Shown one piece after another: positions 1-64,000 of a stretch of DNA of 64,000 nt. Each line of letters opens with the position of its first letter. The stretch's first letter is position 1. Where the stretch lies: the NCBI GenBank assembly GCA_014695255.1, contig JACJNX010000040.1:124001-188000 (forward strand), given 5' to 3'. Below the pieces are notes generated by a model, which was given only the letters and a program-made list of their open reading frames with translations, was not told where the DNA came from and searched no databases. Made by a program: the position numbers and the translations under genes. The DNA comes from Cyanobacteria bacterium FACHB-63 (GTDB taxonomy: Bacteria > Cyanobacteriota > Cyanobacteriia > Leptolyngbyales > Leptolyngbyaceae).

Positions 1-518
1 TGCACGGTGCGAATCACAAACGGTAAGGAGATAAAGATCATCGCAATTCCCACCCCTAACCGTGTAAATGCGACTTTGATTCCAAAGGGAGCAAGCAGCG
101 AACCGATCCAGCCATTCTCGCTGTAAACCGTGGCTAACGTTAACCCCGCCACCGCAGTGGGCAGCGCAAACGGTAGATCAACCGACGCATCAATAAATCG
201 TTTGAGCGGAAAGTCATAGCGAACTAACACCCAAGCAATCAATGTGCCAAACACACCATTGATTAGCGCTGCAATCAGTGACGTTGTAAACGTAATGTCA
301 TACGTAGCAAGCGCGATCGGGCTGGTCGCAATTTGCCAAAATCGCCCCACGCCAACCGTGGATGCCCTTAATAACATCGCAGTAACAGGCACAAACAGCA
401 TCACGGTCAAATACCCGATCATGATGCGCCATGTCCACGGAGCCTGCACAATCGATCGAACCATCACTTTCCAAACTGGGACTTTCTCAGATCCTGTGGG
501 ACTGGAAGCAACCATCAT
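1..518 (-). CDS. cysT: Sulfate/thiosulfate ABC transporter permease CysT (partial)
   Basis: Inner-membrane permease that, with CysW, forms the channel of the CysA-driven sulfate importer. The gene runs off the left edge, so only about 172 N-terminal residues are visible. They show a hydrophilic N-terminus, then a hydrophobic segment (YLTVMLFVPVTAML) and further membrane helices with the typical DLPFALPTAVAGLTLA stretch seen in CysT/CysU. Two consecutive ATG codons (518 and 515) follow a TGGAG ribosome site, and I chose the first. It lies 62 bp downstream of the sulfate-binding protein gene on the same strand, which fits the usual sbp-cysT-cysW order. Family assignment is by recognition of these segments; CysW and CysA would lie outside the window. 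Confidence 0.85.
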   Translation of the reverse strand, partial: MMVASSPTGSEKVPVWKVMVRSIVQAPWTWRIMIGYLTVMLFVPVTAMLLRASTVGVGRFWQIATSPIALATYDITFTTSLIAALINGVFGTLIAWVLVRYDFPLKRFIDASVDLPFALPTAVAGLTLATVYSENGWIGSLLAPFGIKVAFTRLGVGIAMIFISLPFVIRTV

Positions 519-580
519 CAATCACTCCAAATGAGAAATTCCGCGATTGTGAAGCAATCGCGGATCAACTATCAACTCTA

Positions 581-1723
581 CTATTGTTTGGAGGCAGCTA
601 GCGTTTGATCAAATACGCCACCATCCTCAAAGAATTTTTGCTGAACTTCGTTCCAACCGCCAAAGTCTTTGATCGATGACAATTTCGTTACAGGAGGCAG
701 TTTTGCCGTATCCGCTTTCGCTCCAGCAGCACTATCGAGCGGACGGAAGCCGAGCTTGAGAAATTCAGCTTGGGCTTCGGGCGTGAACAAGAACTTCGCA
801 AATGCTTCTGCAACTTCGCGGGTTCCGTGCTTGTCCACGTTTTTATCGACAACAGCCAACGGAGTATCGATCGAGATATTTACATCGGGTGCAACATAGT
901 CGAGCGCTTGGTCCTTCTGCTTCGCCAAAATGACTTCATTTTCATATTGAATCAACGCATCGCCTTGACCTTGTTTCGCAAAAGCGTCCGTTGATTCGCG
1001 GGCATCTTTCGCCAACACTGCAACATTTTTGTATGCGTTGGTGACAAACTCTTTCGCTTTCGCTTCATCGTTGTTGTTGCGCTTGAGGGCATCATTCCAC
1101 AACACTAGAAAATTCCAGCGTGCGCCGCCTGAGGTTTTCGGATCAGCCGTGACCCATTTCACATCGTCGCGGGTCAAATCTTGGAAGGTTTTAATATTTT
1201 TGGGATTGCCGGGACGCACGACGATCGCGGCTACCGTTTTCGCCACTGTGCCATTATTCGCCACTCTGGTTTCCCAGCCGGAATTAACCAGCCCAGCTTT
1301 GACCAGTTTCTCGGTATCGGCGGCTAATGCCAAATGCGTAATGTCCGCTTCTAAACCGTCGATCACCGCGCGGGTTTGAGAGCCAGAACCCCCGTAGCTC
1401 TGCCTAAAGGTGACATTCTGACCTTTTTCCTTTTTCCATTGTTCAACGAACTTTGGAATAATCGCATCATGCGCCGCTTTTGGAATGGCGTAGGATACCA
1501 ACGTCAATTCAACATCTTTTGCTGAATTGGAAACCGGACTGGCATTTCCTCCCGTAGCAGGCGTTGAAGCATCATTGCCACTGCCGCAAGCCGCGATCGC
1601 AAAGCTCAAGCTCACACCAATCACAAAGAGTGAAACCGATTTGCGTAGCGATCGAGGTGTCCAAAACGCTTGAAATCTTTGGGCAATCTTCGCCCACTGT
1701 GTCTGGAATCGCCAACCCTTCAT
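581..1723 (-). CDS. sbpA: Sulfate ABC transporter substrate-binding protein
   Basis: Binding protein that captures sulfate (or thiosulfate) outside the inner membrane and hands it to CysT/CysW. The 380-residue product begins with a basic stretch, a hydrophobic segment and a lipobox (AIAAC near residue 46), so it is probably a lipoprotein rather than a freely soluble protein. The mature part starts with the family block LVSYAIPKAAHDAIIPKF and has the SYGGSGSQTRAV and ALAADTEKLV segments that contact and frame the anion in this family. A good ribosome site (AGGAGAAC) precedes the ATG. It heads the operon with cysT. No regulator site was identified in the 233 bp upstream. Confidence 0.92.
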   Translation of the reverse strand: MKGWRFQTQWAKIAQRFQAFWTPRSLRKSVSLFVIGVSLSFAIAACGSGNDASTPATGGNASPVSNSAKDVELTLVSYAIPKAAHDAIIPKFVEQWKKEKGQNVTFRQSYGGSGSQTRAVIDGLEADITHLALAADTEKLVKAGLVNSGWETRVANNGTVAKTVAAIVVRPGNPKNIKTFQDLTRDDVKWVTADPKTSGGARWNFLVLWNDALKRNNNDEAKAKEFVTNAYKNVAVLAKDARESTDAFAKQGQGDALIQYENEVILAKQKDQALDYVAPDVNISIDTPLAVVDKNVDKHGTREVAEAFAKFLFTPEAQAEFLKLGFRPLDSAAGAKADTAKLPPVTKLSSIKDFGGWNEVQQKFFEDGGVFDQTLAASKQ

Positions 1724-1956
1724 TGTGTTCTCCTTATTCTACGGTTTGTCACTAATATTTCCGTATTTTTCTTCGATTTTCATCGTATCGGGGAACGGAG
1801 AAGAATGCAAGAAGAATCACCGTTTTATCGAGTGGGTTATGCGGGATTCGCAATAAATGCTGCAAAAGGTCTCAGGGTTAGCAACATTTACCTCGCTAAA
1901 GATGTCAGATTGTGTTTCTATCTGTACTCTAGAAGCTGCACTGTTTCCCTGTCTCC

Positions 1957-3270
1957 ATGCTGATTCGTTCTTCTAAAAGTGCGATCGCTGCCATGCTGCT
2001 GACGATCGCAACATTAAGTGGCTGCACTACTCAACGTTCTGAAACGGGAAGTGAACCTCGACCCGCACAGGCTTCTACCCCAAGTCGCACAATTCGCACA
2101 GAAGTGCTTGAACCGCAGCCGATTCGAGTGGATTTGGCGCAGCTCCCACCGCCAAGTGAACCCGACAGCGCTTCAAAGCCTCCGTCTGTGGTGCCCGTTC
2201 CAGACAATCCGGTGTTGCGGGTTCCGGCAGGATTCATGGTGAATGTCTTTGCCGAAGGACTCGATCGACCGCGCTGGCTAGCACTCACTCCGAACGGCGA
2301 GGTCTTGGTGACTGAAACTCGTCAAAACCGGATTATGCTGCTTCAGCACCGAGATGGCGCTGTGTTTAGCCGTAGACCCTTTGCCACTGCCGAAAATGGA
2401 TTAAATTTACCGTTTGGAATGACGTTTGCAGGCGATTCGTTTTTTGTCGGCAACACCGATGCAGTTCTACGGTTTCCCTACGCAAATAATCAAATTTCAG
2501 GACGAGGCGAGAAAATTACAGAGCTTCCAGGACAAGGGTATAACCAGCACTGGACGAGAAATGTGGTGGCATCCCCTGATGGACAGAAGCTTTACGTTTC
2601 TGTCGGATCGCGATCGAATGCCGATGAAGAGCCTTTACCCCGCGCCTCGATTCAAATCATGAACTTGGATGGGAGCGGTCGACAAACTTTTGCCTCTGGG
2701 CTGAGAAATCCAGTTGGACTCGACTTCAATCCCCAAACCGGAGCATTATTCGCCACGGTGAACGAACGTGACAACCTCGGAGATGGCTTAGTCCCCGATT
2801 ATCTCACTCAAGTCGAAGCGGGCGCATTCTACGGTTGGCCTTACGCTTATCTCAGCGCCGATCGTCTAGATCCCCGTCACCTTAAGGCAGATGGTAAAAG
2901 CACTCGTCCTGATCTCGCGGCAAAAACTCGCACTCCTGATGTTCTGTTTGAGGCGCATTCTGCTGCACTAGGACTGCGCTTCTATACAGGCAATACCTTT
3001 CCAGAAAAGTATCGCAACGGTGCGTTTGTCGCCTTTCGAGGATCGTGGAATCGTTCACAAGGAACCGGATATAAAATTGTGTTCGTGCCGTTTAGCGAGG
3101 GTCGCCCTCAAGGGCAGTATGAAGACTTTCTCACCGGATTTCTGCTTGATCCAAAAATCCCAACGACTTGGGGTAGACCTGTCGGATTGCTCGTTCTAAA
3201 CGATGGCAGTCTTTTATTTACCGACGAAGCAAACAACCGGATTTATCGGATTCAGTATACGGGAAAATAA
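1957..3270 (+). CDS. PQQ-dependent sugar dehydrogenase (glucose/sorbosone dehydrogenase family), lipoprotein
   Basis: Predicted soluble-type aldose/sorbosone dehydrogenase, a six-bladed beta-propeller that oxidises sugars outside the cytoplasm using pyrroloquinoline quinone. The 437-residue protein starts with a signal sequence and a lipobox (LSGC, about residue 23), followed by a proline/serine-rich linker to about residue 85. The propeller begins at GFMVNVFAEGLDRPRWLALTP and contains typical blade motifs (NLPFGMTF, GLRNPVGLDFNP, FRGSWNRSQGTGYK, LLFTDEANNRIYRI). Whether the strain makes PQQ cannot be judged here, and related proteins in cyanobacteria have unproven substrates. The ATG at 1957 places the signal peptide correctly; an in-frame ATG at 1993 would shorten it. 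It stands alone between an opposing operon and the carboxypeptidase gene. Confidence 0.85.
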   Translation: MLIRSSKSAIAAMLLTIATLSGCTTQRSETGSEPRPAQASTPSRTIRTEVLEPQPIRVDLAQLPPPSEPDSASKPPSVVPVPDNPVLRVPAGFMVNVFAEGLDRPRWLALTPNGEVLVTETRQNRIMLLQHRDGAVFSRRPFATAENGLNLPFGMTFAGDSFFVGNTDAVLRFPYANNQISGRGEKITELPGQGYNQHWTRNVVASPDGQKLYVSVGSRSNADEEPLPRASIQIMNLDGSGRQTFASGLRNPVGLDFNPQTGALFATVNERDNLGDGLVPDYLTQVEAGAFYGWPYAYLSADRLDPRHLKADGKSTRPDLAAKTRTPDVLFEAHSAALGLRFYTGNTFPEKYRNGAFVAFRGSWNRSQGTGYKIVFVPFSEGRPQGQYEDFLTGFLLDPKIPTTWGRPVGLLVLNDGSLLFTDEANNRIYRIQYTGK

Positions 3271-3374
3271 TGGGCAGCGTTGTACGGGGAACTACGGCTT
3301 CTTGACATGTCCCTAATGTGCGATCATTTGTTCACCTGACATACTATGTAAAGTAACGTTGAGGAGATGACGTT

Positions 3375-4190
3375 TTGAGTAACGCCAGCCAATCGGGAAA
3401 ATCGCCGCAAGATCCGCCATCGTTTGACGATATCCCGATCGCGGAACGTGAAACGGTGGTTGAACTCGCTAAACCGAAATCTCAACTACTTCCCTGGCTG
3501 TGGGGGCTGGGGGGACTCGGTGCGATCGTGCTGCTGTCTGGCGGCGGTTGGTTTGCGTATCAAGCTGCACAAACTCGCAGCAATCCCACTGTGGCAGCCT
3601 CTCCTTCTCCGGTTGCTTCGCTCAGTCCCCAACCCGCAGATGAGCGCGTTCTCAATCATTTTGCCTATCCCGAAGCGCCAAAATCTGAGCTAGAACCCAT
3701 CAGCGCCGATGGAGGCATGAAGATGCGGATTCCTGCTGCAAGGGCGTTTCGAGAGATGGTGGCAGCCGCAAGTGCAGAAGGAGTCATTCTGAATCCAATT
3801 TCAGCATTTCGATCGATTAGCGATCAGCAGCAGATTTATTTCGATATCAAAGCAGAGCGATCGCAAACGCTACAACAGCGAGCGCTAGTGAGTGCCCCAC
3901 CCGGATACAGTGAACATCACACGGGCTATGCGATCGACATCGGGGATGGCAACGTTCCTGCCACGAATCTCAGCCCAGATTTTGAAAAAACGCCCGCGTT
4001 CCAATGGCTCAGCAAGAATGCCAACCGATTTAACTTTGAGATGTCTTTTCCGAAAGGCAATAAGCAAGGGGTGAGCTATGAGCCTTGGCACTGGCGGTTT
4101 GTTGGAGATAAAGCCAGTTTAGAAACGTTCTACAAAGCGAAAGAGTTTCAGCAACCGCAAGCTTCACCTTCTCCGAGTCCCTCATCATGA
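3375..4190 (+). CDS. D-alanyl-D-alanine carboxypeptidase family protein (VanY-like, M15B)
   Basis: Predicted zinc peptidase that trims the terminal D-Ala from peptidoglycan stem peptides in the periplasm. The 271-residue protein has a cytoplasmic N-terminus, one membrane segment (about residues 39-64), a Pro/Ser linker, and a C-terminal VanY domain. The domain shows SAFRS, the zinc motif SEHHTGYAIDIGD (His and Asp ligands) and the EPWHWRFVG motif (catalytic Glu and third His ligand), so all key residues are present. The start is TTG at 3375, set by a strong GAGGAG site eight bases upstream; no ATG fits. Its stop overlaps the next start in ATGA, so the two genes are probably translationally coupled. 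Confidence 0.88.
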   Translation: MSNASQSGKSPQDPPSFDDIPIAERETVVELAKPKSQLLPWLWGLGGLGAIVLLSGGGWFAYQAAQTRSNPTVAASPSPVASLSPQPADERVLNHFAYPEAPKSELEPISADGGMKMRIPAARAFREMVAAASAEGVILNPISAFRSISDQQQIYFDIKAERSQTLQQRALVSAPPGYSEHHTGYAIDIGDGNVPATNLSPDFEKTPAFQWLSKNANRFNFEMSFPKGNKQGVSYEPWHWRFVGDKASLETFYKAKEFQQPQASPSPSPSS

Positions 4191-4864
4191 ATCAAACGGC
4201 TCTAAATCTCGTTGCCATTGGTATCTTTGGCATGACGCTCTCCACGCTGCTCACTCCCATGCTGCATATTTCGCCTGCGGTTCCCGCGATCGCAACGTTC
4301 AGTATCCTGGGACTGGCGACGCTGGATTCGTTTCAATTGCAGGGGAAATTTGGCACGATCGCGCTCGATTGGTTCGCCAGTTTTTCGCCGGAACATCGCG
4401 ATCGCGTTCTACGCCACGAAGCCGGGCATTTTCTCACAGCGCAACAGCTTGAAATTCCGGTTGTGGACTATACCTTGAACGCTTGGGAAGCCTTTCGGCA
4501 AGGTCGATCCGGGCAAGGTGGAGTGCAATTTGACACGCAAGAACTTGAATCAGAGTTGAAGCAAGGCAAGCTGTCGGCTCAACTAATTGAGCGTTACTGT
4601 ACGGTTTGGATGTCGGGAATTGCCGCAGAACAATTAGCGTATGGAAATTCTGAAGGTGGTGCGGACGATCGCCAAAAATTCCGCGAGACGTTAGTAAAGT
4701 TAGGCATTCCCGCTTCTGAACTGCCCCAGCGCGAACGCTTATCAATTCTTAGAGCCAAAGAGCTTCTACAGAAGCATCAAGCGGCTTACGATGCGTTGGT
4801 GACAGCACTGCGGGAAAGGCAATCGATCGAACAGTGCTACAGCGCGATTCAAAACGCAGGCTAG
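4187..4864 (+). CDS. Membrane-anchored M41-like zinc protease domain protein lacking an AAA module
   Basis: The 225-residue protein has two hydrophobic N-terminal segments (about residues 5-27 and 32-47) followed by RHEAGHFL (HEAGH at 77-81), the zinc-binding motif of FtsH-type M41 peptidases. A later GGADD segment (about residue 160) may supply the third ligand, as in M41. There is no AAA ATPase domain, unlike true FtsH (present elsewhere in this window at 36268). Such stand-alone proteins are often annotated as ATP-dependent Zn proteases in cyanobacteria, but ATP dependence is not supported by the sequence. It overlaps the VanY gene by four bases, suggesting a shared envelope role (inference). 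The 3' end overlaps a convergent gene by four bases. Confidence 0.7.
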   Translation: MNQTALNLVAIGIFGMTLSTLLTPMLHISPAVPAIATFSILGLATLDSFQLQGKFGTIALDWFASFSPEHRDRVLRHEAGHFLTAQQLEIPVVDYTLNAWEAFRQGRSGQGGVQFDTQELESELKQGKLSAQLIERYCTVWMSGIAAEQLAYGNSEGGADDRQKFRETLVKLGIPASELPQRERLSILRAKELLQKHQAAYDALVTALRERQSIEQCYSAIQNAG

Positions 4865-5616
4865 AACCAATCTTCTTGCTCCAGCGTCTCAATCACCTGC
4901 AAGCCTCTTGCATCGCCAACTTTTAGCATTGAGGCTTTTGCATCCTCACGCACTCCGCTATCTTCGTCTTCCGCAAACGCTTCAATCAAGGCATCGATCG
5001 CGGTTGCATACACCACATTCGAGGGCATTTCGCGGCATAACTCACCCAGCGACCACGCACAATTACTGCGAATCGCTGCAACCGGATCACGCCGCAGCGC
5101 CTCAATTAATGGCGGTACAGCAGCAACTACAACTTCATATCCCAACGTTGCCATCTGCGCGAGAGAACTCGCCGCCCACAGTCGAACCGCAGAAATATCC
5201 GTTTTCAGCGCCTCGATCAACGTATCGAGCGATCGTCGATCGCGACAATTTCCCAACGCCCAGACAATTCCTTTTCGCACATAGCCATTCCAATCTTGGC
5301 GATAACGATCAATCAACGGCTCAACCGCATCAGGACTCGGATTTCGACCCAACGCATACGCCGCACTCACCCGCACCAACGGACAAGAATCGCTCAACAG
5401 CGTAATTAACTGCGGAATCGCACGATCGTCCTGCACATCGCAAAACACCCGCGCCGCCAACATCCGCTGCTGAATATCCGCTGCGTTCAGCAACGGCAAC
5501 ATCGCATCCGCATCCGGTTTCGGCGTGACTTCATCAGCGATCGCCGGAATGTGATCTAACGGGTCTTCTAAATCCGCTTCAATATCTAGAACGGTTAAAT
5601 CGTCATCGCTATACAT
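4861..5616 (-). CDS. HEAT-repeat protein
   Basis: A 251-residue protein made almost wholly of alpha-helical HEAT repeats of about 31 residues after a short acidic N-terminus. Repeat signatures are DIQQRMLAARVFCDV, CPLVRVSAAYALGR, GYVRKGIVWALGNC, SAVRLWAASSLAQM, AAIRSNCAWSLGEL and SGVREDAKASMLKV. The family includes CpcE/CpcF/NblB-type phycobilin lyases and scaffold proteins in cyanobacteria; which of these it resembles cannot be decided without alignment. It is the last gene of a minus-strand run with the GNAT gene (18 bp upstream) and two small membrane protein genes. Confidence 0.75.
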   Translation of the reverse strand: MYSDDDLTVLDIEADLEDPLDHIPAIADEVTPKPDADAMLPLLNAADIQQRMLAARVFCDVQDDRAIPQLITLLSDSCPLVRVSAAYALGRNPSPDAVEPLIDRYRQDWNGYVRKGIVWALGNCRDRRSLDTLIEALKTDISAVRLWAASSLAQMATLGYEVVVAAVPPLIEALRRDPVAAIRSNCAWSLGELCREMPSNVVYATAIDALIEAFAEDEDSGVREDAKASMLKVGDARGLQVIETLEQEDWF

Positions 5617-5634
5617 AAGAAGTATTTTATCCAG

Positions 5635-6105
5635 CTATTCGATCGATTTGGTCATCCATCGCGACTGAGTTTCGTATCCCAGAGCGCGATAAAGTCCGAG
5701 TGCAGGCAAATTTGTTTCAAACACTTGCAGCCCGATTTGTCGATCGCCGCGTAACTTTGCCCATGTTTCAGCGTAGCGCACTAGCGCCGCTCCTATTCCC
5801 TTTCGTCGATGATCCGGCATCACATACAGCAACAAAATATGAGCTTGTCGATCGCCAGTGCCTTGATCGATCGCGCTTCCAAGCCAGAGTCCAGCGATCG
5901 GATTCCAGTTTGATTCATCCGATCGTCGCACCCAGATGAGCGGCGTTTCGGGTGAAAAAAATCGGTCGATCGCGTCCTCAAGCTGAGGAAATTCGCCCTT
6001 GAAGAGTTCACGATAGGTGCATTGCATAAAGCTCAGTAGCCGATCGCGTTCGCGTCTAGAGCCCGTGCCACGTTCAAGCGAATACCCTGGAATGAATTCC
6101 GTCAC
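5635..6105 (-). CDS. GNAT family N-acetyltransferase
   Basis: A 156-residue acetyl-CoA-dependent acyltransferase of the GNAT fold. The acetyl-CoA binding motif A is visible as LLYVMPDHRRKGIGAALVRYAE (key part RRKGIG, about residues 100-112), followed by the GLQVFETNLPALGLYRALGYE block, which is motif B of the fold. The substrate is unknown. It starts at GTG (6105), five bases after the stop of the preceding small membrane protein gene, so it is probably cotranscribed with it and with the downstream HEAT gene. Confidence 0.82.
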   Translation of the reverse strand: MTEFIPGYSLERGTGSRRERDRLLSFMQCTYRELFKGEFPQLEDAIDRFFSPETPLIWVRRSDESNWNPIAGLWLGSAIDQGTGDRQAHILLLYVMPDHRRKGIGAALVRYAETWAKLRGDRQIGLQVFETNLPALGLYRALGYETQSRWMTKSIE

Positions 6106-6110
6106 TGCCT

Positions 6111-6350
6111 TTAAAGTTGGGTCGGATCGTTGGGCAACCCTTGGATAAAGGGTGCAAGATTCGGCGGTAGTCCTGCGACTGCATCGGCATCAGGAATCTG
6201 AGCCTTATCGCTGGTTGGGTTCGCTTCTTCGATCGGAGCGGGGGCTGCCATATCATTTGGCAAGAAAATCCGCGCACTGACGACAACCAGCGAAAACACG
6301 AACACCAAAACAACAATCAGCGGGGCAATGTATTGACGGAAAAAAGCCAT
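6111..6350 (-). CDS. Small single-pass membrane protein, unknown
   Basis: A 79-residue product with one N-terminal membrane helix (about residues 9-32, IAPLIVVLVFVFSLVVVSARIFL) cut short by an asparagine/aspartate pair, then a soluble Pro/Ala/Asp-rich tail. No family recognised. It is the second gene of the minus-strand run, five bases before the acetyltransferase gene. The frame is preferred over the overlapping 80-residue frame because it has a membrane topology and proper spacing to the neighbours. Confidence 0.6.
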   Translation of the reverse strand: MAFFRQYIAPLIVVLVFVFSLVVVSARIFLPNDMAAPAPIEEANPTSDKAQIPDADAVAGLPPNLAPFIQGLPNDPTQL

Positions 6351-6446
6351 GATTTTTAGCAGAAACGATCGCGGATAGAGCCGGAGCTTTGCTGTAAAGT
6401 TCCTTTCCTTATCCTAAGTCGATTTGCTCTGATCCAAACGATCTTT

Positions 6447-7046
6447 TTAAGCCGTAGAATCCGTGTTGAGCGGCGGAACGATCGCATTAACCGGAAACCC
6501 GAACACGAAGAGACGGTTGGGAATCTGATCAACCTCGATCGGCTGAATCTGCGCCACTTCTGCCTCACTCGATAGCATCACCAGCAGAACGCTAAGCGGC
6601 ACCTGTAAAAATAAGTTAGCTGCGAAAAATCCAAGCGCTACCACAATCAGCCCTGAGCCTCTAGCTGGAATCGGGGTGATTGCTTCTGCAATCGGCGCGA
6701 TCGCATAAATTTGCTTCAGTACCAGAAATAAAACAAACGCCGCACTTGCGATCGCGATTGGATTGCGGCGGGCGACAAACATTGCCAAAATCTTTCTTTG
6801 GAGTTCCGTTAGCTGCGAGGGACGGAGCGCCACTGCCAACAGACTATAAATATAGAAGGGTTTTTGAAGCTGCATCCAGGCGATCGGCGCAATGCCCGCG
6901 ATCGCGACAAGTCCTAGTTCTACCCAAGGCGGCAAAATTGGATCACCTGCTGCCAACCCCAATAAACAAACAAGCAGGGACAGCGGCACGGCTGCAATCC
7001 CTGCAAGATGAATCCACAAGTACGGATCAGCCCAAAACGATCGCAT
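6447..7046 (-). CDS. Low-complexity tail membrane protein-like (cyanobacterial conserved hypothetical)
   Basis: A 199-residue integral membrane protein with about five hydrophobic segments: around residues 10-32, 40-58, 92-112, 128-150 and 150-162. The N-terminus (MRSFWADPYLWIHLAG) and the YIYSLLAVALRPSQLTE loop recall a cyanobacteria-specific membrane family. That family is named for a low-complexity C-terminal tail, but here the tail is short, so the name is tentative. Function unknown. It leads a minus-strand run of small genes ending in the HEAT gene. Confidence 0.6.
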   Translation of the reverse strand: MRSFWADPYLWIHLAGIAAVPLSLLVCLLGLAAGDPILPPWVELGLVAIAGIAPIAWMQLQKPFYIYSLLAVALRPSQLTELQRKILAMFVARRNPIAIASAAFVLFLVLKQIYAIAPIAEAITPIPARGSGLIVVALGFFAANLFLQVPLSVLLVMLSSEAEVAQIQPIEVDQIPNRLFVFGFPVNAIVPPLNTDSTA

Positions 7047-7150
7047 ATTAAAACGTTCGTAGTAATGACTGAATCAGTATATCGTTCAAAGTGGAAGAGG
7101 GGAGAAACAGAGAAATGATTACAGTTTCTCTTTGATTCCTCAGAACTCTA

Positions 7151-7471
7151 TCAAATTGGGCTAACCGGTTGCTCCGTTCGCTGCTGTTTGAGGGCTTGAA
7201 GCTGTTTGAGGAGCAGATCAGCCTCCGCTTGCAGGTCGAAGAACTTGGCTTGTTGATCGACAGGATAGAGCAATTTGATCTTTTCCTGCGCGGTAGCCAC
7301 GCTACACGAGTACGTGTTCGTGGCTTCAGATGCACCCCGCTGAGAACCGCAAACCGCAGTGTTACTAAGTTGTCCGTTTGAAGCGTTCATATTCATTAGT
7401 AATTTGTACTTACTCACACCACCAGAAGATCTTAACTCAAACTTAACAGAAGTTTGTATTCTGGTATCCAC
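7151..7471 (-). CDS. Conserved hypothetical small protein
   Basis: Reading frame of 106 residues starting at GTG. The C-terminal half (EKIKLLYPVDQQAKFFDLQAEADLLLKQLQ) forms an amphipathic helix with heptad-like leucines and resembles small cyanobacterial coiled-coil proteins, so I take the 3' part as real. The first 30-45 residues look like low-quality coding sequence with no ribosome site. The true start may be the ATG at 7396 or 7390. No function can be assigned. Confidence 0.45.
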   Translation of the reverse strand: MDTRIQTSVKFELRSSGGVSKYKLLMNMNASNGQLSNTAVCGSQRGASEATNTYSCSVATAQEKIKLLYPVDQQAKFFDLQAEADLLLKQLQALKQQRTEQPVSPI

Positions 7472-7624
7472 TTTTAGACGATAGCAGATTCCCTCAGTTC
7501 CAGAAGAAATTCGCCAAATCCAAAATCTGATGATTAACGATTAAAATCTGGCTGCATTTGAAGCCGCTAAACACAGTACACTAGGATTTTGCAACTGTAT
7601 TTCACCCTCTAAAGATTGATTCCT

Positions 7625-8737
7625 GTGACCTTACGCCTGTCTCTTGCAAACCCCTCTCCCTCCGAAGAACTGCCTAGAGTCCAACCCTGGCGCGGTTTAA
7701 TTCACGGCTATCGACGCTACTTGCCCGTAACCGATCAAACGCCTGTAGTAACGCTGCACGAGGGTAATACACCCTTGATTCCGGTGCCTGCAATCTCGCA
7801 AGCGATCGGTCGTCAGGTGCAGGTTTTTGTGAAGTACGACGGCTTGAATCCGACGGGAAGTTTCAAAGATCGCGGGATGACGATGGCGATCTCAAAGGCG
7901 AAAGAAGTAGGGGCAGAGGCGGTAATCTGCGCGAGTACCGGAAATACTTCAGCGGCGGCGGCAGCCTATGCTCGTCGCGGTGGAATGCGGGCGTTTGTGC
8001 TGATCCCTGATGGCTATGTGGCTTTGGGTAAACTGGCGCAAGCGCTGTTATACGGAGCCGAAGTTTTATCGATTAAGGGCAACTTCGATCGCGCCCTGGA
8101 AATCGTGCGCGAAATGTCGCAGAATTATCCAGTTACTTTGGTCAATTCGGTGAATCCCTATCGTCTAGAAGGACAAAAAACGGCGGCATTTGAAGTCGTT
8201 GATGTCTTGGGGGATGCTCCCGACTGGCTTTGTATTCCGGTGGGCAATGCCGGAAATATCAGCGCGTACTGGATGGGATTTTGCCAGTATCACCAGGAAG
8301 GTCGATCGTCGAAATTGCCAAAAATGATGGGCTTTCAAGCGGCAGGTGCATCTCCGTTGGTCAAGGGAGAACCGTTTACGCATCCAGAAACCTTAGCAAC
8401 GGCGATCCGGATTGGTAATCCGGCGAACTGGAATCGAGCGATCGCGGTTCGAGATGCCAGTCAAAGTAGCTTTAATGCTGTGACTGATGAAGAAATTCTG
8501 ACAGCTTATCGAATGCTGGCAGCAAATGAAGGCATTTTCTGTGAGCCTGCGAGTGCTGCATCGGTAGCAGGATTGCTAAAGGTGAAAGATCAAGTTCCAA
8601 CTGGGGCAACGGTGGTTTGCGTCCTAACTGGAAACGGTTTAAAGGACCCGGATTCAGCGATCAAGTTCAGCGAAAACAACTTCAAGCAAGGAATTGACCC
8701 TGATTTAAGTACGGTTGCGGGAGCAATGGGATTCTAA
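7625..8737 (+). CDS. thrC: Threonine synthase
   Basis: PLP-dependent enzyme converting O-phospho-L-homoserine to L-threonine, the last step of threonine synthesis. About 370 residues, in the size range of the short cyanobacterial form. The PLP lysine is in [11 protein letters not shown] (about residue 78), followed by the phosphate-binding loop region [15 protein letters not shown] and the GNAGNI loop. The C-terminal [12 protein letters not shown] motif is typical. I chose GTG at 7625 (VTLRLSL); an in-frame TTG at 7616 would add three residues. A strong intrinsic terminator follows at 8783. Monocistronic. Confidence 0.93.
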
Positions 8738-8782
8738 GCGCCTGTTTTAGCGGTCGAGCAACGATAACTCCAATCACAGCTT

Positions 8783-8823
8783 CCACCCGATTTAGATAAG
8801 TTTCTAAGTCGGGTGGTATTTTT
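8783..8823 (+). terminator. Rho-independent terminator of thrC
   Basis: Inverted repeat with a 14-bp stem: CCACCCGATTTAGA at 8783-8796 pairs with TCTAAGTCGGGTGG at 8803-8816 (one T-G wobble), with a 6-base loop. It is followed by TATTTTT. It lies 46 bases after the thrC stop. Confidence 0.85.
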
Positions 8824-8957
8824 ACGCTAGCTTTCGTTGCTGCACAAATAATTCAAACTTCTAACTCAAACTTCGCCGTTTTTGCTGCCTTCATTCTGCA
8901 TTGCTCGCATCCCCGTTGCGATCGTACTCCGAGTTGAGGCGCTGTGTGTAAATTAAT

Positions 8958-8996
8958 ACAAAACACGGTAGAAGAAATCCTTCTACCGTGTTTTGT
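8958..8996. terminator. Perfect 17-bp hairpin between convergent genes
   Basis: ACAAAACACGGTAGAAG at 8958-8974 is the exact reverse complement of 8980-8996, with a 5-base loop. The arms end in AAAA/TTTT, so the element can act as an intrinsic terminator in both directions. It lies 15 bases beyond the stop of the minus-strand gene at 9011, which it most likely terminates, and it backs up the thrC terminator. Confidence 0.8.
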
Positions 8997-9010
8997 GATC
9001 AAGAGGTTTG

Positions 9011-9526
9011 CTATTTTGCGTCTTTGCAGCTAATCTCACCGAGCTTTAGGCGACGAGCTTCTTGGGCAACACGATCACACATCTGACGACTTCCAACTTG
9101 GCTTTGGAATGAATTGAACTCATCGATCGTGAGTTTCGGGTTTTGGCTAGCGAGAATGTCATAAAAGCTCTTACGAAACTCCTGACACAACCCACGAACT
9201 CGATCCCGCGCCCCTTCATTCACTTGATTGATGTTTTGGCAAACGCCGCTTGGGACATTTCCGCCTGTGACTTGTTGGAGTTGACTTTGCAGGGCTTGGC
9301 GGCGCTGTTCTAGGGCAACCGCAGAACGGACATACCGAGTGAATGCGGATTCCTGAGCCGATGCGGAAGAATCAAACACCTGGGCGATCGAGGGAGCCGA
9401 TAGATTCGGTGCCCAACCTGCCAAAACCGCGATCGAGGAGAATGCTCCTAGCACGATCGAACGTTTGATTAACCAACGAGAGAGAGAAGAGAGATCACGG
9501 TTCATCATCATAGGACAGTGTGACAT
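9011..9526 (-). CDS. Secreted DUF4168-like protein
   Basis: A 171-residue protein with a signal sequence (basic start, hydrophobic core about residues 24-40, alanine-rich cleavage region) and a helical mature part. The segments FTRYVRSAVALEQRRQAL and LTIDEFNSFQSQV resemble the DUF4168 family of exported cyanobacterial and proteobacterial proteins of unknown role. Four cysteines (in VCQNI, LCQEF, MCDRV and SCKDAK) could form disulfides in the periplasm. The ATG at 9526 lacks a clear ribosome site; ATG codons at 9511-9505 are alternatives. Confidence 0.65.
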   Translation of the reverse strand: MSHCPMMMNRDLSSLSRWLIKRSIVLGAFSSIAVLAGWAPNLSAPSIAQVFDSSASAQESAFTRYVRSAVALEQRRQALQSQLQQVTGGNVPSGVCQNINQVNEGARDRVRGLCQEFRKSFYDILASQNPKLTIDEFNSFQSQVGSRQMCDRVAQEARRLKLGEISCKDAK

Positions 9527-9712
9527 TCAGAGAACTAGCACACAAGAGAGGTACAAGGAATCTGAATTATTTTACTTGCAAGAAGTTCCAGAAAACGGGA
9601 AGAAGGTTAAAAATTTCGAGGTCTACCCTGATCTTCACTGCTTAACTTTCAGATGCGCCTGACTTGCGGTGAGGATTGAACAATAATGAATTATTGAGTT
9701 TGATGACTACTT

Positions 9713-10552
9713 ATGACGGGTCAACTTCTCAACACTGACGAAATCAGCATAGAGCTAGATATTAGCCATTTGACGATCGAGGACGATACGCTTGTAGATC
9801 ATCTCCAATCAGAAAAGCAGCAACGACTGTTGGTCGAGCCGCTCTACAGTTCTAAAACGCTACCGTCCCCATTTCTCGCCGCTGCAAATGTTGGACTGTT
9901 CTATAAGCTGAAAGGCGATCCAGTCGTGCCTGATGTCATGCTCAGTTTGGGAGTGCAGTGCGCTGAGGACTTTTCTCAAAAAGAAAATCGTTCCTATTTT
10001 GTGTGGGAGTTTGGCAAGCTGCCAGAAGTTTGCATCGAAATCGTCTCGAACCAAGAAGGAGATGAGCTTGCTTTAAGTCGCAAGTCGCAGCAGAAAGGAA
10101 AGACGACTGCTAAAAAAGATCTTTATTCTCAAATCCGCATTCCCTATTATGTGGTGTTCGACCCGCTCCGACAAATTCAGGGTGAGAACGAAATGAACGG
10201 AGCTTGGTTACGAGTTTGGTCGAATTTTGCGGGTCGATATACAGAACTGACTCCATTAGAGGGCATTACTGAGGTCGGACAGTCGGTTTGGCTAGAGGAA
10301 GTAGGACTGGGACTCACGCTCTGGGAAGGACAGTTTGGAGAAGACCTGACGCGGCTTTGGTTGCGGTGGTGCGATCGATCCGGGCAAGTCATTTCCACGG
10401 GTGCGGAACGAGCGGAGGCAGAACGGCAACGAGCAGAAGCAGAACGGCAACGAGCAGAAACCGAACGCCTCAGAGCCAATAAAGCTGAGGAAAAAGCTCA
10501 ACGATTAGCAGAACGCCTACGATCGATGGGAATTGACCCCGATGAAGTTTAG
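9713..10552 (+). CDS. Uma2 family protein (PD-(D/E)XK nuclease-like, DUF820)
   Basis: A 279-residue member of the Uma2 family, which is abundant in cyanobacteria and predicted to have a restriction-endonuclease-like fold. The core shows VVPDVMLSLG and EVCIEIVSNQEGDE (acidic residues of the presumed active site) and YYVVFDPL. After about residue 230 comes a charged coiled coil with the repeats AERQRAEAERQRAETER. A paralogue with the same layout and very similar sequence lies at 12496-13329 in the opposite orientation. The gene overlaps the convergent holA by four bases. Biological function of the family is not established. Confidence 0.85.
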   Translation: MTGQLLNTDEISIELDISHLTIEDDTLVDHLQSEKQQRLLVEPLYSSKTLPSPFLAAANVGLFYKLKGDPVVPDVMLSLGVQCAEDFSQKENRSYFVWEFGKLPEVCIEIVSNQEGDELALSRKSQQKGKTTAKKDLYSQIRIPYYVVFDPLRQIQGENEMNGAWLRVWSNFAGRYTELTPLEGITEVGQSVWLEEVGLGLTLWEGQFGEDLTRLWLRWCDRSGQVISTGAERAEAERQRAEAERQRAETERLRANKAEEKAQRLAERLRSMGIDPDEV

Positions 10553-11535
10553 CGGTTTCGGAAAATTTCACACAGTTCGATCGTTTTGGTCTGAAGCGTG
10601 ATCGTTTCATCGTGACCCCGTTTGAGGCTGAATTCTAGATTGAGCAGCAAGGGGAGAGCGCTTTGCAGTTGGGTGAGTGAGGTTGAGAAGAGTTCTTGTT
10701 TGAGATAGTAAAGCTGCTTTGGGTTGTTTAGCTCCGCAGCTTTAGCAATTTCTCGATCGTCTCGCTCTCCTGATTCCAGCATCAGCTTGATCCAGAGGCG
10801 TAACCGAAATTGTCCAACCAGTGTACTCACAATCCGCAAGGGTGGCTCATTTTGCCGCAGTAAATCGCTCACCAGTTCTAATGCTTCTGCTGTTTTTCCT
10901 TGCCGGATTGCTGTCAGCAGTTGCAGTGAACTTTGTGTACTAGCAGTGATTAACGGCGCGATCGCGCTTTCATTCAATGGCTTTTTAGATTCACCTGCAA
11001 ACACCTTGAGCTTTTCGATTTCGCTGTAAAGTTGGCGTGTATCGTTGCCGACCGCTTCGGTAATGTAATCGATCGCGCCTTGTGTGAGTTTCAGATCTAA
11101 TTCCTGTGCAACTCGCTGCACTTGTTTGCTAATAAGTTCAGTTTTCCAGGGTGGAATGAGGGCGAATTCTTCAATGGTTGCGTACTTCTGGAGCAGTTTC
11201 GTCGATTTTAGTCGTCCATCGGGTTTGGTCGAACTGGTCAATAGAAGCGTTGTCGTTTCGGGCAAGGCGATGAGGGTGCGATCGAGTTCCGTTAAGAGAT
11301 CTTCGGGGCAGCGCTGTGCCAGAGTTGTTTCTGCTAGCCATACAAGGCGATTTCCGGCACCAAATGGCGGAGTCATGGCTTGATTCAGCGCTTGAACGAT
11401 CGCATCGTTTTGATCCGCTGAGAATTTATCAAAATTAAAACTTTCCCACATTGGGTCAAGTGTCTTTTGTTTCAGGCGTTTTACGGCTTGGGAGAGCGCA
11501 AAACTATCCTCGCCCCAGTAAAAGTAAATCCCCAT
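10549..11535 (-). CDS. holA: DNA polymerase III subunit delta
   Basis: Delta subunit of the clamp loader, which opens the beta sliding clamp. 328 residues, normal for the family. Visible features are the N-terminal IYFYWGEDSFAL start typical of HolA, the ATPase-like core with NRLVWLAETTLAQ and TTLLLTSSTKPDGRLKSTKLL, and the C-terminal helical collar domain (LRQNEPPLRIVSTLVGQFRLRLWIK). It sits alone on the minus strand between two plus-strand genes, bracketed by the inverted Uma2 paralogues. Confidence 0.9.
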   Translation of the reverse strand: MGIYFYWGEDSFALSQAVKRLKQKTLDPMWESFNFDKFSADQNDAIVQALNQAMTPPFGAGNRLVWLAETTLAQRCPEDLLTELDRTLIALPETTTLLLTSSTKPDGRLKSTKLLQKYATIEEFALIPPWKTELISKQVQRVAQELDLKLTQGAIDYITEAVGNDTRQLYSEIEKLKVFAGESKKPLNESAIAPLITASTQSSLQLLTAIRQGKTAEALELVSDLLRQNEPPLRIVSTLVGQFRLRLWIKLMLESGERDDREIAKAAELNNPKQLYYLKQELFSTSLTQLQSALPLLLNLEFSLKRGHDETITLQTKTIELCEIFRNR

Positions 11536-11666
11536 ACTAAACTCCGCTTCCCGTTGCCCTAGAGTAATACCCGATCGTTAAATCTCTCGTAGTAGGATGA
11601 CACTTTACCGTTAGATTTAAGAATGGATTTCTAATTTATCGATTTACGGCACGAGGCGATCGCACA

Positions 11667-12452
11667 TTGGACGAGAATTATCAAACTTTCCTCAATCGCG
11701 TGATGCGGCTAACCCTGCCGGACACTTACAAGTCTCAGGTGCAGCACATCCAGAAGTCCCCAAAGTTCCAGCGCTCTCCGGAGGGTGTGTGGATTCCGAC
11801 TGCGTTTCCAGGCTACACGGTGATTACGCCGCCTGGATCTGAAGACGGCAAAAATCGGGGTCTCTATGAATCTCTGAAGCATTACCAGAATCGGATTGCC
11901 CAGGCGCTAGGGACTGAGATGTTTGCACCGATTCCAGCAGACAGTTTTCACGTGACGGTTGCGGATCTCATTTGGGATGGCGCATATCTTCATGCGGCAG
12001 AATCTCCGGGATTTGATGAGCGATTGCGCGATCGGGTGGCGAGTAGTTTCCGTCAGTCTCAGCCGATTAGCACCGGAGAGGCGATTCGATTCCAGGTGGT
12101 CGGATTAATGGTTATGGCAAGAGCGATCGCGGTTTGTCTAGCAACCGTGGATAGTTCAGGATACGAGCGAATTTTGAAATTCCGGCGATCGATCTATCAA
12201 AATCCAGATCTCATCGAGATTGGGATTGAGCAGCAATACTACTTTACACCACACATTACGCTGGGCTATTTTGGCAAGCTGTCACCGGATCTCGATCGCG
12301 ATCAGTTGAGCCAAACGTTTGATCAGTTACACCAAGACTGGTTAGAAAATTATCCCGATAATGAGTTTTGGATTCATCAAGCAGAGTTTCGCAAGTTTAA
12401 CAACATGGTGGAATATCTGCGAGAGCCAGATTGGGCGACGTTTCAATTTTAG
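11667..12452 (+). CDS. DUF1868 / 2H phosphoesterase-like protein
   Basis: A 261-residue protein with two His-x-Thr motifs, FHVTVADL (about residue 96) and PHITLGYFG (about residue 193). This is the signature of the 2H phosphoesterase/RNA ligase-like fold, and the overall layout fits the DUF1868 family. Enzymes of this fold act on 2',3'-cyclic or related phosphoesters, but the substrate here is unknown. The start is probably TTG at 11667 preceded by an ACGAGG site. It ends 44 bases before the end of the convergent Uma2 gene. Confidence 0.75.
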   Translation: MDENYQTFLNRVMRLTLPDTYKSQVQHIQKSPKFQRSPEGVWIPTAFPGYTVITPPGSEDGKNRGLYESLKHYQNRIAQALGTEMFAPIPADSFHVTVADLIWDGAYLHAAESPGFDERLRDRVASSFRQSQPISTGEAIRFQVVGLMVMARAIAVCLATVDSSGYERILKFRRSIYQNPDLIEIGIEQQYYFTPHITLGYFGKLSPDLDRDQLSQTFDQLHQDWLENYPDNEFWIHQAEFRKFNNMVEYLREPDWATFQF

Positions 12453-12495
12453 GGAAGAAGTGGCGGTTGTTCGGGAGTGCGATCGCCACTCTTTC

Positions 12496-13329
12496 CTATG
12501 CTTCATCGGGATCAATCCCTAGTGCCCGGAGTCTCTCAGCCAGTCGTTCGGCGCGTTGGCGTTCTGTCTCGGCACGTTGGCGTTCTGCTTCGGCTTGGCG
12601 GCGTTCGATTTCGGCGCGTTGACGCTCCATTTCTAGACCTTCGGCTCCAGTTGGAATCACTTGGCCGGAGCGATCGCACCATCGCAACCAGAGGCGCGTT
12701 ATTTCGTCTTCAAACTGCCCTTCCCAGAGAGATAGACCCAATCCAACGGCTTCGAGCCAGACGAATTGCCCCGGTTGCGAGAGTCCCTCTAGTGGAGTCA
12801 ATTCGACATAGCCGCTTTGTGCGATCTCCCACACGCGGAGTAGTGCGCCATTCATATCAGCCTGAATTTGCTGAAGTGGATCGAACACCACATAGCAACG
12901 GGCACCGATCTGAGCATAAATGTCTTTTTTCGCTGTCGTTTTCCCTTTCTGTCGAGATTTCTGGCTGAGGGTAACTTTATCCCCTTCTTGGTTAGAAACG
13001 ATTTCAATACAGACTTCTGGCACTTTACCGAACTCCCACACAAAATAGGATCGGTTTCGGCGTTGCGAAAGATCTTCAGCGCGTTGGACTCCGAGACTAA
13101 GCATCGCATCCGGTACGATTGGATCGCCCTTGAGCTTGTAGAATAATCCAACATTTGCAGCCGCTAGGAAGGGGGCAGGCAGCGCTTTGGAACTATAGAG
13201 CGGTTCCACTAATAAGCGTTGCTGTTCTTCAGATTGAAAATTGTCCACGGGGGTATCGTCCTCGATCGCCAGATGGCTGATGTCTAGCTCTGTAATGATG
13301 TCTTCGTCATTCAGCAGATCTTGAGACAT
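12496..13329 (-). CDS. Uma2 family protein, paralogue of the gene at 9713
   Basis: Same architecture as the gene at 9713-10552: a Uma2 core (IVPDAMLSLG, EVCIEIVSNQEGD, CYVVFDPL) followed by a coiled coil of ERQRAE repeats and a closing LRALGIDPDEA, against LRSMGIDPDEV in the paralogue. The ATG at 13329 has a GAGGGA site eight bases upstream; a TTG six bases earlier is in frame but less likely. The two copies face each other around holA and the DUF1868 gene, so they probably arose by inverted duplication. The presumed catalytic acidic residues are kept in both. Confidence 0.85.
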   Translation of the reverse strand: MSQDLLNDEDIITELDISHLAIEDDTPVDNFQSEEQQRLLVEPLYSSKALPAPFLAAANVGLFYKLKGDPIVPDAMLSLGVQRAEDLSQRRNRSYFVWEFGKVPEVCIEIVSNQEGDKVTLSQKSRQKGKTTAKKDIYAQIGARCYVVFDPLQQIQADMNGALLRVWEIAQSGYVELTPLEGLSQPGQFVWLEAVGLGLSLWEGQFEDEITRLWLRWCDRSGQVIPTGAEGLEMERQRAEIERRQAEAERQRAETERQRAERLAERLRALGIDPDEA

Positions 13330-13370
13330 AGACAATCCCTCAACTCGATAGGACTATTATGGCGCGATCG

Positions 13371-14873
13371 TCATTTCAACCGCTCAACCAGGTGATCGCC
13401 CACTCGCAACGCATTCGCCATCACGGTCAGCGACGGACTCACACTCGCATTTGATGGGAAGAAGCTACTATCCACCACGTAAAGATTATCGACTTCATGG
13501 GTGCGACAGTTGAGATCTAACACGGAAGTATTTGGATCTTCGCCAAATCGACAAGTACCGCATTGATGCGCCACCACTTGAATCGGCATATCACTGCGAG
13601 GATGGGCAGCGCGATTGAAGATTGAAGGTTGGGACGCTTCGACTTGTTTGAGCGTATCAATCCACCGATAGACTAAGCGATCGTGCGCCTCAACGTTGTT
13701 GGCGGTGTAGTCAATGTGCAGCTTATCTCCGACAAAGCGGATACGATTATCGGGGTTCGGTAAGTCCTCAGTTTGTAGCCACCAACCGAGCGATCGCGTT
13801 GCCAATTGGCGAATTCCAAATCCGGGCAACACTCGCGAAATCGCAGAGAGAACTGGAGGTGCTTCGGTAAAAATCACATCTTGCAAGATGCCACCTGAGT
13901 TCTGGACATGACCCATTGGATAGCGATAGTCACCATTCCCCCAGTAAAAATCATTGATCCCAACTGTGCGCTGGAATAGTCCGGAGTTCGCGTCTGCCAT
14001 CAGTTGCACCACAACTGATAGCTGTTGCTTCATGAGATTGCGCCCGACTTGATTGGAATGGTTCGCGATGCCGTTTGGGTGCTTCTCGTTTTGCGATCGC
14101 AACAATAATGCCGCAGAGTTGATCGCACCACAAGACAACACAATGATATGCCCAAGGAAGAGATACGATTGTTCACCGATCTTAGCTTGAACAGCCTTGA
14201 TCTCTGTTCCAGAAGGATTCGTATGTAAGCAAACAACCTGAGCAGAAGTCTTTAGCGTGACATTCTCGTAGTCCAGAATCGGAGTAATCCCCGTATCTTC
14301 TGCATCGGTTCTACCTTGCTGATTGATGCCCAGAGGTAAATAGGCGGGATGTAAGCCTTGCTTGGAAAGTCCATCACACACCGTTTGAACGTGTGATTCG
14401 TGCGAAACCTCAGAAAATGGATAGTCTTCGCTGTGTGTGGGTTCTGTAGGATCATCCCCTAGCTTGCCGTGAACTTGGTACAGCTTTTCAGCTTCAGTGT
14501 AGTAAGGCTCAAAGTCCGAGTATTTCACGCCCCACTCTGGAGAAATGCCGTCTTGATGCTCAACGGCTTCAAAGTCTCGATCGCGCATTCGCATCAAGAC
14601 TCCGCTATAGATTTTTGTATTGCCGCCGACACAATAGCTGGTTTGAGGATAAAACGGCTCTCCGTTGTCGTCGTACCATTGTTCTGGAGCATGAAACTGT
14701 TCTTTTTTGAATAGTTCAATGTCCTGAGCTTGAGAACTTTCTCGAATCGGAAAGAAGCCACGCTCTAGAACCAGAATCTTTTTGCCTGTAGGAGCAAGCT
14801 TACGCGCTAGAGTACCGCCTCCTGCACCTGTACCGACAATAATCACATCATAGAATTGATCATCAATAATCAT
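13371..14873 (-). CDS. GMC family FAD-dependent oxidoreductase
   Basis: A 500-residue flavoprotein of the glucose-methanol-choline oxidoreductase family. It has the N-terminal dinucleotide fold VGTGAGGGTLARKL followed by an acidic strand end (LVLERG), the YCVGGNTKIYSGVLMRM block, and the C-terminal VDSSFFPSNASVSPSLT block that carries the FAD/active-site region. The substrate (alcohol, sugar or polyol) is unknown. There is no signal peptide. It begins ten bases after the stop of cytochrome oxidase subunit III and is the last gene of that block, so it is probably cotranscribed with the oxidase. That suggests it could feed electrons to the quinone pool used by the oxidase (inference). Confidence 0.85.
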   Translation of the reverse strand: MIIDDQFYDVIIVGTGAGGGTLARKLAPTGKKILVLERGFFPIRESSQAQDIELFKKEQFHAPEQWYDDNGEPFYPQTSYCVGGNTKIYSGVLMRMRDRDFEAVEHQDGISPEWGVKYSDFEPYYTEAEKLYQVHGKLGDDPTEPTHSEDYPFSEVSHESHVQTVCDGLSKQGLHPAYLPLGINQQGRTDAEDTGITPILDYENVTLKTSAQVVCLHTNPSGTEIKAVQAKIGEQSYLFLGHIIVLSCGAINSAALLLRSQNEKHPNGIANHSNQVGRNLMKQQLSVVVQLMADANSGLFQRTVGINDFYWGNGDYRYPMGHVQNSGGILQDVIFTEAPPVLSAISRVLPGFGIRQLATRSLGWWLQTEDLPNPDNRIRFVGDKLHIDYTANNVEAHDRLVYRWIDTLKQVEASQPSIFNRAAHPRSDMPIQVVAHQCGTCRFGEDPNTSVLDLNCRTHEVDNLYVVDSSFFPSNASVSPSLTVMANALRVGDHLVERLK

Positions 14874-14883
14874 GGCGCTGCTC

Positions 14884-15492
14884 CTACTGCCAGACGTAAA
14901 TCAGAACATACAAAATAATCCAGATGACATCGACAAAGTGCCAGAACAAAGAGGTCGCTTCGACTCCAAAGTAACCACTGTCATAGTTACCAGGAATAAA
15001 CGATCGACCAATCATCACCGTTTGCAGTAGGATTCCACTCAGAACGTGCAAGCCATGAAACCCGGTTAATAGATAAAACAATCCACCGAATACGCCCGAT
15101 GTTAGTCCAAAGCTCAGTTGACTCCATTCAACAGCTTGACCATAAAGGAAGTAACCCCCCATTGCCATTGTTGCTAGCAGAAATAGTCGAAAGCCCCAAA
15201 GCTTTTTATCATGAAGGTATCGTTCCGCCACATAAATAACAAAGCTACTGGAAACAAGAACGATCGTGTTGATCAACGGTTCTCTTGTCTCTAGATGAGT
15301 AACTCCAGGCGGATACCAATCAGAATTGCTGGTTTTGAACACACTGTAGCCGACAAAGAAGCTGAGAAAAATTACGCTCTCAGACAGCAGGAACACAATA
15401 AAACCGAATTTACTGTTTTCTGCTTCCTCGTGTGCCTGCTCGGATCGAATATCAGCTTCTACAGATTGCGCGATCGAACGTTCTGTGGTCAT
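14884..15492 (-). CDS. ctaE: Haem-copper oxidase subunit III
   Basis: A 202-residue membrane subunit with five hydrophobic helices. It shows the family block LLTGFHGLHVLSGILL (conserved His residues) and the C-terminal LFWHFVDVIWIILYVLIYVW typical of CoxIII/CyoC. It overlaps the subunit I gene by four bases (ATGA), so the two are translationally coupled. With the CuA-less subunit II in this operon it belongs to an ARTO-like oxidase rather than a standard cytochrome c oxidase. Confidence 0.92.
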   Translation of the reverse strand: MTTERSIAQSVEADIRSEQAHEEAENSKFGFIVFLLSESVIFLSFFVGYSVFKTSNSDWYPPGVTHLETREPLINTIVLVSSSFVIYVAERYLHDKKLWGFRLFLLATMAMGGYFLYGQAVEWSQLSFGLTSGVFGGLFYLLTGFHGLHVLSGILLQTVMIGRSFIPGNYDSGYFGVEATSLFWHFVDVIWIILYVLIYVWQ

Positions 15493-17177
15493 GTCGTTAC
15501 TCCATCAGCGGGGACAATCTCGGACTGATTCTCGACAAGCGGTTGATTTTTGCCGTACTGATAAGGCGGTGAAATCACCACAGGAATTTTTTCAAAGTTC
15601 TCGACTGGAGGCGGCGAAGTTGTGAGCCATTCGAGACCGATCGCCCGCCAAGGATTGTTCGGTGCTTTCTCTCCCTGAATCCAAGAACTCACCACGTTCA
15701 GAATGAACGGTAGCACTGAAATTCCGAGCAGAAACCCGCCCAGGCTTGCCATCACATTCCACAGCGCAAACTCAGGATCATACGAAGACACGCGGCGCGG
15801 CATTCCCATCAGTCCCGCAAAGTGCATCGGGAAGAAACACAAGGTTGTGCCAATGAAAGTCAGCGCAAAGTGTAGCTTTCCAAGTCCTTCGTAATACATT
15901 CTCCCGGTCATTTTCGGGAACCAATGATACAAACCTGCATAGATCCCAAAGACGATCGTGCCGTAAATCACGTAATGGAAATGAGCTACGACAAAGTAAG
16001 TATTGTTGACGTGAATGTCGATCGGCACTGATCCCAACATCACCCCAGTAATGCCAGCAAACACAAAGTTTGTGATTCCAGCGAGAGCAAACAACATCGA
16101 AGTCGTCAGCCGCAGCTTTCCGCCCCAAATTGTTGCCACCCAACCAAAAACCTTAATTCCGGTTGGAACAGATACAAGCAGCGTGGTGAACATAAACAGA
16201 ATTCGCATCCATCCGGGAGTCCCACTGGCATACATATGATGCACCCACACCAAGCCGCTAATGAAGGTGATCATGAGCGATGAAGTCGCAATCACTCGAT
16301 ATCCAAACAACGGCTTTCTTGCATAAACCGGCAGCACCTCGGAGAACATCCCAAACACGGGGAGCACCATCACATACACAGCAGGATGAGAATAGAACCA
16401 GAAGAAGTGCTGATACAACACTGGATTTCCGCCTCGCTCTGGCGCAAAGAAGCTGGTTCCTAACGTTAAATCGAACAATAGCATCACGGCTCCGGCAGTC
16501 AGTGCGGGCAATCCATAAAGCTGAATGAGCTGTGCGGCTAACACTGACCAGACAAACGCGGGAGTTCTATACCAGGTCATTCCGGGTGCGCGCATTCTGA
16601 CGATCGTCGTCACAAAGTTCACGCCACCAAGAATCGAGGACACCCCAGAAATCGCAACTGCAAGAATCCATAGCACCTGACCATTAATCAGATTCCCGGT
16701 GGGATTTTGTAAGCTAACAGGTGGATAAGCCCACCATCCTGACTGTGAAGGACCACCCGGAACAAAAAAGCTCGCGATCATCAAAATCCCAACTACAGGG
16801 ATCATCCAGAACGAAACCGCATTCAGTCTGGGAAAAGCCATATCTCGCGCCCCGATCATCAAGGGTACTATATAGTTACTCAATCCCACCAATACGGGAA
16901 ACGTCCACATAAATAGCATGATCGAACCGTGCATCGTGAACAATGCGTTATAGACTGTTCGATCGACCAAATCCGCTTCGGGTGTAATCAATTCACCGCG
17001 CATGATCATCGACAGCAATCCGCCGATCAAAAAGAAGACATACGCCGTCACAATGTACTGAATCCCAATCACCTTGTGATCAGTGCTGAAGGTGAAAAAT
17101 CGCTTCCAGTTATCGGGCGCACCAGGATACGGTTGCTGGCGGGCGACCTCGATCGCTTCTACAGGAACATTCGTCAT
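15489..17177 (-). CDS. ctaD: Haem-copper oxidase subunit I
   Basis: Catalytic subunit holding a low-spin haem and the haem-CuB oxygen-reduction site; 562 residues with about 12 membrane helices. Ligands are visible: the His of FTMHGSIMLF (low-spin haem), HPAVY (CuB His plus the cross-linked Tyr), VWVHHMYASG (two CuB His) and HVNNTYFVVAHFHYVIYG (haem ligands). The proton-channel glutamate of HPEVY is replaced by Ala, and the motif reads YSHPAVY. This is the Tyr-Ser replacement known from A2-type oxidases. The D-channel aspartate region GARDMAFPRLN is retained. Operon: DUF2231-DUF2231-ctaC-ctaD-ctaE-GMC. Confidence 0.95.
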   Translation of the reverse strand: MTNVPVEAIEVARQQPYPGAPDNWKRFFTFSTDHKVIGIQYIVTAYVFFLIGGLLSMIMRGELITPEADLVDRTVYNALFTMHGSIMLFMWTFPVLVGLSNYIVPLMIGARDMAFPRLNAVSFWMIPVVGILMIASFFVPGGPSQSGWWAYPPVSLQNPTGNLINGQVLWILAVAISGVSSILGGVNFVTTIVRMRAPGMTWYRTPAFVWSVLAAQLIQLYGLPALTAGAVMLLFDLTLGTSFFAPERGGNPVLYQHFFWFYSHPAVYVMVLPVFGMFSEVLPVYARKPLFGYRVIATSSLMITFISGLVWVHHMYASGTPGWMRILFMFTTLLVSVPTGIKVFGWVATIWGGKLRLTTSMLFALAGITNFVFAGITGVMLGSVPIDIHVNNTYFVVAHFHYVIYGTIVFGIYAGLYHWFPKMTGRMYYEGLGKLHFALTFIGTTLCFFPMHFAGLMGMPRRVSSYDPEFALWNVMASLGGFLLGISVLPFILNVVSSWIQGEKAPNNPWRAIGLEWLTTSPPPVENFEKIPVVISPPYQYGKNQPLVENQSEIVPADGVTT

Positions 17178-17204
17178 CGCAATTTATCCAGTTATTTTAA
17201 TTTG

Positions 17205-18143
17205 CTAAGCAGCGGGGCTAGTCGGTTCTTGTTTGGGTGCAAAGTTTACAACCGGAGGTGGTGCAGGTTCCACCGTTTTCCAACCTCGAACTACGTTTTT
17301 CTCAGCGCTGCGGGCGTGTTCTGCGGCAGCGGGATTAAAGGCGGGAGTGGGAGATTGGCTCGCAGCAGTGGCTAACCAGCGATCGTAGTCTTCCTGAGAT
17401 TGAACGACGACATCTGCTTGATTCGAGGCAAAATAAGTTCCACTGTAGATCGAGTCTCGCAGGCGATATTTTCCAACCTGAACAGGCGTGAATTCAAAAT
17501 CGATCGTTTTGCTCGGAATCACATCTTGCTTTAACCGAAATGCAGGGACATAAAATCCGTGTAGCACGTCATCTGAGTGCAAAGTGAGATGAATGCGATG
17601 ATCAACCGGTAAATGTAGCTCGGTGCTCGTAATGTTCTGAGCCGGATAGCGAAAGATCCAAGCCCATTGTTTTGCAGTCACATCGATCGTCTCGGTTGGA
17701 AGCCCTGGCTTCACTTCATTCAAGTTGACTGCATAAGCGGCTTGCATCTCCATTGGATTGTGCAGATGCACCAATTCCATTGGACCTCGAATTGCCATTG
17801 CATCATAGATTTGATAGCTATAGGTTGCAATCCACAGCACCAACGCTAAGGGAGCCGCTGTCCAGAGAATTTCGATCGTCGTATTACCTTCAACGTGCGG
17901 TCCATCGCTAAAGTCATACTTTTCGGCACGCTGGAACAGTACCGAATACAGCACCACTAATGAGATACCCAGCAAAATGAAGGTTCCGATCCCCGTCAGA
18001 ATGCTAAACAGTTCATCATATAGCTTTGATTCAGCCGAAGCCTGCGGTGGAAACCAAGAGTACGCCTGCTTTGCCATCCAAAAACTAGCAGTCGTTAGGA
18101 ACGCAACAAAAGCGCTGATTACTAAAATCGGACGAAGTTTCAT
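17205..18143 (-). CDS. ctaC: Haem-copper oxidase subunit II lacking the CuA site (ARTO-like)
   Basis: A 312-residue subunit with a signal-like first helix, two membrane helices (about residues 48-70 and 90-110) and a periplasmic/lumenal cupredoxin domain. The conserved QWAWIFRYP tryptophan segment and DDVLHGFYVPAFRLKQDVIPS are present. The CuA ligand loop, normally CxExCGxxHxxM, reads instead YRLRDSIYSGTYFASNQADV, with no cysteine. The subunit therefore cannot bind CuA and is unlikely to take electrons from cytochrome c. This matches the alternative respiratory terminal oxidase (ARTO) of cyanobacteria, proposed to oxidise quinol. A Pro/Ala-rich tail of about 50 residues follows. Confidence 0.9.
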   Translation of the reverse strand: MKLRPILVISAFVAFLTTASFWMAKQAYSWFPPQASAESKLYDELFSILTGIGTFILLGISLVVLYSVLFQRAEKYDFSDGPHVEGNTTIEILWTAAPLALVLWIATYSYQIYDAMAIRGPMELVHLHNPMEMQAAYAVNLNEVKPGLPTETIDVTAKQWAWIFRYPAQNITSTELHLPVDHRIHLTLHSDDVLHGFYVPAFRLKQDVIPSKTIDFEFTPVQVGKYRLRDSIYSGTYFASNQADVVVQSQEDYDRWLATAASQSPTPAFNPAAAEHARSAEKNVVRGWKTVEPAPPPVVNFAPKQEPTSPAA

Positions 18144-18149
18144 GAGCTT

Positions 18150-18758
18150 CTACAGTTTAAGGTCGGGGTTTTCGCCTGCTTTAATCAGTTGATCTGCCGT
18201 GATGTGAATGCCAAATTCGCCGCCTAAATGCGCTCCCAGTGTTCCTTGCAAATACATAATCAAGAAAATCACAAGACCCGCAGCGATGTAGCTCCACTGT
18301 ACCTGACGCGCCATATCTTTTCGCCAAGCAAACCGCTGAAAGCCTCGCCACACGGTCATGGCAACAATCAAGGTTAACAGCACCACACCGCCAACCCCAT
18401 GCCAAGTCATTGTAGTTAATGCCTGCAATCCCCAACCACTGCGGACATCGGGGATCGGATCAGCCAGAAGCATTTCGTAAAAGCCAGAAGCAACCGTGAA
18501 AAACGTAATCACAGCCGCTCCGAGCATATTGAACCAACCGACATCGAATAATCCCGATCGCGTCACCGGAATCGAGAGATACTTAAACAGGGCTTTATCC
18601 ACCGGAAATAGCACCCCGACAATATCAAACGAAATCGCCACAATGAACAATCCCAAGGTTAAATGCACCAGATTGGGATGAATTGGAACTACATACGGTA
18701 AATGATTCGCTCCTAACTGATCTGCTAATTGATCAAGGAGTTCTGTTTTAGTCGTCAC
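18150..18758 (-). CDS. DUF2231 family membrane protein
   Basis: A 202-residue integral membrane protein with about four helices. The hallmark HPNLVH (about residue 27) lies at the start of the first helix, a second histidine sits in MTWHGVGG in a later helix, and the C-terminus has HLGGEFGIHIT. The start is GTG at 18758 with a strong GGAGGA site six bases upstream, overlapping the previous stop as GTGA; a much longer upstream frame is not credible. It is directly upstream of the oxidase genes. Paired membrane histidines make haem b binding possible, but this is inference. Confidence 0.82.
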   Translation of the reverse strand: MTTKTELLDQLADQLGANHLPYVVPIHPNLVHLTLGLFIVAISFDIVGVLFPVDKALFKYLSIPVTRSGLFDVGWFNMLGAAVITFFTVASGFYEMLLADPIPDVRSGWGLQALTTMTWHGVGGVVLLTLIVAMTVWRGFQRFAWRKDMARQVQWSYIAAGLVIFLIMYLQGTLGAHLGGEFGIHITADQLIKAGENPDLKL

Positions 18759-19255
18759 AGTTGTCCTCCTTTTATCGCTTCGACGACGGGAACAGAATGG
18801 AGTCCATAGACCCACACTAATAAGTCCCCTAAGTAAGTCTGAGCAATGACCAGTCCCACCAGTGCAACACTGGCAACAATATAAGGGGTTGGAAGCTGAG
18901 GCTTGTTTTGCATCCGGAGGACATAGCGCCATCCGGTTACAGCCGCCAAAATTCCAGACAGCGACCAACCCAAGATGGAATGTAAATTCAACGTCGAGAC
19001 AGCAGCATCATAAGGTTCTGCAAGTCCCGCTTCAATCTGTCCAAAAATGACGGCAATAAAGATAGAGACCGTGGCAAATACCAAGTTCCACCAACTGACC
19101 TCTGCTAGTTTTGGATTGCGCGTCAAGTAGCTGACCATATCGCAAACAAACGCGAACAATACCATCGCGATGACAAAATGCACCACGATGGGATGGATGG
19201 TATCGGGATACGGCAAATTATGCTCGTTGAGCGGTGGGAGAAGAGAGTCAAGCAC
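18755..19255 (-). CDS. DUF2231 family membrane protein
   Basis: A 166-residue membrane protein related in layout to the next gene. It has HPIVVH (about residue 21) at the start of helix 1, LNLHSILGW in helix 3 and four predicted helices. It starts at GTG 19255 with a GAG-type ribosome site. Its stop overlaps the start of the second DUF2231 gene, so the pair is coupled and may form a heteromer. It is the first gene of the six-gene terminal oxidase block, preceded by 347 bp of non-coding DNA. Confidence 0.82.
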   Translation of the reverse strand: MLDSLLPPLNEHNLPYPDTIHPIVVHFVIAMVLFAFVCDMVSYLTRNPKLAEVSWWNLVFATVSIFIAVIFGQIEAGLAEPYDAAVSTLNLHSILGWSLSGILAAVTGWRYVLRMQNKPQLPTPYIVASVALVGLVIAQTYLGDLLVWVYGLHSVPVVEAIKGGQL

Positions 19256-19602
19256 GAGTTCTCAAAGGTACAAACGACACTAGGAATAACTTAAGAGGCG
19301 ATCGCGCTGAAGTTGTGCGCTCCTTAGCAATGTTTTAATCTTTATCGGTCAATCGCTGGTTTGAAAATTCGGTGGTTTGAAAATCACAAGTGCATCAAAA
19401 CCATAGCGTAAGCATTTGATTCGAAAATCCATCTAGAGAAAGGCAGATTTGGCTCCAATATTCTCCTACTCGAAGTTTCTTAACAAATCTGTGTGCGACC
19501 TGAGCACAAATGAGTATCATGAATTACTTTTGAAGCTTCCTGGAATCGCTGATTTACTTTCTGTTGCAGTTCACAAGATTACCTATTCACGCTTAAAACG
19601 TT
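19256..19602. other. Intergenic region, divergent promoters
   Basis: This 347-bp stretch separates the oxidase operon from the beta-helix/SLH gene, which diverge from it. It holds a HIP1 octamer and a short direct repeat (GGTTTGAAAAT twice, around 19360-19385). A 65-codon frame crosses its end but overlaps the SLH gene in another frame and is not credible. Promoters for both directions must lie here; no element is clear enough to place. Confidence 0.5.
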
Positions 19603-21840
19603 ATGGTTCAAACAGGCTCTTCAATTCTCTTTGTCAATCCCAGTAGCGGTAATGATGGTGCTGCCGGAACGTCATCGGCTCCGCTTAAGACGATCGCCCG
19701 CGCCCTTCAACAAGCCCGCTCTGGTACTACGATTCAACTCGCTTCCGGCACCTATGGCACAGAGAGCGGTGAATTTTTCCCGATCGTGATCCCGTCTGGA
19801 GTGACGGTGATCGGCAACGAGTCGAATAAAGGCAGTGGAATTTTAGTTCAAGGAGGCGGGAACTTCTTGAGTCCGACTTGGGCAGGACAGAATATTACCT
19901 TCCGACTCGAAACCAATGCTCAGCTACGCGGTGTGACGGTGACAAATCCGAATTCGCGCGGAACAGGCGCTTGGGCAGAATCGACGGCCCCGACGATCGC
20001 GAATTGCACCTTCACTAACTGCAAACGCGAGGGTGTGTTTGCCACGGGAACGGCAAACCCGATCGTGACCGATTGCGTGTTTGTGCAAAATGATGCCAAC
20101 GGTGCTTCTTTTTCTCGCAACGCTAAAGGAGAATTTCGGCGCAATGTTTGCCAGAATACTGGATTCGGGCTTGCGATCGGCGATGATGCCGCGCCATTAA
20201 TCATTGAAAACCGAGTGTTTCAGAACCGCGCTGGAATCGTGTTGAGTAATGCAGCACGTCCGGTGTTGCGGGGCAATACGATCGAGCGAAATACCGAAAG
20301 CGGCGTTGTCATCTTAGCCAGCAGCGCCCCGAATTTAGGCAGCAGTCAAGATCCCGGCGGCAATACCATCCGCGATAACGGCGAGTTCGATCTGCAAAAT
20401 GCGACGAATCCCCAAATTACGATCGTCTCGGTCGGGAATCAATTAAATGCGTCGAGAGTTCAGGGCGCAGTTGATTTTGTCGTGAGTCAAGTCCCAACGC
20501 CCACTCCGACTCCAACTCCAGTTCCAACGCCCACTCCGACTCCAACACCCACCCCGACTCCAACTCCAGTTCCAACACCCACCCCGACTCCAACTCCAGT
20601 TCCAACACCCACCCCGACTCCAACACCCACCCCGACTCCAGTTCCAACACCGACTCCAACACCCACTCCGACGGCTGGATTGGCAGACATTCGTGGACAT
20701 TGGGCAGAAACATTTATTCAGGCGCTCGTCGGTCGGAATCTGATTACTGGATTTCCAGACAATACCTTTAAGCCAGAGAATTCATTAACTCGCGCTCAGT
20801 TTGCCGCGATCGTGGCAAAAAGTTTTAATCTGCCGCTGAAGCAACCTGCAACAAACTTCTCTGATGTGCCCTCAAATTTCTGGGCAGCAGAAGCGATCAC
20901 AAAAGCGAATCGCATGGGCTTTATTACTGGATTCCCAGATGGGACTTTCCGACCGGGCTTAAATCTCACTCGGACACAAGCGATCGTCGCGCTGGTTAAT
21001 GGACTAGGGCTAACAGGTGGAACATCGAGTCTATTAGCGTTGTACAGCGATCGCGCTCAGATTCCAAGCTTTGCCACTGATAAAGTCGCTGCCGCAACGC
21101 AGCGCCGCTTAGTGGTGAACTATCCGAATTTGTCACAACTGCGACCTTTGCAGGAAATTACCCGCGCTGAAGTGACGACGTTTATTTATCAATCGTTAGT
21201 GGCATTGAGTCAAGCACCGACGATCGCATCGGCTTACATTGTCAATCCTGATGCAACTAACATCGCCTTTATTGATGTCACCAATCATTGGGCAAAAGAT
21301 TTCATTCTGGGCTTATCCGATCAAAGCTTGATTCAAGGATTTGCCGATGGCACCTTTAAGCCGGATGCACCAATGACGCGCGCTCAGTATGCCACCTTGA
21401 TTGCGCGGGCATTCAATCCAGCACCAAAGCGGGCGGGAGTCAGCTTCCCGGATGTGCCTGGAGATTTCTGGGCAAGGAGTGCGATCGACCAAGCCTATCG
21501 CGCTGGCTTTATTTCCGGCTTCCCGGATGGAAGCTTTAAGCCGAATCAGAATGTCACACGACTGCAATTAGTCTTGTCGCTGACCAGTGGATTTAGCATT
21601 CCATCTGCCAATGCGAATATTTTGGCACTATTAGACGATCGCGCTGCAATTCCGCAATCGGTGCAAGATCGAGTAGCCGCAGCAGTTCAGGCAGATATCG
21701 TCGTGAACTATCCAAATCAGAAGCAGTTCAACCCGAACCGAGAAGCGACCCGCGCTGATGTTTCGGCAATGGTTTATCAAACGCTGCTCAGAGATGGACG
21801 AGTTGCATCGGTCGATTCTCCCTACATTGTGACCGCATAA
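19603..21840 (+). CDS. DUF1565 beta-helix protein with Pro-Thr linker and six SLH repeats
   Basis: A 745-residue surface-type protein. Residues about 8-260 form a right-handed parallel beta-helix (start [20 protein letters not shown] typical of DUF1565, then repeated short strands with N-x-I/V turns). Residues about 299-357 are a [10 protein letters not shown] linker. Residues about 358-745 contain six S-layer homology units, for example [14 protein letters not shown] with [11 protein letters not shown], arranged as two triplets. SLH modules bind cell-wall polymers, while the helix domain may bind or cleave a polysaccharide. No signal peptide is present at this ATG and the upstream frame does not offer one, so the export route is unclear. 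Confidence 0.88.
20499..20672 (+). repeat. In-gene tandem repeat coding the Pro-Thr linker
   Basis: About 174 bp built from the six-base unit CCNACN (CCAACA, CCGACT, CCCACT), arranged in higher-order blocks of about 30 bp ending in CCAGTTCCAACA. It encodes alternating Pro-Thr with periodic Pro-Val-Pro. Such repeats change length readily by slippage, always keeping frame if whole units move. Confidence 0.85.
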
Positions 21841-21860
21841 ACGTGACCGCGTAAATCGAG

Positions 21861-21897
21861 AGCGGCGAGATTGGGCTTGCTCAAATCGCCGCTTTAT
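21861..21897 (+). terminator. Terminator of the SLH gene
   Basis: AGCGGCGA at 21861-21868 pairs with TCGCCGCT at 21886-21893, and the inner GATTG/CAAAT can extend the stem. It is followed by TTATCT. It lies 20 bases after the stop codon. Confidence 0.6.
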
Positions 21898-21986
21898 CTG
21901 CATTACAGCCTTGTTACCAAAAGGTTGACGCTTGCAAGGAAATTCCGACAGAGTAAGATGAAAGGGACAGTTACATCCCTGTGCCC

Positions 21987-22862
21987 ATGAACCGCCAAGA
22001 TCAGTTTCTCGATACAGCCCTTGGTCTTGTCTCGACCCAAAGTTTTCCCGCGATCGTGGGCACTGCCGACATGATGCTGAAATCATCCGGTGTGACGCTG
22101 GTTGGCTATGAAATGATCGGCGGCGGCTACTGTACGGCGGTGGTGCGCGGCGGCATTTCGGATGTGCGGTTGGCGGTGGAAGTGGGAGCCGAAACCGTTG
22201 CACAATTCGGCATGAAGGTTTCAACTGTAATTATTCCGCGTCCAATGCCAAATTTGGATGAAGTGTTACCGATCGGCAGTAAGCTTGCCGCAATGATTGG
22301 CAAACATAGTACCAATCAATTTAGTAATCTCGCAGTTGGGTTGCTTGAAACTCGCGGTTTTCCGGCAATGGTGGCAGCCGCAGACGCAATGCTCAAGTCT
22401 GCGGATGTAACGTTGACGGCGTATCACACGATCGGTGATGGCTTGTGTACGGCAATCATTCGCGGAACTGTAGCAAATGTGGCGATGGCGGTGGAAGTCG
22501 GAATGCAGGAGGCTGAACGAGTCGGAGAACTGCATTCTGTCATGGTGATTCCGAGAGCGCTGGACGATTTGGATCAGACCTTACCGATCGCAACGTGTTG
22601 GGTCGAAGAACTCCAGCCGCTACAAATTCCAATCACGGTCAAGGAAGTCGAGAAGCCACTGGTGGCTTTGCCAGAGTTGGTTGAGCTTCAGCCGTTAGAA
22701 TTGCCTGCACAGGTTGAGAGGGCATTACCGCAAGCACAGGCAGCCGAGTTTGAGCCGACTGAGAAAGAAGCGATCGAGGTTGAACGGACGATCGAGCCTA
22801 CAGAGAAACAAGCCATTGAGCTTGAGATCGAGCAGTCAGATGAGGGTGACGATCAGGCTTAA
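21987..22862 (+). CDS. ccmO: Carboxysome shell protein CcmO (tandem BMC domains)
   Basis: Shell protein of the beta-carboxysome containing two fused bacterial microcompartment (BMC) domains, residues about 8-95 (ALGLVSTQSFPAIVGTADMML) and about 112-200 (AVGLLETRGFPAMVAAADAML). Two such chains per hexamer-like trimer build shell facets. A C-terminal extension of about 90 residues is acidic and contains a repeated EPTEK-AIE element. I chose the ATG at 21987; a GTG six bases earlier is in frame. As in many cyanobacteria, ccmO is not next to the main ccmKLMN cluster here. Confidence 0.9.
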   Translation: MNRQDQFLDTALGLVSTQSFPAIVGTADMMLKSSGVTLVGYEMIGGGYCTAVVRGGISDVRLAVEVGAETVAQFGMKVSTVIIPRPMPNLDEVLPIGSKLAAMIGKHSTNQFSNLAVGLLETRGFPAMVAAADAMLKSADVTLTAYHTIGDGLCTAIIRGTVANVAMAVEVGMQEAERVGELHSVMVIPRALDDLDQTLPIATCWVEELQPLQIPITVKEVEKPLVALPELVELQPLELPAQVERALPQAQAAEFEPTEKEAIEVERTIEPTEKQAIELEIEQSDEGDDQA

Positions 22863-23005
22863 CTCTGTGCAAATTCGTAGATGGGAAAATCATTCGAGAA
22901 GAACGAATCAACCCTGCTTGCTAGCTCTCAGAATAATGGCTTCTAGCCCTAACAGAAAGTAACGCGGAGTTCTTCCAATGGCAATCAAAGCGATCGCGTA
23001 AACTC

Positions 23006-23506
23006 TTAGTTCTTTGCTAAAAATGCTTCATGAAACATGACAACGCCTTGTGGAACCTTTTCGTTAAACGGCAAGGCAAGGAAAACCTCTTGAGGAACTC
23101 CCTCAAGAATCAGCCCTGGATAATTCCGAAAACCGAACCGGCTATAGTATTTGGGATCACCCAGAAGAGCGCAACCTTGAGCGCCCACCTCTTTCAGCAA
23201 GGACAACCCTTCATTGATCAGTGATTTTCCAATGCCTTGCTTCTGATACTCCGGTAATACAGAAACTGGGCCGAGGCCATACCAGTCTCTTGTACCGTCA
23301 GAAATTGTTACAGGCGAAAAGGCAATATGCCCGACAACTCGCCCATCAATCTCCGCTACAAGCGAGATAGTCAGTGCGCCAGCGGCACGTAATGAGTTTA
23401 TTATGAATTGCTCTGTGTGGTTGCTGATTGGAAGCGTTTTGAAGGCAGCGATTGTGACTTGAGTGATTGCCTCAGTATCTGACGCTGTTTCTTTTCTTAT
23501 GATCAT
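23006..23506 (-). CDS. GNAT family N-acetyltransferase (YhbS-like)
   Basis: A 166-residue acetyltransferase. The acetyl-CoA site is VLPEYQKQGIGKSLINEGL (about residues 84-102), preceded by DWYGLGPVSV and followed by GDPKYYSRFGFRN, the block characteristic of YhbS-type putative acetyltransferases. Substrate unknown. It is a single gene; its ATG at 23506 lies 64 bp downstream of a small unassigned gap before por. Confidence 0.85.
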   Translation of the reverse strand: MIIRKETASDTEAITQVTIAAFKTLPISNHTEQFIINSLRAAGALTISLVAEIDGRVVGHIAFSPVTISDGTRDWYGLGPVSVLPEYQKQGIGKSLINEGLSLLKEVGAQGCALLGDPKYYSRFGFRNYPGLILEGVPQEVFLALPFNEKVPQGVVMFHEAFLAKN

Positions 23507-23655
23507 TTCAAGCTCCCACGAGGTTGGATTGCTTAATCTCCTTACAACGATCGCTTCAAGTTTTTCTTGATCCTTCCACTACAATCCACTTTTCACTGAT
23601 GATAGAGGACGATCGGCAAAATACAAAAAGCATTCCAGCGATCGCCCTCTATCCA

Positions 23656-24657
<1,002 letters not shown>

Positions 24658-24846
24658 TCATGTTCCCATAAAGCGCGATCGCCGAATTCGTGTCGAGCCG
24701 TTACAAAATATTGAGTAAAACCCGCGATTTCGTTGCAATTTCGCAATCTAATTTGCGATCGCGGCAACTTTTTGCGTCAAGTTGGTCGCACAATGAGAAC
24801 AGAAGTTCGGGAAAACGTTTTTATTTGTCCCTCTTTTTCTGCCGCT

Positions 24847-26739
24847 ATGGATGCCACGCTTGAACTTACTTTGCAGATCGTCGTAACCGTGATGGCGGGA
24901 ATTGGCGCTCAGGTGGTGGCAGAATGGCTAAAAATTCCAGCGATCGTGTTTTTGCTGCTGTTTGGGGTGATTCTGGGAGCGAGTGGGCTGAATTGGCTGC
25001 ACCCGGATCAGTTGGGCACAGGATTAGAGGTGCTGATTGCGCTGTTAGTAGCGGTGATTTTGTTTGAGGGTGGGTTTAATCTGCAATTGAGGGAACTCGA
25101 TCGCGTGTCAGGTAGCTTGCGGAATTTGGTGACGATCGGGGTGTTGATTTCGATTTTGGGGGGCGCGATCGCAGCGCATACGTTAAGTGAATTTCCCTGG
25201 TCGATCTCGTTTGTGTATGCGGCGTTGGTGGTGGTGACGGGACCTGTGGTGATTAACTCGCTGCTGCGGTATGTGAGAGTCGATCGACAGGTGGCAACGC
25301 TTTTAGAAGGAGAGGGGGTGTTGATTGATCCGATCGGCGCGATTCTAGCGGTGGTAGTGCTGAATGTGGTGCTGAATGGACAGTCAGATTTGATCGGTGT
25401 TGCGATCGATTTGATTGTACGGTTGGGAATTGGGGCAGGAATTGGCGCGATCGGGGCAGGATTGATGGGCGCTTTGTTAAGAAGAGCGACGTTTTTATCG
25501 GATGATCTCAAAACGCTGGTAGTGCTGGCGGGATTGTGGGGATTGTTTGGGTTGGCGCAGACGATTCGCAGTGAAGCAGGATTGATGGCGACAGTGGTTG
25601 CCGGGATTGTATTGCGGGCGTTTGCGCTACCGGAAGAACGATTGCTCAAGCGATTTAAGGGACAGTTAACCACGCTAGCGGTTTCGGTATTGTTTATCTT
25701 ATTGTCGGCAGATTTATCGATTCCAGGAATCTTTGCGCTGGGTTGGGGTGGATTGTTAACGGTATTCGCGCTGATGTTCGTTGTGCGCCCCTTAAATGTA
25801 TTCGCTTGTACGTGGAATAGCAATTTGAATTGGCGACAAAAAATCTTTCTCAGTTGGGTTGCGCCTCGTGGAATTATTGCGGCTTCTGTAGCATCGATTT
25901 TTGCAATTTTGTTAACGCAACGCGGGATTAACGGCGGTGATTCAATTAAAGCGCTGGTATTTTTGACGATTATATTGACGGTCGTATTACAGTCTGTGAG
26001 CGCACAAGCGATCGCTAACCTATTAAAAATCACTGCAGAAGATACAACAGGTGCTGTGATTGTCGGTTGCAGTCCGCTAAGTTTGCTGATTGCGCGATTG
26101 TTTCGCGATCGGGGAGAGTCGGTTGCGCTGATTGATACTGAACCTGATTCTTATCCCACTGATGCAGATCTCAGAGTGTTTATCAGCAGTGCTTTAGATA
26201 CCGATGTCTTAGAAGAAGCGGGACTTGCTGCTGTCGGAACATTTCTGGCGATGACGAACAATGGCGAAGTGAATTTGGTGCTGGCGCAACGAGCGATCGA
26301 AGAATTTTCGCCGCCGCGTGTTCTCTCGGTTTTTCCCTCAGATTCTGCCGCTTCAATGAAAATTCAGCCTGCATTTGCGCCGCAGTTTAACCTGAAAACC
26401 TGGAATCAGTTTTTATCCGATAGCGCAGTTAAGCTGGGTGAAACTGAGTTTAACGAAGAGAATTTTGAGGTGCAGCAAGCTCGGCTTCGATCGATGGCTG
26501 AAGCAGAAACGCTGTTACCTGTTTTGCTGGAGCGTGATCAGAGCCTACAGGTTTGTCCAGCAGACCTAACTTGGCAGGTGGGCGATCGGTTAATTTACTT
26601 ACTGCACGATCCAAAACCGAAATTGCTCAAGGTTCTAGGTGGCTCAAATCAGACGCGATTGACGTTAGAGAAGCTGCCTGAAATCGAGGAAATTCCAGAA
26701 GAACTAGAGATTAATATAGAGAATTGCAAAACCTCATAA
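24847..26739 (+). CDS. Na+(K+)/H+ antiporter of the CPA1/NhaP type with C-terminal RCK-like domain
   Basis: A cation/proton exchanger of about 630 residues. The N-terminal two thirds hold roughly 12 membrane helices of the Na+/H+ exchanger domain, including VILFEGGFNLQLREL, LLEGEGVLIDPIGAILAVV (the acidic residues of the transport site) and SWVAPRGIIAASVASIFA. From about residue 395 a TrkA-N/RCK-like Rossmann domain (VIVGCSPLSLLIARLFRDRGESVALIDTE) and a TrkA-C-like tail suggest regulation by nucleotide or ion. The start at ATG 24847 (MDATLELTLQI) places the first helix correctly; earlier in-frame TTG 24733 and ATG 24793 add a non-membrane leader unlikely to be coding. Confidence 0.88.
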   Translation: MDATLELTLQIVVTVMAGIGAQVVAEWLKIPAIVFLLLFGVILGASGLNWLHPDQLGTGLEVLIALLVAVILFEGGFNLQLRELDRVSGSLRNLVTIGVLISILGGAIAAHTLSEFPWSISFVYAALVVVTGPVVINSLLRYVRVDRQVATLLEGEGVLIDPIGAILAVVVLNVVLNGQSDLIGVAIDLIVRLGIGAGIGAIGAGLMGALLRRATFLSDDLKTLVVLAGLWGLFGLAQTIRSEAGLMATVVAGIVLRAFALPEERLLKRFKGQLTTLAVSVLFILLSADLSIPGIFALGWGGLLTVFALMFVVRPLNVFACTWNSNLNWRQKIFLSWVAPRGIIAASVASIFAILLTQRGINGGDSIKALVFLTIILTVVLQSVSAQAIANLLKITAEDTTGAVIVGCSPLSLLIARLFRDRGESVALIDTEPDSYPTDADLRVFISSALDTDVLEEAGLAAVGTFLAMTNNGEVNLVLAQRAIEEFSPPRVLSVFPSDSAASMKIQPAFAPQFNLKTWNQFLSDSAVKLGETEFNEENFEVQQARLRSMAEAETLLPVLLERDQSLQVCPADLTWQVGDRLIYLLHDPKPKLLKVLGGSNQTRLTLEKLPEIEEIPEELEINIENCKTS

Positions 26740-26801
26740 GGTTTGAGGATAAAATCCGCTAATTTAAGAACATTAAAGCTCCTTAACCTCTCATTCCGCA
26801 T

Positions 26802-27239
26802 ATGAGAATTCAATTAGACCGAAAGTTAACAATCTGTCCTAAAAATCTGCTCTGCACTATCCGCAACACTCGCTTTGAGATGGGTAAAATTCGGCTCTTA
26901 CTCTACACCGATCGCGGATTGCTTCTCGGCGATATTTCTCCGGAGTGCCTCAAGTTTTCTTCTGCTGAAATTCGCTCTAGGCTGCGAGAAAGAGCTTGCA
27001 CCCTGCTGCAAGACGATGATATTACACCCAATGACAGCATTAGAGAACGCGCTCTTGAACTTTTACAAGCGGCGCAAGAAGACGTGAAATTTCCAACCCC
27101 ATTGGACTGGTGGTTTAAGAAGTTTGAGATTTTTTCCGAAGAATCACAAGAAATCGAAGCCACTCGCACTGGACTCTCTGACTATTATTTGATGGAGCGA
27201 TCGCGCTTGCAAAAGATTCTTGACGACGATCGCGACTAA
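26802..27239 (+). CDS. Conserved hypothetical protein
   Basis: A 145-residue soluble, charged protein with no family recognised. The N-terminal 60 residues look like short beta strands (KIRLLLYTDRGLLLGDIS), followed by helices rich in Glu and Arg (ALELLQAAQEDVKFPTPLDWWFKKFEIF). It starts 62 bases after the antiporter stop and may be cotranscribed with it. An internal ATG at 26880 (MGKIRLLL) is an alternative start. Confidence 0.55.
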   Translation: MRIQLDRKLTICPKNLLCTIRNTRFEMGKIRLLLYTDRGLLLGDISPECLKFSSAEIRSRLRERACTLLQDDDITPNDSIRERALELLQAAQEDVKFPTPLDWWFKKFEIFSEESQEIEATRTGLSDYYLMERSRLQKILDDDRD

Positions 27240-27290
27240 CTCAAACACACAACCCAAAGCCACAACCCAAACCTAAAGCGATTTGCGCTA

Positions 27291-28577
27291 GTGTTGAGGA
27301 GTGGTGATGGACACTTGATCGTGATACCGCTTCAGAAATTAACGGCTTCTTTTGGGTTGGCAATGCTGTGTGTGTTGCCCTTGTCCGGTTGTTCTAACCT
27401 TCCCGGTGCAAGCTCGCTGCGGGATTCGCTTGCGGCTGACCCGCGACTTGGTGGATCGCCGAGTCCGCAAGCTTCGAGTCAACCGATCGTCCAGTTGCCC
27501 TCGAAGTTCCCGGCAGAAATTCCTAAGTATCCCAATGCCACGCTGATTGATGCCCAATCAACGGGTGAACTCCCCACTGAGCAAAGTGCTGATTTGGTGA
27601 CTCGATGGAAAAGCTCGGATGCTCGCGATCGCGTGTTTGGTTTCTACCGCGATGAACTGCAAAAGAACGGGTGGACGCTCGAGCAGCAGAACGCGGATCA
27701 AGGGCAGTTAATTGCATCGCGGCAGGGGTTGAAAGTCGCGATCGGCATTCAGTCAGAGCAGAACGGAACGAATTTTACGATCGAAACGAAGTCCGAAGCG
27801 AATCAAACGCCAAACACCGCACTAAAACCCGGTGATCCTAACTTTGTTGGACCTGTGCCGCAGACTAATGCTGCTCCACCTGCGAATACTTCTAGCACTC
27901 AATTTTCTGACCTGGATAAAGCACCGCAGGAACTCCGCAGCTATCTCAAAGACCTCGCTCAGCTTGGCATCTTCGACGCTCAAGCAAAGGCAAACAATAA
28001 CCGCTTTGACCCGAATAAAAACATTACTCGCCGCGTTTACGCCCGCTGGCTTGTGACGGCAAACAATCGGATTTACAGCGATCGTCCCGCTCGTCAAATT
28101 CGGTTAGCGGTCAATACGGGGCAATCTGCGTTCCGGGATGTCAATGCCAAAGATCCAGATTTCGGGGTGATTCAAGGGTTGGCAGAAGCGGGATTAATTC
28201 CAAGTCGGCTGTCTGGAAATAGTGGAGCGGCATTATTTCGCCCAGATGCGCCTTTGAGTCGAGAAGACTTGATTTTGTGGAAGATTCCGGTGGATACGCG
28301 GCAAGCGCTACCGAATGCGACGATCGAATCTGTGAAGCAATCTTGGGGATTTCAGGATGCCGATCGCATCGATCCAAAAGCACTCAGAGCCGTATATGCT
28401 GATTTCCAGAATGGCGATCAATCTAACATTCGACGCGCTTTTGGCTACACGACCCTATTTCAGCCCAAACGTCCGGTGACTCGTGCGGAAGCGGCGGCGG
28501 TACTTTGGTACTTTGGATTTCAAGGAGATGGGATTTCTGCCCAAGATGCGTTGAAAGGGGGAGCAAAGCCCGGATAA
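27291..28577 (+). CDS. SLH-domain lipoprotein
   Basis: A 428-residue exported protein with a hydrophobic signal and a lipobox (LSGC, about residue 34). A first domain (about residues 60-165) contains WKSSDARDRVFGFYRDELQKNGW, like proteins annotated as SLH-domain or DUF-type cell-surface lipoproteins. The second half carries S-layer homology-like units (FSDLDKAPQELRSYLKDLAQLGIF, NNRFDPNKNITRRVYARWL, FRDVNAKDPDFGVIQGLAEAGLI, FQPKRPVTRAEAAAVLWYF). The start is uncertain: GTG 27291 gives an over-long leader, and GTG 27321 or TTG 27315 would give a standard 24-26 residue lipoprotein signal. The next gene starts 30 bases on. Confidence 0.78.
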   Translation: MLRSGDGHLIVIPLQKLTASFGLAMLCVLPLSGCSNLPGASSLRDSLAADPRLGGSPSPQASSQPIVQLPSKFPAEIPKYPNATLIDAQSTGELPTEQSADLVTRWKSSDARDRVFGFYRDELQKNGWTLEQQNADQGQLIASRQGLKVAIGIQSEQNGTNFTIETKSEANQTPNTALKPGDPNFVGPVPQTNAAPPANTSSTQFSDLDKAPQELRSYLKDLAQLGIFDAQAKANNNRFDPNKNITRRVYARWLVTANNRIYSDRPARQIRLAVNTGQSAFRDVNAKDPDFGVIQGLAEAGLIPSRLSGNSGAALFRPDAPLSREDLILWKIPVDTRQALPNATIESVKQSWGFQDADRIDPKALRAVYADFQNGDQSNIRRAFGYTTLFQPKRPVTRAEAAAVLWYFGFQGDGISAQDALKGGAKPG

Positions 28578-28607
28578 TGTTTCTGGACAGAAAGTGATCT
28601 TACGATT

Positions 28608-30221
28608 ATGAAGTTTCGCTCTTTTCTCAATGCCGTGGCTGCGATCGTGGTCGTTCTCCTGCTAGTGGCAACGATCGGGTTTAGCTGGATTTTTGCTCAA
28701 AGTCCGCTCAGTTTGCTCAAAGGCAGCCCAAAGAGTACGCCGACTGCGGTGATGTTTGTCTCCAAGCAAGCGCCTCTGATGGCTTCGCTATTAGTCAATC
28801 CGGATCGATTAGAGAGTTTGCGTCAAGTGGTGGCAAAACCGAGCGATCGTGCCGCAACGCGCCGGGAATTTGAGCAGTTTGAGCAAGGCATTTTGGGAAG
28901 TGCGGAGCTAAATTATCAACGAGACGTGAAACCGTGGTTAGGCGATGAAATTACCGCAGCGATTACCAGTCTGGATGTCGATCGCGATGACGAAAACGGT
29001 AAAGAAGCGGGTTACTTGCTGGCATTGGCGACTAAGGATACCGAGCGATCGCGGGAGTTTCTTCAGCTTTTCTGGCAGAAACGCGCGATTGCTGGAACCG
29101 ATTTAGCCTTTGAGGATTACAAAGGGACAAAAATTATCTACGGCAAAGTCGAGACGGAATCTATCCCGATGACGATCGCAACTGCCGTGGTGGGTCGTCA
29201 GTTTGTGCTGTTTGCGAACAGTCCGAAAGTGCTGCGGAATGCGATTAATAATGTCCAAGCAGTAGAACTTAATTTGGAGAATTCAAGCGAATATCAGCAG
29301 GCGATCGCAGCGCTCGATCGTGGGCGAGTTGGCTTTGTGTTTGCTAATCTGCCGCAGTTAGCTGCGTTGAATGGTCAGGAAATTAATAACGCTGGTTCTG
29401 CGGCGATCGCGCTCGGTTTGGATCGCAAAGGATTAGTTGCGGAAACTGCGCTGATTCGGGGCGGTACAGAGTCTAACTTATCGAAACAGACGATCGATGC
29501 GTTGAAATATATCCCCGCGATCGCGCCCGTTTCAGCAGCCGGGATGAATTTAGATCAATTGTGGTCAGGATTATCGAGCGATCAAACTGTCTCGAAATGG
29601 ATTAATTCTCCAATCTCATCACTCGGAAAGCAATGGAATCTGAACTTACCGCAAGACATTTTTAGCTGGGTCAAAGGTGAATATGCGCTGGCATTGATTC
29701 CAGATGCAGCAGCATCGGATTGGGTATTTGTGGCAGAGAAAACCGCAGAGGCAGACAGCGCGATCGCACATCTTGACGATTTAGGCAAAGCGCAAGGCAT
29801 TACAACGGGAACGCTGCAAGTTGGAGATCAACCTGTATCCGTTTGGACGCGATTGGACTCTACAAATGCCGCCAAGAAAATTGATGCTGAAGTGGTTGGA
29901 GTTCATACGACGATCGGAAACTACGAAATTTTCGCAACTTCGATGGATGCGATGAATACGGTTCTCAATGCGAAAAAGAATGTTTTAGCCAATAGTAAAA
30001 CATTCGATCAAGCGATCGCAGCATTACAAAAAGAGAACACCGGATATCTATACGTTGATTGGGAAACGGCACAACCGATTTTAGAACAGCAATTACCGAT
30101 TCTCAAAGTTGCAGAACTCGCAGCAGAACCGATTTTTGAACATCTACGATCGCTCACGATTAGTAACTACGGCAATCAATCTGGAGTGCAGCGCGGCGGT
30201 GTGTTTATCCAACTGAGTTAA
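28608..30221 (+). CDS. DUF3352 domain-containing protein
   Basis: A 537-residue protein with one N-terminal membrane anchor (about residues 7-31) and a large extracytoplasmic domain of the DUF3352 family, common in cyanobacteria and of unknown function. Typical blocks are VMFVSKQAPLMASLLVNPD, DVKPWLGDEITAAITSLD, GTKIIYGKVE and SWVKGEYALALIPD. It follows the SLH lipoprotein gene by 30 bases, so an envelope operon is likely. A weak hairpin follows at 30258. Confidence 0.82.
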   Translation: MKFRSFLNAVAAIVVVLLLVATIGFSWIFAQSPLSLLKGSPKSTPTAVMFVSKQAPLMASLLVNPDRLESLRQVVAKPSDRAATRREFEQFEQGILGSAELNYQRDVKPWLGDEITAAITSLDVDRDDENGKEAGYLLALATKDTERSREFLQLFWQKRAIAGTDLAFEDYKGTKIIYGKVETESIPMTIATAVVGRQFVLFANSPKVLRNAINNVQAVELNLENSSEYQQAIAALDRGRVGFVFANLPQLAALNGQEINNAGSAAIALGLDRKGLVAETALIRGGTESNLSKQTIDALKYIPAIAPVSAAGMNLDQLWSGLSSDQTVSKWINSPISSLGKQWNLNLPQDIFSWVKGEYALALIPDAAASDWVFVAEKTAEADSAIAHLDDLGKAQGITTGTLQVGDQPVSVWTRLDSTNAAKKIDAEVVGVHTTIGNYEIFATSMDAMNTVLNAKKNVLANSKTFDQAIAALQKENTGYLYVDWETAQPILEQQLPILKVAELAAEPIFEHLRSLTISNYGNQSGVQRGGVFIQLS

Positions 30222-30257
30222 CGTGAATTCGATGAGTTCCTCGCTCCCATTCAGTCC

Positions 30258-30282
30258 CGCCCCGAAATGGAATTCGGGGGCG
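30258..30282. terminator. Possible terminator between convergent genes
   Basis: CGCCCCGAA at 30258-30266 pairs with TTCGGGGGCG at 30273-30282 with one bulged base and a 6-base loop. There is no T-run on either side. It lies between the stops of the DUF3352 gene and the opposing flavoprotein gene. Confidence 0.4.
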
Positions 30283-30314
30283 AATGAACAACGTAGCCAG
30301 GGGATTTATCGAAC

Positions 30315-31472
30315 TCAAGTTAAGTTAAAGCGATCAAGTGAAACCTGATTTAGCAATGAATCAGGTTCACCTTTTGCTTGACGGGCAAACCGACGCGCTA
30401 GAGGAGGCACGATCGCCAACGGATTACCAAATCCTGAGAAAACATGAAGATTTTCGTGCCCTGGAATCTTCCCCACAAGAGGGAGACGATCGCCGCTAAA
30501 TGCCACTAGACAATGCTGCCAACTGCCCGGTAAGGCTCCAATTTTCGGCAATACGCGGCTGATCTTGTTTCGCAAGTCTGCTTCACTTTGAGCGGCATCG
30601 ATCGCAGCACTCGGATCAGTTAAGGTGCGGCTGACTTGTCCAATCAGTAGCCGACCATCGAGAAATTGCACCGCTCCAGCATCGAGAATTGCGGGTGCGG
30701 GTTCTTCTCCCAGTTGATCCCAGAGGGCATCATCTCTACTGGCATTTGCTTCGAGTTGAAATCGCTCCGCTTCAGCAGGCATCACCAGCGTACTGAGGCG
30801 TAAATCAGTCGAGGGAATTTCGATGATTTCAGCATGAGTAAAGTATTGAGCGATCGCAATTCCCGCTTTTTTCAAGAATTGCCGCGTCAATCCTCCCAGA
30901 CAACACACCACATTTTCTCCCAAGAATTCGCCTTCTGTAGTGTTGACTCCCCCTTCAATTAAGTTCGTCACTGTAGCAATTTTGTAAGTCCCGCTTGATT
31001 GCTGCATTGCTCCAATGTATGCCTGTGCTGTTTTTCCCGCATCGATATGTCCATGTTTAACCGTGAACGCTCCAGCAATTCCAGCCGGATCAAGCAAAGG
31101 TTCGAGGTCGCAAGCAGCTTCAACCGTGAGAAATTGGGGCGGTGTGGCGAAGTTGGCGTAAGCGGCAGTAAGGTTTGCCGGATCTGATTCGGGAGCGATC
31201 GTCAGCAATAGATCAACTTCACGAAATTCAATATCGGCATCCAGTTCAGTCAAAAGCGTTGGATAAATTGCTTTGCTCTCAGCACAGAGTTGGCGAGTTA
31301 GATCAGTCGTGCCCGACCAGTAAGCGATCCCTCCGTAACTGAATCGAGTAGCAGATTGAGAATTCGGATCAGCCTCTAGAAGAAGCACCGAAAAGCCTTG
31401 CTGTGTCAGTTCATAGCTGAGCGATGCACCAGTAATGCCCGCACCGATCACAATCCAATCGTAGGTCTGCAT
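30315..31472 (-). CDS. FAD-dependent oxidoreductase of the DAO (D-amino-acid oxidase/glycine oxidase) family
   Basis: A 385-residue flavoprotein. The N-terminal FAD motif is VIGAGITGASLSYEL ending in LLLEAD, and the C-terminal FAD block is HCLVAFSGDRLPLVGKIPGHENLHVFSGFG, as in DadA/ThiO-type enzymes. A second FAD-contact segment (GHIDAGKTAQAYIGAM) is typical. The substrate, probably an amino acid or amine, cannot be told from the sequence. It is a single gene with the exported peroxiredoxin upstream on the same strand (38 bp gap), and the two may share a transcript. Confidence 0.82.
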   Translation of the reverse strand: MQTYDWIVIGAGITGASLSYELTQQGFSVLLLEADPNSQSATRFSYGGIAYWSGTTDLTRQLCAESKAIYPTLLTELDADIEFREVDLLLTIAPESDPANLTAAYANFATPPQFLTVEAACDLEPLLDPAGIAGAFTVKHGHIDAGKTAQAYIGAMQQSSGTYKIATVTNLIEGGVNTTEGEFLGENVVCCLGGLTRQFLKKAGIAIAQYFTHAEIIEIPSTDLRLSTLVMPAEAERFQLEANASRDDALWDQLGEEPAPAILDAGAVQFLDGRLLIGQVSRTLTDPSAAIDAAQSEADLRNKISRVLPKIGALPGSWQHCLVAFSGDRLPLVGKIPGHENLHVFSGFGNPLAIVPPLARRFARQAKGEPDSLLNQVSLDRFNLT

Positions 31473-31510
31473 AAAAAGAGAGGAAATGATAGGGCGAATC
31501 GATCTTCGGA

Positions 31511-32071
31511 CTAACCCGCTTTTTGCAGTTCGTCCAGTTTTGCAAGCACTTCGCGACTGTGAATAATCGGATTCACGCCTGTAAAGGTGGCTCGAAGTGT
31601 TCCTTCTGGATCAATGATGAAGGTATGACGCGCCGATCGTACTCCCACCCAAGATCCGTAAGCCTTACTGACTTTTCCCTTGGCATCGGCAAGAAGCGGA
31701 AATCTCAAGCCTTCCGAATCGCAGAAATCTGCATGAGAATTTACATCATCTGCGCTAATCCCCAGAATTTGAGTGTTGCGATCGAGATATTTCGGCATAT
31801 CTTCCTGAAATTTCCGCGCTTCTAAAGTGCAACCCGGAGTAAAGTCAGCCGGATAAAAATAAGCAACGACCCATCTACCGCGATAGTCTGAAAGCGAAAC
31901 CGTTCCGCTTGCTTCATTACTCGGTAGCGCGAATTCCGGCGCGGGCTGATCGATCGGCGGCAATGTTCCACCCATTGCAAAGGCAGGAACCGTCAGATTC
32001 AAGCTCATGACGATCGCACAGACACTCACAATCAAACCCCTGAGCAAATTTCGATGCATCATACAACTCAT
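31511..32071 (-). CDS. Exported peroxiredoxin (PrxQ/BCP type, apparently without the usual resolving cysteine)
   Basis: A 186-residue thiol peroxidase that reduces hydroperoxides. It has an N-terminal signal (hydrophobic core about residues 10-27, PAFAMG cleavage region), then the AhpC/TSA fold with the peroxidatic Cys in PADFTPGCTLEARKFQ. In classic PrxQ a second cysteine follows five residues later; here that position is Arg/Lys. Another cysteine occurs in HADFCDSEG. The enzyme may thus be a 1-Cys form or use an unusual resolving partner. The signal suggests a lumenal or periplasmic site. Confidence 0.85.
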   Translation of the reverse strand: MSCMMHRNLLRGLIVSVCAIVMSLNLTVPAFAMGGTLPPIDQPAPEFALPSNEASGTVSLSDYRGRWVVAYFYPADFTPGCTLEARKFQEDMPKYLDRNTQILGISADDVNSHADFCDSEGLRFPLLADAKGKVSKAYGSWVGVRSARHTFIIDPEGTLRATFTGVNPIIHSREVLAKLDELQKAG

Positions 32072-32253
32072 CTTTGAAATAAAACTTCATTAAAGTTTAC
32101 CGTGATTGATGCCATTTGAAGTTTTAGAAACACGATTGCGTCTATGTCTTACAGCAGAACTTTGCAAGACTGAGGAACCCTGGGTGTCTCATAGGGTTTT
32201 CCGTCTGTCATTGTAGAAGAGGCAATTACGAAAAAATGTAACGAAAGCACCAG

Positions 32254-33630
32254 ATGGTTTTAGCTTCTAAGGTCAGTGCCCGCAAAGAACTCAAAGCGTT
32301 TTTAAAGCTTGCAGTCCCACTCGCTAGCGCCCAAGTCGCGCAACTTGCAACCGGGTTTGTCGATACCGTGATGATGGGGCATCTGGGGCAAGAAACCCTG
32401 GCGGCAGGGGCATTAGCGACGATTACATTCTTTTCGTTTGCAGTGACTGCGAGTGGGACTGCGATGGGCGTAAGTCCATTGGTTGCAGAAGCGTTTGGCG
32501 CAGGAAACAAAGTGCGAATTGAGCAAGTCACGCGCCAAGGATTTTGGCTCTGTGCGGGATTGACAATTCCAATAATGATTGCGATCGCGCTGTTCGATTC
32601 GGTGATGCAATTTTTGGGTCAAGAAGCAGCGATCGTCAAACTGGCAAATGTATATCTCGATGTTTTGCTATGGGGTGTGTTTCCGTTTTTGGGATTTGCC
32701 ATGCTGCGGGGTGTGGTTGCTGCAATTTCCGAAACCCGCCCAATTATGATCATTGTGATCGCTGGGACCTTGTTTAACATTGCTGGAAACTATGTTCTAG
32801 GGTTTGGTCAGTTTGGGTTTCCGCGTTTAGAGTTAGCAGGACTTGCGATCGCAAGCGTACTGAGTCTATGGGGAATGTTTCTCGCGCTGGTTGCCTATGT
32901 TTTGAGCCATCCGAAGTTAAGGCAATATCGATTCTGCGATCGTATCTATCCGCCTCAACCGCAAAAGATTTACGAATTGCTCAAGGTTGGCATTCCGATC
33001 GGTGTTTTCTCCGCGCTTGAGATTAGTGTTTATAGCGCTTTGACCTATGCAATGGGGCTTTGGGGTGCAACGGGTTTAGCGGCACATCAGATTGTGCTAC
33101 AGACGATCAATCTGATTTTTATGGTTCCATTGGGAATGTCCTTTGCGACAACAGCGCGAATCGGACAATGGCTGGGACAGCGTAATCCTATGGGCATTTG
33201 GCAAGCAGGAAAAGTAAGCCTCAGCGTCGGAGCAATTTGGACAGGATTGATTGCACTGTTGCTGGTGCTCTTTCCGCGCCCGATCGTTGGACTGTATCTT
33301 GATGTGCAGTCTCCAGAGAATGCGGAAGTCGTTGGATTAGCGGTTTCGATGTTGCGGATTGGAGCGATCGCGCATTTCTTTGATGGAGTGCAAAAAATTG
33401 CTTATGGTGCACTGCAAGGCTTGAAAGATACTCGTGTTCCAATGATTGTGAGCTTGCTGTGCTATTGGTGCGTGGGATTGTTTACCGCGTATGTACTGGC
33501 GTTTCCGTTGCAGTTAGGCGGAGTCGGATTGTGGCTAGGAATTTTGCTTTCGGTTGCGATCGCGGCTGTAGCGTTTGTATGGCGATTTCAACGATTGACC
33601 TCGAATCGAATTGCGAACGCGAGTTTATAG
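32254..33630 (+). CDS. MATE family efflux transporter
   Basis: A 458-residue multidrug and toxin extrusion antiporter with 12 predicted membrane helices in two related halves. Typical MATE segments are present: PLASAQVAQLATGFVDTVMMGHLGQE near the start, GTAMGVSPLVAEAFGAGN, GFAMLRGVVAAISETRPIM and GLAAHQIVLQTINLIFMVPLGMSFATTARIGQ. It probably exports cationic compounds in exchange for Na+ or H+; the substrate is unknown. It is divergent from the peroxiredoxin gene and followed by a clear terminator. Confidence 0.93.
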   Translation: MVLASKVSARKELKAFLKLAVPLASAQVAQLATGFVDTVMMGHLGQETLAAGALATITFFSFAVTASGTAMGVSPLVAEAFGAGNKVRIEQVTRQGFWLCAGLTIPIMIAIALFDSVMQFLGQEAAIVKLANVYLDVLLWGVFPFLGFAMLRGVVAAISETRPIMIIVIAGTLFNIAGNYVLGFGQFGFPRLELAGLAIASVLSLWGMFLALVAYVLSHPKLRQYRFCDRIYPPQPQKIYELLKVGIPIGVFSALEISVYSALTYAMGLWGATGLAAHQIVLQTINLIFMVPLGMSFATTARIGQWLGQRNPMGIWQAGKVSLSVGAIWTGLIALLLVLFPRPIVGLYLDVQSPENAEVVGLAVSMLRIGAIAHFFDGVQKIAYGALQGLKDTRVPMIVSLLCYWCVGLFTAYVLAFPLQLGGVGLWLGILLSVAIAAVAFVWRFQRLTSNRIANASL

Positions 33631-33656
33631 GTAGTTAAAACAGGTAGTTAAAACAA

Positions 33657-33688
33657 TGAGACACCTAGAGTAGATTCTGGGTGTCTCA
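33657..33688. terminator. Bidirectional terminator between MATE gene and agrE
   Basis: TGAGACACCTAGA at 33657-33669 pairs with TCTGGGTGTCTCA at 33676-33688 (13-bp stem, one G-T wobble, 6-base loop), between two convergent genes. Upstream AAAACAA gives a T-run for minus-strand transcripts. The right arm shares a 13-base match with 32180-32192 upstream of the MATE gene. Confidence 0.7.
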
Positions 33689-33711
33689 TCTAAGCTATTG
33701 CCTGATCGCGC

Positions 33712-35820
33712 CTACACTCTTTCAGCAATCTGATACGGACTGGTTAATTTCTCAAGCTGTTGGATCAACAAGCTTAGGAACAATCCCACATCCGTCACCA
33801 CGCCGACCGACTCGATCGATCCCCGATCGCTCAGCTTCGTCACCACGGCTGGATTGATATCCACACAAACCATCTTCACGCCAGAAGGAGTCATATTACC
33901 GACCCCGATCGAATGCAGCATCGAAGACAGCATCAGAATCATGTCTGCTCCTTCGATCAAACGAGCATAATCCTGCTGTGCTTCGATCAGATCCATCTTC
34001 GTATCGGGTAATGGCCCATCATCTCGGATTGATCCCGCTAACGAGAACGGGACATTATTACGAACGCACTCATAAAGAATACCGTTCTTGAGAACACCTG
34101 CTTCAACGGTTTTGGCAATGCTACCGTAACGGCGCACCATATTAATCACCTTCAAGTGGTGGCGATGTCCACCCCGCACCGAAACGCCGCGCTTCATGTC
34201 TACACCGAGCGACGTTCCTAGCAGCGATTGTTCCATATCGTGAACCGCGATCGCATTCCCACCCAAAAGCGCCTGAACATAGCCTTCCCGAATCAGTTTC
34301 GCTAGATGTTCACCACCGCCTGTGTGAATCACAACAGGTCCAGCAGTTACGACTACACGACCGCCTTGATCTCGAATCTGCCGCAGTTCCCAAGCGATCT
34401 GCTCGACGACTAATTCGACTCGCCGCTCACTCGATACGCCTGCACCCATAAAGCTGAATTCTTGAGTATTGCGTTGTTCACGCGAGGATGACTTACGAAT
34501 CGTGCGAATGCCTTCGACTCCGACCACAACACGATCGCTCGTCGTTAGATCTCGCAGGAGCCTACACTGTGCGGACTTGCCATCCAGAGACACTGCGATC
34601 GCGCCGTCCATGCGTTGACGATCGACCCTCACCCATTCCCCGTTTACTCGCACTTCAGTTGGGTAGATTGTCGTCACATAGAAGTCATCGGGTGCAACGC
34701 CATCTTGGATCACAGGTTCAAGCTCAGCATCACACAGCTCTTGAGGACGCGGCAATGCACCTAGATCGATCAACTGCGACATAATCGTTTCCATCACTTC
34801 ATGCGATGGAGCCGTGACCTTCACTTCTGCTGATGAGGTACTTTGGCGCTGAGTGCCTAAGTTAAAGTTCAAGACTTGGAAGCTACCGCCTGCCTCGACA
34901 ATGATATCGAGAGCGCGATTGATCACACCCGAATCGAGTAAGTGACCATCGAGTTGCACCACTCGGCTTTCGATCGTTGCACTCGCATGAAGTTCAACGC
35001 GAACAGGTTCTGTGACACGCAACGTTAAGCATTTCGCTGCACCTCCCGCTTTGAGAAATTCGGTTAGCGGGGTTTCTAGCACCTGAAATCCTGCATCCGC
35101 TAAGCGCTGTTTTAGGTCTGCGCTGGCTTTATTCATGATCACAATGTGATCCACGTTTACCGCATTACAAGCAAAATTCACGGCATCCGGTTCAGAGATT
35201 GCAATCCGTTTTTCAGCCGGAACCCGCATTTCAATTAATCGATTAGAATACGCATCAAACGCAGGCGGATAGTACAGCAGATAGCCATTGTTCAATGGAC
35301 AGAAGCAAGTATCGAGGTGATAAAAGCGATCGTCCATCAAGCGCAGTGATAGCACTTCAACATCGAGCCATTTTGCTAAGTAAGGATGCGAATCGAGTTC
35401 CGATCGGAAGCCATATCCCGCCCAAAGCCAGCGACCTTCACGATCGAATAGCGCATCGCCTGCGCCTTCAAACGGTAACTCTGGCGGTAACTCGTAAACT
35501 GTAAAGCCATTCTCCTCAAACCACGCTTTGAAATACGGTTCTTCGCCTTGACGCTCTGGGTGATAGAACCGACTGAGAACGGCAGTTTCGCCGAGCACTA
35601 AGCCTGCATTCGCTGTGAATACCATGTCTGGAACGCCCTTCTGAGGCAGCACCAGATCAACGATCGCGTGCTCTTTGATCAAGCGATGCAGTCCTTGCCA
35701 TTGTTCCACAGCGCGATCGCGTGATGATTTATGAATGTTGCCTTCCATCCACGGATTAATCACATAATCGACATCGTAGTGGTCAGGCGCACACATCAGA
35801 ATCCGAATCGAGGAGGTCAT
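33712..35820 (-). CDS. agrE: Bifunctional arginine dihydrolase/ornithine cyclodeaminase (AgrE/ArgZ type)
   Basis: A 702-residue enzyme. The N-terminal part (about 1-280) is a guanidine-modifying arginine dihydrolase: ILMCAPDHYDVDYVINPWM, PDMVFTANAGLVLGE and FYHLDTCFCPLNNG (catalytic His and Cys region) are visible. It yields ornithine, ammonia and CO2. The C-terminal part (about 290-702) is the TIGR00300/LOR-SDH-type domain with a Rossmann-like NAD-binding region (VVVTAGPVVIHTGGGEHLAKLI), reported to turn ornithine into proline in AgrE. It is central to mobilising nitrogen from cyanophycin and to the cyanobacterial ornithine-ammonia cycle. A GTA-N8-TAC motif lies about 70 bp upstream of the start. 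Confidence 0.9.
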   Translation of the reverse strand: MTSSIRILMCAPDHYDVDYVINPWMEGNIHKSSRDRAVEQWQGLHRLIKEHAIVDLVLPQKGVPDMVFTANAGLVLGETAVLSRFYHPERQGEEPYFKAWFEENGFTVYELPPELPFEGAGDALFDREGRWLWAGYGFRSELDSHPYLAKWLDVEVLSLRLMDDRFYHLDTCFCPLNNGYLLYYPPAFDAYSNRLIEMRVPAEKRIAISEPDAVNFACNAVNVDHIVIMNKASADLKQRLADAGFQVLETPLTEFLKAGGAAKCLTLRVTEPVRVELHASATIESRVVQLDGHLLDSGVINRALDIIVEAGGSFQVLNFNLGTQRQSTSSAEVKVTAPSHEVMETIMSQLIDLGALPRPQELCDAELEPVIQDGVAPDDFYVTTIYPTEVRVNGEWVRVDRQRMDGAIAVSLDGKSAQCRLLRDLTTSDRVVVGVEGIRTIRKSSSREQRNTQEFSFMGAGVSSERRVELVVEQIAWELRQIRDQGGRVVVTAGPVVIHTGGGEHLAKLIREGYVQALLGGNAIAVHDMEQSLLGTSLGVDMKRGVSVRGGHRHHLKVINMVRRYGSIAKTVEAGVLKNGILYECVRNNVPFSLAGSIRDDGPLPDTKMDLIEAQQDYARLIEGADMILMLSSMLHSIGVGNMTPSGVKMVCVDINPAVVTKLSDRGSIESVGVVTDVGLFLSLLIQQLEKLTSPYQIAERV

Positions 35821-35888
35821 AGAAAAATCTGGGTAATGGGATAATCTAGGCAGTCTACCTAGTGAATGGGAGTTTGATCCGCGAAGTT

Positions 35889-35902
35889 GTATCGGTCAAT
35901 AC
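35889..35902 (-). promoter_or_regulatory. NtcA-like site upstream of agrE
   Basis: GTATCGGTCAATAC matches the NtcA consensus GTA-N8-TAC exactly and is 69 bases upstream of the agrE start. No TA-N3-T hexamer occurs at the classical 22-base spacing; a TAGACT lies about 31 bases downstream. The role of AgrE in nitrogen metabolism makes the match plausible, but a 6-base-specific motif can occur by chance. Confidence 0.4.
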
Positions 35903-36030
35903 GGAAGCTTTAGGACACGGTTCGTATCAGAAGCGTGAATCGATCCATTCTAAGAACAAAAGGGATGTAGTTCTCGATATTTTAGGGAATATTTTGAAAG
36001 GCGTTGTTCACTGATCAGATGAGTATAGCG

Positions 36031-36063
36031 ACAAAAAGCCCAGTGGCGCGACACCACTGGGCT
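36031..36063 (-). terminator. Terminator of ftsH
   Basis: On the minus strand AGCCCAGTGG (36063-36054) pairs with CCACTGGGCT (36046-36037) around a 7-base loop and is followed by TTTTTGT. It lies about 205 bases after the ftsH stop, so the transcript has a long 3' part. Confidence 0.8.
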
Positions 36064-36267
36064 GGTAGCTGTGAAAGTTGATACTCTCTAATGAAATGAC
36101 TTATGCGCTAATCATCGCAGCGTCGGTGCAATTCCTCATCTGTAAAATCACTGAAATGCGGTCTGCAAAACGCCGAAAGCTTCGAGAATCATGCTAGAGA
36201 ATCCGTATTCACACGATATGTTTTTGCGCTGCATTTCAGGGATGGTTAGAAGTTTTTCACTCGTTCA

Positions 36268-38190
36268 TCAAGCAACGGTATGCAACTCTGGCGCGCTTTG
36301 AGTAATCTTGCCCGTTGTTAACCAAGTCTCCAATTCAGCAGGGGCTTGAACTCGATTTAACTCGGTTCTCAGGGCTTCACCCTCAAGCACTTCTCGCTCC
36401 AGCAAGGATTGAGATAGTTCCTCTAGCAGCGATCGATTATCCTTCAGAAGCGTTAAGGCAATCTGATGCGCGTTATCGACGATCGCTTTAACTTCGCGAT
36501 CGATTTCCTCGGTCACTTTAGCGCTGATTTGACGACGCGAGGGAGCGTATCCTTCGATAAACTGCTGCTGCATCTTCTCAAAGGCAACCGGACCTAACTC
36601 CTCGCTCATTCCGTAGATGGTTACAGTCCGTTCTGCAAGATCCGTCGCTTTTTGAATGTCGTCACTCGCTCCGGTCGAAACCTTGCCGAAAATGACTTCT
36701 TCTGCCGATCGACCACCCAACAGCGTGGCAATCCGTCCCCGAATTTCGTCTTCTGCCATGAGGAAACGCTCTTCTTCCGGTAATTGCAGCGTGTAGCCTA
36801 ATGCACCCACACCACGCGGGACGATCGAGATTTTTTCAACCTTACCGCCACCGGGCATCAATGCACCAATCAGCGCATGTCCCACTTCATGATGCGCGAC
36901 AATCTTCTTCTCAGTTTCGTTCAGAACCCGCGATCGCTTCTCTAGCCCTGCAATCACCCGCTCGATCGCTTCGTTAAAATCTGCCATCACAACCGAGTCC
37001 CGATTGTTTCGAGCTGCAAGCAGCGCCGCTTCATTCACCAAGTTAGCTAAGTCTGCACCTGCAAATCCGGGGGTACGAACCGCGATCGTCGAAAGATCGA
37101 CATCGGTTGCCAGTTTGACGTTGCGAGCGTGAACATTGAGAATCGCTTCACGTCCAATCTTGTCAGGACGATCGACGACCACTTGACGATCGAACCGTCC
37201 AGGACGACGCAGTGCCGGATCTAACACTTCTGGGCGGTTAGTTGCTGCTAGCAAAATCACGCCTGTATTGGCATCGAAACCATCCATTTCAGTGAGCAAC
37301 TGGTTTAGCGTTTGTTCGCGTTCATCGTTGCCGCCGACAAAGTTTCCAGAACCGCGAGACTTACCGAGCGCGTCTAACTCATCGATGAACACAATACAGG
37401 GGGCTTGCTGTTTTGCTTGCTCAAACAAGTCACGAACGCGAGAAGCACCGACTCCGACAAATAGTTCAATAAACTCAGAACCAGAGATCGAGAAGAATGG
37501 AACCCCTGCTTCTCCAGCGATCGCTTTTGCTAACATCGTTTTCCCGGTTCCAGGGGGTCCTACCAGCAAGACTCCTTTCGGAATCTTCGCCCCTAGACGT
37601 GAATATTTCTCCGCATTCTTGAGAAAGTCAACAATCTCTTGCAGTTCGGCTTTAGCTTCGTCTACTCCTGCCACATCGGTGAACTTCACGCCCGTTGTGC
37701 CTTCCGAATAGATCCGAGCTTTGCTCTTGCCAACAGTTAGCGCTGCAGCTCCGCCACCTTGACGGTTAATAAAGAAGCTGTAGATTCCAAAGAAAATCAG
37801 CGGCGGTAACACCCAACTGAAAATGGTGCTGATCCAACCGTAAGGACTTGGAGTGGGGGCACTAAATTCAACATTGTTATCGCGCAGAATCTTCGGCAAA
37901 TCGAGATCGATCGCCACTGGAGTCGTGATATACACCGGAGCACGAGTCCCATCCTGAGCAGGCTGCGTTGACTTCAAGGTGAATTCAATTTTGTCGTTTC
38001 CAATAATTGCTCGATCGACATTCCCCGATCGCACTTGAGAGACGAAATCACTATAAGCAACTTGCTGAGATTGTGAACCAAAGCTTGGTACTACAAAATT
38101 CAGCAGCAATAGTAGCGTGAATACAATCAGCAATCCGCCTCCGAACTGCCGAGGGCGCTGGGTGCGCTTATTGTTTGTTTCTACTGGCAT
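36268..38190 (-). CDS. ftsH: ATP-dependent zinc metalloprotease FtsH
   Basis: Membrane-bound AAA protease that unfolds and degrades membrane proteins; thylakoid members remove damaged photosystem II proteins. About 640 residues: two membrane helices (about 17-37 and 118-140) flank a lumenal domain. The AAA module follows with Walker A GPPGTGKT (about residue 211), Walker [11 protein letters not shown] and the second region of homology ([12 protein letters not shown]). The M41 peptidase has [11 protein letters not shown] chose ATG 38190 (MPVETNNKR), which resembles FtsH1-type starts; in-frame ATG 38220 and TTG 38265 are alternatives. It is monocistronic with a terminator at 36031. Confidence 0.93.
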
Positions 38191-38365
38191 TGCGGATTTA
38201 TCCCGAATCGTTTTTTCCATTGTAGAAAATGCACTGCGATCGCTCCCGTCAGGACGCTCTGCCAAAAGGTAAGGATTTCCGTACTTTATCTGTTGTTTGA
38301 TTTGCAGAACTAGGAAAAATAGTCTTTCTCTGTATGATTGAGATAAAGATGAGAACGCAAATTCT

Positions 38366-39007
38366 ATGCTTCTAGAACTAAAGCGAATTGAGGTTCCACC
38401 AGGGCAGCGAGTCTTATTACAAGAGGTTTCCTGGGAAGAATTCGAGCGAATTTTAGAAGAGTTGGGCGATCAACGTTCTGCCCGGATTGCCTATGACAAT
38501 GGAACTTTAGAGATTATGACCCCATTACCTGAGCATGAAGCAAATAAGGAAGTTATTGGGGATTTAATTAAAGCGTTGTTAGAAGAATTAGAAATTGAAT
38601 TTCTGACTCTAGGTTCAACCACGTTTAAGAATCAAGAAATGCTCAAAGGCATTGAGCCGGATCAATGCTTCTACATTCAGAACGAGTCGAGAATTCGGGG
38701 CAAGAAGCGCCTAGATTTGAGCGTTGATCCACCCCCCGATCTCGCCCTTGAAATTGATTTAACTTCTCGGACACACCCAAGTATTTATCAAGCATTAGGA
38801 GTTCCAGAACTGTGGCGGTTTGAGAAAGGAAACCTCCAGATCAATGTGTTGCGAAACGGTCAGTATGAAGTTTCAGAGCGAGGGGAAATTTTTGCCAATT
38901 TACCGATCGCACAAGTTATTCCACAATACCGAGAACAAAGCGACATTATTGGCAGGAATGCCGCTTTGAAAGCATTTCGACAGTGGATCAAGCAGCAGAT
39001 CGGTTAA
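38366..39007 (+). CDS. Uma2 family protein
   Basis: A 213-residue Uma2/DUF820 protein with the putative nuclease core: RIAYDNGTLEIMTPLPEHE near the N-terminus, GIEPDQCFYIQN, PPDLALEIDLTS (acidic residues of the presumed PD-(D/E)XK site) and YQALGVPELWRFE. No coiled-coil tail, unlike the pair at 9713/12496. It is divergent from ftsH and 133 bases before alaS. Function of the family is unproven. Confidence 0.85.
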   Translation: MLLELKRIEVPPGQRVLLQEVSWEEFERILEELGDQRSARIAYDNGTLEIMTPLPEHEANKEVIGDLIKALLEELEIEFLTLGSTTFKNQEMLKGIEPDQCFYIQNESRIRGKKRLDLSVDPPPDLALEIDLTSRTHPSIYQALGVPELWRFEKGNLQINVLRNGQYEVSERGEIFANLPIAQVIPQYREQSDIIGRNAALKAFRQWIKQQIG

Positions 39008-39140
39008 ACCTGCACCTTTCTCTACAGGATTGGGCGCAAGAAGCGGATCATCCATCTGGATAAAGTTTTGCCAGCCAAATTCGTTAACCTGCGGCAAGAT
39101 AAGATAAATAACGCACTTGTTTGAAATTTCCTGGACTTCA

Positions 39141-41762
39141 ATGGCTACTCCTCTTAGCGGCGCTCAAATTCGGCAGACGTTTCTTGATTTCTTTGCACAG
39201 CGCGGACATCAACCGTTGCCTAGTGCGTCGCTCGTCCCTGAAGATCCAACGGTGTTGTTGACGATCGCCGGAATGCTGCCCTTCAAGCCGATTTTTCTCG
39301 GTCAACGTCAAGCTGAATTTCCTCGCGCTACGACTTCTCAGAAATGTATCCGCACCAACGATATCGAGAATGTGGGACGCACCGCCCGACATCATACGTT
39401 TTTTGAAATGTTGGGAAATTTTAGCTTTGGTGATTACTTTAAGTCGCAAGCGATCTCTTGGGCTTGGGAACTTTCGACCAAAACGTATGGCTTGCCTCCA
39501 GAGCGCATCATCGTCAGTGTGTTCCAGGAAGATGACGAAGCGTTTGCAATCTGGCGCGATGAAATTGGCATTCCTGCCCATCGGATTCAGCGTATGGGCG
39601 CAAAAGATAATTTCTGGAATTCAGGCCCGACTGGCCCTTGTGGCCCTTGCTCAGAGTTGTATTACGACTTTCATCCAGAACTCGGAGACGATCACATTGA
39701 TCTCGAAGATGACACGCGCTTCATCGAGTATTACAACCTGGTGTTTATGCAGTACAACCAGGACATTGACGGAAATCTAACGCCGCTTCAGAACAAGAAC
39801 ATTGATACAGGAATGGGTCTGGAGCGGATGGCACAGATTCTTCAGCAAGTGTCGAATAACTATGAAACGGATTTGATTTTTCCGATCGTTCAAACCGCCG
39901 CGAAGATTGCTGGAATCGATTACGCGAGCGCAGATGAATCGACCAAAGTATCGCTGAAAGTGATTGGTGATCATGTGCGTGCTGTCGTTCACATGATTGC
40001 AGATGGCATTATTGCCTCGAATGAAGGACGGGGCTATGTGTTGCGGCGATTAATTCGTCGGGTGGTGCGTCACGGACGGTTAATCGGTATTAATCAGGAT
40101 TTCACCCCGGATGTTGCTGAAACTGCGATCGCGCTAGCTGAATCGGCTTACCCAAATGTGCGAATGAAAGAAACAGTGATTAAGTCGGAACTGAAACTCG
40201 AAGAAGAACGGTTCCGAAAGACGCTCGATCGGGGCGAAAAGCTATTAGAAGACATTCTGAACCGCGAACAAAAGCAAATTTCTGGAAAAGATGCATTTGA
40301 GCTATACGATACTTACGGTTTTCCCGTTGAACTCACTGAAGAGATTGCAGTTGAAAAAGGTTTAACCGTTGATATGAAAGGCTTTGAAGCTGAAATGGAA
40401 GCTCAACGCCAACGAGGTCGGGATGCTCATAAAACGATCGATCTCACAGTTCAAGGCACATTAGATACGCTGGCAGAAACCCTCCAGGAAACAGAATTCT
40501 TAGGCTACAAGCAACCTTCTAGCCCAGCAGAAATTCAACTATTGTTAGTGGATGGCGAAACCGTCGATCGCGTCGAATCTGGAACCGAAGTGCAAATCGT
40601 TCTGAATCAAACGCCGTTTTATGCAGAATCCGGAGGTCAGATTGGCGATCGCGGTTATCTATCCGGCGAAGATTCCGTGATTCGGATTGAAGATGTGAAG
40701 AAAGAGTCTGCTTTCTTTGTCCACTTTGGACGAGTGGAACGCGGAACGGTGCGAGTGGGCGATCGTGTTACTGCTCAGATTGACCTATCCTGTCGTCGTC
40801 GCGCCCAAGCCAATCACTCTGCCACACACTTACTACAAGCAGCACTGCGTAAGATTGTTGATGAGAGCATTTCGCAAGCGGGATCATTAGTTGATTTCGA
40901 TCGCTTACGCTTTGACTTCAACTATTCCAAGCCCTTAACACCCGAACAACTGCAACAAGTCGAAGAACAAATCAACACCTGGATTGCAGAAGGACATCAA
41001 GCAGAAATTGCTATTATGCCGATCGCAGATGCCAAAGCAAAAGGCGCAGTCGCAATGTTCGGTGAAAAGTATGGGGATGAAGTCCGCGTAATTGATTTCC
41101 CTGGTGTTTCGATGGAGCTATGCGGCGGAACCCATGTGAACAACACCGCAGAGATCGGATTGTTCAAGATTGTTTCTGAGACGGGAGTTGCGGCAGGAAT
41201 CCGACGGATTGAAGCCATTTCTGGTGCATCTGTGCTGGAATATCTCAACGTTCGTGAAACTGTAGTTAGAGAGTTAAGCGATCGCTTCAAAGTCAAACCC
41301 GAAGAGATTTCCGATCGGATTACTTCCTTACAGACTGAACTGAAGAACACTCAGAAGCAGTTAGAGACTGTGAAGGGACAGTTAGCGATCGCCAAAGCTG
41401 ATCAACTCTTAGCTGAAGCTGAAACCGTTGGAGACTTCAAAATTCTCGTTGCTCAACTCGAAGGCGTTGATCCTGCTGCACTCCAGAAAGCGGCAGAACA
41501 ACTTCTGCAAAAGTTAGGTGAAGGCGCGATCGTGCTGGGTTCAATTCCCGAAGCTGGAAAGGTGAGCTTTGTCGCGGCGTTCAGTCCAGCGGTGGTGAAG
41601 AAAGGACTGCAAGCAGGGAAAGTAGTGGGCGCGATCGCGAAAATCTGCGGCGGTGGCGGTGGTGGTCGTCCGAACCTAGCACAAGCGGGCGGACGAGATA
41701 CGAGCAAACTACCGGAAGCCTTGGCAGAGGCAAAACAGCAGTTGCAGGCTGGACTGGTCTAA
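39141..41762 (+). CDS. alaS: Alanine-tRNA ligase
   Basis: Class II synthetase charging tRNA-Ala. About 873 residues, full length. The catalytic domain starts at [19 protein letters not shown] and contains [25 protein letters not shown] (motif 2 region) and [13 protein letters not shown]. The editing domain has the zinc motif [10 protein letters not shown] with the later CGGTHV. The C-terminal DHHA1 domain ends in [18 protein letters not shown] set the start at ATG 39141 (MATPLSG); an in-frame TTG 24 bases earlier adds a non-conserved leader. A perfect 21-bp hairpin follows the gene. Confidence 0.97.
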
Positions 41763-41784
41763 TAAATCTCTAAATACTCGCTAG

Positions 41785-41830
41785 AGCACCCTCATAAAGA
41801 CGCGATAAATCGCGTCTTTATGAGGGTGCT
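41785..41830. terminator. Perfect 21-bp hairpin after alaS
   Basis: The 21 bases 41785-41805 (starting AGCACCCTC) are the exact reverse complement of 41810-41830, with a TAAA loop. It lies 23 bases after the alaS stop, between convergent genes. The stem is unusually long and there is no clear T-run after it, so besides termination it could protect mRNA ends. Confidence 0.7.
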
Positions 41831-41853
41831 GACAGCTTGGGACTGATACCTTA

Positions 41854-42027
41854 CTACTTGGTGCGTTGGTTACGACGATAACGAGCTAAACAAGCTTCTA
41901 AATCAGTGCAAGACTCAGCATCTAGGCTGGAATCACCCTCGCGATTACACATCTCGATGCAATGTTGCAGCGATCGGGGTTGTGGTTGACGCATTTCTTT
42001 GAATAGCAAAAAGCAGTCTCGAAACAT
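41854..42027 (-). CDS. Possible small cysteine-containing protein (57 aa)
   Basis: An open frame of 57 residues from ATG 42027, with cysteines at positions 5, 23, 27, 40 and 46 (HCIEMC, ESCTDLEAC) and a basic C-terminus (RYRRNQRTK). The CxxxC and CxxxxxC spacing and the balanced composition suggest a real protein, perhaps helical. There is no clear ribosome site at 42027. A second ATG (41994) has AAAGAA before it. No family is recognised. It lies downstream of another small gene on the same strand. Confidence 0.4.
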   Translation of the reverse strand: MFRDCFLLFKEMRQPQPRSLQHCIEMCNREGDSSLDAESCTDLEACLARYRRNQRTK

Positions 42028-42102
42028 TTTTTATTAAAGGGAGTTAACAACAAAAAAGATAGATCTCCAACCTTTGTAAGCGCTGGAGATCTCCAATCGA
42101 AC

Positions 42103-42312
42103 TTAGTTATTACGATAGTTTGCATCAAGCCAGCAGCGAGGTAGGGACTCCCCCGAAGGGAACACCAAAGCCGTCTTTGTGTACTTTTCCGGGTCTTGCT
42201 CTTCCTGCCCTGCTTGATCGCGGGCGGGAACCATCTCTTCGTTTGGATCAATCAAAAGCTTCACATCCAGAACTTCGAGTAAGTTACCCGTTTCTTTCTC
42301 TTGCAGCAACAT
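42103..42312 (-). CDS. Conserved cyanobacterial small protein
   Basis: A 69-residue acidic soluble protein (start MLLQEKETGNLLEVLDV; end PRCWLDANYRNN) with an excellent AAGGAAGG ribosome site six bases before the ATG. This start is preferred over the longer in-frame leader. It resembles small cyanobacterial proteins of unknown function. It follows the CAAD gene by 62 bases on the same strand. Confidence 0.6.
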   Translation of the reverse strand: MLLQEKETGNLLEVLDVKLLIDPNEEMVPARDQAGQEEQDPEKYTKTALVFPSGESLPRCWLDANYRNN

Positions 42313-42374
42313 ACAAAGCCTTCCTTGGGATACTGTGATTAGGATAAAGAACAATCAACGAATCGAAATTCGTC

Positions 42375-42836
42375 CTAAGACAGAGTTTCGTCAGGATTAA
42401 TCGCATTCTTGAAGTCATCAGCGATCGGTTGTGCTGCTCCCATCACATCTTGCTTCATGTCATCCATCATCTGCGAAAGCTCTTGGCGAGTTTCAACTTT
42501 CAAGAGATAGCGGTTCACAAACCAAATGGTATAACCGATTCCAACCAGTTCTAACAATCCGCTGATGATGGGAATGCTCGTGACAAAGCCAATGATCCCA
42601 AAGATGACATTCAGTGCAAACAAGCCGGCTAAAATTGCACCAAGCACATAGACGATCGGCTTATACTCTTGCCAGAACGCCGAAATGTACTTCATTGGAT
42701 CACTGAAAAAGTCTTCGATCTGAGCGTGGTCGCGTTCCCAAGCAGCAAGACGACGCGCTTCGATCATCTCTTGCTCGGTCATTGTCGGAGTGGACTCAAT
42801 AGCAGAGCTAGATGGCATTTCAATTTGAGTAGTCAT
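42375..42836 (-). CDS. CAAD/CURT1-type membrane protein
   Basis: A 153-residue protein with a soluble N-terminus, two close hydrophobic helices (about residues 60-84 and 88-112) and an amphipathic C-terminal helix. The segment LLELVGIGYTIWFVNRYLLKVETRQEL is diagnostic of the CAAD domain, shared by cyanobacterial CURT1 thylakoid-curvature proteins and by membrane-anchored aminoacyl-tRNA synthetases. It is probably a thylakoid or plasma-membrane shaping or anchoring protein (inference). It lies 11 bases after a DUF2382 gene, so it is likely cotranscribed. Confidence 0.78.
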   Translation of the reverse strand: MTTQIEMPSSSAIESTPTMTEQEMIEARRLAAWERDHAQIEDFFSDPMKYISAFWQEYKPIVYVLGAILAGLFALNVIFGIIGFVTSIPIISGLLELVGIGYTIWFVNRYLLKVETRQELSQMMDDMKQDVMGAAQPIADDFKNAINPDETLS

Positions 42837-42847
42837 GTTAGTTTCCT

Positions 42848-43303
42848 CTAGGATTTACGACAGCGATCGAACCAGGTTTGATAGGTTTCTTTGTGTTTCG
42901 AGTCTTTGAGTGTAATTTCGATCCGAATTTCGGCACAGTTATGGTCGGGAGTCCGGGCGATCGCATCGAGTAGATCACTCGCTGCTTTAGGTGAATCGAA
43001 CTCACCCTGAATCGTGTTACTATTCACGATCGCGTTTCCATTCGTATACTCTTTGCCATTAATTTGGCTCTGACCGAGATCAATTTCTGCAATTCGCTCG
43101 TAAGTCGGATCAACCCGCTCAACAATCAATTTTTCTCGTCGAACCGGAACCTCAACAATTCGAGTTTCGATCTCTTTGCGGACAACAATTTCGCCCACTT
43201 TTCGCTTATCAGAACGGACAACTAGCCGTTCTTCTAGCAGTTGAATAACTTCTTCGGGGGTGAGAACTTCAGAAGTCAGGGATTCATCAGCTTGGGGGAT
43301 CAT
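42848..43303 (-). CDS. DUF2382 domain-containing protein
   Basis: A 151-residue protein. The N-terminal half has the DUF2382 pattern VIQLLEERLVVRSDKRKVGE then VVRKEIETRIVEVPVRREKLIVERV, a charged alternating strand-rich domain. The C-terminal half (about 95-151) is different and contains two cysteines (DHNCAEIRIE, FDRCRKS). Members of DUF2382 are widespread in stress-tolerant bacteria but have no known activity. A hairpin at 43329-43358 separates it from the upstream PRC/DUF2382 gene. Confidence 0.75.
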   Translation of the reverse strand: MIPQADESLTSEVLTPEEVIQLLEERLVVRSDKRKVGEIVVRKEIETRIVEVPVRREKLIVERVDPTYERIAEIDLGQSQINGKEYTNGNAIVNSNTIQGEFDSPKAASDLLDAIARTPDHNCAEIRIEITLKDSKHKETYQTWFDRCRKS

Positions 43304-43328
43304 AGCGGCAGGATGAAGAATAAAGGAT

Positions 43329-43358
43329 CGAAGGATGAGAGTTACCTTTCATCCTTCG
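43329..43358 (-). terminator. Intercistronic hairpin (attenuator or terminator)
   Basis: CGAAGGATGA at 43329-43338 pairs with TCATCCTTCG at 43349-43358, with inner GAG/CTT partly pairing. On the minus strand it is followed by ATCCTTTATT, a weak T-rich run. It lies between the PRC/DUF2382 gene and the following DUF2382 gene, so it may set their expression ratio. Confidence 0.5.
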
Positions 43359-43375
43359 GCAACGATTGCTAGAGA

Positions 43376-44197
43376 TTAGAATTTCTTCTCAACCATCGGA
43401 GTACCATCGACGTTGAGATCAACCTCTTCGCGACGGATTTGATCTTCTGCGGTGACGACATCGTGATCGACAACCTTCTTCACGCGCACTTCTTCACGCA
43501 CAAAGGCTTCTTTCTGAATGTCAGCGACTTCTTCGTAGACTTCGACTCGCGCCACTTCACCTTCATGAAAATCAGCTTCACCCACAGTCACAGGCATTCC
43601 TCCCGTCACCGGAGTCCGTTCAATGACGACGCGCTCTTTCTCGACCGGGACAGAAACACGAGCGGTTTCAGTCTCGATATGCTTACCGACTGTCACTTCA
43701 CCCGTTTTTTGACGAGTTTTGCTAGCGATCAAGCGCTCTTGGTAGAGACGCAAGGTTTGATCATTGTCCAATCCATAGAGATCCGGATCGCGATCGTATC
43801 CATAGCTTGAGCGATCGTAGGTCATGTCTGCATTCATTGCAGCAGTCGTCGGACGATACACTCCCCGAACTTGCTCTTCATGGTCATAATCGACCAATCG
43901 CTCTGGATCGTAAGTCGGTAGACTTTCCACTTGAGCTTTGGTCAGATTGTTTGCATAAACCCGGTGATCAGGATAAGCAATGCGCCCTTGCGCGATCGGC
44001 ATCAAGACTTTTTTGCCTAAAATCCATAATCCTGTGTTGATTACGAGATAGCGAAACGATCCATCATCATCAACTAGAACATCATCGACTGACCCAACCT
44101 TTTCGTTACCAGAATACACATCAAATCCAATGACATCATTGTTATCGAAGTGTGTGCGATAGTCAGGGTCAAAATCTTTAATCTTATGAAGAGCCAT
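43376..44197 (-). CDS. PRC-barrel and DUF2382 domain protein
   Basis: A 273-residue protein. Residues about 1-85 form a PRC-barrel (IGFDVYSGNEKVGSVDDVLVDDDGSFRYLVIN), a small beta-barrel used in RNA processing and membrane-linked electron transport proteins. Residues about 150-270 are DUF2382 (LYQERLIASKTRQKTGEVTVGKHIETETARVSVPVEKERVVIERT). This pairing is common in cyanobacteria and Deinococcus-like bacteria and is linked to stress, but no role is proven. It heads the run DUF2382, CAAD, small protein. Confidence 0.85.
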   Translation of the reverse strand: MALHKIKDFDPDYRTHFDNNDVIGFDVYSGNEKVGSVDDVLVDDDGSFRYLVINTGLWILGKKVLMPIAQGRIAYPDHRVYANNLTKAQVESLPTYDPERLVDYDHEEQVRGVYRPTTAAMNADMTYDRSSYGYDRDPDLYGLDNDQTLRLYQERLIASKTRQKTGEVTVGKHIETETARVSVPVEKERVVIERTPVTGGMPVTVGEADFHEGEVARVEVYEEVADIQKEAFVREEVRVKKVVDHDVVTAEDQIRREEVDLNVDGTPMVEKKF

Positions 44198-44362
44198 AGC
44201 AGTATTTCATGGTTAATTGCGAATTATTTCTACAATAGAAACCAAAACGATTGACGACATCATTCTTTTGGAGCGTCAGGTGAAGCCAAAAGCAGTAGTT
44301 TTTGAACAGCTTCGGCAAAAATCTGTGTGAGAATCAAGAAAACGATCGCAACCGTTTATTCT

Positions 44363-44941
44363 ATGGCTCAAGTTTTATCAAAAGACCTCGATCGACAACT
44401 GGTGATTCAGGGAACCTGGGAGCATTTCAAGCACATCCAGAAAGGATTTGCAGAAACGCCAGGAGTAAAGCTGTCTTATTACAACGGAACGATCGAGATC
44501 CTTAGACCCGGAGAAAATCACGAATACTTCTCTCACGTCATTGGCTATCTAGTGACAACCTTTCTTTTACGCATCGGGGTTTCTTTCAAGCCAACGGGAG
44601 CAAAAACTCAGAAAAACCCAGAAAAAACTTCTGCTCAGGCTGACGAATCATACTGTATCGGAGACTTCAAGCCGATTCCTGACTTATCTATCGAGGTTGT
44701 CTTCACCAGTGGCGGTGTAAATAAACTGGCGAAGTATCGGGCGCTAGGTGTGCCCGAAGTGTGGTTCTGGGAAGATGGCGTTCTAAAGCTTTATCACCTG
44801 CGCGAAGACGGCTATCAGCAGATCGATCGCAGCGAACTACCAGGACTCGATCGATTAGATATCAATCTATTGCAGCGCTGTATTTTAATCGCTGAAACCG
44901 ACTTTGCAGAAGCAGTACAAACCTTTCAACAGTCGATCTAA
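44363..44941 (+). CDS. Uma2 family protein
   Basis: A 192-residue Uma2/DUF820 protein: GVKLSYYNGTIEILRPGENHE, KPIPDLSIEVVFTSG (presumed catalytic acidic residues) and YRALGVPEVWFWEDGVL are visible. I use ATG 44363 (MAQVLSKDL); an upstream in-frame GTG would add 12 residues without family similarity. It overlaps the convergent HEAT gene by four bases. It is one of four Uma2 genes in this window. Confidence 0.85.
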   Translation: MAQVLSKDLDRQLVIQGTWEHFKHIQKGFAETPGVKLSYYNGTIEILRPGENHEYFSHVIGYLVTTFLLRIGVSFKPTGAKTQKNPEKTSAQADESYCIGDFKPIPDLSIEVVFTSGGVNKLAKYRALGVPEVWFWEDGVLKLYHLREDGYQQIDRSELPGLDRLDINLLQRCILIAETDFAEAVQTFQQSI

Positions 44942-46245
44942 AAGCTCCATTCTCGAAGCGCGATCGCAATTCCCTGCCCTAACTTCGACTCTTCTGGCTC
45001 AACCTTGGCGAGCTGCTCCAAATGGCGATGAGCTAACTCTGCATTCAATGTCTTCAATGCTGAAATCGCATGAAATCGTACACCATCTTCTGTATCCGCT
45101 AAGAGTGCTATCAGAGAACTTAAAGCTTCCACATTACCCAACTGTCCCAAAGAAAGCGCGATCGCTTGGCGAGTCACAGCGGAACGCAAAAGCGGCAAAA
45201 CATTTAACAGAATTGCGGTTGCTTGAAACTTGAGGGTATCTGAGTCAATCCGTCCCAGTGATTGAATAATTTCGAGTTGAATCGCTTCCGGCAGCGCCAA
45301 TTGTAACAGCGCATCTTCTAAGTAATTCAAAGATTCAGGCAGTTTCATCCAACTTAATGCACGCACTAGCTCGAATGCTAAGCTCTGCGGTGTATGCGGC
45401 GATTGCAGAACTTGATACAACGCTATTGCTGCTTCAGAAGTTCCCCGCCTTCCAAGCGCGATCGCAGCTTGCTTACACACTTCTAGATTCAGGTCCAGAA
45501 GCATTGGGCGAAGATAGGTCACTAAATTTGGATAATCTTGACAAAACCCTAATCCAGCGACCGCAGCTAATCTAACCTGCGCGACTGGATCTTGCAGTGC
45601 ATCAATGAGAACAGTCACAATCTCAGGCGCATGAAAACTACTGAGCGCTTCGATCGCAATAGCGCGAACCTGAGCATTTGAATCCTGAACTACCTGCATC
45701 AACAATGGAACCGTTTCCGATCGCCGAATCTGCCCCAACGCTTGAACTGCAAACAGTCGGGTAGAAGCACCTACCAGCAAGGGTTCTAACATCGGAACAG
45801 CAGATTTTCCCATGCTGGCTAACACTGAAACTGCCATCGAATTTAATTCCTGACTTTGGGAATTTTTCAGCAGTTCAATCAAAGCATCAAGCACTTGTGG
45901 ATGTTTAAAGCTGCCTAAAATACGAACCGCAAACCATTGCGCCTCTATTTCTGCTTCTTCATCGTTTAACAGTTCAATTAAGGGTGCGATCGCATCCGCC
46001 CCAAAACTCGGAAAGAGCTTACCAATCTCCCAACGCTCCTGAAAACTGCCGCCTTCTAGCACCTGCATCGCTAAATCGAGCAGCACAGTCGTAGTGTTTG
46101 GATTGCAGAACAACGATCGTTCAGTCCCACCCAACTCATCGTTTAAGAGAATCTGCTGCAAACTGTAGCTCAACTGTCCCCAGTCCTGCTGATTTGCTGC
46201 GGACTGAGCCTGTTCTAAAATCTCGGAATAGCTTAAGTTCTGCAC
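44938..46245 (-). CDS. HEAT-repeat protein
   Basis: A 435-residue all-helical protein with at least ten HEAT repeats spaced by about 31 residues (for example VRAIAIEALSSFHAPEIV, VRLAAVAGLGFCQDYPNL, VCKQAAIALGRRGTSEAA, VRFHAISALKTLNAELAH). It is probably a scaffold or binding protein, and relatives in cyanobacteria include phycobilisome lyase and degradation factors. No catalytic motif is present. Monocistronic. Confidence 0.75.
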   Translation of the reverse strand: MQNLSYSEILEQAQSAANQQDWGQLSYSLQQILLNDELGGTERSLFCNPNTTTVLLDLAMQVLEGGSFQERWEIGKLFPSFGADAIAPLIELLNDEEAEIEAQWFAVRILGSFKHPQVLDALIELLKNSQSQELNSMAVSVLASMGKSAVPMLEPLLVGASTRLFAVQALGQIRRSETVPLLMQVVQDSNAQVRAIAIEALSSFHAPEIVTVLIDALQDPVAQVRLAAVAGLGFCQDYPNLVTYLRPMLLDLNLEVCKQAAIALGRRGTSEAAIALYQVLQSPHTPQSLAFELVRALSWMKLPESLNYLEDALLQLALPEAIQLEIIQSLGRIDSDTLKFQATAILLNVLPLLRSAVTRQAIALSLGQLGNVEALSSLIALLADTEDGVRFHAISALKTLNAELAHRHLEQLAKVEPEESKLGQGIAIALREWSF

Positions 46246-46362
46246 AATCTTTGCCTGCCGTTCTGATCACACATCAGCATTCATCTGATGTTACTTTGCC
46301 ACAGAAGCCAGCGATCGTCTTAGCAGAAATTGAAAAAGCGCATCGATCGATTGCAATGTTTG

Positions 46363-46401
46363 CATTAGCGCAGTAGAGCATTAATCCCTACCGCGCTAAT
46401 G
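46363..46401. repeat. Inverted repeat next to a 12-bp tandem array
   Basis: CATTAGCGC (46363-46371) is the exact reverse complement of 46393-46401. The loop holds a further short GTAG/CTAC pairing. It directly abuts the T-rich array at 46402. On the plus strand the hairpin plus T-rich tail looks like a terminator, but no plus-strand gene precedes it. Confidence 0.5.
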
Positions 46402-46461
46402 TTTTAGATTTTGTTTTAGATTTTGTTTTAGATTTTGTTTTACATTTTGTTTTACATTTTA
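46402..46461. repeat. Five tandem copies of a 12-bp T-rich unit
   Basis: TTTTAGATTTTG is present three times, then TTTTACATTTTG and TTTTACATTTTA, five exact-length units. The last unit includes the stop codon and final codon of the minus-strand gene at 46452, so the array begins inside the coding end and extends downstream of it. Confidence 0.85.
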
Positions 46462-46688
46462 CCGTTTTGCATCACTTGTTGGAGATGATGACGGATTTCT
46501 TGAGCCGTTTGAATGTCTGCATCTCTCAGCTTGCGGAATAGTTCAGCACAGGGCTGAGACTGCATTTGTTCTGCGTCTTTGATGTATGTTTCGTAAGCTT
46601 TTACCGCTTCTGCCTTATTTTGCAACGCTGTGAGCAAGTCATACTCAAGGTTACTGATGGCTTCATTCCGAATTGCAGCCTGAGTCAT
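46452..46688 (-). CDS. Small conserved helical protein
   Basis: A 78-residue, all-helical soluble protein (MTQAAIRNEAISNLEYDLLTALQNKAEAV) with a GGAG site nine bases before the ATG at 46688. It resembles short ferritin-like/DUF-type helical proteins in cyanobacteria, with paired Glu residues (NLEYDL, AYETYI), but no metal-binding motif is certain. Its 3' end lies in a 12-bp tandem repeat array. Confidence 0.55.
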   Translation of the reverse strand: MTQAAIRNEAISNLEYDLLTALQNKAEAVKAYETYIKDAEQMQSQPCAELFRKLRDADIQTAQEIRHHLQQVMQNGKM

Positions 46689-46765
46689 AAGCCAAATCTC
46701 CAATGATTTAGGTTTGACTTAACAATGGATCAATGCCGATCGACCTTCCTCTATCCAAAAGCGCA

Positions 46766-47194
46766 TTAACCCAATTTTACCTGAACATTCTGTCCATTCA
46801 TCTGAACGGGATAAGTCTGCAACGGTTTTGCGGCTGGGCCTTTCTGCACTGTACCGTCTGCGGCAAATGCCGCCCCGTGACAAGGACAGACGAACGATTT
46901 ACGCTCTTTATTCCAACCGACCAGGCAGCCCTGATGGGTGCAAGTCGAATTGACTGCAATCAGCGTTTTTGAATCAGATGGACTACGAACCACCAAAATC
47001 GGAGCCGGGGACTCGGTTTGTAGGAAACCTTTGGCATCGAGATCAGCGATCGTCCCGACTGTCTCAAGTCCCTTAGCGTTTGCTTGCCCATCGCCCCGTC
47101 CCATACAAGCCGCAAGAAATGCAGTCAACCCTGCTGGAACTCGACTCATCAGCCAACCGACTCCAGCCCACGATAAAAATGCCCGACGACGCAT
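46766..47194 (-). CDS. Small Rieske [2Fe-2S] protein with Tat-type signal
   Basis: A 142-residue protein. The N-terminus has a twin-arginine motif (RRRAFLSW), a hydrophobic core and a possible lipobox (FLAAC, about residue 30), so it is exported folded and may be lipid-anchored. The Rieske cluster motifs are complete: CTHQGC and CPCHG, with two Cys and two His ligands. It is shorter than cytochrome b6f PetC (about 180 residues) and lacks its long membrane-hinge arrangement. It resembles the accessory Rieske proteins of cyanobacteria of unknown partner. It is divergent from nirA. Confidence 0.85.
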   Translation of the reverse strand: MRRRAFLSWAGVGWLMSRVPAGLTAFLAACMGRGDGQANAKGLETVGTIADLDAKGFLQTESPAPILVVRSPSDSKTLIAVNSTCTHQGCLVGWNKERKSFVCPCHGAAFAADGTVQKGPAAKPLQTYPVQMNGQNVQVKLG

Positions 47195-47305
47195 CGCGTT
47201 CTCCTTCTTCTCTTTGTTCTAAGGTACGCTGTTGAACCTCTTTCTAGCGACAGATGACGAAAACGAATAGCGATTATGCAAAAACGTCATATTACGACAC
47301 ACTTT

Positions 47306-47347
47306 GTAACAACAGCTACGAATTTTCTCTCTTATCCCGCTTACCTT
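47306..47347 (+). promoter_or_regulatory. NtcA-activated promoter of the nirA operon
   Basis: GTA at 47306-47308, eight bases, TAC at 47317-47319, exactly 22 bases, then TACCTT (TA-N3-T) at 47342-47347. This is the full class II NtcA promoter pattern GTA-N8-TAC-N22-TA-N3-T. Transcription would start a few bases after 47350, leaving a leader of about 95 bases before nirA. It predicts activation under nitrogen limitation and repression by ammonium. Confidence 0.85.
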
Positions 47348-47449
47348 TACTGCATTGGTCAACGTCCAACCCGAATTACATCAACTTGGGGAGGCGAAAC
47401 GATCAAGTTTGTGTTCGCTCTGGAACACCTTTATCTATAGGCTCAATCC

Positions 47450-49393
47450 ATGACAGACACCCTTGCATCCGCGCCCACTCAGAATAAGTTTGAAAAACTC
47501 AAAGCAGAGAAAGACGGTCTTGCAGTGAAAGCAGAGCTGGAGCAATTCGCTCGTCTCGGCTGGGAAGCAATGGATGAAACCGATCGCGATTATCGCTTGA
47601 AATGGCTGGGCGTATTTTTCCGCCCCGTTACCCCTGGCAAATTCATGTTACGGATGCGAATTCCGAATGGAATTTTGACCAGTGGACAAACGCGAGTGTT
47701 AGGAGAAATCCTACAGCGTTATGGCGATGACGGCAATGCGGACATCACCACGCGCCAGAACATTCAACTGCGCGGCATTCGGATCGAAGATTTACCGGAC
47801 ATCTTCCGCAAGTTCGATCAAGCTGGATTAACGAGCGTTCAGTCCGGGATGGATAACGTTCGCAACATCACCGGCTCGCCCGTCGCTGGAATTGATGCCG
47901 ATGAGTTGATCGACACTCGCGGACTGGTGCGGAAAGTGCAGGATATGATCACGAACAATGGTCGTGGCAATCCGAGCTTTAGCAATCTGCCGCGTAAGTT
48001 CAACATTGCGATCGCAGGCTGTCGCGATAACTCAGTTCATGCAGAAATCAATGACATCGCGTTTGTGCCTGCTTACAAAGAGGGGACACTCGGCTTTAAT
48101 GTCTTAGTCGGTGGATTCTTCTCAGCAAAGCGCTGTGATGCAGCAATTCCCTTGAATGCTTGGGTTGATCCGCGTGATGTCGTCGCCGTTTGTGGAGCGA
48201 TTTTGACGGTGTATCGCGATTTGGGCTTGAGAGCCAATCGTCAGAAAGCTCGCTTGATGTGGCTGATTGATGAATTGGGTCTTGATGCGTTCCGCGAAGC
48301 CGTGGAAAACCGCTTAGGCTACAAATTCACGCCTGCTGCTCCGAAAGATGAGATTCTCTGGGACAAACGCGATCACATCGGCATTCATGCTCAAAAACAA
48401 CCGGGACTCAACTATGTTGGGCTGCACGTTCCCGTAGGACGGTTATTCGCTCAAGACTTGTTTGATCTGGCTCGAATTGCAGAAGTTTACGGCAGCGGCG
48501 AAGTTCGCTTTACTGTGGAACAGAATGTGATCATTCCCAATGTTCCAGACTCTCGCGTTTCAGCATTGCTGAGAGAATCGATCGTCAAACGCTTTTCGAT
48601 CGACCCGCAAAATCTCTCCCGCGCTTTGGTTTCTTGCACAGGTTCACAGTTCTGTAACTTTGCCTTGATTGAAACCAAAAATCGTGCAGTTGCTTTGATG
48701 CAAGAACTCGAACAAGAATTGCACTGTCCGCGTCCGGTACGAATCCATTGGACAGGTTGCCCGAACTCTTGTGGACAACCGCAAGTAGCAGACATCGGAC
48801 TGATGGGCACAAAAGTTCGCAAAGACGGTCGCACGGTGGAAGGTGTGGATCTCTACATGGGTGGCAAAGTTGGCAAACACGCTGAACTGGGAACCTGTGT
48901 GAGAAAAAGCATTCCCTGTGAAGACCTCAAGCCCATTCTGCAAGAGATTCTAATCGAGCAATTTGGCGCACGTCCTTGGTCAGACTTACCAGAATCTGCT
49001 CGACCTGCTGAGATCGGATCGATTACCCTCGATCGACCCGCAACCGAAACGCCCAACGGTCAATCGACAACCGAAGACTTTGAGTATGTTCTCAGTTCTC
49101 CGGTGGTTGTGCCAACACCAGTGGTAACACCCGCTACCGTAAGTTTTGTTCGCTCAGGTAAAGATATAACCTGTACTCAAAATGACTTCATTCTTGATGT
49201 TGCTGATCAAGCAGAGGTTGCGATCGACAGCTCTTGCCGCTCTGGAACCTGCGGTAGCTGCAAATGCACCCTACTCGAAGGTGAAGTCAGCTACGACGGT
49301 GAACCGGATGCTCTAGACGCAAGCGATCGGGCTGCCGGAAAGATCCTCACTTGCATTGCTCGTCCCGTCGATCGCATCGTTCTCGATGCCTAA
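47450..49393 (+). CDS. nirA: Ferredoxin-nitrite reductase with fused C-terminal ferredoxin domain
   Basis: Reduces nitrite to ammonium with six electrons from ferredoxin. 647 residues. The first about 510 form the sirohaem/[4Fe-4S] enzyme with two ferrodoxin-like halves; cluster cysteines are in SCTGSQFC and GCPNSC. After a Pro/Thr/Val linker, residues about 565-647 form a plant-type [2Fe-2S] ferredoxin with CRSGTCGSC and a final Cys in KILTC. All four ligands are present, so the domain can carry electrons to the catalytic part. A similar fusion is known in Plectonema boryanum. It is the first gene of the nitrate operon. Confidence 0.95.
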   Translation: MTDTLASAPTQNKFEKLKAEKDGLAVKAELEQFARLGWEAMDETDRDYRLKWLGVFFRPVTPGKFMLRMRIPNGILTSGQTRVLGEILQRYGDDGNADITTRQNIQLRGIRIEDLPDIFRKFDQAGLTSVQSGMDNVRNITGSPVAGIDADELIDTRGLVRKVQDMITNNGRGNPSFSNLPRKFNIAIAGCRDNSVHAEINDIAFVPAYKEGTLGFNVLVGGFFSAKRCDAAIPLNAWVDPRDVVAVCGAILTVYRDLGLRANRQKARLMWLIDELGLDAFREAVENRLGYKFTPAAPKDEILWDKRDHIGIHAQKQPGLNYVGLHVPVGRLFAQDLFDLARIAEVYGSGEVRFTVEQNVIIPNVPDSRVSALLRESIVKRFSIDPQNLSRALVSCTGSQFCNFALIETKNRAVALMQELEQELHCPRPVRIHWTGCPNSCGQPQVADIGLMGTKVRKDGRTVEGVDLYMGGKVGKHAELGTCVRKSIPCEDLKPILQEILIEQFGARPWSDLPESARPAEIGSITLDRPATETPNGQSTTEDFEYVLSSPVVVPTPVVTPATVSFVRSGKDITCTQNDFILDVADQAEVAIDSSCRSGTCGSCKCTLLEGEVSYDGEPDALDASDRAAGKILTCIARPVDRIVLDA

Positions 49394-49469
49394 GTTTGTT
49401 CGCTCACACACATCAGCACTTGCTGTGCTTTCCCTTTTATTCCCAGTACACTTTCTCTAACAATCATCC

Positions 49470-50816
49470 ATGTCTAATCTTTCAAGACGTAAGTTTCTCT
49501 TGACCGCAAGTGTAACCGCTGCTGGAACATTGATCGTCAATGGCTGTAGCACAGGGTTGAACAAATCGGCTTCATCTTCATCCTCGACCAGCAATACTTC
49601 TCCGAGTGCGGTTCCTGCGGTCAACAGTGGCACGGCTGAAGCTCCGGAAACCCCCACTGCAAAGCTAGGGTTCATCGCATTGACTGACTCTGCACCTTTG
49701 ATCGTTGCATTAGAGAAAGGTCTGTTTGCGAAGTACGGCATGACCAATGTGTCGGTCAACAAGCAAACCTCTTGGGCAGTCGTGCGGGACAATATAGAAC
49801 TGGGTTCAGAAAGAGGCGGAATTGATGGATCTCACATCTTGAGTCCGATCCCCTATTTCATGACCGCAGGTAAGATTACTAAAGGCAATACACCTGTGCC
49901 GATGTACATCATGGCGCGGCTCAACACTGATGGTCAGGGCATCTCAATCTCGAATGACTATGCAGATCTCAAGCTTGGATTGGATAGTTCGCCGCTAAAA
50001 GCGAAGATTGCGGCAGCCGCATCAGCAGGCAAGAAGTTCAAGTGTGCTGTGACCTTCCCTGGCGGCAACCATGATCTCATCATGCGGTACTGGCTAGCGG
50101 CAGGTGGAATTGACCCTGAAAAAGATGTGGACATTGTGGTTGTACCACCGCCTCAAATGGTCGCCAACATGGAAACCAAGACAATGGATGCGTTCTGTGT
50201 GGGTGAACCCTGGAACGATCGTCTCGTCTCTAAAAAGCTTGGCTATACAGCAGTCACTACAGGCGAATTTTGGAAGAACCACCCAGAGAAAGCATTCGCA
50301 ATGAGAGCAGATTGGGTCGATAAGAACCCGAAAGCCGCAAAAGCGCTAATGATGGCAATTCAAGAAGCTCAAGTTTGGTGCGATAAGGATGAAAACAAAG
50401 AAGAAATGTGCAAGATCATTTCCGCCGATAAGTACGTGAAAGCTCCGGTTGATGACATCCTCGATCGTTCCAAAGGCAACTTTGACCTGGGCAATGGTCG
50501 CACCTTGCAAAATAGCGACCTGCTGATGAAGTTCTGGCGTGAGAATGCGTCTTACCCATTCAAGAGCCACGATACCTGGTTTGTTACCGAGAATATACGC
50601 TGGGGCAAGTTGGAGGCAAATACAGACGTGAAAGCACTGGTAGACAAAGTGAACCGTGCTGATATTTGGCAAGCGGCAGCAAAAGCGATCGGTCAAGAAG
50701 CAGCAATTCCAAAAGACCTCGATTCTCGCGGACTCGAAACCTTCTTTGACAAAGTGGCTTTTGATCCGGCAAACCCCAAAGCTTACCTCGATAGCTTGAA
50801 AATCAAAAAAGCCTAA
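49470..50816 (+). CDS. nrtA: Nitrate ABC transporter substrate-binding protein
   Basis: Lipoprotein that binds nitrate and nitrite outside the plasma membrane. 448 residues: a twin-arginine-like start (SRRKFLLTASV), a lipobox (VNGC), a Ser-rich linker and the NrtA fold from about residue 65 (KLGFIALTDSAPLIVALEKGLF). Conserved ligand-site segments such as QTSWAVVRDNIELG and CVGEPWNDRLVSK are visible. A strong hairpin follows at 50832, before nrtB, consistent with higher expression of the binding protein than of the permease. Confidence 0.95.
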   Translation: MSNLSRRKFLLTASVTAAGTLIVNGCSTGLNKSASSSSSTSNTSPSAVPAVNSGTAEAPETPTAKLGFIALTDSAPLIVALEKGLFAKYGMTNVSVNKQTSWAVVRDNIELGSERGGIDGSHILSPIPYFMTAGKITKGNTPVPMYIMARLNTDGQGISISNDYADLKLGLDSSPLKAKIAAAASAGKKFKCAVTFPGGNHDLIMRYWLAAGGIDPEKDVDIVVVPPPQMVANMETKTMDAFCVGEPWNDRLVSKKLGYTAVTTGEFWKNHPEKAFAMRADWVDKNPKAAKALMMAIQEAQVWCDKDENKEEMCKIISADKYVKAPVDDILDRSKGNFDLGNGRTLQNSDLLMKFWRENASYPFKSHDTWFVTENIRWGKLEANTDVKALVDKVNRADIWQAAAKAIGQEAAIPKDLDSRGLETFFDKVAFDPANPKAYLDSLKIKKA

Positions 50817-50831
50817 CTGAGTTCAAAGCAA

Positions 50832-50853
50832 AAGGGTTAGAAGACTAACCCTT
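50832..50853 (+). promoter_or_regulatory. Intercistronic hairpin between nrtA and nrtB
   Basis: AAGGGTTAG (50832-50840) pairs perfectly with CTAACCCTT (50845-50853) around an AAGA loop, 15 bases after the nrtA stop. It is followed by CATTGTT rather than a T-run, so it may act as a partial terminator or protect the nrtA mRNA end. Confidence 0.6.
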
Positions 50854-50887
50854 CATTGTTCACCGTCATCCTGAATCTACTCCTCTC

Positions 50888-51721
50888 ATGACTATCAACC
50901 CGTCTCTTCGTCCCGCTCGATCGTCTAAGTTCTCAGGAACGTTCAAAAAATACAGTCGCTCGATTGTTCCGATTATCATTTGTGTGGGTATTGCCTTAGT
51001 GGTATGGCAAGCGCTTTGTATGAGTCCAGAATCGAAGATGCCTGGTCCGATTAAAGTGATTGAACAAACCTGGAGGTTGATTCTCGACCCGTTTTATGAC
51101 AATGGCGGTACGGATAAAGGGCTAGGTTTGCAAATTCTGATTAGCTTGGAGCGGGTGGCATTAGGATATTCGCTCGCGGCTGTTGTCGGAGTTGCGCTGG
51201 GTGTTCTGCTGGGTGTAAGCAAATTCATGCAGCGCGGTTTAGACCCGATTGTTCAAGTTCTTAGAACGGTTCCGCCACTGGCATGGTTGCCGATTTCATT
51301 GGGAGTTTTTCAAGATAACAACCCGGCTGCCATCTTCGTAATCTTTGTCACTGCGATTTGGCCCATTGTGATTAACACGGCTGTTGGTGTGCAACAAATC
51401 CCGCAGGACTACAACAACGTTGCAAAGGTTCTGAAGCTATCCGGCAAAGAGTATTTCTTTAGCATTCTAGTTCCGTCTACAGTTCCTTATGTGTTCGGGG
51501 GGTTGAGAATTGGAATTGGGCTAGCGTGGTTGGCGATCGTGGCTGCGGAAATGCTCAAAGCAGAGGGCGGCATTGGCTTTAAGATTTGGGATGCCTACAA
51601 CGCAGGCAACGAAGACAGCATGAGCCAAATCATTATCTGTGTGTTGTTAGTCGGTTTGGTTGGGTTAGCGCTCGATCGTCTGGTTGGCTGGCTTGGCTCA
51701 CGCATTACTTCGGATCACTAA
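50888..51721 (+). CDS. nrtB: Nitrate ABC transporter permease
   Basis: Inner-membrane permease of the nitrate importer, 277 residues with about six helices. The EAA loop that contacts the ATPases is visible as VAKVLKLSGKEYFFSILVPSTVPYVFGGLRIG, and the family-typical VLRTVPPLAWLPISLGVF precedes it. It lies between nrtA and nrtC in the expected order. Confidence 0.95.
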   Translation: MTINPSLRPARSSKFSGTFKKYSRSIVPIIICVGIALVVWQALCMSPESKMPGPIKVIEQTWRLILDPFYDNGGTDKGLGLQILISLERVALGYSLAAVVGVALGVLLGVSKFMQRGLDPIVQVLRTVPPLAWLPISLGVFQDNNPAAIFVIFVTAIWPIVINTAVGVQQIPQDYNNVAKVLKLSGKEYFFSILVPSTVPYVFGGLRIGIGLAWLAIVAAEMLKAEGGIGFKIWDAYNAGNEDSMSQIIICVLLVGLVGLALDRLVGWLGSRITSDH

Positions 51722-51743
51722 ACCCTTCACCCCATTGCTGCAT

Positions 51744-53753
51744 ATGTCTGTTTTTCTAGAAGTTGACCACGTTGATAAGGTGTTTCCGCTCAAGGATGGC
51801 GGTGAGTATATTGCGCTCAAGAACATCGAACTCAAGATTAAACAAGGCGAGTTCGTTTCCTTTATCGGACACTCTGGTTGCGGTAAATCCACGCTGTTAA
51901 ATATCATTGCTGGATTGGATCAAGCATCCACAGGCGGTGTGATTCTCGAAGGTCGGCAAGTCAAAGAGCCAGGACCCGATCGCATGATGGTGTTCCAAAA
52001 CTATTCGCTCTTACCTTGGAAGACCGTGCGCGAGAACATTGCATTAGCGGTCGATAAGGTGATGAAAGATGCACCCCTAGCAGAGCGTCGGAGTGTGGTT
52101 GAACATCACATCGATATGGTGGGTCTACGGAATGCCGCTGATAAAAAGCCGAAAGAACTATCCGGCGGGATGAAGCAACGAGTTGCGATCGCTCGCGCTC
52201 TGGCAATTCGTCCGAAGCTGCTTCTGCTCGATGAACCGTTTGGGGCATTAGACGCACTCACAAGAGGCAATCTCCAACAGCAGTTAATGTCGATCGCTCA
52301 AGAGAACAATCTCACCTGTATTATGGTGACGCACGATGTGGATGAAGCATTGTTGTTATCCGATCGCATTGTGATGTTAACCAATGGACCGGAAGCTCAC
52401 ATCGGACAAATCTTATCGGTGCCGATTCCCCGCCCGCGTCATCGTTTGGAAGTAGTGAATCATCCTAGCTACTATGCGTTACGCAACGAAATGATTTACT
52501 TCCTCAATCAGCAAAAACGCGCCCAGAAACGCAAAGCCAAAGAGCGGGTGACGATCGCCCGCAATGGCTTAGAGAAGGTCAATCTCGAAATCGGCTTTGT
52601 TCCCCTCACAGATTGTGCGCCGCTTGTTGTTGCACAAGAAAAAGGCTTCTTTAAGAAGCACGGACTAGAACAAGTCACACTTAGCCGTGAGCCTAGCTGG
52701 AAAGCGATTTCGGAAGGCATTCGCACGGGACGACTCGACGCGGCTCAAATGGTCGCAGCGATGCCCTTAGCGATGACGCTCGGATATGGCGGTCATGCCC
52801 CTCAGCCTGTCGTGACTGCATTGGTGACATCGCGCAATGGAAATTCGATCACGCTGAAAAAATCTTTCTTGGAGCAAGGAGTCCGATCGCTCTCTGATTT
52901 CAAACGCTTCCTTGAAGAGACGCAAGATCGCGCTCATACTTTGGGTGTGGTTTATCCGACTTCAATGCACAATCTGATGCTGCGGTATTGGTTAGCATCC
53001 GGGGGCATTGATCCCGATCAAGATCTATCTATCACCGTTGTTCCACCGCCGCAAATGGTTTCTAACTTAGTGGCAGGCAACATTGATGGTTACTGTGCGG
53101 GTGAACCTTGGAACTCTCGCGCTGTCAAAGAAGGATCAGGCTATGTGATCGCAACCGACCTAGATATCTGGCAAGGACATCCTGAGAAAGTGTTAGGCGT
53201 GCGCGAAGATTGGACACATCAACATCCAGAGACGCACAATGCTCTAGTTAAAGCTTTGCTCGAAGCTTGTGAATACTGTGACGATCGAAGAAACCGCGAG
53301 GAAATTCTCAGTTTGCTAGCGCGTCCTCAATATGTGGGTGCAGCCGCAGAATTTGCCCGTCCTGGATTCATTGATGCTTATGACAAAGGGACAGGCGAAA
53401 CCCCGGTCAATCTCCTGCGCTTTAATCAGTTCCATGTAGACAATGCGAACTGTCCCGGTCGCGTCGAAGGACTTTGGATTCTAACTCAGCTTGCTAGATG
53501 GGACATTACTCCCTTCCCGCGCAACTGGGTCGAAGTTACCGATCGCGTCCGTCGCGTTGATCTCTATGGTCGCGCTGCTCGTGAAGTTGGCTTCCCCGAC
53601 AATGAAGGCGATCGTCATTCCTTTGCTCTGTTTGATGGCAAAGTCTTTAATCCCGATGATCCGATCGGCTACCTGAACAGCCTAGAAATCCATCGCGAGA
53701 TTCGCATCGAAGAAGTCAACCTTGATGCAGTTGAATCATCGATTGCAGCCTAA
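51744..53753 (+). CDS. nrtC: Nitrate ABC transporter ATPase with C-terminal NrtA-like sensor domain
   Basis: 669 residues. Residues about 1-260 are an ABC ATPase with Walker A GHSGCGKST, signature LSGGMKQR, Walker B LLLLDEPFGAL and the H-loop MVTHDVDEA. Residues about 285-660 form an NrtA-like binding domain (IGFVPLTDCAPLVVAQEKGFFKKHG, CAGEPWNSRAVKEG) that in cyanobacteria mediates ammonium or nitrate-dependent control of uptake. The start is ATG 51744, 22 bases after nrtB; a longer frame from 51684 overlaps nrtB and is not used. Confidence 0.95.
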   Translation: MSVFLEVDHVDKVFPLKDGGEYIALKNIELKIKQGEFVSFIGHSGCGKSTLLNIIAGLDQASTGGVILEGRQVKEPGPDRMMVFQNYSLLPWKTVRENIALAVDKVMKDAPLAERRSVVEHHIDMVGLRNAADKKPKELSGGMKQRVAIARALAIRPKLLLLDEPFGALDALTRGNLQQQLMSIAQENNLTCIMVTHDVDEALLLSDRIVMLTNGPEAHIGQILSVPIPRPRHRLEVVNHPSYYALRNEMIYFLNQQKRAQKRKAKERVTIARNGLEKVNLEIGFVPLTDCAPLVVAQEKGFFKKHGLEQVTLSREPSWKAISEGIRTGRLDAAQMVAAMPLAMTLGYGGHAPQPVVTALVTSRNGNSITLKKSFLEQGVRSLSDFKRFLEETQDRAHTLGVVYPTSMHNLMLRYWLASGGIDPDQDLSITVVPPPQMVSNLVAGNIDGYCAGEPWNSRAVKEGSGYVIATDLDIWQGHPEKVLGVREDWTHQHPETHNALVKALLEACEYCDDRRNREEILSLLARPQYVGAAAEFARPGFIDAYDKGTGETPVNLLRFNQFHVDNANCPGRVEGLWILTQLARWDITPFPRNWVEVTDRVRRVDLYGRAAREVGFPDNEGDRHSFALFDGKVFNPDDPIGYLNSLEIHREIRIEEVNLDAVESSIAA

Positions 53754-53760
53754 GCTTTAA

Positions 53761-53781
53761 GGATCAGACACCTTCTGATCC
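53761..53781 (+). promoter_or_regulatory. Intercistronic hairpin and 15-bp direct repeat between nrtC and nrtD
   Basis: GGATCAGA (53761-53768) pairs perfectly with TCTGATCC (53774-53781) around CACCT. Directly after it, the unit ACTCCTCTACTCCCC occurs twice in tandem (about 53784-53814) before the nrtD start. It may tune nrtD expression. Confidence 0.5.
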
Positions 53782-53818
53782 TCACTCCTCTACTCCCCAC
53801 TCCTCTACTCCCCACCTT

Positions 53819-54655
53819 ATGCAAATTCTCTCCGCTCAAACCTCCCAAACCGAAGCCCAATCCACCGCTCCCTTTGTCGAGATTGAGGGAGTTTCTAAGG
53901 TCTACCCGAAAAGAGACGGTGGTGAAGCCGTCATTCTCCAAGATGTTAATTTGACCGTCGCTGAAGGTGAATTTGTCTGCGTGATTGGTCACTCTGGCTG
54001 TGGTAAATCGACGTTGCTCGACATGGTTTCGGGATTCCGTCAGCCAACCTCCGGTGAAGTGCGCGTTCAAGGTAAACGAGTCGTAGAGCCGGGACCCGAT
54101 CGCATGGTCGTGTTCCAAAACTACTCACTTTTGCCCTGGAAAACTGCATTCGAGAACATTTATCTCGCGGTAAACGCAGTCTATCCAGAAAAGTCTAAAG
54201 CGGATAAAACCGAAATTGTGCATCAGCACTTGGCAATGGTTGGACTCGAAGAAGCAGCCCACAAAAAGCCAGGACAGCTATCCGGGGGAATGAAGCAACG
54301 GGTTTCGATCGCTCGTGCCCTCGCCATCTATCCAGAAGTGCTGATTCTTGATGAACCGTTTGGAGCATTAGACGCGATCACCAAAGAAGAGCTGCAAGAA
54401 GAACTATTGCAAATCTGGTCACAGCATAAAGTCACTGTGTTAATGATTACGCATGACATTGATGAAGCGTTGTTTTTGTCCGATCGCATCGTGATGATGA
54501 CGAATGGACCAGCCGCGAACATTGGTGAAATCATGACTGTTCCATTTGCACGTCCCCGTGATCGGGCTGCCTTAATGGAAAATCCACAGTACTACACTTT
54601 GCGAAACCAAGCGCTCGACTTCCTGTTTGGTCGCTATGCCCACGATGATGAGTAA
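53819..54655 (+). CDS. nrtD: Nitrate ABC transporter ATPase
   Basis: 278-residue ABC ATPase partner of NrtC. Walker A GHSGCGKST, signature LSGGMKQR, Walker B LILDEPFGAL and H-loop MITHDIDEAL are intact; there is no C-terminal sensor domain. It probably forms the heterodimer that drives NrtB. The sequence is close to the ATPase part of NrtC, showing a duplication origin. Confidence 0.95.
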   Translation: MQILSAQTSQTEAQSTAPFVEIEGVSKVYPKRDGGEAVILQDVNLTVAEGEFVCVIGHSGCGKSTLLDMVSGFRQPTSGEVRVQGKRVVEPGPDRMVVFQNYSLLPWKTAFENIYLAVNAVYPEKSKADKTEIVHQHLAMVGLEEAAHKKPGQLSGGMKQRVSIARALAIYPEVLILDEPFGALDAITKEELQEELLQIWSQHKVTVLMITHDIDEALFLSDRIVMMTNGPAANIGEIMTVPFARPRDRAALMENPQYYTLRNQALDFLFGRYAHDDE

Positions 54656-54669
54656 ACGTTGACAAAGCG

Positions 54670-54709
54670 GATCGTACCGAACAGAGCTGAGGGTGTGTTC
54701 GGTACGATC
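54670..54709. terminator. Perfect 14-bp inverted repeat after nrtD
   Basis: GATCGTACCGAACA (54670-54683) is the exact reverse complement of 54696-54709, with a 12-base loop. No T-run follows, so it is either a weak terminator separating nrtD from the DUF1830-narB part or an operator-like palindrome. The 248 bp between nrtD and the DUF1830 gene hold no other clear element. Confidence 0.5.
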
Positions 54710-54903
54710 GCAATCAGATGCGCTTGTAGCGGCCGGATTCAATCTTGAAGAAGTCTCAGCTCGTAACTGATAACACAGTTCCACTCGAAGCACCCCAATC
54801 AGAACGAACTGAGACTTGAAGGCTCTATCTCTCACTGTTGGCTTTGTGTGACTCATGGTTCGGCTTTGTCTTCTTTTAGGGCTGGTTCCCCCCCCTTGAT
54901 CTC

Positions 54904-55149
54904 ATGACTCCAATCTTGTGCTACTACATCAATTCAACTAGACAGCTTCAGCAAATCCGGTTACAAAAAAATCCTGACTTATCCCTCGATCGCATTGTAT
55001 TTCCTGGTGAAAAATTCATCTTTGAAGCCTTACCCGAAGGACTGCTAGAAATTTATACGTTTACTGCAACCGGACTGCAACTGCTGCAAACGATCGCTTG
55101 TCCGCACCTTCAAGTCCTTCAGCGTCCGCCAGCAGAACTTGAGACATAA
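54904..55149 (+). CDS. DUF1830 domain-containing protein
   Basis: An 81-residue soluble protein with the cyanobacterial DUF1830 pattern: [40 protein letters not shown] and [11 protein letters not shown]. Function unknown. It sits 17 bases before narB inside the nitrate cluster, so it may assist nitrate reductase or be regulated with it (inference). Cys residues (ILCYY, ACPHL) are present but do not form a metal motif. Confidence 0.8.
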
Positions 55150-55166
55150 CAGGGAGAGAACCATTT

Positions 55167-57392
55167 ATGGCTGAACCAACTAAAACGCTCTGCCCCTACT
55201 GCGGGGTTGGCTGCGGCTTAGAGGTGCTGCCGCCTGCCTTGCCGGGTAAAGCCATCAACCGCGCCTCAGATGGAACCCCGATTTGGAACGTGCGCGGCGA
55301 TCGCGCTCATCCCTCTAGTCAAGGATTAGTCTGTGTCAAAGGAGCAACGATCGCAGAATCCCTCCACAAAGATCGTCTGCGCTATCCGATGCTGCGGGAT
55401 TCACTCGATGAACCGTTTCGACGGGTGACTTGGGAAGAGGTGCTCTCTAAGATTGTTGATCGCATTCGTTTAGTGAAGTTTACGCAGGGCGTAGATGCGA
55501 TCGCGATGTATGGATCGGGACAGTTCCAGACCGAAGATTACTACATTGCACAGAAGTTAATGAAAGGCTGTCTCGGTACCAATAACTTTGATGCAAATTC
55601 TCGGCTGTGTATGTCTTCTGCGGTTGCGGGATACGTTCAAAGCTTTGGTGCAGATGGGCCGCCCTGCTGTTATGAAGACTTAGAGCAGACCGATTGTGCG
55701 TTTCTGATTGGAACAAATACGGCAGAATGCCATCCGATCGTCTTTAACCGCTTTCGTCGCTACCACAAGAAAAATCGCGATGTGAAGCTTGTGGTTGTCG
55801 ATCCTCGCCGGACTGAAACGGCTGAAGCGGCTGATCTGCATCTGGCAATCAATCCCGGTACAGACATCGACTTGATGTATGGGTTAGCTCACCTATTGCT
55901 GCGCTGGGGAGATATCGATCAGGCATTTATTGAGGCAAACACGAACGGGGTTGAAGACTTCAAAGAAGTGGTTCGCCACTATCCGCCCGATGTCGTATCC
56001 GTGCGGTGTGGGATTGCTGAAGTGGATTTGCTCACGGCTGCACACTATTGGAGCAAATCGAAGCGAGTGCTGTCCATGTGGTCGATGGGGATTAATCAAT
56101 CTTCAGAAGGCACAGCAAAGGTGCGATCGATTATTAATCTTCATTTGCTCACCGGACAGATTGGCAAACCAGGAGCCGGACCCTTTTCACTTACTGGACA
56201 ACCGAATGCAATGGGAGGACGGGAAGCCGGTGGATTGGCTCATCTGTTGCCGGGATATCGATCGGTCATGAACGCCGAACATCGCGCTGAGCTTGAGCAT
56301 CTCTGGCAGCTTCCTCCAGGAGCAATCTCGCCGCATCCCGGTCGCACAGCTTGGGAGATGATCACAGGGCTGGAAACCGGAGAAATTGGGATGTTCTGGG
56401 TAGCAGCAACGAATCCAGCCGTGAGTATGCCAGATTTAGAGCGTACCAAAGCGGCGCTGCGTCGATCGCCTTTCACGGTGTATCAAGAGTGCTACTATCC
56501 AACTGAAATGGCGGACTATGCTCATGTGTTGCTACCAACAACGCAATGGAGCGAAAAAACGGGAGTCATGACCAATTCTGAACGGCGCGTGACGCTGTGC
56601 CCTCAGTTTCGAGTGGCTCCGGGTGAAGCGCGAACCGATTGGGAAATTTTTGCAGAGGTTGGACGACGATTGGGCTATCGCAAGCAGTTTGCGTTTAACT
56701 ATTCGGCTGAAGTCTATGCAGAATTTGTGCGAATTACCCGCGATCGACCGTGTGATCAGTCTGGATTGAGTCATACTTTCTTACGCGAAATGGGCGCAAC
56801 GCAGTGGCCTTTTTCCAACACAGCCGAACCAGCGCCACAAAAGACCGAGAACGCGAAACGGCTTTATACCGATCTGAAGTTTCACACTCCCGATGGCAAG
56901 GCGCGGTTCTCTAGCGTCTACTCGCGTGGATTAGCAGAACCGCCCGATGGCAACTACCCGTTTGTGTTAACGACAGGTCGATTGTATGGACATTGGCACA
57001 CTCAAAGCCGCACCGGACGAATCGAGAAAATTCGTCAAATGTATCCGAATCCATTTATTGAGATTCACCCCAAGGATGCGAATCAGTTAGGCATCAAAGC
57101 TGAAGAATGGATTGAAGTGCGATCGCGGCGAGGTAAAGCAAGATTTCCAGCCAAGATCACAAAAGCGATTCCGCCGGGAACGGTGTTTGTGCCGATGCAC
57201 TGGGGTGCATTGTGGGCGGAGCAAGCCGAAGCGAATGCGTTAACGCATGAAGTCGCTTGTCCAGACTCGAAGCAGCCCGAACTGAAAGCCTGTGCGGTTC
57301 AGTTGATTCCGATTGCAGCGATCGATGACTCCGATCGTGAAAGCAACACCAGCGAGTCAACGCAGGCTACACTTCTTGCCTCTGCTTCTTAG
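55167..57392 (+). CDS. narB: Ferredoxin-dependent assimilatory nitrate reductase
   Basis: Molybdenum enzyme reducing nitrate to nitrite. 741 residues, as usual for cyanobacterial NarB. The N-terminal [4Fe-4S] motif is CPYCGVGCG with the fourth Cys in LVCVKGA. The Mo-ligand cysteine is in [13 protein letters not shown]. Molybdopterin guanine dinucleotide-binding segments include [32 protein letters not shown], and the C-terminal domain starting near [19 protein letters not shown]. It is the last core gene of the nitrate cluster. Confidence 0.96.
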
Positions 57393-57521
57393 GGGTTTCT
57401 GCAAGTATAGATTCTACCTAATCGTTGTTGATAGAATCCGCGATGTAACAAAACACACGATTCTCTTTACGGCGATCGCCGTGACTCGGTATGCTCTCAG
57501 CAGTAGAGGTGATAGGTATTT

Positions 57522-57986
57522 ATGCGGCGATCCCTTTGGAAATCCTTGCGTGAGGGACTGAGAGACGATAATTTTCTCGGTTTCCTCGAACGAATCGAAG
57601 GCTGGGTTTCCAAGATCCTGTCGATCATGATGCTGCTGGTGATTTTTCTATCAGTCTTTCAACTCGGCAGAGTGCTGGTTGTTGAACTCACGTCGATTTC
57701 ACCGAATGAAGACTCGACCAGAGTTTTGTTTACAATTTTTGGTTTGTTTTTGAATGTCCTGATCGCGTTTGAGATTCTAGAGAACATAACCGCTTACTTG
57801 AAAAAGCACGTCATTCAAGTCGAGTTAGTCATCGTGACTTCACTGATTGCCGTAGCTCGAAAGATCATCATTCTCGATTTAGAGAAAACCGCTGGACTCG
57901 ATTTAATTGCGCTGGCAGCCGCGATTCTTGCTCTTTCGGTTAGCTATTGGCTGGTTCGCAAAGTTCCCCCAAGAAATCTTCATTAA
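57522..57986 (+). CDS. PsiE family membrane protein
   Basis: A 154-residue protein with four predicted membrane helices (about residues 28-55, 66-90, 97-118 and 125-147), matching the phosphate-starvation-inducible PsiE family, including LNVLIAFEILENITAYLKKHVIQVELVIVTSLIAVARKIII. Function unknown. It is 130 bases after narB and 11 bases before the nitrate reductase associated protein gene, so it may belong to the nitrate operon. Confidence 0.78.
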   Translation: MRRSLWKSLREGLRDDNFLGFLERIEGWVSKILSIMMLLVIFLSVFQLGRVLVVELTSISPNEDSTRVLFTIFGLFLNVLIAFEILENITAYLKKHVIQVELVIVTSLIAVARKIIILDLEKTAGLDLIALAAAILALSVSYWLVRKVPPRNLH

Positions 57987-57997
57987 GGAAGCGATCG

Positions 57998-58459
57998 ATG
58001 AGTGCTTTTTTTCAGTTTGAATCTGATTTTGTTGATTCGCTCCGCTGCATTCCGATGATTGTGCGATACAAGTTAGATACTTGCGGTGTCAAATTAAAGT
58101 TACATCAATGGAATAAGTTTAGTGAATCCGATCGACAACGGACGGTTGATGCACCTTGCAGCACAGAAGATGAGATTCGCAAGTACAGAGAATTATTACA
58201 CCAATTGATCGAGCAGCGTACAGGAGAGACAGCAACGGATTTAGCGATCGACGAGAATCCGCCGTGGAATGATACTGTGAATATTCCTGAAAGCGTAACT
58301 GAACAAGCCGAAAAAGTCGGCGTCACTATTACGCGATCACAGTGGGAATTGCTCACGCCAATTCAACGGTTTGTATTGATTAAGTTAAGTCGATCGTCGC
58401 ATGAGAATGCGAATTTTCTACCTGCTGTGAAGGAATTTCAGGTTGATGCTGCTGACTGA
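57998..58459 (+). CDS. Nitrate reductase associated protein
   Basis: A 153-residue soluble protein matching the conserved cyanobacterial family found near narB. It shows FQFESDFVDSLRCIPMIVRYKLDTCGVKLKL, WNKFSESDRQ, PCSTEDEIRKYRELL and QWELLTPIQRFVLIKLSR. Two conserved cysteines (LRCIP, APCST) and DTCGV could bind a metal or cluster. Its role in nitrate reductase maturation is a proposal from context only. The ATG at 57998 has an AAGGAAG site; the longer frame from 57947 overlaps the PsiE gene and is rejected. Confidence 0.85.
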   Translation: MSAFFQFESDFVDSLRCIPMIVRYKLDTCGVKLKLHQWNKFSESDRQRTVDAPCSTEDEIRKYRELLHQLIEQRTGETATDLAIDENPPWNDTVNIPESVTEQAEKVGVTITRSQWELLTPIQRFVLIKLSRSSHENANFLPAVKEFQVDAAD

Positions 58460-58555
58460 GCCGATTTTACGCATTATTGATCATAGCGGCGCTGCAATTC
58501 AATCTCTGATATCGGTCACAAATTTAGTTTTTGTTGTAGGGTGCGATCGACCCCA

Positions 58556-58969
58556 TTAATTAGGAAATAGAATGACAAAGCCTTCCTGGGTAAAGTGTTT
58601 GTCGTGAGTTAGAACTTCAGTGATTCCGAGTTGGCGCATCGTGTTCATCGAGATGCAATCGGTCAGACTGTATCCTTCGTCGAGCCTAGTTTCCTAGAGC
58701 ACTAAACCTTCTAGAAACGATCGGTGAGATTGTTCGATTACCTCAATATCCGAACCTTCGAGAATGTCTCTGGCTAAATTACCCGCTCTTTGTCGCAGTT
58801 GAGTACCGGACTTTGAGTAGAACGCAAGTAATTCGACTAAAACTTTATCAGTGGTGATGAGCTTACAGGGCTGAAGCGCTCTAAAGCTTTGTCGCACTCT
58901 TTCATGCCAAGTGTCTCCGGGATCGACAAAGGCAATCCAGTAGAATGTGTCTGCAAAGACTTGCCTCAT
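58556..58969 (-). pseudogene. PIN-domain (VapC-like) toxin interrupted by an in-frame amber codon
   Basis: The intact part (58694-58969, 91 codons) encodes a PIN-domain N-terminus: VFADTFYWIAFVD (first catalytic Asp, residue 7) and KVLVELLAF (Glu 46). A TAG at 58696-58694 stops it. In the same frame translation continues to 58556 as ETRLDEGYSLTDCISM and LTHDKHFTQEGFVILF, the expected second half with Asp 104 and Asp 123. The split is one point mutation in an otherwise complete gene of about 137 codons. The truncated product lacks half the acidic site and should be inactive. The start overlaps the antitoxin stop by four bases. Confidence 0.85.
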
Positions 58970-59244
58970 GGAGTTGTTTTCGGTGTTCCGTAGATGTAGT
59001 GGTCGTGCTGCTCTGCACCGTCAGTTGGAAGTTTACTCAGTTCTTCTGACGATAAATCTTTGGTGAAATCTTCTGCGATTTGCCAAATTGATTTACCTGT
59101 TTTGGTCGTAGTGGGCTGATTGTGTTCTTGAGAACTGGAAGAGCGTGTACTCATGCTCTCGGCTAGATGAGCAATGAGGCGCAGTTGTTCTTCAGGGGTT
59201 AGCTGTTCTGCGGCTTGGATGAGTTCACTCAGCTGTTTTGTCAT
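58966..59244 (-). CDS. Antitoxin partner of the PIN toxin
   Basis: A 92-residue protein with a helical N-terminus (LSELIQAAEQLTPEEQLRLIAHLAESM), as in antitoxins paired with PIN toxins, then a flexible Ser/Thr linker and an acidic C-terminus (IWQIAEDFTKDLSSEELSKLP) that could bind the toxin. It overlaps the toxin start as ATGA, the usual coupled arrangement. It appears intact although its toxin is broken. Its ATG overlaps the stop (TGA) of a remnant reading frame of a NACHT C-terminus just upstream. Confidence 0.75.
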   Translation of the reverse strand: MTKQLSELIQAAEQLTPEEQLRLIAHLAESMSTRSSSSQEHNQPTTTKTGKSIWQIAEDFTKDLSSEELSKLPTDGAEQHDHYIYGTPKTTP

Positions 59245-59352
59245 GATCTTGTCTTCTGCTTCTCAATCTCTGATATTGGCAATAATAATGTCTCTTCAAT
59301 TTGCTGTCGCACGTTACGATCGAGTGGTAGTGGCAATTTAGACTATGATCAA
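59241..59352 (-). pseudogene. Remnant of a NACHT-gene 3' end
   Basis: The minus-strand frame ending at TGA 59243-59241 reads VRQQIEETLLLPISEIEKQK, nearly identical to the end of the NACHT C-terminal module at 60087 (VRQDIEETLLLPISEIEKRS). At the DNA level 59258-59300 matches 60098-60140 at 41 of 43 positions. Upstream of this tail the homology fades and a stop appears at about 59353. Its stop overlaps the antitoxin start as ATGA, as if a full NACHT gene once preceded the toxin-antitoxin pair. Confidence 0.7.
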
Positions 59353-59381
59353 AGCCAATCGTTTATTTAATTTCTTCTCGA

Positions 59382-59657
59382 ATGATAGAGATTCATAAGC
59401 AGTATGTGTTTGATGAGAATGGCACTGCAATTGCAGTTCAGATCCCGATCGAGCAATTTGAACAGGTTGAATCTATTCTGAATAAATCTGGTCAGGTGAT
59501 TTTGATGCTTGAAGGTGAGAACGAGGATGCAGCTTGGTTGAATTCAGATCTTTCAAATCTAGGTAGCTCTGGGAATTATGAGTGGCAACCCGGAGAATTA
59601 GAAGCAGGAAAACCGATAACCTTTGTTCCTGGTCATGGACTCGTGATTGAAGAATGA
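59382..59657 (+). CDS. Antitoxin of the MazF-type pair
   Basis: A 91-residue acidic protein (MIEIHKQYVFDENGTAIAVQIPIEQFEQVE start). The short beta-strand start resembles Phd/DUF-type antitoxins, and the last 40 residues (AAWLNSDLSNLG and EWQPGELEAG) could mask the toxin. Its stop overlaps the toxin start as ATGA. No other function is evident; it is named from its coupling to the MazF-type gene. Confidence 0.7.
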   Translation: MIEIHKQYVFDENGTAIAVQIPIEQFEQVESILNKSGQVILMLEGENEDAAWLNSDLSNLGSSGNYEWQPGELEAGKPITFVPGHGLVIEE

Positions 59658-60028
59658 CGACCAGAGCGCTTCAATTTGGTGATGTGGTGACGGCTCGATT
59701 TCCAGAACAAAATCCTCAAGGTCGTGAGCAGGAGGGAATTCGCCCTGCAATTGTGGTTGGTTTTCCGGCTCGATTAGGAGTGCTTCGATTTGATTTGGTG
59801 ATTGTGGTTCCCTTGACAACAAATCGCGGACAAGATTGGGCGATCGCTTCACCCCAGTTGTATCCTGTTTTTCCATCAGGAATTACAGGTTTAAGGTCAT
59901 CCTCGATCGCGCTTTTAGATCAAGTTAGGTCGATCGATGTTCGCAGAATTCTGAATTATCGTGGCAGTCTAACAGCAGAGCAATTCGCTCCAATTCTAAA
60001 TGGACTTCAGCAAATGATTAATGCCTAA
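59654..60028 (+). CDS. Type II toxin, PemK/MazF family
   Basis: A 124-residue predicted sequence-specific mRNA endoribonuclease. MazF features: FGDVVTARFPEQ at the start, GIRPAIVVGF (conserved Arg-Pro), VIVVPLTTN and SSIALLDQVRSIDVRRI (conserved strand with Gln/Arg). The gene appears full length and in frame. It is coupled to the antitoxin upstream and lies between two copies of NACHT-tail sequence. Reading frames and families are seen directly; activity is inference. Confidence 0.85.
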   Translation: MTTRALQFGDVVTARFPEQNPQGREQEGIRPAIVVGFPARLGVLRFDLVIVVPLTTNRGQDWAIASPQLYPVFPSGITGLRSSSIALLDQVRSIDVRRILNYRGSLTAEQFAPILNGLQQMINA

Positions 60029-60086
60029 AAGTATTTCAGATAATGAACTGGCAGGGATTGCATTTGATGGGTTGTGTGCGATCGTT

Positions 60087-60416
60087 TCACTGGCTTCGCT
60101 TCTCAATCTCTGAGATTGGCAATAATAACGTCTCTTCAATGTCCTGCCGTACCTCGCGACTCACATAACAATCGCTATTGAGACAATCTACTAACAGGGT
60201 ATTTGCATCGTAATACTTTTGAAGTAAAGCTCTTTGGGCATTAGTGAACTGCCAATCGTGACCAATATTGCGATACTTAAGCATGAAAGTACGAAGCTCC
60301 TTGCTCAAAAGTTTCTTCAAAGTCTCCGTTAATTTTTCATTTTCAAAAGGTGCTAGAAACTCCTGATAAATTAAGACAGTCTCTCGTTTCCTCAGAGGTG
60401 GCAGAATCGGTAGCAC
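60087..60416 (-). pseudogene. C-terminal module of the NACHT gene, separated by a +1 frameshift
   Basis: This frame encodes the conserved C-terminal module seen in many cyanobacterial NACHT proteins: YRNIGHDWQFTNAQRALLQKYYDANTLLV, LNSDCYVSREVRQDIEETLLLP. The upstream NACHT frame stops at 60343 in TTT TGA; removal of one T from the run of four at 60348-60345 would join the two frames as ...STFENEKLTETL. It has no good start of its own: the first ATG (60416) lies inside the NACHT frame. It is therefore a displaced part of the same gene. Mutation, sequencing error or recoding are all possible. Confidence 0.7.
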
Positions 60417-62367
60417 CTAGAAGAAACGCTTCAATCTGGTCAGAATAAAAATAATTCAACTCAATAGCATTCAATAAACACCACACAAGATTCTGATCGA
60501 AGGCTAACTTGCGTAGGTTCTCTTGTCCATCTTGAAACGCATTTCCGAACAGTATGTCCTCATCTGTAATGCCAAGAGAGCAAAGAAGATTAATATTTAT
60601 GCCCCCATAAGGCTCAATCTGCCCTAGAGAGAAATAGAACGCACGAATAATTTGTCTACTGAATGGAGCCTCAACTGATTGTGCTTTCTCATGAACCCAA
60701 CTCATAAAGCTATAAAGTTTTTCATCGCCTGCCAATAGTCCGTCAACTCTAGTTTTGATTTGTTGTAGAAGGATGCTGGAGTCAGGCAACATATTGACTG
60801 TCAGTAAACAGACTTCTCGCCACCTCAAATCATGAAGCTGTTGGAGCAATAGTTCGTAGGCTGATTTCTTCATTATCTCTTGTGCAACAAAATACTCCTG
60901 AAACGTCAAATGCGAAAACGAGTAGATTCCCGTCGCTCGTGCAACTAATAGCCCATGTTGGGATTCAATCGACTTCAAAACCGCTTCACTATCGACTTGT
61001 AGCGCTTCTGGATCAGTTGCCACATCGGGTAGATTGCGAATGTAATCGCTGATGTAGCCTTCTAGAATCCGTTGTTTAATGAAATAGTCTTTATTTGTAA
61101 AGGTAGTCAGCGCAATCTGGCTTAAGAGGTCTTCTTTGCGCTTGAGTGAGAGTTTCTTGTAAACCTGATCGCGATAAATGCCCCGATTGGCATCCCATTT
61201 TGTCAGCAGAACGCGCAGACCGCGATCGTACAATTCCGCCCGATTCTTCGGAAATTCTAGCGACTCTTCACATTCCAAGCAAATCAGCGTTAGTAACAAC
61301 GGATTCGAGGCTAATTCTTTGATCGGTTCATTGTTGTTGAGATTTTCGATTAACGTGGTCGATCGTTCTTCTGCATGATCCGGATCTTTACATTGGAACC
61401 AATTCAACACAAAGGTTGCAATCTGTTCATCATCAAAATCTGCTACCTCTACTTCAGTAAACTTCTCAAACGTATATTCTTTGGAAGCAATCCGACAGGT
61501 CATCACAAACTGATTCTTCGGATATTGCCTTGAGAATTGCTCAATGTGTTCGATCGTGCGTCGTGTATCTTCTTCGCGCACTTCATCCAATCCATCCAGC
61601 AATATGAGGAGCTTTCCTTGATTGAATAATTGCTCTGCGATCTCAGCATTATTTCCTGCATTCACAATCGATCGAATATAGCTCCTGAGATCCGGCTGCT
61701 CATCTAATTCTGCAAACCGCTTCAACGTGATAAAAATCGGAACGCGATCGCCAAACTCAAGGCTCTCGATACAAGCCATCGCCAAATACTTCAGAAATGT
61801 AGTCTTTCCGGCTCCAGGCTTGCCCAACACCATTGACTTACTGTGCCGCTTCACTGCTTCGAGTCCCAACACTCGCTCTTCAGTAATGCCGCTCAACCCA
61901 AATCGATCGAACTCCTCAAGCGTCGAACCCCTCAGCAATTGCTCAATCTCTAACCGTCTATGCTTGGTCAAGCGCTCCAAGATATTCACATTGGTATAAA
62001 TGCCACGATCGCCCGTTAGCTCGATCGGCTGCGTCATATCCAACACGCGCATCGTGCCGCATTGCTCCTGAATGAACGATCGCACACTTTCGCGAATGCT
62101 TTGCACGATCGCATCAATCTCACTGCTATCAATCGCTGTATCGGACTCTGACTCCCTAATGTTTTCCCAGTTCAGATCCAGCGCTGTGCAAATTTCGATG
62201 AAATTATGTTTGTCGATCGCCTTTCTTGCGAAGAAATTACTGATTGGCTGACGAGTTTTACAATTGATTTCCTCAGCTAGTGCCTCCTGCGTCCATCCTT
62301 GAGCCTTGTAAGCTTTACGTGCAGCTTTAATTCCTTCTTCAGAAGCGCGTAGCGATTGACGTGCCAT
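60343..62367 (-). CDS. NACHT NTPase with N-terminal helix-turn-helix (frameshifted at 3' end)
   Basis: A STAND-type ATPase, 674 residues before the stop. The N-terminal about 70 residues resemble the small DNA-binding-like domain of cyanobacterial NACHT proteins (GWTQEALAEEI, KTRQPISNFFARKAIDKHNF). The NACHT core has Walker A LGKPGAGKTTFL (about residue 182), Walker B LLILLDGLDEV (about 255) and SNPLLLTLICLECEESLEFP. Helical segments follow (SFSHLTFQEYFVAQEIM). Such proteins act in bacterial stress and anti-phage signalling in some lineages. I use ATG 62367 (MARQSLR); the GTG at 62412 is an alternative. The conserved C-terminal module continues in another frame at 60087-60416. Confidence 0.85.
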   Translation of the reverse strand: MARQSLRASEEGIKAARKAYKAQGWTQEALAEEINCKTRQPISNFFARKAIDKHNFIEICTALDLNWENIRESESDTAIDSSEIDAIVQSIRESVRSFIQEQCGTMRVLDMTQPIELTGDRGIYTNVNILERLTKHRRLEIEQLLRGSTLEEFDRFGLSGITEERVLGLEAVKRHSKSMVLGKPGAGKTTFLKYLAMACIESLEFGDRVPIFITLKRFAELDEQPDLRSYIRSIVNAGNNAEIAEQLFNQGKLLILLDGLDEVREEDTRRTIEHIEQFSRQYPKNQFVMTCRIASKEYTFEKFTEVEVADFDDEQIATFVLNWFQCKDPDHAEERSTTLIENLNNNEPIKELASNPLLLTLICLECEESLEFPKNRAELYDRGLRVLLTKWDANRGIYRDQVYKKLSLKRKEDLLSQIALTTFTNKDYFIKQRILEGYISDYIRNLPDVATDPEALQVDSEAVLKSIESQHGLLVARATGIYSFSHLTFQEYFVAQEIMKKSAYELLLQQLHDLRWREVCLLTVNMLPDSSILLQQIKTRVDGLLAGDEKLYSFMSWVHEKAQSVEAPFSRQIIRAFYFSLGQIEPYGGININLLCSLGITDEDILFGNAFQDGQENLRKLAFDQNLVWCLLNAIELNYFYSDQIEAFLLGATDSATSEETRDCLNLSGVSSTF

Positions 62368-62513
62368 AGCAATTGCAGTGAAATTCTTTCCTAATCTTTT
62401 AACCGATTTCACTCAATTCATGCAATTTAGACAATAGATAAGCGCTGGAATCGACAAGCTTTCATACTGCGCCTTGAGAGATTGAGAGTGTAATCACTCA
62501 GAGGTCAATCCCG

Positions 62514-62678
62514 ATGACAACTACAACCAGTCAGACTCAAGCTCAAATTCCTCCCGCACCCGTTCCATTGGAACCGCCTCAAGGAGATCCGACAACGACG
62601 CTGATTCTTGCGATCGCATTTCTTATCAAAACCACTGCCGTCTCGATCGCTATTCTGCTCAAAGCGACTAAGCGCTAA
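62514..62678 (+). CDS. Small single-pass membrane protein (54 aa)
   Basis: A 54-residue frame from ATG 62514 with a GAGG site nine bases upstream. The N-terminal half is Thr/Gln/Pro-rich (MTTTTSQTQAQIPPAPVPLE), followed by one membrane helix (TLILAIAFLIKTTAVSIAILL) and a basic end (KATKR). No family recognised. A shortened copy of its 3' end, with the same trailing DNA, occurs at 62981-63053 beyond the 21-bp repeat array. Confidence 0.5.
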   Translation: MTTTTSQTQAQIPPAPVPLEPPQGDPTTTLILAIAFLIKTTAVSIAILLKATKR

Positions 62679-62694
62679 ATTTCAAACGCGATCG
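62673..62694 (+). repeat. 22-bp direct repeat, left copy
   Basis: The 22 bases beginning CGCTAAATTTCAAACGCGA at 62673-62694 recur exactly at 63032-63053. The left copy covers the last codons and stop of the 54-aa gene. The two copies flank the 21-bp tandem array, as expected for a segmental duplication or an insertion-site repeat. Confidence 0.85.
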
Positions 62695-62733
62695 TCTCCT
62701 CACTCTGCGTTTCACAATCCAACACTCGCGCTT

Positions 62734-62985
62734 GAGTTTCAAATACTCAACGACGAGTCTCAGATACTCAAGCACGAGTCTTAATCACTCAAGCGCGACT
62801 CTCAAATACTCGACGACGAGTTTCAGATACTCAAGCACGAGTTTCAGATACTCAAGCACGAGTCTTAATCACTCGTCGTTGAGTATCTGAATCTGATTCA
62901 CGAGGATTGATCGCTCGCGCTTGAGTCATTAAGACTCGTTCACGACTGTTTAAGCTGCATTGATGAGTCATCAGAGTTCAATGTC
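62734..62985 (+). repeat. Phased array of about twelve 21-bp repeats
   Basis: Twelve consecutive 21-base units (62734, 62755, 62776, 62797, 62818, 62839, 62860, 62881, 62902, 62923, 62944, 62965), each beginning GAGT, GACT or GAGG. In the first seven the unit is GAGT-N7-ACTC-N6, for example GAGTTTCAGATACTC AAGCAC, an imperfect palindrome. Two units (62818 and 62839) are identical. Later units diverge. A degenerate unit precedes at 62713 with ACTC in register. The 21-base period is two helical turns, so all sites face the same side of the DNA. Confidence 0.85.
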
Positions 62986-63037
62986 GAAGAAGAGAACGGC
63001 GATCGCCTCTCTGCTCATTCATACGGTCAAACGCTAA
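62981..63037 (+). CDS. 18-codon micro-ORF similar to the end of the 54-aa gene
   Basis: ATG 62981 to TAA 63035-63037 reads MSKKRTAIASLLIHTVKR. It parallels the last residues of the upstream small gene (KTTAVSIAILLKATKR), and the DNA after the stop is identical (22-bp direct repeat). It may be a truncated duplicate rather than an expressed gene. Confidence 0.3.
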   Translation: MSKKRTAIASLLIHTVKR

Positions 63038-63053
63038 ATTTCAAACGCGATCG
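63032..63053 (+). repeat. 22-bp direct repeat, right copy
   Basis: Exact copy of 62673-62694. It covers the stop of the micro-ORF and closes the 21-bp array region. Confidence 0.85.
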
Positions 63054-63132
63054 CTAACAAGAAATCAATTTGGCGTACAGTGATCAAGAGTTGGGTCGCC
63101 CAACGGTAGCGCCCTTTGTTTCCCAGATTTCT

Positions 63133-64000
63133 ATGTCGATCGCGTCTTCTTCCCTACCCGAACAACTGCTGGATCTTGCCTTACGCTCCGGAGCCGAATG
63201 CGCCGAAGTGTTTCAATCGCAATCGCTGTCTCGTCCGGTCTTTTTTGAAGCCAATCGACTCAAACAACTCGAAAGCACCGAAGCCGAAGGAACCGCCCTA
63301 CGCTTGTGGAAACAAGGTCGCCCAGGATTAGCCGTAGCTTATGGAGCCGTTGAACCTCAAGCACTGGTTGATCGTGCCCTTGCCATCAGTGAACTGAATG
63401 AACCCGAAGAAATCGAACTCTCTCCCGCTTCGCAACTGTCTTATGCCGATGTGGGGCAATCGGTCAGCGTGGAGCAGTTAGTCGAATGGGGCAAAACCGC
63501 GATCGAACTGGTACGCGATCGCTATCCAGAAGTGCTGAGTTCTAGCGGTTGGGATTGTGAAGCGGAAACGACGCGCTTGATCAATTCCCACGGACTCGAC
63601 TGTGGCTATATGGATACGACGTTGAGCGGCTTTCTCGAAGTGGAATGGGTTCGAGGAGATGACTTTCTCAATGTTTCCGATGGGCAAACCGAGCGCGATC
63701 GACTCGATCCGGTAGCGATCGCTCAACAAGTTTTACAACGCTTGGACTGGGCAAAAGAGAATGTCTCAACTCCGGTTGGACGAGTGCCGATTCTGTTCAC
63801 CTCGAAAGCGGTGGATATGCTGTGGGGAACGGTGCAATCGGCGTTAAACGGAAAGCAAGTGATCGAAGGAGCATCACCCTGGAACGATCGACTCGGTAAG
63901 CTGGTGACTTCAGAAGCAATTACACTTTCACAACAGCCGAATGCAGGACCCTTTAGCTGTCCGTTTGACGATGAAGGTACACCGACTCGAATGATTACCT
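63133..64000 (+). CDS. TldD/PmbA family metallopeptidase (partial)
   Basis: The frame from ATG 63133 stays open to the right edge (289 codons visible). Family features: EQLLDLALRSGAECAEVFQSQSLSRPVFFEANRLKQLES near the start, GTALRLWKQGRPGLAVAYG, and the later segment TPVGRVPILFTSKAVDMLW. TldD/TldE proteins process peptides such as microcin B17 precursor and the CcdA antitoxin in E. coli, and in cyanobacteria they usually occur as a pair. The zinc or Glu-rich motif would lie to the right of the window or in the partner, so TldD versus PmbA/TldE cannot be decided. Confidence 0.85.
   Translation, partial: MSIASSSLPEQLLDLALRSGAECAEVFQSQSLSRPVFFEANRLKQLESTEAEGTALRLWKQGRPGLAVAYGAVEPQALVDRALAISELNEPEEIELSPASQLSYADVGQSVSVEQLVEWGKTAIELVRDRYPEVLSSSGWDCEAETTRLINSHGLDCGYMDTTLSGFLEVEWVRGDDFLNVSDGQTERDRLDPVAIAQQVLQRLDWAKENVSTPVGRVPILFTSKAVDMLWGTVQSALNGKQVIEGASPWNDRLGKLVTSEAITLSQQPNAGPFSCPFDDEGTPTRMIT

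Follow-up and report, generated by a model that had tools for sequence, protein, structure and literature searches.

ARTO, the CuA-less oxidase of cyanobacteria, is depicted as a quinol oxidase of three subunits, after the model of bo3 of E. coli, whose subunit II also lacks CuA. In bo3 the quinol site is formed by the cluster Arg71-Asp75-His98-Gln101 (excerpt of PMC10256718, in which residue 101 is printed as Glu101); part of PMC9731990 likewise assigns Arg71 and Asp75 to it, and gives an extra N-terminal helix, TM0, as a bo3 feature. The closest described counterpart of the locus reported here is the Qox/Cox3 operon of Anabaena sp. PCC 7120, alr2729-alr2730-coxB3-coxA3-coxC3, named in an excerpt of a review that calls it unclear whether ARTO has further subunits (PMC6616624). 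In one expression table, alr2729 and alr2730 ('putative membrane protein') drop together with cox3B and cox3A (excerpt of PMC7065334), and the available portion of another study reports lower alr2730 and coxB3 in a sigC mutant and lower alr2729 and alr2730, but not coxB3, in a sigE mutant (PMC4390870). NtcA binding upstream of alr2729 is recorded in a section of PMC3898017.

A six-gene type-1 ARTO operon

The window analyzed here, 64,000 nucleotides from Cyanobacteria bacterium FACHB-63 (contig JACJNX010000040.1, positions 124,001 to 188,000), carries between positions 13371 and 19255 a block of six open reading frames, all on the minus strand, whose order DUF2231a-DUF2231b-ctaC-ctaD-ctaE-GMC is that of a type-1 ARTO operon. 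The first two, DUF2231a (18755..19255; P0006, 166 aa, GTG start) and DUF2231b (18150..18758; P0005, 202 aa, GTG start after aggagg), overlap by 4 bases (18755-18758) and encode predicted four-helix membrane proteins. After 6 bases comes ctaC (17205..18143), for ARTO subunit II, and 27 bases further ctaD (15489..17177), for subunit I, which shares 4 bases (15489-15492) with ctaE (14884..15492), for subunit III; a GMC flavoprotein gene (13371..14873; P0001, 500 aa) begins 10 bases beyond ctaE. Genes, strand, overlaps and gaps are all as the preliminary description had given them, and so are the histidine motifs it had picked out, namely HPxxVH in both DUF2231 proteins, WHG in DUF2231b, and LHS in DUF2231a (LHT in most relatives). 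By Pfam, both membrane proteins belong to PF09990 (141.3 and 122.9 bits, cut-off 26.4), the oxidase subunits to COX2_TM/COX2, COX1, and COX3, and the flavoprotein to GMC_oxred_N/C (76.6 and 33.8 bits for PF05199 and PF00732, over cut-off). Since the same order is found again in relatives, it is more than chance. A promoter scan was uninformative, with 4 promoter-like sites, fewer than in shuffled sequence (mean 9.0), and none on the minus strand directly upstream of the GMC gene.

An oxidase with neither standard electron entry visible

The CtaC of this block is without CuA ligands, which the two other CtaC proteins of the same genome have, and the CuA motif occurs in 0 of 63 loci (relatives plus type-1 survey matches). 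In CtaD, His83, His264, Tyr268, His313, His314, His399, and His401, which we take to serve the haems and the CuB site, are invariant in a 12-row alignment. The identification as an ARTO that has lost CuA, made in the preliminary description, is therefore upheld by both subunits. The four bo3 quinol-site residues of E. coli CyoB (Arg71, Asp75, His98, and Gln101) are replaced in all nine aligned ARTO CtaD proteins, and the residues at these positions here are hydrophobic or small; 32 residues precede DHK in this CtaD, compared with 52 in CyoB and 50 in one ARTO (L039). Neither standard electron entry is thus visible, as subunit II is without CuA and subunit I without the bo3 site. The CuA-type CtaD of this genome likewise is without the bo3 residues, a lack that would thus be in keeping with any subunit I of the cytochrome-c-oxidase-like kind.

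A DUF2231 pair accompanies CuA-less oxidases

The survey covered 64 genomes of the same class, with 39 CuA-less and 78 CuA-type ctaC genes. The preliminary description had staked its case on the linkage recurring in related genomes, and it does recur: of the 39 CuA-less ctaC genes, 35 have a DUF2231 pair immediately upstream, and no DUF2231 gene lies within 8 kb of any of the 78 CuA-type genes. Two DUF2231 genes are found at most 2.5 kb upstream of every type-1 ctaC (29/29) and of six of the ten other CuA-less ones. The pair is located away from ctaC in three Synechocystis-like genomes and at one further locus, and all 33 genomes with a CuA-less ctaC contain it. These counts exclude matches from 12 genomes outside the class, a 97-bit fragment (G060:C15:260198), and two PF09990 matches below cut-off (G002, G011). 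Stand-alone DUF2231 genes, including two side by side in G062, were left out of the pair counts because Thr replaces the second His of HPxxVH in the three that were aligned (one from L005, two from L062). The two locus sets overlap (L018/L079 and L040/G058 are probably identical), and some rows are near-copies.

The pair also has recurrent company. A flavoprotein, either GMC or NdbC-like, recurs near it, with an NdbC-like protein in all seven type-2 loci that hold the pair; in Synechocystis-like genomes, where ctaC is elsewhere, the pair adjoins an NdbC-like flavoprotein in two of three cases (L056, L163), and none was seen beside it in the other (L164). Beyond the A-type enzymes, the pair stands beside cbb3-like ccoN-ccoO genes at two loci, in whose genomes no ccoP scored over cut-off; a third cbb3-like locus (G039) is without the pair. 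Functionally, the DUF2231 pair is very probably tied to ARTO.

Structurally, each protein carries four histidines (His21, His26, His92, and His153 in DUF2231a; His27, His32, His120, and His185 in DUF2231b) that are invariant in 52/52 DUF2231a and 52/52 DUF2231b sequences, with type-2, cbb3-like, and one Synechocystis-like locus included. Loop charges place both termini and the histidine side of the two proteins on the predicted p-side, and the predicted structures are four-helix bundles (pLDDT 73.2 and 80.0, respectively). Foldseek searches with these folds gave no match at E <= 0.001, and VIA-align matched them to four-helix bundles of a generic kind, some of them designed de novo; we dropped the attempt to read a function from the fold, given that COX3 and cytochrome b561 came up alongside such bundles and designs and none stood out. 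At the sequence level, with E <= 0.1 as the limit, the Ni_hydr_CYTB (cytochrome b561) family matched 9 of 20 members in one set (best E 0.0085) and 2 of 21 in the other (best E 0.0053), with the window's own proteins at 16.3 and 13.2 bits against a cut-off of 30.1, and other families matched no worse (DUF5090 in 10/20; COX1 in 5/20, best E 0.00033). Neither the fold searches (Foldseek, VIA-align) nor the Pfam searches identified the pair as haem proteins. Fusions of DUF2231 with Rieske proteins occur in other phyla.

The pair as a candidate electron entry

The reading we favor, at slightly under even chances, is that the DUF2231 pair is the electron-entry module of ARTO. DUF2231a and DUF2231b would together form a membrane module in which a haem b, or some other metal held by histidines, sits on the p-side (lumen or periplasm). 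Plastoquinol would be the electron donor of this module and the low-spin haem of CtaD its acceptor, and the module would stand in for the CuA/cytochrome c entry as well as for the quinol site of bo3. A linked flavoprotein may supply the quinol or the module, this supplier being the NdbC-like protein in type-2 ARTO loci, Synechocystis-like genomes, and cbb3-like loci, and a derived GMC protein in the present lineage. More tentatively, we posit a general form of the idea: ARTO would not be a bo3-like quinol oxidase, and an exchangeable DUF2231 haem module would oxidize plastoquinol on the p-side, plugged into CuA-less A-type and CcoP-less cbb3-like oxidases alike, with a flavoprotein close by.

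Several observations speak against the entry-module reading: the searches that pointed to no haem protein, the loci where the pair stands apart from ctaC, the cbb3-like locus that has no pair, the loci without GMC, and the sigE mutant of Anabaena, where alr2729 and alr2730 drop while coxB3 does not. A haem-free assembly role would also yield the same linkage. The pair could be an assembly factor for CuA-less oxidases, acting in haem or CuB insertion or subunit joining with no redox part, while ARTO itself oxidizes quinol; the strict genomic tie to oxidases and the pairing with two oxidase types agree with this, and the predicted p-side histidine clusters could hold copper or haem in transit. 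CuA-type oxidases, however, need haem and CuB as well and are without the pair throughout the survey, and the flavoprotein that recurs near the pair, even where ctaC is elsewhere, would be left unexplained. We regard such a role as unlikely. Somewhat less probable still is a direct quinol oxidase whose site differs from that of bo3, with the DUF2231 proteins as extra structural subunits. It would account for a subunit II in which no CuA site is left, but the four bo3 positions are hydrophobic or small, no substitute site was noticed in a non-systematic inspection, and the four invariant histidines would be unexpected, as structural subunits rarely retain so many. On its side is the review mentioned above, an excerpt of which terms ARTO bo3-type, with electrons taken straight from PQH2 (PMC6616624).

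A derived GMC flavoprotein

The preliminary description extended the linkage to the GMC gene, and here it held in part: GMC follows ctaE in all ten type-1 survey loci outside family f7 and in none of the 19 inside it, and overall the first set has 3 loci without it among 32, the survey 19 among 29. In other genomes up to 627 bases separate ctaE from the GMC gene (the value for L033, measured to a second ORF, is not meaningful). GMC matches below 580 bits were left out of this neighborhood survey. Evolutionarily, ARTO-linked GMCs form one clade (support 100/99) in a tree built without two linked proteins (L028, cut by a contig end, and L033, split into two ORFs) and without matches below 300 bits.

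The FAD glycine motif (Gly14, 16, 18, and 19) is intact in all 30 linked GMCs, the window's included. Of the two residues that we take to be catalytic in the family, a His and a second one that is His or Asn, the window protein has His436 (codon 13566..13568, minus strand) but Ser479 (codon 13437..13439, minus strand), leaving the pair incomplete. Asn is replaced by Ser in 29/30 linked GMCs, this position being the only column fixed for different residues in linked versus unlinked proteins, and the catalytic His by Asn in 12/30; unlinked paralogues retain His/Asn in 14/14, and aligned solved relatives have Asn at the Ser479 position. The linked GMC is likely to be catalytically altered, and, to judge from these substitutions, it probably no longer carries out ordinary alcohol oxidation.

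These replacements weaken the proposal of the preliminary description that the GMC is an ordinary alcohol or sugar dehydrogenase. An active enzyme feeding the quinone pool, and with it a dedicated substrate-to-oxygen chain, could draw on the intact FAD motif, the His436 kept in this genome, the 10-base gap to ctaE, the constant presence in type-1 survey loci outside f7, and sugar dehydrogenases as the best-scoring solved relatives. Set against the altered residues of the linked clade, the absence from f7, and the wide gaps elsewhere, this seems improbable to us. Under the entry-module reading, the GMC might act as an FAD electron carrier or as a dehydrogenase with altered chemistry.

Implications and comparison with known systems

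That the pair is a periplasm-facing metalloreductase (e.g., a ferric reductase) working with ARTO we consider very unlikely: the predicted p-side histidines, below-cut-off cytochrome b561 matches in some members, and the lower ferric reductase activity of Synechocystis without ARTO (Kranzler 2014, as told in an excerpt of PMC7676907) would suit it, but the b561 matches are weak, and the Anabaena type-1 oxidase is heterocyst-only, with O2 protection and ATP supply as its roles named in the excerpted review (PMC6616624). If the pair is instead the entrance to ARTO, schemes for cyanobacterial respiration, heterocyst O2 protection, and ARTO-dependent iron reduction would change, a Pfam family of unknown function would gain one, and a new connection from quinol to haem-copper oxidases would be added.

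The preliminary description took the arrangement to be undescribed, which needs qualifying. Within the open-access literature (PMC, with subscription papers mostly outside it), we found no paper tying DUF2231 to cytochrome oxidase, nor the rest of the arrangement; the one match for DUF2231 by itself deals with cysteines in DUF proteins, and among the PMC matches listed, none mentioned sll1485/sll1486 with NdbC.

Against known systems, the locus shows both likeness and difference. With E. coli bo3 (CyoABCD) it shares a haem-copper subunit I (36% identity to CtaD), whereas bo3 has the four quinol-site residues that ARTO CtaD lacks and a longer stretch before DHK. The fructose and glucose dehydrogenase large subunits, of the GMC family, share the FAD-binding N-terminus but keep Asn where the linked clade has Ser. 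MftG, a mycofactocin GMC dehydrogenase that feeds a respiratory chain, is the best NCBIfam match, yet the window GMC scores 72.6 bits where 387 would be needed and is no member. Synechocystis NdbC (sll1484) would correspond to the flavoprotein by the pair in L056 and L163, a naming that rests on a FAS1-like neighbor, presumably sll1483; NdbC and ARTO subunits are both placed in the Synechocystis plasma membrane in part of PMC6878006, which agrees with the entry-module reading. Six loci of family f7 (L067, L078-L082) differ from the window in having no GMC after ctaE. The arrangement itself is partly known, with the five-gene Anabaena operon already in print: like the block described here, this type-1 ARTO has two genes upstream of a CuA-less coxBAC (PMC6616624, excerpt), and from their position alr2729 and alr2730 would be DUF2231 proteins.

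Occurrence of the DUF2231 pair with CuA-less oxidases

Re-reading of the window confirmed the six ORFs of the block (13371-19255, minus strand), with the order, strand and junctions of the preliminary description, and Pfam matches identify a DUF2231 pair of membrane proteins, subunits II, I and III of an oxidase, and a flavoprotein of the GMC family. The host genome (7.23 Mb, 179 contigs, 99.98% completeness) contains three COX1, three DUF2231 and two GMC_oxred_C matches, with no match to cytochrome bd subunit I in a family search. Among its three CtaC proteins, the block copy is the only one without CuA ligands, so that the CuA-less subunit II originally claimed stands. Close to the block are two similar 279-aa ORFs in opposite orientation (window 9713-10552 (+) and 12496-13335 (-)), which we take to resemble the Uma2/DUF820 family.

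Genomic linkage ties the DUF2231 pair to CuA-less oxidases. A first set comprised 35 cyanobacterial relatives (L007-L041 of 40 loci fetched by CtaC, the other five being non-cyanobacterial); 33 of them carry both DUF2231 genes upstream, and in the two loci without a visible pair (L025, L030) the contig begins at or close to ctaC. A second survey, of 146 genomes of the phylum and overlapping the first set in part, gave 117 CtaC hits from the window's class, in which 64 genomes had a match (one 97-bit fragment excluded). Inspection of each hit showed the CuA motif to be absent from 39 and present in 78. CuA-less ctaC scoring 418 bits or more were termed type-1, and those scoring lower type-2. 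Two DUF2231 genes occur within 2.5 kb upstream of 29/29 type-1 and 6/10 type-2 ctaC, and the neighbourhood survey proposed in the preliminary description thus places the pair at 35 of 39 CuA-less ctaC, whereas no DUF2231 gene was found within 8 kb of any of the 78 CuA-type ctaC. Of the four CuA-less ctaC without an adjoining pair, three come from Synechocystis-like genomes (G076, G080, G093) in which the pair is located away from ctaC; the fourth is at a locus of G060, a genome with pairs elsewhere. By genome, the pair is present in 33/33 with CuA-less ctaC and in two of the 31 others (G036, G111).

The G060 locus L054:2672-4364, where a fragmentary type-2 ctaC and ctaD adjoin the pair and an NdbC-like gene and the oxidase genes appear broken, seems to be a decaying ARTO copy. 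A ctaC hit in G129 carries three in-frame stops, and in Pseudanabaena cinerea (L041:8897-11985) ctaC and ctaD are spaced by ~3 kb, more than in relatives.

Association with cbb3-like oxidases and NdbC-like flavoproteins

In G036 (L058:2078-7157) and G111 (L060:1008-6135), a single run comprises ccoN-like, ccoO-like, DUF2231a and DUF2231b genes, followed by a pyridine-nucleotide-type (NdbC-like) flavoprotein gene; DUF2231b of both loci has an extra C-terminal part. No ccoP scored above cut-off in either genome (seven weak hits, six in frames of 118-147 aa). The ccoN-like gene was found in 3/64 genomes, each time below the family cut-off, and in the third, G039, no pair adjoins it.

The NdbC-like family is present in all seven type-2 loci with a pair, either 3' of ctaE (L049, L050, L053, L068) or immediately before the pair (L051, on the opposite strand, L052 and L054). 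It also directly adjoins the pair, away from ctaC, in two of three Synechocystis-like loci (L056, L163), and was not seen beside the pair in the third (L164). None was found in the 35 loci L007-L041, and the type-1 locus L086 has a weak 65-bit NdbC-family hit before the pair. A host-genome protein on another contig (G000:C59:3850-5208, L185) is 53% identical to the NdbC-like protein beside the pair in G111. At L056, the gene next to the flavoprotein reads like a FAS1 protein, presumably sll1483 of Synechocystis, and from this neighbour we infer that the flavoprotein is NdbC (sll1484) and the pair sll1485-sll1486. NdbC is given as sll1484 in PMC9414918, and the naming agrees with the common plasma-membrane location of NdbB, NdbC and ARTO subunits described in passages of PMC6878006.

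The linked GMC flavoprotein

In the first set, ctaE was found in 32 loci; GMC lies 3' of it in 29 (gaps of 8-627 bases) and is absent there in L018, L036 and L037; at L028 it is cut off by the contig end, and in a MAG (L033:4670-6181) it is broken into two adjacent ORFs. No ctaE was found in L019, L026 or L024, the last being a second ARTO copy of Scytonematopsis contorta (L024:9000-9314) with only a broken piece of ctaD and no GMC found. In the survey, GMC follows 10 of 29 type-1 loci, so that the linkage first noted holds outside one taxonomic family, f7 (10/10), and is absent within it (0/19).

Evolutionarily, 30 linked GMCs form a single group (100/99) in a maximum-likelihood tree of 44 proteins, separate from 14 unlinked paralogues. 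With fixation taken as >90% within each group and a minimum of 12 unlinked letters, one column alone differs between the groups: residue 479 is Ser in 29/30 linked GMCs and Asn in 14/14 unlinked ones. From alignment with solved glucose and fructose dehydrogenases, we take Ser479 of the block GMC to stand where the catalytic pair has its Asn, with His436 as the catalytic His. His436 is replaced by Asn in 12/30 linked GMCs, giving dyads of His/Ser (18), Asn/Ser (11) and Asn/Asn (1), versus His/Asn in 14/14 unlinked; FAD glycines are intact in all GMCs aligned. As one tree group with a changed catalytic pair, the linked GMCs look, by sequence, to have been adopted once. The same change makes ordinary oxidation of alcohols or sugars less likely as their common function, and tells against the dehydrogenase role suggested for the block GMC, in whose favour are the His436 and FAD glycines that this copy retains.

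Canonical His/Asn GMCs lie ~9-11 kb from type-2 ARTO ctaC at L055:6483-14285 and L049:1497-9442, among genes that by eye are short-chain dehydrogenase-like and DoxX-like, with a glycogen-debranching-like gene at L055; these neighbours may hint at the substrate of the paralogues. At L049:3079-4707, a fusion of Rieske domain and pyridine-nucleotide reductase adjoins an unlinked GMC, as does, by eye, a like fusion at L063:2819-4456.

Candidate electron entry through DUF2231 and comparison with known oxidases

His21, 26, 92 and 153 of DUF2231a and His27, 32, 120 and 185 of DUF2231b are invariant in 52/52 sequences each (near-copies included); type-2 loci are represented, as are both cbb3-like loci and a single Synechocystis-like one. 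DUF2231a His12 varies (kept in 42/52), and the three stand-alone DUF2231 proteins aligned have Thr in place of the second HPxxVH histidine. Predicted structures of both proteins have four long helices. Mean K+R counts are 1.9 and 3.0 in loops 1 and 3 of DUF2231a, 3.0 and 3.5 in those of DUF2231b, and 0.1-1.4 elsewhere, and thus, by the positive-inside rule, both termini and the His side are predicted on the p-side. The invariant histidines and topology are consistent with a putative bis-His haem; fold and sequence searches named no haem-protein identity, and an assembly role for the pair is a rival reading. As the favoured mechanism, we posit that a flavoprotein would reduce quinone (NdbC-like in other loci, possibly GMC in the block), and that the DUF2231 module, on the p-side, would take electrons from plastoquinol and hand them to the low-spin haem of CtaD, with O2 reduced to water at haem-CuB, an oxidase end that is established for the family. 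A ferric reductase role, discussed with PMC7676907, is a further rival.

Such a chain had been thought undescribed. The operon alr2729-alr2730-coxB3-coxA3-coxC3 of Anabaena has, however, been published (PMC6616624); the literature searched yielded no paper linking DUF2231 to an oxidase, and passages of PMC6616624 leave unsettled whether enzymes of this kind hold further subunits. NtcA binds upstream of alr2729 (PMC3898017), and expression of alr2729 and alr2730 shifts together with cox3 (PMC7065334); alr2730 and coxB3 are down in a sigC mutant, and alr2729 and alr2730, not coxB3, in a sigE mutant (PMC4390870).

ARTO has been described as a bo3-like quinol oxidase taking electrons straight from plastoquinol (PMC6616624), and an unrecognised quinol site in ARTO is another rival to entry through DUF2231. 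The extra helix TM0 is restricted to quinol oxidases (PMC9731990), and 32 residues precede DHK in the block CtaD, compared with 52 in E. coli CyoB and 50 in one ARTO (L039). The quinol site of CyoB is a polar cluster of Arg71, Asp75, His98 and Gln101 (PMC10256718, which prints the last as Glu101; PMC9731990). When nine ARTO CtaD (seven type-1, two type-2) and the host genome's two CuA-type CtaD were aligned with CyoB, these residues were hydrophobic or small in 9/9 ARTO and equally replaced in the CuA-type proteins. Neither textbook electron entry is therefore visible in ARTO, since subunit II lacks CuA and subunit I, unlike that of E. coli bo3, has none of the four quinol-site residues.
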